Below are positions 1 through 38,548 of a stretch of 38,548 nt of DNA, piece after piece; the first letter of the stretch is position 1, and each line of letters begins with the position of its first letter. Made by a program: the position numbers and the translations under genes. The DNA comes from Holdemanella biformis DSM 3989. Lineage in GTDB: Bacteria; Bacillota_I; Bacilli_A; Erysipelotrichales; Erysipelotrichaceae. The notes below the pieces were generated by a model. It did no database searches. It saw only the letters and a list, made by a program, of their open reading frames with translations, and was not told the DNA's origin. The stretch is taken from NCBI RefSeq assembly GCF_000156655.1, contig NZ_DS996851.1:6016-44563 (forward strand), in the 5' to 3' direction.

Positions 1-301
1 CCAGTGGTATGGAAAGGTGATCAAGAAAGTAGATACATTCTATGCGAGCAGTCAGACCTGTCATTGTTGCGGATATAAGAATGAAGGAACAAAAGATTTA
101 AATGTAAGGGAATGGACATGCCCAAAATGCCATTCAAATCATGATAGAGATATAAATGCATCCATTAATATATTGATGCAAGGCATATTAGCAAATTAAA
201 AACAAAAACAACCGCAGGAACTGCGGGGATAGCTTGGTAAGAAAGGTTTCGATAGAAATCTGTTCCCAAGAATCTCGTCACTTTAGTGATGAGAGGTTCA
301 A
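1..301 (+). mobile_element. 3' end of an IS200/IS605-family element (tnpB type)
   Basis: The window opens inside an insertion element. It holds the last codons of a TnpB-like gene, then about 100 non-coding bases with strong hairpins: CCGCAG/CTGCGG at 212-226 and CTCGTCAC/GTGATGAG at 274-293. The last hairpin is followed within four bases by TTCAA (297-301). Members of this family end with a subterminal hairpin and a short cleavage site (TCAA in IS608), so the right end is placed at about 301. The left end and any tnpA lie outside the window. Confidence 0.7.
2..199 (+). CDS. tnpB: TnpB (IS605 OrfB) RNA-guided nuclease, C-terminal fragment
   Basis: The reading frame is open from base 2 and the 5' part is outside the window. 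The visible 65 residues are the C-terminus of a TnpB protein: the WYGK segment, a zinc ribbon with CxxC (CHCC) and a second CxxC (CPKC), and the final RuvC-III motif HDRDINAS, whose Asp is the third catalytic carboxylate. TnpB proteins are RNA-guided DNA nucleases encoded by IS200/IS605 elements and use a guide RNA made from the 3' end of the element. Nothing in the visible part is broken, so the gene may be intact upstream. An internal ATG-like start would give an artificially short 60-residue ORF and should not be used. Confidence 0.8.
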   Translation, partial: QWYGKVIKKVDTFYASSQTCHCCGYKNEGTKDLNVREWTCPKCHSNHDRDINASINILMQGILAN

Positions 302-321
302 GAATTGATTTTTATGACTGA
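150..321 (+). ncRNA. candidate omega RNA (reRNA) of the tnpB element
   Basis: In this family the guide RNA overlaps the 3' end of tnpB, runs to the right end and takes its guide from the flanking DNA. Here the post-stop region is densely structured: hairpins at 212-226 and 274-293, and a possible long-range CTTGG/CCAAG pairing around the middle. It stops at TTCAA (297-301). The guide would then be about 302-321, which is host DNA inside the DUF2500-like fragment. The 5' boundary is a guess; the assignment is inferred from architecture. Confidence 0.4.
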
Positions 322-454
322 AGAGGGAATGAAAACTTTTGAAGTTAGTGTATTTGAATGTAATGTTGTAGACGTTGGTATGGAAGGTACTTTAGTTTTT
401 CAGGGATATCAATTGTTATCTTTCGGTGATTGGATAAAGGAATTTAGTTTATGA
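302..454 (+). pseudogene. DUF2500-like protein, C-terminal remnant cut by the IS
   Basis: A frame open from the IS end runs to TGA at 452-454. Its C-terminal part contains VGMEGTLVFQGYQLLSF, which resembles the conserved end of the DUF2500 (YhhM) family, where a GxxGTLxxxGxxxxSF pattern closes the protein. The domain normally needs about 50 more residues plus a membrane anchor, and these are missing. The first ATG (314) has no ribosome-binding site. The simplest reading is a gene interrupted by the element, with only its 3' end remaining on this side. The family assignment rests on pattern memory over about 45 residues. Confidence 0.5.
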
Positions 455-524
455 TTGACGTTTAACATTTAATTGATTTTTTAATATGCGATATGTTATA
501 TAGCTAAAATCTCTATGACTTTAA

Positions 525-710
525 AAGGTTGATTTATCCTTATCTATTTTTATATATTCTAATTATATGAGCGGTTCTATTATTCATAATGGTTTGATAA
601 TGGCATCGGGACAAAATAGTAAATTTAGTACAGGATTCATCGTTAATTGGAATCCAAAAACAGCTTATTCGCACTCGCATACTGCATCTTCAGGATTAAG
701 AACTAGATAA
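525..710 (+). pseudogene. lactococcin-972-type bacteriocin, 5'-truncated remnant
   Basis: The frame is open from 525 to TAA at 708-710 and has no credible start: the ATG at 567 has no SD and would skip conserved residues. The peptide contains YSNY, an IHNG segment and a Ser/Thr/Ala-rich AYSHSHTASSG tail. These fit the YSxY...H...(small residues) layout of lactococcin-972 family bacteriocins, which are secreted precursors of about 90-100 residues. The signal peptide and N-terminal GG/W region are absent; the upstream bases are full of stops. Directly downstream are the two partner genes typical of this family, an immunity-type membrane protein and an ABC ATPase. The context is strong and the sequence match moderate. 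Confidence 0.5.
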
Positions 711-712
711 TC

Positions 713-746
713 AAAAGAGTTCCCTTATCAATAAGAGACTCTTTTT
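713..746 (+). terminator. intrinsic terminator or attenuator after the bacteriocin remnant
   Basis: AAAAGAGT pairs with ACTCTTTT around an inner CTTA/TAAG stem, followed by a T run. It lies between the bacteriocin remnant and the immunity gene, where partial read-through would favour the small precursor transcript over the downstream genes. Confidence 0.65.
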
Positions 747-766
747 AGAAAGTTGAGATTTGAATT

Positions 767-2887
767 ATGAAAAAATTATCATACCTGCTTGTTGCTATTC
801 TAAGTGTATATATTTTTTATTCCGGATTCTCTTCCTTTTCTTCTGATCAGATAAACAGAATGAATTCTTTTGCCACTTCAATTGGACAAACAACTAATAA
901 AAAAGTAACAGGATTAAACCTGCAATTTAATGAAGCTTTAGTTTCAACAATTCATGAATATTGTGAAGAGACAAACAATACAGGAATTATAGAAGTTCAT
1001 GAAAATACTGAAGGGTTTATAACAAAGAATTTAATCTATATTTATTCTGCTGATCCACAGGATTTGAAATCCCTATATATACGGAATGATCAAAAACGAA
1101 TTAATTTTAAAAAGGATTCAAAGAATTATTATTCTACAAATCTAAATGATAAGGATGCATATAATTATATTGATTATTTAAATCGAGGCTATTACGGAGA
1201 TTATAATGACATATATGAATTTCACACTTTAAATGATTTGTTGAATCACACTCCAGGTTCTGAAATTATTACACTTTACTCTATTTCAAATTCAAATAAA
1301 ACTTCTACAAGTCAAATGAAAGATTATTTTAAAGAATTTATCCCTGAAAATAGCCAAGGACAAGGTATCTCAGATGTTGAAATTGTTCCTTACTCTATGC
1401 AAAAAGAAAAATTTTTGAATATGGTTTTTTTGAATGCAATATTAGGAACTGCATTGATTTTCGCTTTTATTTTTCTGAAAGATAGAAAAGAAATAGTAAT
1501 ACGTAAAATGCTAGGTAATTCAACCAAGAAAATTTTTATATCACTATATACAAAACATATCGCAATCTTATATGGTCTATTTCTTTTCTTAGAAATTATT
1601 TTATTCGCATTATTTGTTGGCCCTTATAGACCATGTGCCTCTTTATTCTTATACTATCTAATCAATGAGGGAATTAAGCTACTTATCAGTTTAATTATGA
1701 TAGGAATTATTTTGTTAATTTCAACGATAGCCGTCAAATCAGTGAAGTATATAAAACAAAATGGTACTCAAGAAAATAAAACAGTTCTATCATTGGTCTT
1801 GAAAGGAATTCTGATTTTTGTTTTATTTCCTGTATTCTTAACAAACTGCGCGGATTGGATAGAATCAGTACACTATCTCTACATTTTGAATTTGAATGAA
1901 AGTCAAATGTCGAATAAAATTATAACAAACGGCATATCTGTGTCTTTAAATGAGGACTTATTTTATTCATCTGAACTTGTTAATAAACTGTATTATTATA
2001 TGCAGGAACATAATGGAATATATGAGGATTTCGATATAAACAAACGAATTGACTTCTTAAAAAATCATACGGACAGTGATTTAGAAATACCTGTTTCAAA
2101 TGAAATACCATATATAGTTGTAAATAATAATTATTTAAAAGATTATACGATTCGCGATGAATTCGGAAATCCTTTAGATTTTAATCAGATAGAAGAATCT
2201 ATTTTACTGATACCTGAAAATTATTCATTCAATCAAGATCAGATAAGCTATTATTCAAATTATGAAGATTGTAAGGTAATTCGAATCGAACCAAATCTTA
2301 GGTTTGTAAGACATATGCCTTATGTAGAAAATACGAAAGATTTAGAAAAAATAAATCCAGTAATTTTTATAGACCATAATTGGATGGAAAATGCAAGGGT
2401 TTCAACTGATAATTATTTTATCCCAATCGATACAAAAAAAAGTGTTTCAAATTTTAAAAGATTTTTAATTCAGAACAATATGGACAAAAAAGTAAAATTT
2501 TATTTAAGTGATTCTTATTTTGCACAGGTCAAGAACAAAAAAACATATGAATTGATTTCATTAACTATACTAATCGTTTTAATAAGCATAATTTTATTTG
2601 TTTACCAACTTCAAGCGATTGTCATTTTCTTGTTTGAAAAAAGATACTATTTGTCTATTCAATATCTTTTAGGGAAATCTTTCTACGAAAGATATTCATT
2701 ATATTTAAGTATAAATATATCTCTTTATCTATCGGTGATTATTTTCTATGCATTATATTCTAAAAGAATATTAGAATCTTTTGAAATTGGTTTTTTAATA
2801 CTTGGAATAGATTTGATATTTACCATTTTCACGTTAAAGAAAAAAGAATATGCTGAATGTGTAGATTCATTGAAAGGAGCCAGATAG
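767..2887 (+). CDS. bacteriocin-associated 7-TM integral membrane (putative immunity) protein
   Basis: A 706-residue membrane protein matching the layout of the lactococcin-972-associated 'bact_immun_7tm' family (TIGR01654 as I recall it). It has an N-terminal membrane segment (about 4-22), a large extracellular domain, membrane helices at roughly 216-238, 264-288, 295-326 and 343-366, a second extracellular domain, and helices at about 598-625, 645-667 and 671-692. The repeated 'external domain plus helices' plan resembles a duplicated FtsX/MacB-type permease. Together with the ATPase encoded 2 bases downstream it probably forms an ABC complex for immunity to, or export of, the bacteriocin. 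The ATG at 767 follows a weak GA-rich SD. The gene is complete although its partner bacteriocin is broken. Confidence 0.75.
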   Translation: MKKLSYLLVAILSVYIFYSGFSSFSSDQINRMNSFATSIGQTTNKKVTGLNLQFNEALVSTIHEYCEETNNTGIIEVHENTEGFITKNLIYIYSADPQDLKSLYIRNDQKRINFKKDSKNYYSTNLNDKDAYNYIDYLNRGYYGDYNDIYEFHTLNDLLNHTPGSEIITLYSISNSNKTSTSQMKDYFKEFIPENSQGQGISDVEIVPYSMQKEKFLNMVFLNAILGTALIFAFIFLKDRKEIVIRKMLGNSTKKIFISLYTKHIAILYGLFLFLEIILFALFVGPYRPCASLFLYYLINEGIKLLISLIMIGIILLISTIAVKSVKYIKQNGTQENKTVLSLVLKGILIFVLFPVFLTNCADWIESVHYLYILNLNESQMSNKIITNGISVSLNEDLFYSSELVNKLYYYMQEHNGIYEDFDINKRIDFLKNHTDSDLEIPVSNEIPYIVVNNNYLKDYTIRDEFGNPLDFNQIEESILLIPENYSFNQDQISYYSNYEDCKVIRIEPNLRFVRHMPYVENTKDLEKINPVIFIDHNWMENARVSTDNYFIPIDTKKSVSNFKRFLIQNNMDKKVKFYLSDSYFAQVKNKKTYELISLTILIVLISIILFVYQLQAIVIFLFEKRYYLSIQYLLGKSFYERYSLYLSINISLYLSVIIFYALYSKRILESFEIGFLILGIDLIFTIFTLKKKEYAECVDSLKGAR

Positions 2888-2889
2888 TT

Positions 2890-3534
2890 ATGAAGAAAAT
2901 TGTAGAATTAGATTCGATTCAAAAGAAATTTAAAGAGAAAGTAATCTTTGATTCATTTTCTTGTACCATATATGAAAATGAGTTTGTTGCAATAATTGGA
3001 AAATCCGGGTGTGGTAAATCAACATTGTTAAATATGATTGGCTTATTAGATAGTCCAGATTCAGGAGAAATCATTTTGTTTGGAGAAAAAGGAATTAAGC
3101 CATTTTCAAAGAAAGCCACTTTACTCTTAAAATCAAAAATAGGATATTTGTTCCAGAATTTTGCATTAATCGAAAATAAAACTGTATACGAAAATCTGCA
3201 GATGGCGATAAATGAAAAAAATAATAAGACCGTAAATAAGTACATTGAAGACGCGTTAAAAAAAGTTGGCTTAAATGGATATTCAAAAAAATACATATAT
3301 GAATGTTCTGGGGGAGAACAACAACGTATAGCCCTTGCTAGATTATTAGTTAAGCCATGTGAATTGATTTTAGCTGATGAACCAACCGGATCACTAGATG
3401 AAGAAAATAAACAAATTGTTATAAAACTACTCAAAGAATTTAAAAAAGAAGGATGTACAATTATAATGGTTACACATGATATACAATTAGCTGAAGAATG
3501 TGATCGCGTGATAGATTTGAATGGTCATAGTTAA
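2890..3534 (+). CDS. ABC transporter ATP-binding protein, lactococcin-972 group
   Basis: A 214-residue nucleotide-binding subunit with Walker A GKSGCGKST (37-45), Q-loop Gln89, signature CSGGEQQ (139-145), Walker B LILADEP (159-165) and H-loop His196. The order and spacing fit the MacB/LolD-like ATPases that accompany 7-TM bacteriocin-associated proteins (TIGR03608 group as I recall). The ATG at 2890 is preferred over the upstream ATG at 2857: AGGAG lies at 2875-2879, and the upstream choice would overlap the membrane protein by 31 bases. It should energise the preceding membrane protein. All catalytic motifs are intact. Confidence 0.85.
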   Translation: MKKIVELDSIQKKFKEKVIFDSFSCTIYENEFVAIIGKSGCGKSTLLNMIGLLDSPDSGEIILFGEKGIKPFSKKATLLLKSKIGYLFQNFALIENKTVYENLQMAINEKNNKTVNKYIEDALKKVGLNGYSKKYIYECSGGEQQRIALARLLVKPCELILADEPTGSLDEENKQIVIKLLKEFKKEGCTIIMVTHDIQLAEECDRVIDLNGHS

Positions 3535-3659
3535 AAATGGTAATTCGCAATTAGATACCAGCTGGATTAAAAGTTGTAGGGTTTAAAATACTATGAGTGT
3601 TTTAAGGTTATTGCTTTCTAAAAGCAAAATCCCTATGACTTTTTTTATATATTCATAAT

Positions 3660-3694
3660 AAAAGAGTATCACTTGTTTATGGTGATACTTTTTT
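3660..3694 (+). terminator. intrinsic terminator after the lactococcin-972-like module
   Basis: AAAGAGTATCAC pairs with GGTGATACTTTTTT around a short loop, followed by T. Nearly the same hairpin recurs at 11511-11544 and 22653-22686. Confidence 0.75.
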
Positions 3695-3740
3695 GATTGT
3701 CTGATATGCATTTGTATGGTGTGAAAATGATGAAAAGTGA

Positions 3741-3768
3741 TTGAAAAAGAAGTGAAAATGTTTACAAT
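3741..3768 (+). promoter_or_regulatory. candidate promoter of the 3816 ABC exporter
   Basis: TTGAAA (3741-3746), a 16-bp spacer and TACAAT (3763-3768), 47 bp before the start codon. It lies downstream of the terminator, so the exporter is probably its own transcription unit. Confidence 0.45.
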
Positions 3769-3815
3769 ATTAGATATATAGAAAGATTCACTGAGAATAT
3801 AAAAGAGATTCAATT

Positions 3816-5441
3816 ATGATTAGATATATAAAAAAGAATAAAATATTATTTTGCTTCACGCTGATTATCAATTTATTAACATGTTTAACACCCCTATTTT
3901 TAGCCTATATTATTGAAAATGTTTCTGGCATTTTTTTAAATCAAGATGAGTCTAAAATAATTGTAAGCTTATGGCTGATCATAGCTTTTATGATTTATCA
4001 AGCTTTGTTTTCATATTTGAATTCTAGATATAAAGCAAAATATAGACAGAAATTAAGGGCAGACTTATCCAAAGATATTTATCGTAGTATATTTAATCAA
4101 AATCATAATGAATTTTATGAGAACTCAATCGGATCATATTTATCTTTATTTACAAATGATGTAAAAATGGTTGATGATAATTATTTCTTTCCTTTTCTAT
4201 CAATGATTACTCAATGTGTTGTGTTTTTGTGTATTTGTTTTTATTTAATACATGTAAACTGGATTGTCTTTTTTATGATGGATTTGATTGCTATATTTAC
4301 GATAGCCGTTCCACGTCTGTTTGCGAAGATATTAAAGAAATCATCTAATCAATTATCTGAACAAAGCCAAGAATATAATTCAAAATTAAGAGAGTTATTT
4401 CAATGTTTCGATATTATTCAAGATTATCGTGTTCTACCACATTATATTCATAAAGGTGAAGAGAATATTGATAATTATGAGAATAAATATTTCCACTTTA
4501 ATTTCTTTACTCAGTTAAATACAACATATGCCAATTCCGTAGCGGCAATTGGACAAATGTGTTTTATTTTAGCATTAGCAATATTGAGTTCAAAGGGATA
4601 TTTTAGTGCTATATATTTCATGTCTGTGGTGACACTTTCAAATAATTTTATTGATTGTTTGTATAATATGGCCTCATATTATGGAAATTTTGTGGCCATC
4701 AAAGGAATTAATGATAGATTGATTAGAATGATTGATAAGAAAGAAACCGAGAAAACACTTCTTATTTCAGAAAATCAAAATAAAGTTTGTTTTGAACATG
4801 TGAGTTTCGGATTTCCAAACAAAGAATCTATATTCAAGGATTTTTCTTTCCAATTTGATAAAGGAAAAAAATATGCGATTGTTGGAGACAGTGGATCAGG
4901 AAAGTCGACTTTATTAAAATTGATTTTGGGTTATTATTCAATTCAAAAAGGAAGAATCATTTCATTTGACAAAGAACCGGTAATCATCCGGCAAGAAGAA
5001 CATTTATTTTCAGGAACTATTCGAGAAAATTTGTGCTTAGGAGAGAATTTTTCTGAAGAAGATTTGACAAGTGCAATGGAATTTGCGAATATTTCAGATT
5101 TAGATTTGAATCAATTTGTTTCTGAAGATGCAGGCAATTTATCAGGAGGACAAATCCAAAGAATATCTATCGCAAGGGCAAAACTACATTGTCACAATTT
5201 ATTATTGTGTGATGAGATTACATCAAGTCTTGACAGTATTAATACTGAAAAAATTGAACGTAATATTATAGAATTGACTGATAAAACCATTATTTATGTA
5301 ACGCATAAGATTCATAAGAAAATGCTACAGGAATTTGATGATATATTGGTTTTATCACATGGAAAACTTGTAGAACATGGATCATTTGAAGATTTGCTTA
5401 GCAAGAAGAATTATTTTTACCATTTATTTATGAATCAGTAA
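3816..5441 (+). CDS. ABC exporter, fused membrane and ATPase domains
   Basis: A 541-residue half-transporter of the type that exports peptides, lipids or drugs as a homodimer. The membrane domain has about five to six helices (for example 10-35, 50-68, 130-150, 150-170, 245-262 and 265-285). The nucleotide-binding domain has Walker A GDSGSGKST (357-365), Q-loop Gln393, signature LSGGQ (442-446), Walker B LLLCDE (462-467) and H-loop His497. It has no N-terminal C39 peptidase domain, so it is not a double-glycine leader-processing exporter. Its position between two bacteriocin/lantibiotic-type systems suggests a peptide substrate or self-protection, but the sequence does not show the substrate. 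A start codon lies near 'aaaagagattcaatt', a weak SD. Confidence 0.8.
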   Translation: MIRYIKKNKILFCFTLIINLLTCLTPLFLAYIIENVSGIFLNQDESKIIVSLWLIIAFMIYQALFSYLNSRYKAKYRQKLRADLSKDIYRSIFNQNHNEFYENSIGSYLSLFTNDVKMVDDNYFFPFLSMITQCVVFLCICFYLIHVNWIVFFMMDLIAIFTIAVPRLFAKILKKSSNQLSEQSQEYNSKLRELFQCFDIIQDYRVLPHYIHKGEENIDNYENKYFHFNFFTQLNTTYANSVAAIGQMCFILALAILSSKGYFSAIYFMSVVTLSNNFIDCLYNMASYYGNFVAIKGINDRLIRMIDKKETEKTLLISENQNKVCFEHVSFGFPNKESIFKDFSFQFDKGKKYAIVGDSGSGKSTLLKLILGYYSIQKGRIISFDKEPVIIRQEEHLFSGTIRENLCLGENFSEEDLTSAMEFANISDLDLNQFVSEDAGNLSGGQIQRISIARAKLHCHNLLLCDEITSSLDSINTEKIERNIIELTDKTIIYVTHKIHKKMLQEFDDILVLSHGKLVEHGSFEDLLSKKNYFYHLFMNQ

Positions 5442-5494
5442 TAGATTGAATTATTAATGAATATTCCATGGTGACAGAGACATCCAATCCACGA

Positions 5495-5535
5495 AGGGAG
5501 CCACTTTCAATTTATGAAATGACTCTCTTTTTTAT
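5495..5535 (+). terminator. intrinsic terminator after the 3816 exporter
   Basis: An imperfect hairpin (GGGAG...CTTTCA / TGAAATG...CTC) followed by a T run. It closes the single-gene unit. Confidence 0.6.
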
Positions 5536-5687
5536 TATTCGATTTTTGAATGATCATCTTGAAAAAAATTTACCTTTTGGAATTGTATAAGATGATTTTT
5601 TAATATGATCAAGAATAGTGTCGGTGAGCGGTCTGAGTTTATTTTCATGTAAGATTATTTTGGATATGTTAAATCATAAAAAAGTTA
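5536..5687. other. AT-rich spacer with no gene seen
   Basis: Short frames only, without SD or recognisable motifs. It separates the terminator at 5495-5535 from the repeat-rich regulatory region that starts near 5688. Confidence 0.5.
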
Positions 5688-5730
5688 TTGAATAAATAAA
5701 CTACAGGTGATATATAATATGTAAAAGGTT

Positions 5731-5802
5731 ACAGTAAAATATCACACGCTTACATTGCTATGTAAAATAGTTACAGTTAATCTATAAATATACATAGTTA
5801 CT
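5731..5802 (+). promoter_or_regulatory. four direct repeats at 21-bp steps, LytTR-type binding array
   Basis: Related 9-mers start exactly 21 bp apart: ACAGTAAAA (5731), ACATTGCTA (5752), ACAGTTAAT (5773) and ATAGTTACT (5794). The first three are preceded by TT. LytTR-family regulators such as AgrA bind pairs of ACAGTTA-like 9-mers separated by 12 bp, that is 21 bp start to start on one face of the helix. The window encodes one LytTR regulator (14155-14856). The array lies 48-119 bp before the ABC ATPase gene. Overlapping TTACA/TGTAA inverted repeats (for example TTACAT-TGCT-ATGTAA at 5750-5765) are an alternative reading. Confidence 0.5.
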
Positions 5803-5823
5803 AGTTACTTTGTCGTGTATGAT
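5795..5823 (+). promoter_or_regulatory. possible activator-dependent promoter of the 5850 ABC operon
   Basis: TATGAT (5818-5823) lies 17 bp after TAGTTA (5795-5800), a poor -35 that overlaps the last 21-bp repeat, as expected where an activator replaces -35 contacts. An alternative start upstream of the array uses TTGAAT (5688-5693) with TATATA (5711-5716). Confidence 0.3.
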
Positions 5824-5849
5824 GTGCTGTTACTAAAAAAGAAAGTTGG

Positions 5850-6734
5850 ATGAGAAAGATGAAAAATGTAGTTGAGGTGAAGAATGTAGTTAAGAGTTTC
5901 AAAGATAAAATTGTATTAAATCATGTTTCTTTTAGTATGAAACCTGGTGAAATAGTTGGCTTTGTTGGACAAAACGGTGCAGGGAAAAGCACACTAATGA
6001 AATGTATGTGTAATTTGATAAATATGGATGAAGGAACTATTTCTATTTGCGAAGAAGATGTAGTTAAACAAAGGGAAAAAGCATTATCATATGTATCATG
6101 CATGATTGAAGGTCCTGGATTATTTGAAAATATGACAGGTAAAGAAAATCTGGAATTAATGGCCACTTTAAATCATGCTTCAAAAGAAAAACTGCATGAA
6201 ATGATGGAGTTTACTCAGATTGGTTCTCAGCTGAAAACTAAGGCAGTATCCCAATATTCCATGGGCATGAAACAAAGAACAGGTTTAGCTGTGGCTTTAA
6301 TGAAAGAACCCAAAGTATTGTTACTAGATGAACCAATGAATGGACTGGATGCTACAGGGATTCAAGGCTTACGCGAAGAATTGATACGTTTGGCCAAGGA
6401 AAAGAATGTAGCTTTACTAATTTCAAGTCATCAGTTAGGTGAAATTGAAAAGATGGCAGATCGAATCATAGGTATCCATTTTGGGAAAATCAAAGAGATT
6501 TCCATGGAAGAAAAAGAAAATGTATATGTATTAGAAACGGATAGAAAAATACCAGATCAATCAGACTTGCAAATCATAGAACAAACAGGAAACACCTATA
6601 AATTAGAAGTGAATTCTGTTATGGAAGTACTTTCAAATTTAGAAAAGCAAGGGGTTCAAGTGAAGAATATTACTCAAATACACAAAACATTAGAAGATGT
6701 ATACAATGAGTTTATTCAAGAGGCATCATTATGA
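5850..6734 (+). CDS. LanF/BcrA-like ABC transporter ATPase
   Basis: A 294-residue ATPase with Walker A GQNGAGKST (40-48), signature YSMGMKQR (136-143), Walker B VLLLDE (156-161) and H-loop His194. At the Q-loop position it has Glu (CMIEGPGLF, about 84-92), the 'E-loop' characteristic of lantibiotic-immunity LanF and bacitracin BcrA transporters. It should drive two permeases encoded directly downstream, giving a LanFEG-like complex that removes antimicrobial peptides from the membrane or senses them. A GTG/ATG choice is not critical; ATG 5850 and ATG 5859 are both possible and neither has a strong SD. The C-terminal 90 residues after the H-loop are an accessory domain common in this subfamily. 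Confidence 0.85.
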   Translation: MRKMKNVVEVKNVVKSFKDKIVLNHVSFSMKPGEIVGFVGQNGAGKSTLMKCMCNLINMDEGTISICEEDVVKQREKALSYVSCMIEGPGLFENMTGKENLELMATLNHASKEKLHEMMEFTQIGSQLKTKAVSQYSMGMKQRTGLAVALMKEPKVLLLDEPMNGLDATGIQGLREELIRLAKEKNVALLISSHQLGEIEKMADRIIGIHFGKIKEISMEEKENVYVLETDRKIPDQSDLQIIEQTGNTYKLEVNSVMEVLSNLEKQGVQVKNITQIHKTLEDVYNEFIQEASL

Positions 6735-7804
6735 TGTACGAACTTAAAAAGTTTATCTTTAATAAACGAAATGTCGGTGTATTTGGATTTCTAGTATTCT
6801 TTCTCGTTTGTTTTATTGGTTATAACGTTTATATGGATAAACACTATAATGAATCTCAAATCAAAATCTACCAAAAGGCCTATCGAATTTCTGAAAACAG
6901 AATGGATGAAGCAGGAAGTGAAGAAGAGTCTGAATTTTGGAAAAAGGTGTATCGCAATGCGAGTGGTCTGATCCACTTTTACTACAACAGTGAAAATAAG
7001 ACAGATGAATTTATTGAGTCAAAATTGAGCTGGAATCATTTGATGTTACAGGCAAATAATGAGGGGTATATCATCAATGATTTTGAGAAAAGAGATGTTC
7101 AAACTTTGCAGAATGAAACAAAGCAGTTGAAATATCTAAAGAAGAATCATATTGAAATGTTGAATAGTCCATATGAACCTAATACTTTTAATATATTCAA
7201 TGAAATGTTTAATCAAAAATTGTATTTGGTTGTCATGTTGATCCTATGCATATTATTATGCGATATATTCGGTTTGGAAATGGAAAGCGGATTTTATAAA
7301 AACTTATATGTTTCAAGAATTTCAAAGCAAAAAATACTGTTGAATAAGATAAAGTTTTCATTGTTTGCAGCGGCTTTTTTGATAATAGTGATGCTTTTGA
7401 TTATCGTTCTTTCTGGATTGATTTTTGGAATTGGAAATTGTGATTATCCATACTTTTACTTTAATCAGATGTATACAGTGAAAGAAATTGTTGCGAAAAG
7501 TATTATTCTATTAGGTATAGAAAATATATTTCTGGTAGGTATATCTGCATTGTTATTTACATTCAGTTTAAATAATGGATTTATTGTAGCTGTAAATCTA
7601 ATTCTATATGCACTTTTCTTTGTCTTAGGAAATGTAACAGGCTATTCTAGATTCTTTGTGTATATTCCATTTTTACATATTGATTTTGTGAACCTGATTA
7701 TTCATAAGCAGGTTGTCCTGGCTGCTATTATAAGCTTGATGTATTTTCTGTCTTGTAGTTTGATTTCATTACAATGTTTCAAAAAAAGAGAGTTGGTGAG
7801 ATAA
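6731..7804 (+). CDS. ABC transporter permease, LanE/BcrB-like
   Basis: A 357-residue integral membrane protein whose ATGA start overlaps the ATPase stop, so the two are translationally coupled. One helix near 13-31 is followed by a charged extracytoplasmic stretch of about 125 residues and then five helices (about 165-185, 210-238, 258-280, 285-312 and 328-350). This 'one helix, large outside loop, five helices' plan is that of ABC-2 type permeases. It is larger than typical LanE/LanG subunits (about 250 residues) because of the outer loop. No specific substrate can be read from the sequence. It is probably one half of a heteromeric channel with the next gene. Confidence 0.75.
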   Translation: MMYELKKFIFNKRNVGVFGFLVFFLVCFIGYNVYMDKHYNESQIKIYQKAYRISENRMDEAGSEEESEFWKKVYRNASGLIHFYYNSENKTDEFIESKLSWNHLMLQANNEGYIINDFEKRDVQTLQNETKQLKYLKKNHIEMLNSPYEPNTFNIFNEMFNQKLYLVVMLILCILLCDIFGLEMESGFYKNLYVSRISKQKILLNKIKFSLFAAAFLIIVMLLIIVLSGLIFGIGNCDYPYFYFNQMYTVKEIVAKSIILLGIENIFLVGISALLFTFSLNNGFIVAVNLILYALFFVLGNVTGYSRFFVYIPFLHIDFVNLIIHKQVVLAAIISLMYFLSCSLISLQCFKKRELVR

Positions 7805-9088
7805 ATGTGGACTTATGTGCTTTTCAATATCAAATCTAATTTAAAGAGGAAAGAAAATCTGATTCTAATCATACTATTCATCGTTTGTGAGATTGCTTTG
7901 TTGTTTATTTTGAATACAAAATCATTTACGGAAAGTCCATATCAAACATCACTAGGCATTAGTATAGCAAGTGTTTCACAAAAGAATGATCCCAAACTTT
8001 ACCAAGAATTTATGGATGAAGTAAATTTGATACGTCAGACCATTGATAAGGGTGAGCAGGATGGAAAAGAAAAAAATTGGAAGTCATATTGTGAATATAA
8101 AGTAAAGGTGAGTGTGTTGGAAGCACAGTGGTATATGGTGACTTCAAACATGTCTAATGATTCCTATTTTGAACATGCAGATGTTCTAGAAGAATTAAGG
8201 AAGGAATATGGATTACCTGATTTGTCGCAATATGAAAAATTAATTGTACAAAAATCAAATGATATCAATTTATATTTTTGTTCAATGCAGCAGGCTCGTT
8301 ACTTTGACTACTTGCTAAAACATGATCTTACTCCAATAACATATTCATATGTGGATGCATCCAGTGTTTCACTACAAATAGCTCGATATATATTGCCTGT
8401 AGTTTTACCTTTGCTGGTTGGACTTCTATTGTTTCAACAAAGAGAAAGACGAGCAAAGACAGAAAAAACAATTCTAACTATTTCTGGAGTAAAGAAAAAA
8501 TATGTGAGATGGAATTTGATTTCTGACGTACTTTTTGTTCTATTGGTTGTTTTCTTGCCTATTTTAGTTTATATGATAGTTCTTGTACCTTTTAAAGGTG
8601 TATCGAATCTGATCTATCCGGTTTTATATTATAAGCCAGGATTTACTGGTTTTCATTATTGGGATACACAAGGATTGGATCATATTGAGCTTGTGGCAAG
8701 TGGACTAACGAATATGAGTGTCAATCAGTTTACAACGCCAGGAATGGAATTGATGCCATTGTGGCAATGTACACTATTTGTAGCATTTGGACTTGTGCTG
8801 TCTACAATATTTTATGTCCTACTCATAACTGTATTATCTAAACTTATGAAAAACAAATACTTATCTTTGCTTGTATTTTTAGTTGTCTTGGGTCTTTGTT
8901 CTTTTGCATCGCCATTAGGAAACATGCAGAAGATCAATACATTCAATCCAATGTCATACAGAGATTTTGGAATGAACCTATTAGGTACTAGTTATTTTGG
9001 ATATTTTGCAGGAATTGTAATCATTGGACTATATAGTGTAATTTTGTACTTAGTTTTGAAGTGGTGTGCTAAGAAAGTACGCGTTTAA
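7805..9088 (+). CDS. ABC transporter permease, LanG-like second subunit
   Basis: A 427-residue membrane protein starting directly after the previous stop codon (TAA then ATG). It has an N-terminal helix at about 18-36, an extracytoplasmic domain to about residue 195, then helices near 198-217, 240-266, 325-350, 358-378 and 398-420. It has the same overall plan as its neighbour, so the two are probably divergent paralogues acting as a heterodimer with the E-loop ATPase. A second ATPase-permease-permease set of similar plan occurs at 16067-19134. It is the last gene of the operon; no clear terminator follows. Confidence 0.75.
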   Translation: MWTYVLFNIKSNLKRKENLILIILFIVCEIALLFILNTKSFTESPYQTSLGISIASVSQKNDPKLYQEFMDEVNLIRQTIDKGEQDGKEKNWKSYCEYKVKVSVLEAQWYMVTSNMSNDSYFEHADVLEELRKEYGLPDLSQYEKLIVQKSNDINLYFCSMQQARYFDYLLKHDLTPITYSYVDASSVSLQIARYILPVVLPLLVGLLLFQQRERRAKTEKTILTISGVKKKYVRWNLISDVLFVLLVVFLPILVYMIVLVPFKGVSNLIYPVLYYKPGFTGFHYWDTQGLDHIELVASGLTNMSVNQFTTPGMELMPLWQCTLFVAFGLVLSTIFYVLLITVLSKLMKNKYLSLLVFLVVLGLCSFASPLGNMQKINTFNPMSYRDFGMNLLGTSYFGYFAGIVIIGLYSVILYLVLKWCAKKVRV

Positions 9089-9263
9089 TATATCATGATG
9101 AAACAATTGAATTATAAAAGTTAGAATAGTTGTCATAATATATTTTTTGGAAGTTCTAATGATGTTAATGATAAAACAACTTTTTTGTAAAATGATATAT
9201 TATAAATAAAATGAAATAATATGAAATTACAAATAATTAAATGAAAATAACATACATTTATTA

Positions 9264-9291
9264 TTGAAAAAAATTACATTTATGCTAGAAT
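9264..9291 (+). promoter_or_regulatory. promoter of the 9315 ABC exporter
   Basis: TTGAAA (9264-9269), a 16-bp spacer and an extended -10 TGCTAGAAT (TAGAAT 9286-9291). It lies 24-51 bp before ATG 9315 and covers the TTG that a longest-ORF call would use as a start. A related block occurs at 13868-13892 before another decayed peptide gene. Confidence 0.6.
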
Positions 9292-9314
9292 CTTTTAAAA
9301 AGAAGGTGATACGT

Positions 9315-11096
9315 ATGTTTAAAAGCTTAACATTTCTTTGGAAGTATGCGTGGAATGTACAAAAAAGCTATTTGGTTTGTTTGATTTTGTATCAAATAAC
9401 GAATACGATCCCACCTTTATTGATTATGTTTTTTCCAAAGGTTTTGTTGGATGAACTAATGGGACAAAATCGAATTTCATATTTACTTACATATATCATT
9501 ATCTTTTCAATTGTGATTTTCTTAATGAAGTTTTTAAGCGATTTTTTGAAGAATACGGCTTTCTATAAGCGATGTATTATTTTAGAAAAGTTTCAGGTGG
9601 AGTTAAATACAAAACTTTCTAAAGTGGATTATGCGTGTTTGGAAGATCCAGAGTTTTTAAATTTGAAACAGAATGCGGAAAAATTTTTATATGCGAATGG
9701 GCAAGGATTTAGTTTTGTATTAGATCGAGCGATGGAAATCATTAGTAAAGTGATGATTTTCGGAACAGTGATTTGGATCATAGCTTCATTAAATAAAGCA
9801 GTGTTGCTTGTGTTTTTATGTCTTGCATTTCTAAATAGCAAAGCGCAGATGCGATTTAAGAAGGCCTATGCAAGATTGGAAATGGAGAAAAATCCGAAGG
9901 AAAGAGAATTGTCTTATTTTATGAATGTGTTTTCGGATGTAAAGTATGGCAAGGAAATTCGAATGAATCAAGGTCAATATGTATTGATGGATTTTTTAAA
10001 AGGTTGTTTACATAAGCTTTGGAAGTTTTATAAAAATCAGATGTATATTATGGACAAATCCGATTTCTTTATGCATCTTATGGATTTTTTTCAAAGAATG
10101 GTTTCTTATGTATATATGGTTTTTATGGTATCAAAAGGATTTATATCCATCGCTAATTTTACACTGTATATCAATGCGATTGCGACATTTACAACTTCTA
10201 TGGATGAAGTGATTGATAGTGTGAATGATATAAATCAGTATAGTTATTATTTTGAAGCTGTTGAGAAATTTATGAATTTGCCTATGGATATATATGATGG
10301 AAAGGTCAATCGTAATATGCCTTCTCGATTTGAATCGTTAGAATTTAGAAATGTTGGATTTAAATATGGCGGTAGCGATAAATGGGCTTTAAAAGATATC
10401 AATTGTTTTATGAAGGCTGGAGATAAAATTGCAGTGGTTGGAGAAAATGGTGCGGGTAAGACTACGTTTATTAAATTAATTTGTCGATTGTATGATCCAA
10501 CTGAGGGAATGATTTTATTAAATGGGGTGGATATTAAAGAGTATGATTATGTTCAATATGTTAAATTCATTTCAACTGTATTCCAGGATTTCCAATTGTT
10601 TTCAATGTCACTTAAGGAAAACGTGAGTTTATCGCGAAAAAGTGATGAAAATCGAATTCATGGTATATTTGATTCTTTGGGGATTTCTGCATTTGTAAAG
10701 AAATACAAGAAAGGCTTGAATGTACGTGTACATAAGGATTTTGATTCAGATGGTTTTGAACCTTCAGGCGGAGTTGCTCAAAAAATTGCGATTAGCCGAG
10801 CTATCTATAAAGATACACCAATAATCATATTGGATGAGCCAACGGCTGCATTGGATCCAAAATCAGAATCGGAGATTTATGAACAATTTAATGAATTATC
10901 AAAAAATAAGTTGGCTATTTTTATTTCACATAGAATGGCATCGACAAGGTTTTGTGATAACATTATTGTTTTTAAGAATGGAAGCATTGAAGAAATGGGT
11001 AGTCATTATGAATTAATGAAGGCACATTCTGTATATTGGAATTTATTCAATATGCAGTCAAAATATTATATGAATGCAGAAAGTGGGAAGCTATGA
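9315..11096 (+). CDS. ABC exporter, fused membrane and ATPase domains
   Basis: A 593-residue half-transporter. The start is set at ATG 9315 because AAGGTGAT (9303-9310) is a strong SD and the upstream TTG lies in the promoter. The membrane domain has helices near 20-45, 52-75, 145-172 and 255-300. In the nucleotide-binding domain Walker A is GENGAGKTT (about 376-384), the Q-loop is FQDFQLF, Walker B is IIILDEP and the H-loop is ISHR. The signature is PSGGVAQ instead of LSGGQ: the SGG core is kept but the usual Gln is displaced. The Q-loop FQDF is common in the bacteriocin/lanthipeptide exporter-like group. No peptidase domain is present. It is monocistronic; substrate unknown. Confidence 0.8.
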   Translation: MFKSLTFLWKYAWNVQKSYLVCLILYQITNTIPPLLIMFFPKVLLDELMGQNRISYLLTYIIIFSIVIFLMKFLSDFLKNTAFYKRCIILEKFQVELNTKLSKVDYACLEDPEFLNLKQNAEKFLYANGQGFSFVLDRAMEIISKVMIFGTVIWIIASLNKAVLLVFLCLAFLNSKAQMRFKKAYARLEMEKNPKERELSYFMNVFSDVKYGKEIRMNQGQYVLMDFLKGCLHKLWKFYKNQMYIMDKSDFFMHLMDFFQRMVSYVYMVFMVSKGFISIANFTLYINAIATFTTSMDEVIDSVNDINQYSYYFEAVEKFMNLPMDIYDGKVNRNMPSRFESLEFRNVGFKYGGSDKWALKDINCFMKAGDKIAVVGENGAGKTTFIKLICRLYDPTEGMILLNGVDIKEYDYVQYVKFISTVFQDFQLFSMSLKENVSLSRKSDENRIHGIFDSLGISAFVKKYKKGLNVRVHKDFDSDGFEPSGGVAQKIAISRAIYKDTPIIILDEPTAALDPKSESEIYEQFNELSKNKLAIFISHRMASTRFCDNIIVFKNGSIEEMGSHYELMKAHSVYWNLFNMQSKYYMNAESGKL

Positions 11097-11147
11097 TGGA
11101 AACTTGGAAATTAGTAGAATGATTGGAATAAGCAATAGATAATTCAA

Positions 11148-11597
11148 TTGGATGATGTAAAAGAACAAAACTCAGTGTTACAGACAAAAGTGGATGATCA
11201 TAATCATAGTATGTTGACAATGAGTAAGAAGCTGAATAGGTCTGAAGTGAAAAAATATGTAGATGCATTTTTAGTGATCATAGGATTATTAATTATTGTT
11301 GGAACAGTAATCTATTACTTATTCTATAATTTTAATTCAACTACAATGTATGCCATCTGTGGTATTGTTCTAGTAGTAATGATTTTATTACTATATATTA
11401 GAAACTATAAAAACAATCGTTATGGTGGCACAAATTCAAAAATGATTTTCTTGATGCACATTAGCTTTGATCCAATAATTATTGATTGTATAAATTTAAA
11501 TTCTCTCAATAAAAGAGTATCACTTGTTGCGGTGATACTCTTTTGCAACTCTGGTTTAAGTGGGCGATTGGATTGCTGTTTATATATAAGACTTTGA
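11148..11597 (+). CDS. small two-helix membrane protein, probably frameshifted copy
   Basis: The frame has a TTG start without an SD and runs through a terminator hairpin (11511-11544), which real genes rarely do. Its core from GTG 11247 (VKKYVDAFLVIIG... to KNNRYGG) is nearly identical to the 71-residue protein at 22394-22609, including two membrane helices. After GG, two extra bases relative to that copy shift the frame, so the KFKNDF ending is replaced by unrelated residues up to 11597. The 33 residues before 11247 are hydrophilic and could form a coil. I read it as a decayed duplicate of the 22394 gene. Function unknown. Confidence 0.4.
   Translation: MDDVKEQNSVLQTKVDDHNHSMLTMSKKLNRSEVKKYVDAFLVIIGLLIIVGTVIYYLFYNFNSTTMYAICGIVLVVMILLLYIRNYKNNRYGGTNSKMIFLMHISFDPIIIDCINLNSLNKRVSLVAVILFCNSGLSGRLDCCLYIRL
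11247..11560 (+). repeat. 300-bp duplicated block, copy A
   Basis: About 310 bases, from the start of the small membrane protein core through its terminator to the sequence 'ctctggtttaagt', match 22394-22703 at roughly 85-90 percent by eye. Copy B is next to the tRNA-Phe boundary repeat. Confidence 0.7.
11511..11544 (+). terminator. intrinsic terminator
   Basis: AAAAGAGTATCAC pairs with GTGATACTCTTTT around TTGTTGCG. It is the same hairpin as at 22653-22686. Confidence 0.75.
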
Positions 11598-11671
11598 TAT
11601 AGGAATATGCTTTATATAAAAATTTAAAAATATCTGTTGTGATAGAACAATGGGAAATATATTTCTTTTCA

Positions 11672-11700
11672 TTGATTTAATGAGTCATTGTATATATCAT
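11672..11700 (+). promoter_or_regulatory. promoter of the AlbA_2-type gene
   Basis: TTGATT (11672-11677), a 17-bp spacer and TATCAT (11695-11700), followed by GAGGTGA as SD before ATG 11725. Confidence 0.5.
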
Positions 11701-11724
11701 TGATATTAGAGGTGACACTATAAA

Positions 11725-12069
11725 ATGACTAAGTATATTGAAGATGAACGTACAGAATTAAAACGAGAGTTGATTGATGAAGTCAAAAGCGAAATAATTG
11801 CTTTTCTTAATAGTGATGGTGGAACCATTTATGTAGGTGTGGACGATGACGGTAGCATTGTTGGGATTAAAGATGATGCTTCTAAAGATAAAGTAGATCT
11901 GAAATTAGGAAACTGGATTCAAGAAGCATTCTTTCCCAAACCTTCAGGATTAATTCAATATTATTTTAATAGTGATGATGTTTTGGTCATTAATATTTCT
12001 AAAGGAATAAACAAACCAGGAAAGAGAAAAAGGACCAAAACCCTCAGGCGTATATATTCGTGTTGGTAG
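11725..12069 (+). pseudogene. AlbA_2-domain ATP-binding regulator, N-terminal part (frameshifted)
   Basis: The first 100 residues (ESE-like ELKRE, then IIAFLNSDGGTIYVGVDDDG and VxGI) are the AlbA_2 (formerly AAA_4) putative DNA-binding domain found in 'ATP-binding protein' regulators of about 450-480 residues. The frame breaks after INKPGK: the family continues with KGPKPSGVYIRVG, which is present here from base 12029 but in the +1 frame. A small deletion between the INKP codons and the AAAGAGAAAAAGG run explains it. The ORF instead ends with a nonsense tail at 12069. It has a good SD (GAGGTGA) and promoter, so a truncated product could still be made. Confidence 0.7.
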
Positions 12070-13081
12070 AAGTAAGCGTAAGGCTAATGACGATGAGATA
12101 TTACGTATGATAATGGAGTCACATAGCTACAGTTATGAAGATGACATTTCCGAGGAACAGGATCTTACATTCAAGAGTTTTGAACGAACACTTGAAGAGA
12201 ATGATATAAACTTAACGCCTCGATTAATGAATACAATGGGTTTGAAAGCTAAATCAGGTAAATATACAAACCTTGCATATTTATTATCTGATCAATCTGA
12301 GATTGTTGTCAAAGTTGCAGAATACGATTCTGAAATGAATTTCAAAATCAAAAAGAGTTTTAAAGGTTCGTTAGTGAATGTTTTAAAAAATGTAGAAGAA
12401 CAGGTAGAAAGATTAAATGATTTACGAGTTGTGATTGATGGAAGTTCGTTTAAGCGAATTGAAACAAAATCTTATCCCGGTGCATCTATTCGTGAAATGG
12501 TTTTAAATGCAATATGCCATGCCAATTACTTTATACGTTCGAATATTAAAATCGAATTCTTCCCTGATAAGGCAAAAATTACTAGTCCAGGTGGAATATT
12601 TAATGCATCTATGGATGATATTATGAATGGCGTGCAAACATATCGTAATCCAAGGTTAGTACATGTGTTTGATAAACTAGGTATGATTGAAAACTTTGGT
12701 ACAGGAATTCCTAGAACGATGGAAAGCTATAAAAATTATGGCGTGAAACCTGAGTTTAAAGCAACGGAAAATTTCTTTTTTGTCACATTACCGAACGTTA
12801 ACTATCTAAAGAATGACTCAATAACTGACCCAATAACTGACCCAATAACTGACCCAATAACTGACCCAATAAGCGATTTGGGATTAGAAATAATGAAAGC
12901 TTTAAAACTGAATCCTGGAATAAACACAATAAAACTATCTGAAATAATCCAAACAAATTTGCCATCAGTTAGCAGGAATATGATAAAAAATGAGTTAAAA
13001 AGAAACTTGACTGTTTATGTAGAGCATCGTGGCTCGAATAGAAATGGCGGATATTACTTAAAAAGTAAAGATGATAAATAA
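12029..13081 (+). pseudogene. AlbA_2-type regulator, C-terminal part (GHKL-like and winged helix)
   Basis: This continues the gene broken near 12029. It begins KGPKPSGVYIRVGRSKRKAND, then carries a GHKL-like ATPase part (IREMVLNAICHANY, an N-box-like NAxxHxxY; SPGGIFNA; RNPRLVHVFDKLGMIENFGTGI), which is the HATPase_c_4 region of this family. A linker of four ITDP repeats follows, then a C-terminal winged-helix-like segment (about the last 65 residues). ATG 12107 could serve as an internal start, but no SD precedes it. The downstream frame is long and clean, so the frameshift is recent, is a sequencing error, or is tolerated. These proteins are often linked to defence or regulation; no target is visible. 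Confidence 0.7.
12820..12867 (+). repeat. four perfect 12-bp tandem repeats encoding ITDP
   Basis: The unit AATAACTGACCC occurs four times without mismatch and is followed by a diverged start of a fifth unit. It encodes a linker between the ATPase-like domain and the winged helix. In-frame slippage here would change linker length by four residues. Confidence 0.9.
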
Positions 13082-13170
13082 AATATAGGTAAGAAGAAAT
13101 TCTTTTGTTGTGAATTCAGTTAGAAGCAATGGATTTAGAGGAAAATAAAAACAATCGAAATCGATGAAAA

Positions 13171-13198
13171 AAAGCGGATAATTTACTATCCGTTTTTA
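13171..13198 (+). terminator. intrinsic terminator after the AlbA_2-type gene
   Basis: GCGGATA pairs with TATCCG around a short loop and is followed by TTTTT; A-runs on the other side make it potentially bidirectional. Confidence 0.6.
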
Positions 13199-13313
13199 AT
13201 ATGCTTTGAAAATTTTTTGATAAAATTTTGCAATAAAGTTAGTGTGGATTATCTCGCGTTTTATTGTATCAGCCGATGCTCAGTTGACTTATAGAATTGT
13301 TATTTTTGTCCAT

Positions 13314-13342
13314 TTGATTTTATGGTAAAATGGACATACTAT
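13314..13342 (+). promoter_or_regulatory. promoter of the type I toxin mRNA
   Basis: TTGATT (13314-13319), a 17-bp spacer and TACTAT (13337-13342). The predicted start near 13349 places the SD-sequestering hairpin at the very 5' end of the mRNA. Confidence 0.6.
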
Positions 13343-13349
13343 TCTGCAA

Positions 13350-13374
13350 CTCCTCTCTCGGTAACGGGAAGGAG
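13350..13374 (+). promoter_or_regulatory. 5' hairpin that sequesters the toxin Shine-Dalgarno
   Basis: CTCCTCTCTCG (13350-13360) pairs with CGGGAAGGAG (13365-13374) around GTAA, with one bulged base. The 3' arm contains the SD AAGGAGGTGA (13369-13378), so the 5' stem blocks translation, as in Fst RNA I. Confidence 0.65.
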
Positions 13375-13380
13375 GTGAAT

Positions 13381-13407
13381 CTCGTGGAGGAGATATTGTT
13401 ATCCGTT
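13381..13407 (+). repeat. direct repeat DRa of the toxin-antitoxin locus (DRb at 13561-13583)
   Basis: CTCGTGGAGG plus TTGTTATCCGTT (13396-13407) recurs as CTCGTGTAGG plus TTGTTATCCGTT (13572-13583). Because the second copy is transcribed from the opposite strand in the antitoxin RNA, the repeats are where the two RNAs base-pair, covering the toxin start codon. This matches DRa/DRb of the pAD1 par locus. Confidence 0.75.
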
Positions 13408-13473
13408 ATTGTCTCTGTCATAGCAGGTGTGGTAACCCATATTATATGCAAATGGCTCGATGGGGATAAGTAG
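13384..13473 (+). CDS. Fst-like type I toxin (29-residue membrane peptide)
   Basis: GTG start five bases after a perfect SD, AAGGAGGTGA. The 29-residue peptide has a short acidic N-terminus (MEE), one hydrophobic helix (about 4-20) and the tail ICKWLDGDK. This hydrophobic core, WLD-like motif and charged tail are those of Fst/Ldr-superfamily toxins, which insert in the membrane and stop growth when over-expressed. It is below the usual ORF length cut-off. What makes the call strong is the RNA architecture: a promoter, an SD-blocking 5' hairpin, a terminator, and a convergent short antisense RNA with three regions of complementarity. The locus may stabilise the surrounding island. The exact toxin subfamily is not certain. 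Confidence 0.75.
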   Translation: MEEILLSVIVSVIAGVVTHIICKWLDGDK

Positions 13474-13487
13474 AATAGTGAGCCTTT

Positions 13488-13521
13488 AGCGGTAGAATTA
13501 GTCCTTCTACTGCTTTTTTTT
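13488..13521 (+). terminator. toxin mRNA terminator with loop complementary to the antitoxin
   Basis: AGCGGTAGAA pairs with TTCTACTGCT and is followed by eight T. The loop TTAGTCC (13498-13504) is the perfect complement of GGACTAA in the loop of the antitoxin terminator, suggesting a loop-loop kissing contact. Confidence 0.75.
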
Positions 13522-13525
13522 CGTT

Positions 13526-13590
13526 GAAAAAAGGATGGTTTAGTCCGAACCATCCTTTTACTCGTGTAGGCTTGTTATCCGTTTGCCTAC
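13526..13590 (-). ncRNA. antitoxin RNA (RNA II-like, about 65 nt)
   Basis: It starts just left of a good promoter (-10 at 13595-13600). It forms a 5' stem-loop GTAGGC/GCCTAC whose loop carries AAACGGATAACAA, complementary to 12 nt at the toxin start region. It ends with an AAGGATGGTT/AACCATCCTT hairpin plus a T run. The length and two-hairpin plan match RNA II of the pAD1 par system, a small RNA of about 65 nt. Confidence 0.7.
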
Positions 13591-13594
13591 TTGA

Positions 13595-13622
13595 ATTATA
13601 GCATACTTTTTAGGTAATGCAA
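13595..13622 (-). promoter_or_regulatory. promoter of the antitoxin RNA
   Basis: On the minus strand TTGCAT (13617-13622), a 16-bp spacer, and TATAAT (13595-13600) preceded by TATGC. It is clearly better than the toxin promoter, as expected for an unstable antitoxin RNA made in excess. Confidence 0.7.
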
Positions 13623-13914
13623 TGCTCATGATTAGGTGAAATATTATTGGTTTCATGTATATTCGATTCGTGCTTTAAATATAGTTTTTTTCCTTGTCAT
13701 ATTCTTTAATTGAAACTCTAAAATTATAGATTGTTTCAGTGATCACGATATTGATTTATAGTTTGAAAAAAGTACGGTTGAAAATATACAAACTTAGTAT
13801 ATTTGATAGAATTATTTACTTACTAAGTTATTTTACACGCGAAAAATAACATATGAAACGTTTGGATGAAAACAATTACATATATGCTACCATGAAAAAA
13901 GAGTGCTATTTATA
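13623..13914. other. non-coding AT-rich stretch with three inverted repeats
   Basis: No gene seen. Inverted repeats: TGAAAC/GTTTCA (13711-13738), AACTTAGTA/TACTAAGTT (13791-13829) and GTTATTTT/AAAATAAC (13827-13850). None has a following T run, so they may be operators or an RNA structure. A sequence resembling the 9264-9291 promoter occurs at about 13868-13892. Confidence 0.5.
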
Positions 13915-14109
13915 ATGATAAAATAAAACTTATATCATTTTTATTAATAATCACAACAGTTATCACGTAAAAAAATAGATTATTCGATTAACAATAGTGT
14001 TGAAGTTAATGATGTCTATGCACCATTTCCAATTATTACAGTTAAACTGGCAACGATGCTAAATGGTTTTAACATAGGAAAGAATGTAGTTGAATATGTT
14101 ATTTGTTAA
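13915..14109 (+). pseudogene. possible decayed small secreted peptide gene
   Basis: From ATG 13915, a signal-peptide-like stretch IKLISFLLIITTVIT is read one frame away, and a further shift gives a 44-residue peptide (DYSINNSVEVNDVYAPFP... ending VEYVIC) that stops at 14107-14109. Two single-base indels would restore one frame of about 64 residues. It lies directly upstream of a two-component system and an E-loop ABC transporter, where a peptide signal or bacteriocin precursor would be expected. I do not recognise the family, and chance AT-rich frames remain possible. Confidence 0.25.
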
Positions 14110-14154
14110 GAATGTGTGGTAAAGTAATCTAAAACAGAAAGATAAGGATATTTA

Positions 14155-14856
14155 ATGATTAATATTTTAATTTGTGACGATGAAATAAATGATGCCAATA
14201 TTGCTAAAGCATGTATAGAGAACTTATTGAATCCAAAAAACATTGCTTATAATGTAGATGTATGTACGAATGCAACAGAGCTAATAGAGAAAAGTAAAAA
14301 TGTTAATTTTCTCTTTTTGGATATGGAAATTAATGGAATTAGTGGAATAGATATGGGATTGAAGCTTAGAACGTTAAAAAATCAATGTCACATTATTATT
14401 ACTTCGAATTATCAAAAATATTTATTGGATGGATATTCCATAAAGCCAGATCGGTATATACTAAAGCCTTATACGCAGGATCAATTTAATATGATTATGG
14501 AACCTGTATTCAATGAATATTTAAATGAAAATAGATATATTATGGATGAGAAGATTCCTGGAACAAAGATTTATATTAATGATATCTATTATTTGGAATA
14601 CAGTAGAAAATACACCTACTTATATCTGCATAACAGGACGATTAAAACTCCTTATTCGTTAAGCTATTGGAAAAGCACTCTTTGCAACGAGACATTTGCA
14701 CAATGCTATAAATCTATATTAGTAAATTTGAAAAAAATTAATTATGTAGATAAGCAAGATGTTATCTTACAAAATAATGTTAAACTTCCTGTTTCCAGAT
14801 TCTACAAAAAGACTTTTGAAGAAGCTTGGATCAATGAAATGAGTAAATCTATATGA
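14155..14856 (+). CDS. LytTR-family response regulator (AgrA-like)
   Basis: A 233-residue regulator. The receiver domain has the acidic pair Asp8-Asp9, phosphoacceptor Asp56 (LFLDMEI) and conserved Lys104 (YILKPY). A LytTR DNA-binding domain occupies about 130-230. LytTR regulators activate peptide, bacteriocin and virulence operons by binding paired 9-bp direct repeats. The gene overlaps the sensor kinase by 4 bases (ATGA) and precedes an E-loop ABC system, suggesting control of peptide immunity. The repeat array at 5731-5802 is the best candidate target in the window. The SD is weak (GATAAGG). Confidence 0.85.
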   Translation: MINILICDDEINDANIAKACIENLLNPKNIAYNVDVCTNATELIEKSKNVNFLFLDMEINGISGIDMGLKLRTLKNQCHIIITSNYQKYLLDGYSIKPDRYILKPYTQDQFNMIMEPVFNEYLNENRYIMDEKIPGTKIYINDIYYLEYSRKYTYLYLHNRTIKTPYSLSYWKSTLCNETFAQCYKSILVNLKKINYVDKQDVILQNNVKLPVSRFYKKTFEEAWINEMSKSI

Positions 14857-15953
14857 CGTATTTTTTTCACACATGTTTATTGATGATCTTATTTACAATT
14901 TTTTCTATACAAGATAAAATCAAGCCAAACATAAAATCAATCGGCAAATTTATAATATTCACAATCATCATAGTGCTCTTTAATTATTTTATTTCAAACA
15001 GTCATTTATTATGGATATTTGCTTTAATAAATGTTGTTTTATACGGATCGTTTATTCAGTTTATTTTTCATAAGAACATAACCGATTCACTTTACTTGTC
15101 CATTTCATATTGGATATGCATTGAAATGGTAGATTTAATATTTCAATTTTGTAGAATCGATTATTTGAATTTGACAAGCAACTACTTGTTTATGTTTGTC
15201 CTAATTATAATTATGTATGTTCCCTATCTATATTTAGAGAAAGTTGAAAAAAAGATATGGATCTTTATATTGCCCATAACACTATGTTTCTTTATGATCT
15301 ATATTTTGGAGAATGAAGATCTTTTTGAACGTATTTCAATGATTATATTAATTGGTTTGTTTATTTCGAACTTATTGTATTTATATTTTTTCTCATTTAC
15401 TATCAAAAATATAGAGCTTCAAAACGAAAAAAACGAATTATATCGAAAATTGAAAATTGCTCAAAACAATTACAATAACACCTTTGATTTTCTACATGCA
15501 TTGATACATGATAGTCATTCTATAGATATGTATTTCAAGAACAAAGAATATGAAAAAGCAGAGAATGTTTTTTGTGTAATGAAGAAAGAAATCATTGAAA
15601 AGTTCAATATCATCTATACTGGAAATACAGCTTTGAGCACGGCAATATGCAATATCAATCTTGGCAATACAACTATTCAGCATTTCGTTCAATGTAATAC
15701 AGAAGAGTTTAATGACGCTGATTTGACTATATTTTTCATAAATATATTAAATAATCTGATAGAAGATAATGAACCGATAATATATGTATCCATAGTAGAC
15801 ATAGGTTTAAATAAAGCAATTTCAATTAAAACAAACCTAGCACATGACTTTTCAACTGTTGAAAGAGATAACCATAGATTCATAAAAAAATACAATTTAA
15901 AAGTAGACAAAGAAGAAAAAAAGATTACTTTCTTGCATCTTAATCCCAAATAA
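14853..15953 (+). CDS. AgrC-like sensor histidine kinase with degenerate ATPase domain
   Basis: A 366-residue membrane sensor with about six to seven N-terminal helices (roughly 1-18, 28-48, 52-72, 76-95, 108-128, 131-150 and 158-185), a coiled linker and a DHp-like box FLHALIHDSHSI, in which the His before Asp is the likely phosphoacceptor. The N-box is FINILNNLIEDNEP. The G-boxes of GHKL kinases are hard to find: the expected HGxGL segment reads RDNHRFIKKYNLK and no DxGxG is visible. The protein may be a weak kinase, mainly a phosphatase, or decaying. No peptide maturation gene (agrB/agrD) is adjacent. Its stop codon is followed directly by a terminator. Confidence 0.75.
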   Translation: MTYFFHTCLLMILFTIFSIQDKIKPNIKSIGKFIIFTIIIVLFNYFISNSHLLWIFALINVVLYGSFIQFIFHKNITDSLYLSISYWICIEMVDLIFQFCRIDYLNLTSNYLFMFVLIIIMYVPYLYLEKVEKKIWIFILPITLCFFMIYILENEDLFERISMIILIGLFISNLLYLYFFSFTIKNIELQNEKNELYRKLKIAQNNYNNTFDFLHALIHDSHSIDMYFKNKEYEKAENVFCVMKKEIIEKFNIIYTGNTALSTAICNINLGNTTIQHFVQCNTEEFNDADLTIFFINILNNLIEDNEPIIYVSIVDIGLNKAISIKTNLAHDFSTVERDNHRFIKKYNLKVDKEEKKITFLHLNPK

Positions 15954-15985
15954 CAACCACATGATACCGTGTGGTTGTTTTACTT
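15952..15985 (+). terminator. intrinsic terminator after the two-component system
   Basis: AACAACCAC pairs with GTGTGGTTGTT, followed by TTT. It separates the regulators from the ABC operon. Confidence 0.75.
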
Positions 15986-16040
15986 TATTTTCTAGGTTAA
16001 AGTGAAAACAAAAATAAGAAGGAAGAGGTAAAGTTTGAAT

Positions 16041-16070
16041 ATGTTTTGTTTCAAACATGTATTATTATGA
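16041..16070 (+). other. possible 9-codon leader ORF coupled to the ABC ATPase
   Basis: ATG 16041 is preceded by AGAGG (16024-16028) and encodes MFCFKHVLL; its stop TGA (16068-16070) overlaps ATG 16067 of the ATPase, which has no SD of its own. Termination-reinitiation would explain how the ATPase is translated. Confidence 0.3.
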
Positions 16071-16762
16071 AAGCACTTAGTATTAAACACTTAAATAAGA
16101 ATAAGATCTTGAACGATATAAATCTAGACATAGAAGCAGGAGAAATAGTGGCTTTGGTAGGTCCAAATGGTTCTGGAAAATCAACATTAATGAAATGTAT
16201 AATGGGATTTTCAAATATAGATAATGGCGAAATCTGGATTTTTGATTCTCTTAATAATAAGAATGCATTAAAAGATGTAGCTTGCAGCATTGAATATCCA
16301 CCATTATATCCTGATTTAAATGGATTGGATCATTTTAAATTGATCTCTCAATTAAATAATATCAATGAGCAGCAGATGAACAACTATATAGAGTTTTCTG
16401 GCTTAAAAGAAAGACTTAAGAAAAAAACAAAGTATTATTCTGTAGGAATGAAACAGATGTTGATTTTATCCTTAGTTATTATGCAAAAGCCGAGGTTGTT
16501 GGTCTTAGATGAACCCTTTAATGGGTTAGACTTACAAACTAAGAAAAGAGTCATAGATGAACTGGAAAACTTGAACAAACAAGGGACAACAATATTATGG
16601 TCATCCCATGAAATCAATCAATTAAGAGAAATGAGTGATAGATATATCTTTATTAATTGTGGAAAAATCGTTGGGCATATGCAGAATGAAAGAAAGTATA
16701 AAGCGGTGAATCACGAGGATCCTTTGGAACAATACTACTTTGAGGTATGTAAAAATGTTTAA
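16067..16762 (+). CDS. LanF/BcrA-like ABC transporter ATPase (second system)
   Basis: A 231-residue ATPase with Walker A GPNGSGKST (32-40), signature YSVGMKQ (124-130), Walker B LLVLDE (144-149) and H-loop His181. The Q-loop position again carries Glu (SIEYPPLY, Glu76), the E-loop seen in lantibiotic immunity ATPases. I chose ATG 16067 rather than the upstream TTG because residues before it do not fit the family; no SD precedes it, but a leader mini-ORF overlaps its start. It is followed by two large permeases, making an F-E-G type set, and sits behind a LytTR two-component system, the usual partner of peptide-sensing immunity transporters. Confidence 0.85.
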   Translation: MKALSIKHLNKNKILNDINLDIEAGEIVALVGPNGSGKSTLMKCIMGFSNIDNGEIWIFDSLNNKNALKDVACSIEYPPLYPDLNGLDHFKLISQLNNINEQQMNNYIEFSGLKERLKKKTKYYSVGMKQMLILSLVIMQKPRLLVLDEPFNGLDLQTKKRVIDELENLNKQGTTILWSSHEINQLREMSDRYIFINCGKIVGHMQNERKYKAVNHEDPLEQYYFEVCKNV

Positions 16763-17837
16763 TTTTCTAAAATTTGAAATTAGAGGTTTCATGTCAAAAA
16801 AAGTACTCTGTAATATTGCACTATGTGCTTTGTTGCTGTTTTGTGGCTGTGTCAAAACAAACAAAGAATATTTGAAGTTAAAAAACGGAAGAATAGAAAA
16901 TTTACAGATAATGAAAGTTGATGAACAGAATCATATCAACATATTGAAATACGATTTGAGTCAACAATATGATAAGGAAAAAGAAAAAGAATTGCAGTAT
17001 TGGTATATTCAAATTGATTATACAGATGCATTGGAAAATGTCTATGTAAAGAATGATGATCTAGAAATATTGAAAAAAAGAATTCAAAGAAACAAACATA
17101 TCTTATATGGGTTGAACAAAAATTATTTGAGTCCATTTACAGATTCTTTTGTACCTAATAAAAAAAGCTTAAAATCTGATATTGCGATGGATGAATTTAA
17201 TTTGAAAAACAACCAATTGGATGTGGTTGATCAACAAAAACCAACATTTTGTTTTTACTTGAAAAATATACAATGTAAATCAATATTTACTGCTGTTATT
17301 TTTCTGCTAATTCTTCTTATTAACGCAGACATATGGAGTAAGGAATTTTCAAGTACAAAACCATATCAATACATATTTTCATATCCATTAAAACGAAAAT
17401 GTATTTTACTAATACGAAATATGTTTTATTGCATAATCTCTTTGTTGTTGGTTGTATCTTTTACTGCTGTTCTTTGTTTTGTTGGATATATTCAATATGG
17501 TTATGGAGGACATTTATTTATCCTAACAAATGGTTCATTTCTAGAAATCATACAAGTCCTATTAAAAAGCTTTTTAATTTTTATGTTGAGTCTACTAATG
17601 TATGTTCAATTTATACAGCTAGTATCTCTGGTTTTAAAAGATGAGATTATTACCTGGTTTGCCGTGATTGTAATATTATTGGTTTCTTGCTTTGTGATAA
17701 CAGGTTGGAATCCTTTCTCATATATTCTTTCTTTCGACATTAATTTTTATTACGAAAAGACGCTTGTTTTATTTTTCATAAATCTACTTATACCTTTTAT
17801 AAGTTGTGTCTTTATAGAAAATATGGATTTTGAATAG
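16755..17837 (+). CDS. ABC transporter permease (second LanFEG-like system)
   Basis: A 360-residue membrane protein. The ATG at 16755 has GAGG nine bases upstream and overlaps the ATPase end by 8 bases. It has one N-terminal helix (about 19-34, with a CxxC-containing LLLFCGC), an extracytoplasmic domain of roughly 130 charged residues, and then about five helices toward the C-terminus, ending with a segment before ENMDFE. The helix-loop-helices plan matches the 6731 permease but the sequences are clearly diverged. The FCGC could resemble a lipobox, but it follows a non-cleaved-looking helix, so I do not call a lipoprotein. Probable partner of the next gene. Confidence 0.7.
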   Translation: MFNFLKFEIRGFMSKKVLCNIALCALLLFCGCVKTNKEYLKLKNGRIENLQIMKVDEQNHINILKYDLSQQYDKEKEKELQYWYIQIDYTDALENVYVKNDDLEILKKRIQRNKHILYGLNKNYLSPFTDSFVPNKKSLKSDIAMDEFNLKNNQLDVVDQQKPTFCFYLKNIQCKSIFTAVIFLLILLINADIWSKEFSSTKPYQYIFSYPLKRKCILLIRNMFYCIISLLLVVSFTAVLCFVGYIQYGYGGHLFILTNGSFLEIIQVLLKSFLIFMLSLLMYVQFIQLVSLVLKDEIITWFAVIVILLVSCFVITGWNPFSYILSFDINFYYEKTLVLFFINLLIPFISCVFIENMDFE

Positions 17838-17847
17838 GAGATTCAAT

Positions 17848-19134
17848 ATGATTAAACATCAAGTAATCGCAATCTTAAAAATGAGAATTACTAAGATATT
17901 CTTACTGTTATTGATTACGTTAAATCTGATATCTTTTATCAGTTTAAATAATCAGAATACAGATTTTGAGAATGATGTAAATAACAAAGTTCAAGAAACG
18001 ATTGCGTTAAAACAGAAATTTAAAAGTCTTAGAATTGTATACCAATATGAAGCAGATGAAGATTGGAATAATTTCTTTTCTTATTTGGATTGGAAAATAA
18101 ATCGCTTAGAAAACTTAGCTGGCCAAGATTCTATCGACGCATATTTTAAATGCTTATTAGAAATATCCAGTGTCGACATCGATTGTTATGCAAACGATAG
18201 AGTTGGGGATTTTCATTTTAAAAGTATTAAGCCAAAAAAATATAATCAAAAAAAGTATGAGTTTGATAGAAATACATTAAATACTGTTTTTGCCAAAGCA
18301 AACACATCTAATTTTATACATCAACTCTATGTTAATGAAGTTTCTCATATGAAATTAATGTATCAAAGAGTATACGAAAATTCTTTTCTAGATAAATCCT
18401 CGTTATTAGGTTATTTGCTGAATAATCTGAAAGCAGATTCTATCCTATCTTTTTTGATGCCAGTTTTGATTATTATATTCACTATAACTGTTTTAAACGT
18501 ATATCAAGACAATAATTTACATCAACTCCTCATGCTCCAATCTAGAAAAAGATATTTGTTTAATATAGTCTTATCTGTATTTATTTGTCTAGGAATTATT
18601 TATTGCCTTTCATTTTTTGCGATTGGTATTGCTCTTCTGAAAAATCATCAATTTACTAAGATAGATACAAAAATATTGGTTGACCAGGTCAATATTTTCA
18701 AGTTTAACAGTTATGTTCATGGTGTAGAAAAAATGTATTATATGGGAAACGAATACTTTGCTTCTGCTGATACGCTGTTTACTATACCTGAATGCTTAAG
18801 TTTAATGCCAATATGGAAAGTCTTATCTCTTTTAGGAATCATGAATATAATAAAAACACTGTTTTATACTTCGACTACAACATTAATATTCTTATGCACA
18901 CGAAAAAAGAAGAATTTTAAAACTGTGTGTATAGCATCCTTTATTATTACTTATTGCATTTCGCAATTTGGATTGTTGTTTCCATGTGTAAATCCATTGG
19001 CAATTGTTTCTTCATTTAGCCTTATTTGCGGAGGATATGAAATAACATGGTTGTATGGAATGATAGAGCTAACTCTTTATACACTGTTGTTGTATTTGTT
19101 TATACGCAAAAGAATAAGAAAGGTTGATTTTTAA
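17848..19134 (+). CDS. ABC transporter permease (second LanFEG-like system, second subunit)
   Basis: A 428-residue membrane protein. The ATG at 17848 has AGGAG at 17836-17840, so it is preferred over the TTG upstream. An N-terminal helix (about 15-35) is followed by an extracytoplasmic region to about residue 195, then helices near 205-225, 238-270, 325-350, 355-375 and 395-420. It ends RIRKVDF, like the basic C-terminus of the 7805 permease (KKVRV). With the preceding two genes it would form a three-subunit transporter. The end of the operon runs into a sequence containing the displaced tRNA-Phe end. Confidence 0.7.
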   Translation: MIKHQVIAILKMRITKIFLLLLITLNLISFISLNNQNTDFENDVNNKVQETIALKQKFKSLRIVYQYEADEDWNNFFSYLDWKINRLENLAGQDSIDAYFKCLLEISSVDIDCYANDRVGDFHFKSIKPKKYNQKKYEFDRNTLNTVFAKANTSNFIHQLYVNEVSHMKLMYQRVYENSFLDKSSLLGYLLNNLKADSILSFLMPVLIIIFTITVLNVYQDNNLHQLLMLQSRKRYLFNIVLSVFICLGIIYCLSFFAIGIALLKNHQFTKIDTKILVDQVNIFKFNSYVHGVEKMYYMGNEYFASADTLFTIPECLSLMPIWKVLSLLGIMNIIKTLFYTSTTTLIFLCTRKKKNFKTVCIASFIITYCISQFGLLFPCVNPLAIVSSFSLICGGYEITWLYGMIELTLYTLLLYLFIRKRIRKVDF

Positions 19135-19233
19135 AATGATTAATATTTTTTTGTGATTTTTATTTAAAAGAGTGAATGAATTCGCTTCTATTAATAACAC
19201 TGAATATAACTTTAATGTAGGAATATGCTTTAG

Positions 19234-19307
19234 ATAAGGCATAAAAAAAGCACCTGGCAAATGCTAGGTGCATTCTTTGACAAATGGTGGTCTTAGTCGG
19301 AATTGAA
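19234..19307. repeat. displaced copy of the tRNA-Phe 3' end and tRNA operon terminator (att-like)
   Basis: Matches 22709-22782 over 74 bp with three mismatches. It contains the terminator hairpin GCACCT...AGGTGC and the first 23 bases of the tRNA-Phe gene as read on the plus strand (TGG plus the acceptor and T arm), then stops inside the T arm. A second, truncated tRNA end of this kind is the classic left-over of tRNA-targeted site-specific integration. Confidence 0.75.
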
Positions 19308-19515
19308 AAGCGAATTTGTTTAGAGTGGATTATATTGGTATTTCTGCTTTATATAAAGGTGCAATAATTCAAGAAAATGCATAAAATCCTATAGTTTTTA
19401 TCTTTTTTTGGAAATTTTTTATAAAATTTTGCAGTTAATTTAGTATGAAATGGATTGTGATTATCTGATGGATTTACCTTTCAAAGAAAGTTATAAATTG
19501 AATGCATATGATTAA
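19308..19515. other. non-coding stretch, partly similar to 13207-13256
   Basis: No gene seen. Around 19410-19470 the pattern AAATTTTTTATAAAATTTTGCA followed by TTAGT...GATTATCT resembles 13207-13256, just left of the toxin-antitoxin promoter, which hints at a shared ancestral flank. Confidence 0.4.
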
Positions 19516-19566
19516 AAAATAAAAAGGTATCCAAGACTCCGTTGTTTAAAGACGGAGAGGGATACC
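19516..19566 (-). terminator. terminator of the BlaI/M56 operon
   Basis: GGTATCC...CTCCGT pairs with ACGGAG...GGGATACC as a long two-part stem; read on the minus strand it ends in ACCTTTTTATTTTTT. Confidence 0.75.
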
Positions 19567-19645
19567 AATTTGAATATATACATAAGCAGTAAACTTATGT
19601 CAATTCCCACCTATACAAAGATATTAAAAGACTATTTTAAATTTA

Positions 19646-19854
19646 CTAATAAGGAATCCAATGGTATTCAACCCATTTATTCAATGTTTGATTCCATAAT
19701 CTTTTATACAATCTTCCGTTTATATCTTTGAATTAACAGACCAGTTTCTCTTTGTATGGAAATATCTGTAGTGACTTCAGTTTCATTTGCTAAAACAGGT
19801 GTTATTATGTTCATTGATATAATCAATACTAACATAATCATTATTTTTTTTCAT
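19646..19854 (-). pseudogene. small secreted peptide gene with two frameshifts
   Basis: ATG 19854 has GAGGAG (19865-19870) ten bases upstream, but after it a run of eight A shifts the frame: one A fewer would give a clear signal peptide (MKKIMIMLVLIISMNII, then TPVLA) and the mature start NETEVTTD. That frame stops after RYKRKIV, while the expected ending INGRLYKRLWNQTLNKWVEY continues in another frame to TAG 19646. The RLxxRxWN...W...W pattern is what I recall of small exported proteins encoded next to M56 peptidases. It is the third gene of the repressor-peptidase operon. The poly-A tract could also allow slippage, but the second shift argues for decay. Confidence 0.5.
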
Positions 19855-19861
19855 AAATTAT

Positions 19862-20962
19862 TTACTCCTCTATAATCGGAACATCCTTAAAACATTCAAT
19901 TTTTGGATTTGATATTTCAACACGCATTTTGCCAAATACTAATTCATATGTTCCATCTTTATGTTTAATAATATATCCCTTATCTATATCTGATTGATCA
20001 TACATATCTTCATTGTTTGGAGGTTCAAATGCAGACTCCAAAATAATGCTGTTTGTAAGTAATGGAAGAGCTAATACGGCGATCATTAGAATTTTGCTCG
20101 TTTTTTTTCGATACATTCCATCCATTAAATAATTTATACGATATTCTAATACATGTGCATTATCTTGAATCATAAAATGTGTAGATTGTCCCTTGAATTC
20201 ATTTTTACTTTGAATGTTTTTTTTGATTTCTATAAGTGTATACATATATTTCATTACTTCCTCTTTAGAAAATGGATTTGTTGTTTGATAGTCTACACGC
20301 ATTTCCAAAAATAAATCAATTTTGTCTCTTAATCTATATACTGGAATAAACCACCAATACATGATAACTAATAGATTGATAATTTGTTTAGTGTACACAT
20401 CATGATTTTTAATGTGCCATGTTTCATGAAGTAATATATTTTTTAAATTTTCTTGTGAAAGATATACGTCTGGTATCAATATAGTTTTATTAAAGCCCAT
20501 GACCATAGGGGAAGAAACATAGTTTGTTTTTAACACCACATAATTTTCTTCTTGATAGTTATTAATAAAATCTTTTATATGATAATGTTCTGAATGGTTT
20601 TCAATACGTTTGTACATGTCTTTAGTAATTTGAATTGCGCGAATCCATTTAATCAGATTCCATATAATACCTAATGCCCAAACCAATAATAAGGATTGAT
20701 ATACTTGCACATTTGCATAAATTTTATATTGTAACAGCACAATGATTGGATTCATGATCGTGGGCACTATAATGGTTTTAGTAAATTTGAATTCAAGTGG
20801 CACAAACATTCTTAATACGACAACAACAATTAACACTGTTATAAAATCTGTCCGAAATAATTTATAACTTTTCTTGTATGAAAGTAATATGTCTAACATA
20901 AGAATCAATAAAAAACTGATGCACAAAGTAATGAAAAGAGATGATGCAGAAAATCGCATCAT
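19862..20962 (-). CDS. M56 family membrane metallopeptidase (BlaR1/MecR1-like), no beta-lactam sensor domain
   Basis: A 366-residue membrane protein with helices near 5-26, 38-55, 65-82, 87-105 and 195-212, and one near 300-320. The zinc-binding motif is HETWH (179-183), with Glu220 of LFLEMRVD as the likely third ligand, as in BlaR1. BlaR1 proteins cleave themselves and cause cleavage of the BlaI repressor after a signal. Here the C-terminal penicillin-binding domain is absent; only about 45 hydrophilic residues follow the last helix, so the signal is not expected to be a beta-lactam bound in the classic way. It overlaps the repressor gene by 4 bases (ATGA). Confidence 0.85.
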   Translation of the reverse strand: MMRFSASSLFITLCISFLLILMLDILLSYKKSYKLFRTDFITVLIVVVVLRMFVPLEFKFTKTIIVPTIMNPIIVLLQYKIYANVQVYQSLLLVWALGIIWNLIKWIRAIQITKDMYKRIENHSEHYHIKDFINNYQEENYVVLKTNYVSSPMVMGFNKTILIPDVYLSQENLKNILLHETWHIKNHDVYTKQIINLLVIMYWWFIPVYRLRDKIDLFLEMRVDYQTTNPFSKEEVMKYMYTLIEIKKNIQSKNEFKGQSTHFMIQDNAHVLEYRINYLMDGMYRKKTSKILMIAVLALPLLTNSIILESAFEPPNNEDMYDQSDIDKGYIIKHKDGTYELVFGKMRVEISNPKIECFKDVPIIEE

Positions 20963-21324
20963 TTTAACTCTTTCTCTTTTTCTTGAATCAAATTCTTTAA
21001 TTGTTCAATCATCTCTAAATCATTTGTGTGTTCAACAAAATAAGCTGAAATTTTTGCGCGTGTATCTTCACCAATAAATGAATTCACATATTGAGCTTCG
21101 GATATAACTGGTCTATATAATCTTGTGATTGCCTTCTTGTTCTGTCCAATTCCTGCTACTTTGATATATTTTATCTCCAATAATTTTTGTAGCGTTTGCT
21201 GAATCGTATTGATACTCAAATCTTTGGAAGCTAATTTAATATCATTTGCAGACATTGCAATATCATGCTTCCATAAAATATCCATGATCTCATTTTCCTT
21301 CTTAGTAAATTGAATGTATTTCAT
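20959..21324 (-). CDS. BlaI/MecI/CopY family transcriptional repressor
   Basis: A 121-residue winged-helix repressor: FTKKENEIMDILWKHDIAMSANDI, then a recognition helix (INTIQQTLQKLLEIKYI), a wing (KVAGIGQNKKAITRLYRPVIS) and a C-terminal dimerisation helix region. The start is ATG 21324 after GGAGGA, not the longer frame that begins at 21375. It pairs with the M56 peptidase, which is expected to relieve its repression by proteolysis. A TGTAAATACA palindrome sits in its own promoter (21363-21372), implying autoregulation. Its regulon may include the divergent small membrane proteins. Confidence 0.85.
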   Translation of the reverse strand: MKYIQFTKKENEIMDILWKHDIAMSANDIKLASKDLSINTIQQTLQKLLEIKYIKVAGIGQNKKAITRLYRPVISEAQYVNSFIGEDTRAKISAYFVEHTNDLEMIEQLKNLIQEKEKELK

Positions 21325-21346
21325 GTAAGTTCCTCCGTCTAAATTC

Positions 21347-21375
21347 ATTATAGCAACTCGTATGTATTTACACAA
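21347..21375 (-). promoter_or_regulatory. promoter and palindromic operator of the blaI-like operon
   Basis: On the minus strand TTGTGT (21370-21375), 17 bp, TATAAT (21347-21352). The palindrome TGTAAATACA (21363-21372) overlaps the -35 and spacer. BlaI/CopY operators are TACAxxTGTA; this one has the half-sites in inverted order, so the repressor match is uncertain. Confidence 0.55.
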
Positions 21376-21459
21376 AAACTTTCATAAATAATATCATTTA
21401 TTGATTTTAACACTCTTTATAAAAATAACGATTGTGTTTTTCTAAATTTTATATTATAT

Positions 21460-21487
21460 TTGAATTAGAGATAGCGCTATCTATAAA
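21460..21487 (+). promoter_or_regulatory. promoter with a 14-bp palindrome filling the spacer
   Basis: TTGAAT (21460-21465), a 16-bp spacer and TATAAA (21482-21487). The perfect palindrome AGATAGCGCTATCT (21469-21482) lies between the two boxes, an ideal site for a dimeric repressor. It faces the small membrane protein genes at 21623-22609. Confidence 0.5.
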
Positions 21488-21622
21488 AGAACAAAATATA
21501 TGAAAATAGTAATTAGTTATTTTGCTTACTTGTTACTGTACATGCATGTTATTCCAAAATATGCAAAAGAATCCATATTTAAAATGAAATACTAAATCAG
21601 ATTATAGGAGGATGTTCTAAAG

Positions 21623-22015
21623 ATGAGATGCGAAAATTTATCGAAAAGACTAAATAGATATACAATATTATTTTTAATAATGGATTTGATTATACTTTTA
21701 ATTGATTTATTCAGTTGTCATAATCACACTAAATTTTTGTTTCTCATATTGACAATATTCATTATTAATTGTTTATTTTTCGATTTCTGTAAAAAACACG
21801 TTGCTTATACCAAAATATCAATATTTTATATTTGGCAATTTACGGATGAAAATGCGATTTTTGGATATATAAAGTTATTGCTCTTGATTCTGATTAGTAT
21901 TTGTTACTTTGCTTTTTATGATTATAGTGTTGTACCGATGATAATCTTAGCACTTAGTGGTATTGGTATTATGTTAATTGTGATGAAGAGTAGATTAAAA
22001 TTTAGAAAATTATGA
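21623..22015 (+). CDS. small integral membrane protein of unknown function
   Basis: A 130-residue protein with a strong SD (AGGAGG before ATG 21623). Four hydrophobic helices are visible at about 13-30, 36-54, 82-98 and 102-121, with a basic C-terminus (KSRLKFRKL). No conserved motif that I recognise. It is divergently placed from the BlaI/M56 operon behind a promoter with a palindromic operator and is followed by two more small membrane proteins in the same direction. It lies inside the segment bounded by the two tRNA-Phe ends. Immunity or membrane-stress roles are possible but unsupported. Confidence 0.6.
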   Translation: MRCENLSKRLNRYTILFLIMDLIILLIDLFSCHNHTKFLFLILTIFIINCLFFDFCKKHVAYTKISIFYIWQFTDENAIFGYIKLLLLILISICYFAFYDYSVVPMIILALSGIGIMLIVMKSRLKFRKL

Positions 22016-22050
22016 CTTCAATAAATAATTCGAGCAGTCATATTTACAAA

Positions 22051-22087
22051 ATCGTAATTAGTTTGTTTTGGCTGATGTTATTACGAT
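22051..22087 (+). promoter_or_regulatory. hairpin or operator upstream of the 22108 gene
   Basis: ATCGTAAT and ATTACGAT form a perfect 8-bp inverted repeat, 21 bp apart, just before the SD GGAGGT. There is no T run. It could control translation of the next gene or bind a regulator. Confidence 0.35.
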
Positions 22088-22107
22088 AATGAATGGAGGT
22101 ATGGTAT

Positions 22108-22272
22108 ATGACAGACGAGCAGAAAAAGATGATTGAAAAATTGAATGAAGACAATCGAAAGTTAAATGATGTGAACAAAGGAATGAAAGACTATGCTAAA
22201 TACAAATTAGTTGTTGGTATTCTCGTAGTTACTATAATAATTGTCTTATTTTTTGTTCAGCGTAATACCTGA
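22108..22272 (+). CDS. 54-residue membrane-anchored coiled-coil protein
   Basis: ATG 22108 follows GGAGGT (spacing about 9) and the frame ends at TGA 22270-22272. Residues 1-30 are hydrophilic and heptad-like (MTDEQKKMIEKLNEDNRKLN...), residues 33-51 form a hydrophobic helix (LVVGILVVTIIIVLFFV) and the tail is short and basic. This is the layout of a cytoplasmic coil with a C-terminal anchor. It is too short for standard ORF cut-offs. It sits between two other small membrane proteins, probably as one transcript. Function not recognised. Confidence 0.6.
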   Translation: MTDEQKKMIEKLNEDNRKLNDVNKGMKDYAKYKLVVGILVVTIIIVLFFVQRNT

Positions 22273-22393
22273 TTTAATGATGGGGAAAACAGTAGAAATA
22301 GGTGGAGAAGCGAATAATTTGGAGGTTGTAGTATGGCAATGTAACCATTCAAGCGAGATAATATTATTTAAAATAAGAAAGAGGGTGTAAAAA

Positions 22394-22609
22394 ATGAAAA
22401 AATATTTGGATACATTTTTAGTGATCATAGGATTATTGATTATTGTTGGGACAGTAATCTGTTATTTATTCTATAATTTAAATCCAACTACAATGTATGC
22501 CATCTGTGGAATTGTTTTAGTGATAATGGTTTTATTACTATATATTAGAAACTATAAGAACAATCATTATGGTGGCAAATTCAAAAATGATTTTCCTGAT
22601 GCACATTAA
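22394..22609 (+). CDS. 71-residue two-helix membrane protein
   Basis: ATG 22394 follows GAGGGTG. Two hydrophobic helices (about 7-27 and 34-52) are separated by a short NLNPTT turn; the C-terminus is polar (YKNNHYGGKFKNDFPDAH). This is the intact version of the frameshifted copy at 11247-11460, so the gene family has been duplicated within the region. It is followed by a good terminator and then by the repeat at the tRNA-Phe end. No function can be assigned. Confidence 0.6.
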   Translation: MKKYLDTFLVIIGLLIIVGTVICYLFYNLNPTTMYAICGIVLVIMVLLLYIRNYKNNHYGGKFKNDFPDAH

Positions 22610-22652
22610 TCCGATTATTATGATTCTTTTGTATAATTTTAGATTTCTCAAT

Positions 22653-22686
22653 AAAAGAGTATCACTTGTTGCGGTGATACTCTTTC
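22653..22686 (+). terminator. intrinsic terminator
   Basis: AAAAGAGTATCAC pairs with GTGATACTCTTT around TTGTTGCG, as in copy A at 11511-11544. Confidence 0.75.
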
Positions 22687-22708
22687 GTAACTTTGGTTTA
22701 AGTAGAAA

Positions 22709-22782
22709 ATAAGGCATAAAAAAAGCACCTGGCAAATGCTAGGTGCAATCTTTGACAAATGGTGGTCTCAGTCGGAATCGAA
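22709..22782. repeat. tRNA-Phe 3' end and terminator, intact copy (att-like)
   Basis: The partner of 19234-19307 (74 bp, three mismatches). It includes the 3' end of the complete tRNA-Phe gene, so it marks the chromosome side of an integrated segment lying to its left. Confidence 0.75.
22718..22746 (-). terminator. terminator of the tRNA operon
   Basis: Read on the minus strand, TGCACCTAGC...GCCAGGTGC is followed by seven T. A duplicate exists in the displaced repeat at 19243-19271. Confidence 0.8.
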
Positions 22783-22835
22783 CCAACGACACAAGGATTT
22801 TCAGTCCTTTGCTCTACCAACTGAGCTATGAGACC
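22760..22835 (-). tRNA. tRNA-Phe (GAA)
   Basis: 76 nt with a 7-bp acceptor GGTCTCA/TGAGACC, encoded CCA and anticodon loop CTGAAAA. It is the last gene of the tRNA operon, and its 3' end is the apparent integration target. Confidence 0.95.
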
Positions 22836-22838
22836 ACA

Positions 22839-22915
<77 letters not shown>

Positions 22916-22932
22916 ATGTGAATTAATTAAGA

Positions 22933-23023
22933 TGGCGCAGAAGCTGGGATTCGAACCCAGGCGCCGCTCGCACGACCTACCGGTTTTCAAGACCGGACCC
23001 TTCAGCCACTTGGGTACTTCTGC
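22933..23023 (-). tRNA. tRNA-Ser (TGA)
   Basis: 91 nt with a long variable arm, acceptor GCAGAAG/CTTCTGC, encoded CCA and anticodon loop CTTGAAA. Confidence 0.95.
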
Positions 23024-23034
23024 ATATGTATAAT

Positions 23035-23111
23035 TGGTGGACCCTGTAGGACTCGAACCTACGACCCGCCGGTTATGAGCCGGATGCTCTGACCAACTGA
23101 GCTAAGGGTCC
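23035..23111 (-). tRNA. tRNA with CAT anticodon, probably tRNA-Ile2 (lysidine-modified)
   Basis: 77 nt, acceptor GGACCCT, anticodon CAT, encoded CCA. The body (GGACCCTTAGCTCAGTTGGT and the T arm GTAGGTTCGAGTCCTAC) resembles Bacillota tRNA-Ile(CAT), read as AUA after lysidine modification, more than elongator tRNA-Met. Confidence 0.85.
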
Positions 23112-23124
23112 AAGTTAAACTCGT

Positions 23125-23201
23125 TGGTGGCTGGAGTGAGACTCGAACTCACGACCTTCCGGGTATGAACCGGATGCTCTAGCCAACTAAGCTACCCAGC
23201 C
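23125..23201 (-). tRNA. elongator tRNA-Met (CAT)
   Basis: 77 nt, acceptor GGCTGGG with encoded CCA, anticodon loop TTCATAC. It has a normal G1 pair, so it is not the initiator. Confidence 0.9.
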
Positions 23202-23217
23202 GAATTAAATAAAATAA

Positions 23218-23294
23218 TGGTCGGGATGACAGGATTTGAACCTGCGACCCCTTGATCCCAAATCAAGTGCACTACCAAGCTGTGCTACATCCCG
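23218..23294 (-). tRNA. tRNA-Pro (TGG)
   Basis: 77 nt, acceptor CGGGATG/CATCCCG, anticodon loop TTTGGGA, encoded CCA. Confidence 0.95.
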
Positions 23295-23316
23295 ATATTT
23301 TTAGAAAAAAAATAAA

Positions 23317-23393
23317 TGGCGCGCCCAGCAGGAATCGAACCCACAACCTTTTGATCCGTAGTCAAACGCTCTATCCAGTTGAGCTATGGGCGC
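23317..23393 (-). tRNA. tRNA-Arg (ACG)
   Basis: 77 nt, acceptor GCGCCCA/TGGGCGC, anticodon loop CTACGGA (A34 is expected to be deaminated to inosine), encoded CCA. It is the first gene of the tRNA operon. Confidence 0.95.
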
Positions 23394-23436
23394 ATTTATT
23401 TCAACTGAGCTTTTGTGTCTCGCTCAGTGCCCATTA

Positions 23437-23465
23437 AATATACCATCACTTTAAAATGATTGCAA
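23437..23465 (-). promoter_or_regulatory. promoter of the seven-tRNA operon
   Basis: On the minus strand TTGCAA (23460-23465), a 17-bp spacer and TATATT (23437-23442). A leader hairpin ACTGAGC/GCTCAGT (about 23403-23428) precedes tRNA-Arg. Confidence 0.7.
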
Positions 23466-23526
23466 GCACTTTTTTAAAATTTTTTTAATTTTTTTTAATT
23501 TCGTGTTTTTACACCTATATACGTAG

Positions 23527-23532
23527 TATAAT
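23527..23532 (+). promoter_or_regulatory. -10 element of the nanE operon
   Basis: TATAAT about 38 bp before ATG 23571. The -35 is poor (TGTTTT at 23504-23509, 17-bp spacer). Confidence 0.45.
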
Positions 23533-23570
23533 TACCTATATATATAAGTAAGAAGAAGGAGATTTAAATC

Positions 23571-24260
23571 ATGAGTAACATTGAATCAGTAAAAGGACAC
23601 TTAATCGTATCATGTCAGGCACTTCCAGATGAACCTTTACATTCATCTTTTATTATGGGACGTATGGCTAGAGCGGCTAAATGGGGTGGCGCTAAAGGTA
23701 TTCGTGCTAATACTGTAGAGGATATTAATGAAATTCAAAAAGAAGTTGATTTACCAGTTATTGGAATTATTAAACGAGTATATGGGGACTGTCCAGTATT
23801 TATTACACCTACAATGAAAGAAATCGATGAATTGATTGAAGGTGCACATCCAGAAATCGTTGCCTTAGATGCAACTTGTCGTGTTCGTCCAGATGGAAGA
23901 ACTTTAGATGAATTGTATGCTGATATTCGTGCTAAGTATCCAGAACAAAAATTAATGGCAGACTGCTCTACATTAGAAGAGTGCCTTCATGCAGCCCAAT
24001 TAGGCTTTGATTTTGTAGGAACAACATTAGTTGGATATACAGAAGAAAGTAAGGGCGATAAAGTTGAAACGAATGATTTTGAGTTAATGCGTAAATATTT
24101 AGAACAATCAAACGTACCAATGATTGCTGAAGGAAATATTGATACACCAGAAAAAGCACGCCGTGTATTAGAACTTGGATGCTTTAGTGTTGTAGTAGGA
24201 TCTATAATTACTCGTCCTCAATTAATCACAAAACGATTTGTAGATTGCATTGAGGGATAA
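23571..24260 (+). CDS. nanE: putative N-acetylmannosamine-6-phosphate 2-epimerase
   Basis: A 229-residue TIM-barrel enzyme, full length for NanE. It converts ManNAc-6-phosphate to GlcNAc-6-phosphate in sialic acid and amino-sugar use. Family hallmarks visible: [17 protein letters not shown] with the catalytic Lys near residue 64, [35 protein letters not shown] and the C-terminal phosphate-binding [11 protein letters not shown] good SD (AAGGAG) precedes ATG 23571. No other nan genes lie nearby; it heads an operon with tldD (2-bp gap), so its linkage here is not by pathway. Confidence 0.92.
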
Positions 24261-24262
24261 GT

Positions 24263-25651
24263 ATGTTAAAGAAGGAACAATTAGAAAAATTATTAGAACG
24301 TTGTATGGCTTCTTCTTGTGATTTTGCCGAAATCTTTGAAGAAGAAGGTACAACCGAATCTTTATCCATGTTAAATGGAAAATTAGAAGATACGAACGTA
24401 TTGATTCGTGCTGGTATTGGAATTCGTCTATATAAAGGTGTGCAATCTGTATATGGATACACAAATGAAACAAGTGAAGAATCATTAAATGCCTTAGTGG
24501 ATGATTTGCGTGGTGGATTTGGCATAGAATCTAAATCTGTATCGATCTCTTTGGTTGAAGAAACTCATGAAAATCTTCATCCAATCAAAGAAAATCCTGT
24601 CAAAGCTTCATTAGAAACGAAAGTTGCCTTAATGGTACGTGCAAGTGATGCGGCTAAGGCATATTCAGATAAAATTCAAAAAGTATCTGTAGGGTTGGCA
24701 AGTGTATGCCAAAATGTACAAATTTCAAATAGTGAAGGAAGACTTGTACACGATACAAGAATTCGTTGTCGTATGTCTGTATCCTCTTTTGCACAGGATG
24801 GTCAAAACTTACAATCTGGCTATGAAGCACCAGGTGCAAGTAAAGGCTTAGAATTCTTTGAAGAAAGAACTCCAGAATCTATTGGACAAGAAGCAAGTCG
24901 CATTGCCTTAGTATTATTAGAAGCGAAAGATTGTCCATCGGGAAAAATGCCAGTTATTATTGATAATGGCTTTGGCGGTGTTATTTTCCATGAAGCTTGT
25001 GGACATGCCCTAGAAGCAAGTTCAGTCAGTAAACATCAGAGTGTATTCTGTAATAAATTAGGTCAAAAAGTCGCAAGTGATAAAGTTACAGCTATTGATG
25101 ATGGCACAATTCCAAATGCGTGGGGCTCACAAAATGTAGACGATGAGGGAAATCCCCAACAAAAACGTGTATTAATTGAGAATGGTATTTTAAAGAGTTA
25201 TATGATAGACCGCTTGAATGGTCGAAGAATGGGACTGGAATCGACTTCAAGTTCACGTCGTCAATCTTATAAATTTGAAACAACTTCGCGTATGACAAAT
25301 ACATATATTGCGGCTGGAAATGATGATTTTGATGAAATGTTTGAAGGAATCAAGCGAGGACTATACGCAAAGAAAATGGGTGGTGGAAGTGTAAATCCAC
25401 AAACCGGAGAATTTAACTTTGCCGTATTAGAAGGTTATTTAATTGAAGATGGCAAGATTTCTTATCCAGTAAAAGGGGCTTCTTTAATTGGTAATGGTGC
25501 AGATATCCTATTTAATATTGATCGCGTGGGTAAAAATTTAGAGCGCGGACAAGGTATGTGTGGCTCTAGTTCGGGTTCGATTCCTACAGATGTAGGTCAA
25601 CCGGCCATTCGTGTTTCACAAATTACAGTAGGAGGTACGGCCAATGAATAA
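24263..25651 (+). CDS. tldD: TldD-type metalloprotease subunit
   Basis: A 462-residue protein of the TldD/PmbA family (peptidase U62). The zinc motif HEACGHALEAS, near residue 250, is the HExxxH catalytic site of TldD; further conserved segments are GxGxVNPQTGEFNF and RGQGMCGSSSGSIPTDVGQPA near the C-terminus. TldD forms a heterodimer with TldE and degrades unfolded peptides; in some bacteria it finishes maturation of microcins or controls antitoxins. The next gene overlaps by 8 bases and encodes the partner. With bacteriocin-type genes in the same window a peptide-processing role is conceivable, but the pair is widespread core equipment. Confidence 0.92.
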   Translation: MLKKEQLEKLLERCMASSCDFAEIFEEEGTTESLSMLNGKLEDTNVLIRAGIGIRLYKGVQSVYGYTNETSEESLNALVDDLRGGFGIESKSVSISLVEETHENLHPIKENPVKASLETKVALMVRASDAAKAYSDKIQKVSVGLASVCQNVQISNSEGRLVHDTRIRCRMSVSSFAQDGQNLQSGYEAPGASKGLEFFEERTPESIGQEASRIALVLLEAKDCPSGKMPVIIDNGFGGVIFHEACGHALEASSVSKHQSVFCNKLGQKVASDKVTAIDDGTIPNAWGSQNVDDEGNPQQKRVLIENGILKSYMIDRLNGRRMGLESTSSSRRQSYKFETTSRMTNTYIAAGNDDFDEMFEGIKRGLYAKKMGGGSVNPQTGEFNFAVLEGYLIEDGKISYPVKGASLIGNGADILFNIDRVGKNLERGQGMCGSSSGSIPTDVGQPAIRVSQITVGGTANE

Positions 25652-26969
25652 ACAATTATGGATTGAGAAAGCACTTGGCCTAGGTATTCAGGAATTTGAA
25701 ATCTATCAATCTACAACGGTTGAAAAAGAAATGACTTGGTTTCAAGGACAAATGGACACTTTAGTATCCAGCAAAGTGACAGGTACAAGTATTCGTGGAA
25801 TTGTAGATGGAAAAATAGCCAATATGGCATTGGAAGAAATAGACGATTCTATGTGTGAAACTGTTTTAAAATCATTGATTGAACAAGCACATATTATTTC
25901 AAATGAAGAAACCGATTCATTAAGAAAACCAGAGGCAATTGAGTACGTAAAAAAAGATGTGACTTGGAATATGGCGAGTACAGAATATGTGAAGGATATT
26001 CTTAAAGGCTTAGAAACTAAGATTTTAGCCTATGATCCACGTGTCATTCAAGTTGGATATTTAGGCTATAGCCAAGGCAGCGGAAGTCGCAGTATTGTGA
26101 ATAGCTTAGGCATGGACGTGCAAGATGCTGATGAAATGCAGTACATTGTTGCCAGTGTTGTCGTTAAAGAAGAGGAAGAAATCAAAGATGCTAGTTTAGT
26201 TGAAGTTGTATATGACTTTGAAAAGTATGATTTGGATTCATTTGTATGCCGTGTTTGCGATAAGGCTTTAAATAAATTAAAGGCTACACCAATTCCAAGC
26301 TGTACATGTCCAGTCATCTTTGAAAAGGATGCGATGACATCTTTATTTGCCGCCTTTACTGGTTTATTTAATGGGGAATTAATGTATAAGGGAATTTCAC
26401 CTTTAAAAGATAAGTTTAACGAACAAATTTTCTCTGAACAAATCACAATTATTGATGATCCAAAGAATACGGATTGTCTAAGTATTGCCAATTTTGATGA
26501 TGAGGGATGTCCAACTTCTTCAAAAACGTTGGTGGATCACGGAAAATATGTTATGATGCTTCATGACACAAGAAGTGCCAATCGAATGCATACAAAGAGT
26601 ACAGGAAATGGTTTTAAATCGGGCTATGCATCTAGCGTAAGTGTACAGCCAATGAATTGTTACATTGTACCTGGAAATGATAGTTTTGAGGATTTATGTA
26701 CAAAAATCAAAGACGGCTTTGTCGTACAGAATTTAGCTGGACTTCATGCTGGACTTGATTTTGTTTCTACAAACTTCTCACTACAATGCTCAGGCTTCTG
26801 GGTAAAGGATGGTAAAAGAGATAAGAATGTTACCTTGGTTACCGTCGCAAATAATTTCTTAAATATGATGAAACACGTAATTAGTGTGGGTAACGATTTA
26901 GATTGGAGTTATCACCAGGTTGTAAGTCCAAGTATCGCTTTTGCTGAGTGCACGATTTCAGGGGAATAA
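25644..26969 (+). CDS. tldE: TldE/PmbA-type subunit of the TldD/E protease
   Basis: A 441-residue TldD/PmbA-family protein without an HExxxH motif, as usual for the non-catalytic TldE/PmbA partner. Conserved features include FQGQMDTLVSSKVTGTSIRG near the N-terminus, CPVIFEKDAMTSLFAAF in the middle, and GFVVQNLAGLHAGLDFVSTNFSL toward the end. It overlaps tldD by 8 bases (ATG 25644 inside the tldD end), so the subunits are co-translated. The downstream gene starts 3 bases after its stop. Confidence 0.9.
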   Translation: MNKQLWIEKALGLGIQEFEIYQSTTVEKEMTWFQGQMDTLVSSKVTGTSIRGIVDGKIANMALEEIDDSMCETVLKSLIEQAHIISNEETDSLRKPEAIEYVKKDVTWNMASTEYVKDILKGLETKILAYDPRVIQVGYLGYSQGSGSRSIVNSLGMDVQDADEMQYIVASVVVKEEEEIKDASLVEVVYDFEKYDLDSFVCRVCDKALNKLKATPIPSCTCPVIFEKDAMTSLFAAFTGLFNGELMYKGISPLKDKFNEQIFSEQITIIDDPKNTDCLSIANFDDEGCPTSSKTLVDHGKYVMMLHDTRSANRMHTKSTGNGFKSGYASSVSVQPMNCYIVPGNDSFEDLCTKIKDGFVVQNLAGLHAGLDFVSTNFSLQCSGFWVKDGKRDKNVTLVTVANNFLNMMKHVISVGNDLDWSYHQVVSPSIAFAECTISGE

Positions 26970-26971
26970 TT

Positions 26972-27745
26972 ATGGTAAAAGAATTTAAAAATGAAAAACT
27001 ACAAGAAACATTAATTGTATTTAATAGAGAAAAAACAGATTCAGCATTTAGAAACTTGTTGGATGCGTTTGTTTCGACTAATTTTCTAATTCCAGCACAA
27101 TGGGATAAAGATCCTTCTCGCAATGAAAAGGGAGTCTTAGTCTTTGAACCAAATACACAATTCCAATTGTCTTTGATTCAAAATGATAAGGGAGATAGTT
27201 TCTTTCCGGTCTTCTCAAGTATGGATCAATTGAAAAAATGGGATCAAGATAGTGAAATCCATTCCTTGGTTATGACTTATAATCAATATATGCCATTTGT
27301 GAAGATGGCATTGAATCAGATTCATGGCATTGTGATCGATCCATTTGGAGCGAATGTTTTATTAGACTGTAACTTATTGGTTGAACTTGATAAAAGTCGT
27401 GGTTCACAAGTGAGTGAAAATCCAATTCATAAAGGAGATAGTTTAAAGCTTCGTGATCCTATTTCAAGTGTAACAGAACTTCAAAGAGCTATCTGTGAAT
27501 TTGGGGACTCTCATCCAGACATTCTTTCTATTTATTTGAAAGAAAGAATTGTCAAAGATCAGCCTAGCCACTGGTTCTTAGTTGTGGATATGATCAATGA
27601 TGATAAACAAACAATTCAGGATTTAGGAAACTTCTGTACGCCTGTAAGTTATGGAAAAGGTTTTGAATTTATGTTTGGAAGTATGGAACTTGCCAAAAAA
27701 ATCATGGCGGATACAATTCCAACATATGTAAAGGTTACAAAGTAA
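26972..27745 (+). CDS. SseB-family protein (enhanced serine sensitivity type)
   Basis: A 257-residue soluble protein. The N-terminal half (about 10-125) fits an SseB domain (FLIPAQWD..., FFPVFSSMDQLKKW, then IHGIVIDPFGANVLLD). The C-terminal half (about 140-255) fits an SseB C-terminal domain. ATG 26972 is chosen over the upstream GTG because 'caggggaataatt' provides an SD and the GTG choice would extend into tldE. Its biochemical role is unknown; it ends the nanE-tldD-tldE operon before a terminator. Confidence 0.8.
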   Translation: MVKEFKNEKLQETLIVFNREKTDSAFRNLLDAFVSTNFLIPAQWDKDPSRNEKGVLVFEPNTQFQLSLIQNDKGDSFFPVFSSMDQLKKWDQDSEIHSLVMTYNQYMPFVKMALNQIHGIVIDPFGANVLLDCNLLVELDKSRGSQVSENPIHKGDSLKLRDPISSVTELQRAICEFGDSHPDILSIYLKERIVKDQPSHWFLVVDMINDDKQTIQDLGNFCTPVSYGKGFEFMFGSMELAKKIMADTIPTYVKVTK

Positions 27746-27747
27746 TT

Positions 27748-27769
27748 AGGTGCAATTCAGCACCTTTTT
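27748..27769 (+). terminator. terminator of the nanE-tldDE-sseB operon
   Basis: AGGTGC-AATTCA-GCACCT followed by TTTT. Confidence 0.8.
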
Positions 27770-27773
27770 CTTA

Positions 27774-27779
27774 TATAAT
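27774..27779 (+). promoter_or_regulatory. -10 element of the cca gene, possibly leaderless
   Basis: TATAAT ends seven bases before ATG 27786, so the start of transcription falls at or next to the start codon. No SD is visible. The -35 region would lie inside the preceding terminator hairpin. Confidence 0.4.
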
Positions 27780-27785
27780 AGAAGT

Positions 27786-29102
27786 ATGAAATTACCTGAA
27801 TATATATTAGAAATCATTCAAAAAATAAATGATATTGGATATGAAGCATATGTGGTAGGTGGATGTGTACGTGATTATTTACTAGATCGCCCAATTCATG
27901 ATTATGATATTTGTACAAGCGCTAAACCCGAAGTGATATTAAATCTATTTGATCGAAGTGTGGGAACAGGACTCAAACATGGAACGGTAACGGTTTTATC
28001 GAATTCACCCGTTGAAATCACAACCTTTCGTTTAGAGAGTGAATACAAGGATCATCGTCATCCAGATAGTGTGAAATATGTTTCTACAATTGAAGAAGAT
28101 TTATCAAGACGTGATTTTACTGTGAATGCGATGGCTTATCATCCAAATCGTGGCTTGATTGATCCGTATAAAGGACAATTTGATCTTAAAGCGAAAGTCA
28201 TTCGATGTGTGGGTAATCCAGATCGAAGATTTAATGAAGATGCTCTAAGAATGTTGCGTGCTTATCGTTTTTGTGCAAAACTTGGCTTTTCTATGGATGA
28301 AACAGTAAAAAAATCCATCGATACAAATGCAACTTTGATTCAATATGTATCGATAGAAAGAATCGTACATGAATTAAAAGAAATCATGGAAACAAATCCA
28401 CAAGTATTGGCGAGTATGACACTTCTTTTAAAGCCCGTATTTAATGAGTTAGATTTGGCATTGAGGTGTAGTCAAAACTCAATCTATCACTATACCGATG
28501 TTTTGCATCATACTTTAGATGCGATGTGTTATTTAAAACCATATGATGAAACTTTGGCTTTTGTGTTATTATTCCACGATTTAGGCAAAATACAAGTAAA
28601 GACAACCGATTCGAATGGAAAGGATCATTTTAAGCATCATGCGAAGGTAGGAAGTGAATTATCTAAAGAGCTTTGTCGACGTTTTAAACTTACAAATGAA
28701 CAAAGAAAGTGGATTCCATTCTATGTCTTACATCATGATGATAAATTTACTTGTGATTTAGATTGTATTTATAAGTATCGCGTTACATATCATTTGGATG
28801 AAGAACACTTATTGAACTTACTTCAAATACGCTATTGTGATGCGATGGCCCATTCTGAATTAGGGCAAAAATCAGCTAAAGATGTAGAATTGTTCTATGA
28901 TTATTACATCCAAAATAGAAATCGCTGTATGAGTATATCTCAACTTGCATTGAATGGAAAAGATATTATAGAAGCGACAAATTTAAGAGGAAAACAGATT
29001 CAAGAAGCTTTGAATATGTGTTTAAAATACGCTTTTTATCATCCTGAAAAAAATCATAAAATAGACTTGATTGAGTATATAAGAAAAGAGTTATCGCTTT
29101 GA
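27786..29102 (+). CDS. cca: CCA tRNA nucleotidyltransferase (with HD domain)
   Basis: A 438-residue enzyme that adds or repairs the 3' CCA of tRNAs. Visible: the nucleotidyltransferase core VGGCVRDYLLDRPIHDYDI with the metal-binding DxD, the TTFRLE and RRDFTVNAMAY segments with RRD, the NTP-discriminating region RFNEDALRMLRAYRFCAKLGF, and a C-terminal HD-type domain (LFHDLGK, FKHHAKVG, LHHDD). ATG 27786 is used; the in-frame ATG at 27750 lies in the terminator of the previous operon. All tRNA genes in this window already encode CCA, so its role here would be mainly repair. It ends in a bidirectional terminator. Confidence 0.93.
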   Translation: MKLPEYILEIIQKINDIGYEAYVVGGCVRDYLLDRPIHDYDICTSAKPEVILNLFDRSVGTGLKHGTVTVLSNSPVEITTFRLESEYKDHRHPDSVKYVSTIEEDLSRRDFTVNAMAYHPNRGLIDPYKGQFDLKAKVIRCVGNPDRRFNEDALRMLRAYRFCAKLGFSMDETVKKSIDTNATLIQYVSIERIVHELKEIMETNPQVLASMTLLLKPVFNELDLALRCSQNSIYHYTDVLHHTLDAMCYLKPYDETLAFVLLFHDLGKIQVKTTDSNGKDHFKHHAKVGSELSKELCRRFKLTNEQRKWIPFYVLHHDDKFTCDLDCIYKYRVTYHLDEEHLLNLLQIRYCDAMAHSELGQKSAKDVELFYDYYIQNRNRCMSISQLALNGKDIIEATNLRGKQIQEALNMCLKYAFYHPEKNHKIDLIEYIRKELSL

Positions 29103-29116
29103 TAACTCTTCTTTTT
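29086..29116. terminator. bidirectional terminator between cca and the MATE gene
   Basis: AAGAGTTATC-GCTTT-GATAACTCTT followed by CTTTTT on the plus strand and TTTTCTT on the minus strand. The cca stop codon is inside the hairpin. Confidence 0.8.
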
Positions 29117-29118
29117 GC

Positions 29119-30486
29119 TTAGTTCATTTGGGCTAGTGTCTTTTTAAAGTTTTTAATAAATAACGTTACTGTTGTGCTTACCGCAATAAAGTCTGCGATA
29201 GGTTCTGCAACAAATACCGCAAAGATATGATTGGATAAGATGTTTGGTAAGATAAAAATCAATGGAATCAATACGATGATTTTTCTAAAGATAGCTAAGA
29301 AAACGGAAATCTTGGCATTTCCAAACGCAATGAATGTTTGTTGGCAAGAAATCTGAAGTCCCATCAATAAGACGCATGCCATATAGATACGAATGGCCCA
29401 GCTTGCCATTGCCATTAAGTCTGGATCGTTTGTGAAAATAGAAATAAATACTTGAGGAAATAATTCCACTAAAAGCCAGATAATACTTGCGTATGTGAAA
29501 CAACATAGTGTTTGAAGTAAAAAGCCTTTTTTTACACGATCTGCATTTTTGGCACCAAAGTTATAACTGATGATGGGTTGTCCACCTTGCGTTAAACCTT
29601 GAAGTGGCATCATCGCAAACTGCATAACACTTGTAAGAATGGTCATACTTCCAATCGCAACGTCCCCTCCAAATTTAGATAATTGCATATTAAAACATAA
29701 AGAAATCAAGCTTTCTGTTGACTGCATCACAAAAGGTGCGATACCTAAAGCTAAACTTGGGAATAATAAACTTGGAACAATTTTAAAATTCTCTTTCTTT
29801 AATTTAAGAACCGTCTGTTTACCACTCAAGAAATGAATAACCCAGATTGCACTGATGGCTTGCGAAATAATGGTAGCTAGTGCAGCACCTTTTACGCCCA
29901 TATTGAATCCAAAGATAAAGATAGGGTCTAAAATAATGTTTAAGATAGCTCCAATTAAAACGGTCATCATACTTGTTTTTGAGAAACCTTGACAAGAAAT
30001 AAAGGCATTCATTCCGAGTGTCATTTGGACAAAAATGGTTCCTAAGGCATAAATACTCATATATTGTTTGGCATATACAATTGTTTGTGAACTTGCCTGG
30101 AATAATTGTAGTAATGGGGTTTGAAAAGCTAATAAACATACAGTTAGAGTTAATGAAATCACAATCAATGCGATAAAACAGTTTCCCATGATTTTTTCAG
30201 CCGTTGGATTATCTTGTTTACCCATATATATACTAGCTCTTGGAGCACCTCCCATACCAACTAAACACGCAAAGGCGGATACAATCATTATAATTGGAAG
30301 ACAAACGCCTACGCCTGTTAGGGCAGTAGCCCCTACATCTTGAATGTGACCAATATACATGCGGTCAACCACGTTATAGAGTAAGTTAACAATTTGACTT
30401 AAGATGGCTGGTACTGCCAACATAAAGAGTAACTTACCAACTTTTTCATGCCCTAAATCCACTTCGGACGCTGTTGTAAACTTCAT
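29119..30486 (-). CDS. MATE family multidrug efflux transporter
   Basis: A 455-residue membrane protein with about 12 helices. It carries MATE-type features: the N-terminal LGHEKVGKLLFMLAVPAILSQIVNLLYNVVDRMYIG segment (a D-R pair with YIGH), repeated in the second half near the middle (FAMMPLQGLTQGGQPIISYNFGA, the classic QGxQPIxSYNxGA motif). It exports cationic drugs or metabolites using a Na+ or H+ gradient. It is co-transcribed with the MarR-type repressor one base upstream, so its expression is probably induced by ligands of that regulator. ATG 30486 follows GGAG. Confidence 0.92.
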   Translation of the reverse strand: MKFTTASEVDLGHEKVGKLLFMLAVPAILSQIVNLLYNVVDRMYIGHIQDVGATALTGVGVCLPIIMIVSAFACLVGMGGAPRASIYMGKQDNPTAEKIMGNCFIALIVISLTLTVCLLAFQTPLLQLFQASSQTIVYAKQYMSIYALGTIFVQMTLGMNAFISCQGFSKTSMMTVLIGAILNIILDPIFIFGFNMGVKGAALATIISQAISAIWVIHFLSGKQTVLKLKKENFKIVPSLLFPSLALGIAPFVMQSTESLISLCFNMQLSKFGGDVAIGSMTILTSVMQFAMMPLQGLTQGGQPIISYNFGAKNADRVKKGFLLQTLCCFTYASIIWLLVELFPQVFISIFTNDPDLMAMASWAIRIYMACVLLMGLQISCQQTFIAFGNAKISVFLAIFRKIIVLIPLIFILPNILSNHIFAVFVAEPIADFIAVSTTVTLFIKNFKKTLAQMN

Positions 30487-30487
30487 T

Positions 30488-30919
30488 TTAATTCGCTCCT
30501 TCTATTTTTTCATTCATTTTATTCATTGTCTCAATCATACATTGAATATCTTTTGTGGGAATATCCTTGAATAAAACTTGATTGATTTTATCAATCTCAA
30601 TAGAGATTTTTTCTAATACAGGAATCGCTTCTTTTGTTAATTCAATATAAGAAATCCTTCTATTTTCTGAAACTTTCTTCATTGTGATCAATCCCTTTTG
30701 TTGCAAACTCGTTACGCTTCGAGAAACCAAAGCTTTTGAAACACCGAGTACAACACGAAGCTGTGTGCTTGTCGTAATGGATGTGTTGTTTTGTAGTAAA
30801 ATCAGAATCGAAATTTCATTTGGGGAAAAAGTGTATTCTGAAAATCGATCTTTGATTTGTTTGCCGTAATATTCACGCAAGCGATTGGATAAACGTAAAA
30901 ATTCTTCTATAGTCAACAT
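30488..30919 (-). CDS. MarR family transcriptional regulator
   Basis: A 143-residue winged-helix repressor: N-terminal dimerisation helix, then ISILILLQNNTSITTSTQLRVVLGVSKALVSRSVTSLQQKGLI as the helix-turn-helix, and a wing with KKVSENRRISYIELT (a DxRxxxxxLT-like motif). ATG 30919 follows a strong SD, GGAGGG. A perfect 14-bp palindrome sits between the promoter and the SD and is the likely operator, giving ligand-relieved repression of itself and the MATE pump. Confidence 0.9.
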   Translation of the reverse strand: MLTIEEFLRLSNRLREYYGKQIKDRFSEYTFSPNEISILILLQNNTSITTSTQLRVVLGVSKALVSRSVTSLQQKGLITMKKVSENRRISYIELTKEAIPVLEKISIEIDKINQVLFKDIPTKDIQCMIETMNKMNEKIEGAN

Positions 30920-30932
30920 AGGCCCTCCTAAT

Positions 30933-30981
30933 GTTCACTTGTGAACAGTTCAATTGTAAACAAATGAGTGAAGCTTGTCAA
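30933..30981 (-). promoter_or_regulatory. marR-MATE promoter with palindromic operator
   Basis: On the minus strand TTGACA (30976-30981), a 17-bp spacer and TACAAT (30953-30958), near-consensus. The perfect palindrome GTTCACTTGTGAAC (30933-30946) lies at about +1 to +14, where a bound dimer would block elongation. A partial second half-site, TTGTTTACAA, overlaps the -10. Confidence 0.75.
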
Positions 30982-31009
30982 TAAATTATAAAAAAACAAG
31001 TGGTTAGAA

Positions 31010-31040
31010 TTGACTTACTTGATAATAATGCATATATAAT
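31010..31040 (+). promoter_or_regulatory. feoAB promoter with AT-rich repeats
   Basis: TTGACT (31010-31015), 17 bp to TATATA (31033-31038) or 19 bp to TATAAT (31035-31040). The GATAATAATG...ATAATAATGA symmetry (31021-31045) resembles a loose Fur box, consistent with iron control, but the match is imperfect. Confidence 0.5.
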
Positions 31041-31065
31041 AATGACTGATTAGGGAGGGATATGC

Positions 31066-33402
31066 ATGACGTTAAAAGAACTAAAAATAGGACAGAGTGC
31101 ATTGATTAAGGCCGTTGGAGGAACGGGTGCATTAAGACAACACTTTCTAGATATGGGAGTCATACCTGGAGCTGAGGTTACAGTAGTAAAGTTTGCGCCT
31201 ATGGGCGATCCAGTGGAACTGCAAATTCATGGTTATGAATTGTCGCTTCGTTTAGATGAAGCTGAAAAAATATTGGTTGAATTAATTGATGAGAGAACAC
31301 GAAAGCATGAGAGTGCAGAAAATATAAATAACACCGTTCACCCTGGTTTAGGTGAAGATGGTAAATATCATGTAAAGGCAGATGAACATCCTTTGCCAGA
31401 AGGAACATGTTTGACATATGCCTTGGTAGGAAATCAAAACTGTGGAAAAACCACTTTGTTTAACCAACTCACGGGATCGAATCAGCATGTAGGAAATTTT
31501 CCGGGTGTAACCGTCGATCGAAAGGATGGTCCAATCAAAGGGTATCCAAATACAATGGTGACAGATTTACCGGGTATTTATTCGATGTCACCTTATACGA
31601 GTGAAGAAATTGTATCGCGTAATTTTGTGTTAAATGATAAGCCTAAAGCTATCATTAATATTGTAGATGCTACAAATATTGAGCGAAACCTGTATTTGAC
31701 TATGCAACTTTTAGAAATGAATATTCCGATGGTTGTTGCACTTAATATGATGGATGAAGTGGCCAACAATCAAGGTTCGATTGATATCAATGGTATGGAG
31801 GCTATGCTTGGTGTACCAGTTATACCTATTTCTGCAGCTAAAAACCAAGGTGTTGATGAATTGATTGAACATGCGATTCATATTGCGAAATATCAGGAAA
31901 GACCAGGTCGTTTAGATTTTTGTGGGGAAGATGATTTCGGTGGAGCCGTTCACCGTTGTATACATTCCATCTGTCATTTGATTGAAGATCATGCCAAAAA
32001 GACAGATATTCCTTTGCGTTTTGCGGCTAGTAAAATTATTGAAGGCGATAATTTGATTCTTGATCGTTTGGATTTAGATGATAACGAAAAAGAAATGATT
32101 GAACACATTGTGCTTCAAATGGAAAAAGAGCGTGGACTCGATCATAGTGCGGCCATTGCCGATATGCGTTTTTCTTTTATTGAAAAAGTTTGTGAACAAA
32201 CCGTTGTTAAGCCTAAAGAAAGTAAAGAGCGTGTTCGAAGTGAAAAAATTGACCGCGTTTTAACGGGTAAATATACTGCAATTCCTATGTTTATTGGAAT
32301 TATGTTACTTGTATTTTATCTAACATTTAATGTAGTTGGAGCATGGCTTCAAGGATTATTAGAACTAGGTATTGATTGGATCACACAAGTAGTGGATGCA
32401 TGGATGACAAGTGCTCACGTAAGCTATGCTGTACACAGTTTAGTGATTGATGGTATCTTTGCGGGTGTAGGTTCTGTCTTATCTTTCTTACCAATCATTG
32501 TGACACTATTCTTCTTTTTATCTATGATGGAAGATAGTGGATATATTGCACGTGTAGCCTTCTTTATGGATAAAATATTAAGAAAAATTGGATTATCAGG
32601 AAGAAGTATCGTTCCTTTATTGATTGGATTTGGATGTACAGTACCAGCCGTTATGTCAACACGTACTTTGCCTAGTGAAAGAGATCGTAAGATGACGATT
32701 TTGTTGACGCCATTTATGTCTTGTACTGCAAAATTACCTATTTATGCCTTTTTTGTGAATGCATTCTTTCCAAAGCAAGGTGGTCTAGTAATGACAGGAC
32801 TTTATGTTTTGGGCATTGTTACAGGTGTTTTAATCGCATTCTTATTTAAAAACACTTTATTTAAAGGGGAAGCTGTTCCATTTGTGATGGAACTTCCAAA
32901 CTATCGTTTGCCTGGATTAAAGAATGTGAGTCAATTGTTGTGGGAAAAGGCGAAGGATTTCTTACAAAAAGCCTTTACGGTTATTTTTGTGGCAACCGTA
33001 CTTGTGTGGTTCCTACAAAGCTTTAATTTACAATTCGATATGGTCAAAGATTCAAGCCAAAGTATTTTGGCAATGATTGCCGGATGGATTGCTCCTGTAT
33101 TTGCGCCATTAGGACTTCAAGATTGGCGTATTGTGACATCGTTGATTAGTGGGTTAATGGCTAAGGAAAGTGTTGTTTCTACACTACAAGTATTATTTGT
33201 AGGTGGTGTACATAGTGCATTAACTACACTATCAGCTGCATCGTTACTTGTATTCTGCTTGATTTATTCACCATGTGTTGCGGCTATCGCATCTATTAAA
33301 CGAGAACTCGGTGCAAGATGGGCAATTGGTGTAGTGGCATGGCAATGTGTACTTGCATGGATTTTAGCCTTTATTGTTCATGTGATTGGTTCTGTATTAT
33401 AA
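31066..33402 (+). CDS. feoB: FeoA-FeoB fusion, ferrous iron transporter
   Basis: A 778-residue protein. Residues 1-75 form a complete FeoA domain (SH3-like; LKIGQSALI...HFLDMGVIPG...LRLDEAEKI), usually a separate protein. After a short linker comes the FeoB G-domain: G1 GNQNCGKTT, G2 VGNFPGVTV, G3 DLPG, G4 NMMD. An insertion of GDI-like helices follows, then about eight to eleven membrane helices with gate motifs (IVPLLIGFGCTVPAVMSTRTL and LIYSPCVAAIASIKRE). It imports Fe2+. A strong SD (GGGAGGG) precedes ATG 31066. Its SD region is the best visible target of the candidate sRNA at 35423-35556. Confidence 0.95.
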   Translation: MTLKELKIGQSALIKAVGGTGALRQHFLDMGVIPGAEVTVVKFAPMGDPVELQIHGYELSLRLDEAEKILVELIDERTRKHESAENINNTVHPGLGEDGKYHVKADEHPLPEGTCLTYALVGNQNCGKTTLFNQLTGSNQHVGNFPGVTVDRKDGPIKGYPNTMVTDLPGIYSMSPYTSEEIVSRNFVLNDKPKAIINIVDATNIERNLYLTMQLLEMNIPMVVALNMMDEVANNQGSIDINGMEAMLGVPVIPISAAKNQGVDELIEHAIHIAKYQERPGRLDFCGEDDFGGAVHRCIHSICHLIEDHAKKTDIPLRFAASKIIEGDNLILDRLDLDDNEKEMIEHIVLQMEKERGLDHSAAIADMRFSFIEKVCEQTVVKPKESKERVRSEKIDRVLTGKYTAIPMFIGIMLLVFYLTFNVVGAWLQGLLELGIDWITQVVDAWMTSAHVSYAVHSLVIDGIFAGVGSVLSFLPIIVTLFFFLSMMEDSGYIARVAFFMDKILRKIGLSGRSIVPLLIGFGCTVPAVMSTRTLPSERDRKMTILLTPFMSCTAKLPIYAFFVNAFFPKQGGLVMTGLYVLGIVTGVLIAFLFKNTLFKGEAVPFVMELPNYRLPGLKNVSQLLWEKAKDFLQKAFTVIFVATVLVWFLQSFNLQFDMVKDSSQSILAMIAGWIAPVFAPLGLQDWRIVTSLISGLMAKESVVSTLQVLFVGGVHSALTTLSAASLLVFCLIYSPCVAAIASIKRELGARWAIGVVAWQCVLAWILAFIVHVIGSVL

Positions 33403-33427
33403 GTAGCTTTAATGCTACTTTTTTTTT
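33401..33427 (+). terminator. feoAB terminator
   Basis: AAGTAGC-TTTAAT-GCTACTT followed by seven T. Confidence 0.8.
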
Positions 33428-33477
33428 GAAAGAAGATGTTTTATAATTTTTTCATATCTAAGGGAGGATGTTTACTT

Positions 33478-34296
33478 ATGTATAAGTTAATTGCGTGTGA
33501 TTTAGATGAAACTTTGATCAAACCTGATCGAACAATTGATTCTAGAGATATTGAGGCCATTAAAAAATTGAAAGACTTAGGGGTTAAATTTGTATTGGCT
33601 ACAGGAAGAGGCTATAACACAGTGCAGGGTACATTAAAGGAATTGGATCTTTTTGATGAAGCCAATCAATATGTGATTTCATATAATGGTGGGGCTATTA
33701 CGGAAAATAAAGACAATCGACTTTTACATTTTGAAGGTATTTCTTTTGAGAAAGCTGAAGAATTATATAAGCGTGGATTAAAGTATGATGTAGTCATTCA
33801 TGTATATACGCGTGATGCGGTATATGCATATAACTTAACGGAAGATGAAAAAAGATATGTGCAGAATCGTCAGGAAATGATTGAGATATTTGATCAGAAT
33901 CTTGATTTTTTAAAGGGGCAAGAAATTGTAAAAGTATTATATACAAATACAGATTTTGAGTATCTTCAAAGTATTGATCGTGATCTAAAGGATATTACGT
34001 ATGATATGGATGTTTCTTATTCAAGTAATCGTTATATTGAATTTAATCATAAGGGTGTAAATAAGGGGGCTGGACTAAAAAAACTAGCCGATCTATTACA
34101 TATTGATATTCAGGATACGATTGCGATTGGGGATAACTATAACGATTTATCTATGATCAAGGATGCTGGTTTAGGTGTGGGAGTACAAAATGCTGCACCT
34201 GGTATTAAACCAGATTGTGACTATATCACAACGGCTACTTGTGAAGAAGGTGCTGTTTGTGAAGTTATTGAAAAATTTGTATTAAAAGGAGAGTAA
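33478..34296 (+). CDS. Cof-type HAD phosphatase
   Basis: A 272-residue HAD-superfamily hydrolase of the Cof subfamily (type IIB cap). Motif I is DLDETL (Asp8, Asp10), motif II is LATGRG, motif III uses the Lys of KGVNKGAGL and motif IV is AIGDNYNDLSMI. These enzymes remove phosphate from sugar phosphates, flavin nucleotides or related compounds; the substrate cannot be read from sequence. ATG 33478 follows AGGGAGG; the longer frame from 33436 has no SD and adds 14 atypical residues. One base separates it from the chromate-transporter gene. Confidence 0.9.
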   Translation: MYKLIACDLDETLIKPDRTIDSRDIEAIKKLKDLGVKFVLATGRGYNTVQGTLKELDLFDEANQYVISYNGGAITENKDNRLLHFEGISFEKAEELYKRGLKYDVVIHVYTRDAVYAYNLTEDEKRYVQNRQEMIEIFDQNLDFLKGQEIVKVLYTNTDFEYLQSIDRDLKDITYDMDVSYSSNRYIEFNHKGVNKGAGLKKLADLLHIDIQDTIAIGDNYNDLSMIKDAGLGVGVQNAAPGIKPDCDYITTATCEEGAVCEVIEKFVLKGE

Positions 34297-34297
34297 G

Positions 34298-34846
34298 ATG
34301 AAGAAACTCATTCAATTATATGTTTCTTGGTTTAAGATGGGTCTATTTACTTTTGGTGGTGGATATGCCATGTTGCCAATGATTCAAAAGGAAGTGATTG
34401 AAAAGTATCATTGGGCTACAGAAGATGAAGTCATGGATTATTATGCGATTGGTCAATGTACACCCGGCGTTATTGCGGTCAATACATCGACTTTCATTGG
34501 ATACTATCAAGCTGGTATTCCAGGAGCGATTGCAGCTACTCTAGGTGTAGTTACTCCATCTATTATCATTATTAGTATAATTGCAGGTTTGATCACAAAC
34601 TTTTCAAGTTTAGCCATTGTACAACATGCACTAAATGGAATTCGTGTAGCTGTATGTATGTTGATGATCAATGCGGTATTGAAACTAGGTAAGGGTAATA
34701 TTAAAAATAAGATTGGTTTCTTGATTTTTGCGGTGGCTCTTATTTTTGCGATGTTTACTAAAGTTTCTACGGTGTTACTTGTGATTGGTGCTGGTATAGC
34801 TGGAGTTATCTTCTCTAGAATAGGATGGTTAAAGAAAAATGACTAA
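34298..34846 (+). CDS. chrA: chromate transporter family protein, short subunit (ChrA, first half)
   Basis: A 182-residue membrane protein with the CHR motifs FGGGYAMLPMI and IGQCTPGVIAVNTSTFIGY. Full ChrA proteins have two such halves; here they are separate genes in tandem, the short-chain CHR pair that acts as a heterodimer. About five to six helices. The family moves chromate and possibly other oxyanions; the physiological substrate in gut anaerobes is unknown. GGAGAG precedes ATG 34298. Confidence 0.88.
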   Translation: MKKLIQLYVSWFKMGLFTFGGGYAMLPMIQKEVIEKYHWATEDEVMDYYAIGQCTPGVIAVNTSTFIGYYQAGIPGAIAATLGVVTPSIIIISIIAGLITNFSSLAIVQHALNGIRVAVCMLMINAVLKLGKGNIKNKIGFLIFAVALIFAMFTKVSTVLLVIGAGIAGVIFSRIGWLKKND

Positions 34847-35387
34847 ATTGTTACTCATGTTTTTAGAATTTTTCAAGACTGGACTATTTGCGGTAGGAGG
34901 AGGTCTTGCGACCATTCCTTTCTTAAGAGAGATTGGGGTTCGTTATGGCTGGTATACTATGAGTGATCTATCTACAATGATTGCGGTTAGTGAATCTACA
35001 CCAGGCCCTATGGGTGTAAACATGGCTAGTTATGTAGGTTTTAGTCAATATGGTGTATTAGGTTCGATTATAGTAACACTTGGTTTGATTTTACCAAGTT
35101 TGATTATTATTTGTATCATTGCGAATTTCTTAGAGAAATTTAAAGAGGCAGAGCTTGTTCAACAAATCTTTGCCGGATTAAAACCTGCTGTAGTTGCCTT
35201 TATTGCCGTGGCTACCATTGATATTTTGGTGACAACTTTATTTGGTGATTATACTTTCTCCACATTTCATTGGAAGCAATTTATTTGTCTATTCATATTG
35301 TTGGCATTGAGTAAGTATAAACCTAAATTACATCCAATCTGGTTTATTGTAGCTAGTGCAGTGATAGGAATTGTATTTGCGTTTTAA
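34839..35387 (+). CDS. chrA: chromate transporter family protein, short subunit (second half)
   Basis: A 182-residue membrane protein, partner of the preceding gene, overlapping it by 8 bases. Motifs VGGGLATIPFLREI and VSESTPGPMGVNMASYVGF are the second-half versions of the CHR signatures. The two proteins have the same length but are clearly diverged, as usual for heterodimeric short-chain CHR pairs, which are thought to insert with opposite orientations. It ends in a terminator that starts within its stop codon. Confidence 0.88.
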   Translation: MTKLLLMFLEFFKTGLFAVGGGLATIPFLREIGVRYGWYTMSDLSTMIAVSESTPGPMGVNMASYVGFSQYGVLGSIIVTLGLILPSLIIICIIANFLEKFKEAELVQQIFAGLKPAVVAFIAVATIDILVTTLFGDYTFSTFHWKQFICLFILLALSKYKPKLHPIWFIVASAVIGIVFAF

Positions 35388-35418
35388 GTCATAGGGAAAC
35401 TTATGACTTTTTTCTTTT
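35386..35418 (+). terminator. terminator of the Cof-chrA operon
   Basis: AAGTCATA-GGGAAACT-TATGACTT followed by TTTTCTTTT. Confidence 0.8.
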
Positions 35419-35422
35419 AGGT

Positions 35423-35556
35423 AAAATAAAAAGCAATGTCCGGGCTTGACATTGCTTTAGGGAGAGGAAAATTATTAAGATAAAAGTGTATCTTGAGTTT
35501 ATAGGGTTGAATAATTTTCCAAAGGGTTAATCATAAGATAAGGCATTTCTTATGAT
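35423..35556 (-). ncRNA. candidate C-rich small regulatory RNA, about 134 nt
   Basis: A free-standing unit on the minus strand: promoter at 35563-35591, hairpin 1 (ATCATAAGA/TCTTATGAT at 35530-35556), hairpin 2 (GGAAAATTATT/AATAATTTTCC at 35467-35520 with an inner AAGATA/TATCTT stem), and a terminator hairpin AAAGCAATGTC/GACATTGCTTT (35430-35458) plus T run. No ORF. Unpaired stretches are C-rich (AACCC, CAACCC, TCTCCCTAA), as in Gram-positive sRNAs that block Shine-Dalgarno sequences. TCTCCCTAA is complementary to TTAGGGAG, present in the feoB SD region. I do not recognise a known family. Confidence 0.6.
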
Positions 35557-35562
35557 ACTTAA

Positions 35563-35591
35563 AATATATATTTTTTTGGTACTTAACGCAA
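35563..35591 (-). promoter_or_regulatory. promoter of the candidate sRNA
   Basis: On the minus strand TTGCGT (35586-35591), a 17-bp spacer and TATATT (35563-35568). A 7-bp inverted repeat ACACATA/TATGTGT (35595-35626) lies between this and the bile salt hydrolase gene. Confidence 0.6.
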
Positions 35592-35678
35592 TGAACACAT
35601 ATTTTGATTTGTACATTATTATGTGTGTAATCTTTTTGTAGTTTGTGTTAAGCTACTAAGTAGAAGGAGATGATTTTA

Positions 35679-36629
35679 ATGTGTACCGCATTAAGCTTTA
35701 ATCAGTTTTTTGGAAGGAATTTAGATTATGAATTTTCATATGGAGAACAAGTAGCTGTTACGCCACGCAATTATGATTTTCATTTTAGACATTTAGATAA
35801 ACATGAAAGTCACTATGCTTTGATTGGTATGGCCCATGTATTTGAAGAGTATCCATTATATTATGATGCCATGAATGAGAAAGGCTTGGGAATGGCTGGA
35901 TTAAACTTTGTTGGGAATGCTAAGTTTTATGAAGTCAAGGAAGGCAAGAACAATGTGGCTGCCTTTGAATTTATTCCTTGGATCCTATCGCAATGTGCAA
36001 GTGTTAAAGAGGCAAGAGTCGTATTAGAAAATACAAATGTTTGTGCCACACCATTTAATGAACGCTTTCCAGTAGCTGAATTACACTATATGATCAGTGA
36101 TGAAAATGAAAGTATTGTCGTTGAGTGTATGGAAGATGGTATGCATGTATATGATAATCCTACGCATGTTTTGACAAATAATCCGTCATTACCTATGCAG
36201 TTATTTCGTTTGAATGATTATATGTATTTATCAAATAAACAACCTGAAAATAATTTTGGCTTGGATTTAACTGCCTATTCACGTGGATTTGGAGCTATGG
36301 GACTTCCTGGAGACTTATCGAGTGGATCTAGATTTGTGCGTGTAGCTTATACAAGAGCAAATGCGACAAGTGACAAGAATGATTTAAATCAATATTTCCA
36401 CATTATTGGTAGTGTCGAGCAACAAAAAGGTCTTTGTGAAGTAGAACCAGGAAAGTATGAATATACGATTTATACTTCTTGTTGCGACTTAAGAAATGGA
36501 ATTTACTATTATACGACATACAATAATCATCAAATTAGTGGTGTAAATATGTTTAATGAAAATTTGGATAGTGAAGTACTTATTTCGTATCCAATACTTG
36601 AAGAAGAAATGATTCATATGCAGAATTAA
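35679..36629 (+). CDS. bsh: bile salt hydrolase (choloylglycine hydrolase family)
   Basis: A 316-residue Ntn-hydrolase. The start is ATG 35679 with SD GAAGGAG, because the next codon is Cys2, which becomes the N-terminal nucleophile after Met removal; the upstream ATG at 35670 would bury it. Visible conserved regions: CTALSF, FFGRNLDYEFSYGE with catalytic Asp, TPRNY, NEKGLGMAGLNF, the Asn of LTNNPS and the Arg of SRFVRVAYTRA. It cleaves glycine or taurine from conjugated bile acids, typical of gut bacteria, and supports a gut origin. The EFSYGE/TPRNY signature favours BSH over penicillin V acylase. It is transcribed away from the candidate sRNA. Confidence 0.92.
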   Translation: MCTALSFNQFFGRNLDYEFSYGEQVAVTPRNYDFHFRHLDKHESHYALIGMAHVFEEYPLYYDAMNEKGLGMAGLNFVGNAKFYEVKEGKNNVAAFEFIPWILSQCASVKEARVVLENTNVCATPFNERFPVAELHYMISDENESIVVECMEDGMHVYDNPTHVLTNNPSLPMQLFRLNDYMYLSNKQPENNFGLDLTAYSRGFGAMGLPGDLSSGSRFVRVAYTRANATSDKNDLNQYFHIIGSVEQQKGLCEVEPGKYEYTIYTSCCDLRNGIYYYTTYNNHQISGVNMFNENLDSEVLISYPILEEEMIHMQN

Positions 36630-36683
36630 TTTTTTGATGACATGAACTTTTATAGGTTATGTTTTGTTTAAAAGAGAAGAAAG

Positions 36684-36718
36684 AAAGCCTACTGGAAATG
36701 GTTCCATGTAGGCTTTTC
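36684..36718. terminator. bidirectional terminator between bsh and the GNAT gene
   Basis: AAAGCCTAC pairs with GTAGGCTTT around a loop with its own GGAA/TTCC stem; T runs flank it on both strands. The GNAT stop codon lies inside the stem. Confidence 0.75.
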
Positions 36719-37594
36719 TAATAGTTCATAAGCTGCTTTTGCATTTCTAACGTTTGTGTTTGAAAATTTATCAAATAATTTATAATTGTTTAATCTGACC
36801 ATTAATTTTTTATCCATTCTTGGAAAGTGAAAAGGAAATAATTTATCGAATCTTTCACTTTCACTGATTAGAATGGATGTTACTTCATTGTTTATGGATA
36901 TATAGCTTAAAAGATCTTGAATGGCTTGTGAGTCAAAATAAATTAAAGTTTCGACATGGGCTTGTTTATCTTTTGTGGAATATATCGCAAATCCTTTTGG
37001 CTGTTTATCTTCATTTGTGATTGTGACAATGGATTTTCCTAAATTTTGATGGTATTGAATAAGTTGATCGAATTCATCTTCGCTTAATAGAATGCTGCCA
37101 TCAAAATACTGCATAAATTGGAAATATAATGGGTATAAATTCTCTGCTTTTTGCTTGATGTGGAATGGGTTTCCACTTCTGCATAGTGGAGCTCCAATCC
37201 AATATTCTTTTGTGTTTGAAATATGCTGAAAGCTTTTGGCTTCAAATAATTTTGGCATATTTGTATATGTGATGGTTAATAAATCGTTATAGGTAGCTTG
37301 TGAGATGGCGGCATCTAATAAGTAAGAAAATTGTTTTCTTTGTCTATAATCAGGTAAAGTTGCAGCCATACCAATCACAGATACACGTATTTGTCGATCC
37401 AAAAACATCATCGTTCTTTTTGTGACTTGAAGACAGGAAGTAATCTTATCATCCTGCCAGAAGCAGAACATGTGTTGTGGATTATATTGATATTTCATCC
37501 AGACATCAACTTCATTTTCATTCATATTGAAGGCAGATTTAATCAATAAGTCTTTGATTTGTGCATCATAACCAACACTGTTGTGACAAATCAT
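36689..37594 (-). CDS. GNAT family N-acetyltransferase, Eis-like
   Basis: A 301-residue protein whose first 140 residues fit a GNAT fold of the Eis type: a CoA-binding strand IRVSVIGMAATLPDYRQRKQFSYLL, followed by a helix. The usual RxxGxG/A is degenerate (RQRKQF), as seen in some Eis-like members. A second GNAT-like lobe covers about 160-250. Substrate unknown; Eis-type enzymes acetylate amines, including aminoglycosides in some species. It overlaps the small membrane protein gene upstream by 4 bases, so the two are co-translated. Confidence 0.75.
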   Translation of the reverse strand: MICHNSVGYDAQIKDLLIKSAFNMNENEVDVWMKYQYNPQHMFCFWQDDKITSCLQVTKRTMMFLDRQIRVSVIGMAATLPDYRQRKQFSYLLDAAISQATYNDLLTITYTNMPKLFEAKSFQHISNTKEYWIGAPLCRSGNPFHIKQKAENLYPLYFQFMQYFDGSILLSEDEFDQLIQYHQNLGKSIVTITNEDKQPKGFAIYSTKDKQAHVETLIYFDSQAIQDLLSYISINNEVTSILISESERFDKLFPFHFPRMDKKLMVRLNNYKLFDKFSNTNVRNAKAAYELLEKPTWNHFQ

Positions 37595-37848
37595 TGTTCA
37601 TCTCCATCATCTTCATGTTCCGTATATTCAACATCAATAGCTCCATGTTTTGGTGCTGATTTTGGTTGTTCGTTTTGGTTTTGCGTACTATTGTAAGTGT
37701 GAACATGTACATGTCTTCTTTGTGTGAATAGGGAAATGATCCAGAAGACAATGATGATTGGTAAAATAATTGGAAGTAGCCAACTTGCTAACGTCCAAAA
37801 AATAAAGATGACTACGAAAAATGCTATAAGGGTAAGAATACTATCCAT
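37591..37848 (-). CDS. small membrane protein with acidic tail, unknown function
   Basis: An 85-residue protein with two hydrophobic helices (about 4-24 and 26-42), then a His-rich stretch (RRHVHVHTYN) and an acidic tail (YTEHEDDGDEQ). ATG 37848 follows GAGG. Overlap with the GNAT gene suggests shared regulation. Family not recognised; the HVHVH run could bind a metal, but that is a guess. Confidence 0.6.
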   Translation of the reverse strand: MDSILTLIAFFVVIFIFWTLASWLLPIILPIIIVFWIISLFTQRRHVHVHTYNSTQNQNEQPKSAPKHGAIDVEYTEHEDDGDEQ

Positions 37849-37895
37849 AAATGTACCTCGCTTTTCTAAAGTATATCATATTCATTGTGCGTAAA

Positions 37896-38480
37896 TTAAA
37901 TTACGCATTCGGTTTCAATGTCTTGTATATATTGAATTTTTATTTTTCCATTTGTAAGTTCCATTAAATCTTTAGAAATATCGTCTTGAACAAGAAAATG
38001 ATAGACAACATCTTCTTCATATTGTTGTTCAATGACTTCAATATTTTGTGTTCTAAAGTAATGGTCAACCTTTCCAATCAAATCATAAGAAAAATGAATT
38101 TGATATTCTTGAAGGGTTGTAACCGTTGTTAGGGTTGCCGCTTTTAAAGCTTCAGAAACACTTGAACTATAGGCTCTTACAAGTCCTCCAGTTCCAAGCT
38201 TGATTCCTCCGAAATAGCGTACTACAACGGCTAGAATATCTTGCATATCATTATGCATTAAAACATCTAACATGGGATGACCTGCGGTTTGGCTTGGTTC
38301 ACCATCGTCGTTAGATCGCATAATGTTTCCAATGATCATAGCTGTACAATGATGATTGGCATTGGGATGTTCTTTTTTTATAGCTTTTAAAAAATCCTTG
38401 GCCTCTTGTTCATCTTGCGTTCTATGAAGATAGGTAATAAATTTACTTTTTTTAATTTCTATTGTATTTATTACAGTCAT
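37896..38480 (-). CDS. yigZ: YigZ family protein (IMPACT N-terminal domain)
   Basis: A 194-residue protein of the YigZ/IMPACT (UPF0029) family. The core motifs are IEIKKSKFI at the N-terminus, ANHHCTAMIIG, RSNDDGEPSQTAGHPML, VVVRYFGGIKLGTGGLVRAYSSS, and a C-terminal DUF1949-like part. The family may regulate translation or act on nucleic acids; the function is not settled. A promoter (-10 at 38504-38509) covers the TTG that gives the longest frame (38513), so ATG 38480 is preferred, although no clear SD precedes it. Confidence 0.88.
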   Translation of the reverse strand: MTVINTIEIKKSKFITYLHRTQDEQEAKDFLKAIKKEHPNANHHCTAMIIGNIMRSNDDGEPSQTAGHPMLDVLMHNDMQDILAVVVRYFGGIKLGTGGLVRAYSSSVSEALKAATLTTVTTLQEYQIHFSYDLIGKVDHYFRTQNIEVIEQQYEEDVVYHFLVQDDISKDLMELTNGKIKIQYIQDIETECVI

Positions 38481-38503
38481 TTTGTAATTCTTGGCATAGT
38501 TGT

Positions 38504-38533
38504 ATTGTAACAAAAAATTGCTGTATTCTACAA
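38504..38533 (-). promoter_or_regulatory. promoter of the yigZ-like gene
   Basis: On the minus strand TTGTAG (38528-38533), an 18-bp spacer and TACAAT (38504-38509); predicted leader of about 17 nt before ATG 38480. Confidence 0.5.
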
Positions 38534-38548
38534 GTTTAGTAACAAAGG

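Follow-up and report, generated by a model that had tools for sequence, protein, structure and literature searches.

Small regulatory RNAs that block Shine–Dalgarno (SD) sites with C-rich motifs of the UCCC type are well established, and they include RNAIII, RsaE, LhrC and FsrA (PMC4132741, PMC3861533). The RsaE molecule carries a duplicated UCCCC seed (PMC9217828), while LhrC of Listeria monocytogenes needs no Hfq for its action on lapB (PMC4132741). Literature searches turned up no studies of sRNAs in Holdemanella or elsewhere among the Erysipelotrichia.

Here, a locus of Holdemanella biformis is compared with these systems. Its best explanation, with a probability of roughly 0.6, is a genus-restricted, trans-acting small regulatory RNA on the minus strand, which would block SD sites through C-rich seeds. 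Transcription would start near 35560, diverge from the bile salt hydrolase gene (bsh), converge on a chromate-transporter-type gene pair and reach 35423, where the transcript would end at its own intrinsic terminator. Most likely, the RNA acts in trans and without Hfq. Its unpaired C-rich stretches, chiefly UCUCCCU, would pair with the G-rich SD regions of several mRNAs, and this pairing would block translation initiation, resulting in repression. Such a general mechanism would already be ordinary for Gram-positive bacteria.

Gene neighbourhood, fold and signals of the putative minus-strand RNA

The window, that is, the whole stretch of 38,548 nucleotides that was analysed, lies on contig C29 of an Erysipelotrichaceae genome of 2.5 Mb. 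The candidate sRNA locus lies between the chromate-transporter-type gene pair and bsh, with the following features.

34298-35387, plus strand: chrA-type gene pair (Pfam Chromate_transp)
35386-35418, plus strand: terminator of the chrA-type operon, convergent (35386-35409, then a T-run; terminator scan)
35423-35560, minus strand: putative sRNA of about 138 nt (start placed from the -10 element, end from the terminator)
35423-35458, minus strand: hairpin 3 and U-rich tail, intrinsic terminator (scan)
35459-35465, minus strand: unpaired linker UCUCCCU, proposed anti-SD seed (pairing probabilities; invariant in H. porci)
35466-35520, minus strand: hairpin 2, 17 pairs (predicted fold and pairing probabilities)
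35495-35509, minus strand: one-sided 15-nt bulge CAACCCUAUAAACUC within hairpin 2 (predicted fold)
35521-35529, minus strand: unpaired linker UAACCCUUU between hairpins 1 and 2 (pairing probabilities; invariant in H. porci)
35530-35556, minus strand: hairpin 1, 9 pairs and a 9-nt loop (predicted fold and pairing probabilities)
35563-35568, minus strand: putative -10 TATATT, spacer 17 nt (sequence; unchanged in H. porci)
35586-35591, minus strand: putative -35 TTGCGT (sequence; unchanged in H. porci)
35679, plus strand: likely true start ATG of bsh (NCBIfam choloylglycine hydrolase)

The first-pass annotation had proposed a C-rich sRNA at 35423-35591 on the minus strand, and both the coordinates and the strand proved correct. 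The chrA pair has a plus-strand terminator of its own, so that the chrA and sRNA units converge and are kept separate. Downstream of the sRNA terminator, the minus strand is antisense to chrA and holds no gene, in agreement with the earlier statement that the strand is free of genes; thus, the RNA is not the leader of a minus-strand gene. In effect, the candidate is a free-standing intergenic unit with its own terminator, as is characteristic of trans-acting C-rich sRNAs.

The minus strand of 35423-35591 has a predicted folding energy of -32.2 kcal/mol (z -5.0), and with the terminator excluded (35459-35560) the energy is -18.4 kcal/mol (z -5.3); in both cases, none of 200 shuffled sequences folded equally well. 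For the latter stretch, the plus strand reached a z of only -2.4. Counting against the sRNA reading, intergenic regions of the Holdemanella genome often yield stable folds. The terminator scan located 11 pairs followed by TTATTTT at 35458-35430 on the minus strand, in a scanned region where four terminators were found on both strands together against 0.5 expected by chance. Since hairpin 3 has its T-run on the minus strand only, it constitutes an intrinsic terminator of that strand. Moreover, UAACCCUUU, the bulge CAACCCUAUAAACUC and UCUCCCU all bear CCC and are unpaired with high predicted probability, consistent with the repeated single-stranded CCC motifs described earlier.

The promoter is the weakest part of the sequence evidence for a minus-strand unit. 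The combination TTGCGT-17-TATATT matches the consensus at 8 of 12 positions, which is under the cut-off of the promoter scanner, and the putative -35 agrees with TTGACA at only three of six, a poor match that speaks against an sRNA. The intergenic strands of this genome contain a loose pattern of TTGNNN-N16-18 and a -10-like hexamer at 0.056 per 100 nt, corresponding to a chance of a few per cent of finding a promoter-like site near the right place. Thus, of the promoter, hairpins and terminator that the first-pass annotation had seen lined up, the hairpins and the terminator held, and the promoter is weak.

Conservation, range and rival explanations

The only same-genus neighbour compared was H. 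porci, and the comparison therefore covers two species that are 96% alike. The sRNA differs between them at 2 of 134 sites, whereas in the flanking genes third codon positions differ at 70 of 500 (14%; chrA2 24/183, bsh 46/317; Fisher p 5e-6 vs the RNA). The single change in hairpin 1 turns an A-U into a G-U pair, which is kept, and the one change in hairpin 2 sits in the apical loop, leaving the fold intact. No change was found in the 14 nt of the -10 region, and the promoter hexamers are both unaltered while the 17-nt spacer carries 6 changes. These make up 6 of the 10 changes in the whole of 35423-35669 (hypergeometric p 7e-6, post hoc). Within this pair of species, the pattern argues for a genuine unit of transcription on the minus strand.

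Strong conservation by itself is not rare in this species pair, because 11 of 22 testable intergenic regions, the sRNA region included, contain a 134-nt window with at most 3 differences, and some of the 11 are tRNA regions. Windows of 134 nt that are 99-100% identical between the species were also seen at G000 C29 58956-59726 and 67428-67648, C39 36047-36302, and L133 14302-14518, against a difference of about 20% at third codon positions in the set compared; these windows possibly hold further RNAs or small genes. Nearly unchanged, too, is a 78-nt block upstream of bsh (35592-35669), which has a large predicted plus-strand hairpin, suggesting a leader or operator of bsh. The half-site CTTAACRCAA was considered as an operator common to bsh and the sRNA and was rejected, as its sRNA-side half is altered in H. 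porci.

A covariance search across the order, proposed earlier as a check, revealed no convincing homologue outside the genus. Among 316 Erysipelotrichales genomes, strong matches (E ~1e-33) came from the two Holdemanella genomes only, one copy in each and in corresponding positions in H. porci and H. biformis; in the 314 others none was convincing, with the reservation that a model built on two near-identical sequences could miss distant relatives. Weak matches in genomes G254 (E 0.017) and G173 (E 0.07) resemble terminator hairpins with no relation to the sRNA, e.g., AAAAAGCGACGTCC...GACGTCACTTTTT. Applied to the loci around same-family bsh/chrA relatives, the model gave a best outside match of E 0.027, lying within the bsh match of locus L182. 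Short blastn matches to 35470-35508 in G094 and G065 fall in ABC-transporter-like coding sequence and were attributed to chance. No match to the sRNA came from viral contigs, plasmids or phages. As far as could be searched, the RNA is confined to Holdemanella.

Might the hairpins instead form a structured 5' leader of bsh, on a transcript of the plus strand? That strand also folds, it has a TTGACA-N18-AATTAT site at 35446-35475, and the 82 nt adjacent to bsh are likewise conserved (2/82 changed in H. porci). Yet that TTGACA lies in a terminator stem, the sequence between the bsh-proximal block and the hairpins has diverged, and the plus strand exceeds its shuffles by less than the minus strand does. 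The minus-strand T-run of hairpin 3 and the separate terminator of chrA also speak against such a leader, which we regard as unlikely.

Convergent terminators are common between genes, and hairpin 3 might be simply a fail-safe that halts stray transcripts coming from around bsh on the minus strand, the remainder being an idle by-product. The weak promoter would suit this explanation; it is nevertheless quite improbable, as conservation in hairpins 1 and 2 and the CCC linkers is close to that of the terminator, and these two hairpins alone fold beyond chance. There is also only a slim likelihood that the minus-strand RNA is of another class, either an orphan structured RNA that binds a ligand or protein or the mRNA of a short peptide. 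The conserved 15-nt bulge of hairpin 2 could be a binding site, and inspection reveals a 15-codon frame, MPYLMINPLENYSTL, from 35545. Against these possibilities, Rfam gave no match and no gene lies downstream to be controlled, while the ATG of the frame lacks a preceding SD and the differences between the species are too few to judge coding. The minus-strand sRNA reading of the first-pass annotation is thus supported at the sequence level by the strand-specific terminator, the missing downstream gene and the conservation in H. porci; the sRNA is a real, conserved candidate, and it is probably transcribed.

Predicted pairing with Shine–Dalgarno regions and the feo gene

Target statistics were drawn from stretches totalling 925 kb, or 37% of the genome, with 841 start regions and genes called by a simple ORF script. 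The segment CCUCUCCCUAAAG, which contains UCUCCCU, reached -10 kcal/mol or lower with 116 of the 841 start regions vs 25 of 841 coding bodies. When the segment was shuffled at constant composition, the number of start-region matches ranged from 35 to 128, so base composition largely accounts for the pairing, and UAACCCUUU and CAACCCUAUAAACUC did not clearly exceed their shuffles. According to the pairing probabilities, the whole UCUCCCU linker is accessible. In other words, the predicted RNA does present an accessible C-rich stretch complementary to SD regions, with a marginal excess over shuffled segments, and SD blocking by this stretch is plausible as a model.

The first-pass annotation had connected the RNA to iron uptake through an 8-nt complement in the SD region of feoB. 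The gene and the site are as follows.

31066-33402, plus strand: feo, upstream (FeoA-FeoB fusion)
31050-31059, plus strand: TTAGGGAGGG, SD region of feoAB (complement of the linker at 35459-35465 and of flanking bases)

A single 778-aa protein carries both the FeoA and FeoB domains, fused. The complement is present and slightly longer than had been claimed, at 10 pairs including one G-U, and TTAGGGAGGG is identical in H. porci while the sequence upstream of it has diverged. The link is, however, not specific. The feo site ranks 4th of 841 by duplex energy and falls to 11th after opening costs (-9.0 kcal/mol), because the ten-pair duplex must open neighbouring stems. Ahead of it stand genes that by their sequences resemble those for a glycosyltransferase-like protein, ParC/GyrA, PgsA and MurA, and no common pathway or coherent target set appeared among the top start regions of the 841 ranked. 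Therefore, feo was rejected as a special target, and the iron-uptake link, while possible, is unsupported. An even more far-reaching proposal, in which a Holdemanella-specific, Hfq-independent sRNA would share a control region with bsh and couple bile or iron conditions in the gut to the translation of several mRNAs, is highly improbable.

Comparison with known C-rich sRNAs

The first-pass annotation had likened the RNA to RsaE/RoxS, and as a mode of action the likeness is plausible, with the reservation on composition given above; kinship was not borne out by Rfam. Both have unpaired C-rich motifs for which binding to SD regions is proposed, and both belong to Gram-positive hosts. However, RF01820, the RsaE/RoxS family, gave no match at the locus at E up to 10 and no match above the gathering score in either Holdemanella genome, the Bacillus subtilis control being positive. 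Moreover, the minus strand of 35423-35560 contains one UCCCU and two AACCCU, with no UCCCC, in contrast to the duplicated seed of RsaE.

As a Fur-controlled, iron-sparing RNA, FsrA represses enzymes that use iron, not uptake. Unlike this molecule, the Holdemanella RNA has an iron link that is unsupported; it resembles FsrA of Bacillus subtilis as a C-rich SD-binding sRNA of a low-GC Gram-positive bacterium (PMC4132741).

The likeness to LhrC1-5 concerns architecture as well as seed. In both, C-rich sites recur in a molecule made of stem-loops, a terminator and a single-stranded stretch, and the CUCCC core seed of LhrC is also found in the Holdemanella RNA. Hfq (PF17209), which an Hfq-dependent sRNA would need to have encoded in the genome, was detected in neither Holdemanella genome (G000, G001), with control genomes positive, and this is compatible with an LhrC-like, Hfq-independent action (PMC4132741). 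The differences are equally clear. LhrC exists in five copies vs one in Holdemanella, and its seeds are three CUCCC...UUUU copies in loop A, the linker and the terminator loop (PMC4132741), whereas the Holdemanella RNA has CUCCC only in the linker before the terminator, its other two stretches being AACCC in a linker and the bulge. It also matches no Rfam family at any useful score.

In Holdemanella, a gut genus that is common and in which no Hfq was detected, the candidate would give studies of RNA regulation a point of departure: it is conserved, its terminator is clear and its seed can be tested. By analogy with the described systems, the best explanation is that the Holdemanella RNA acts like LhrC or RsaE/RoxS and belongs to neither.
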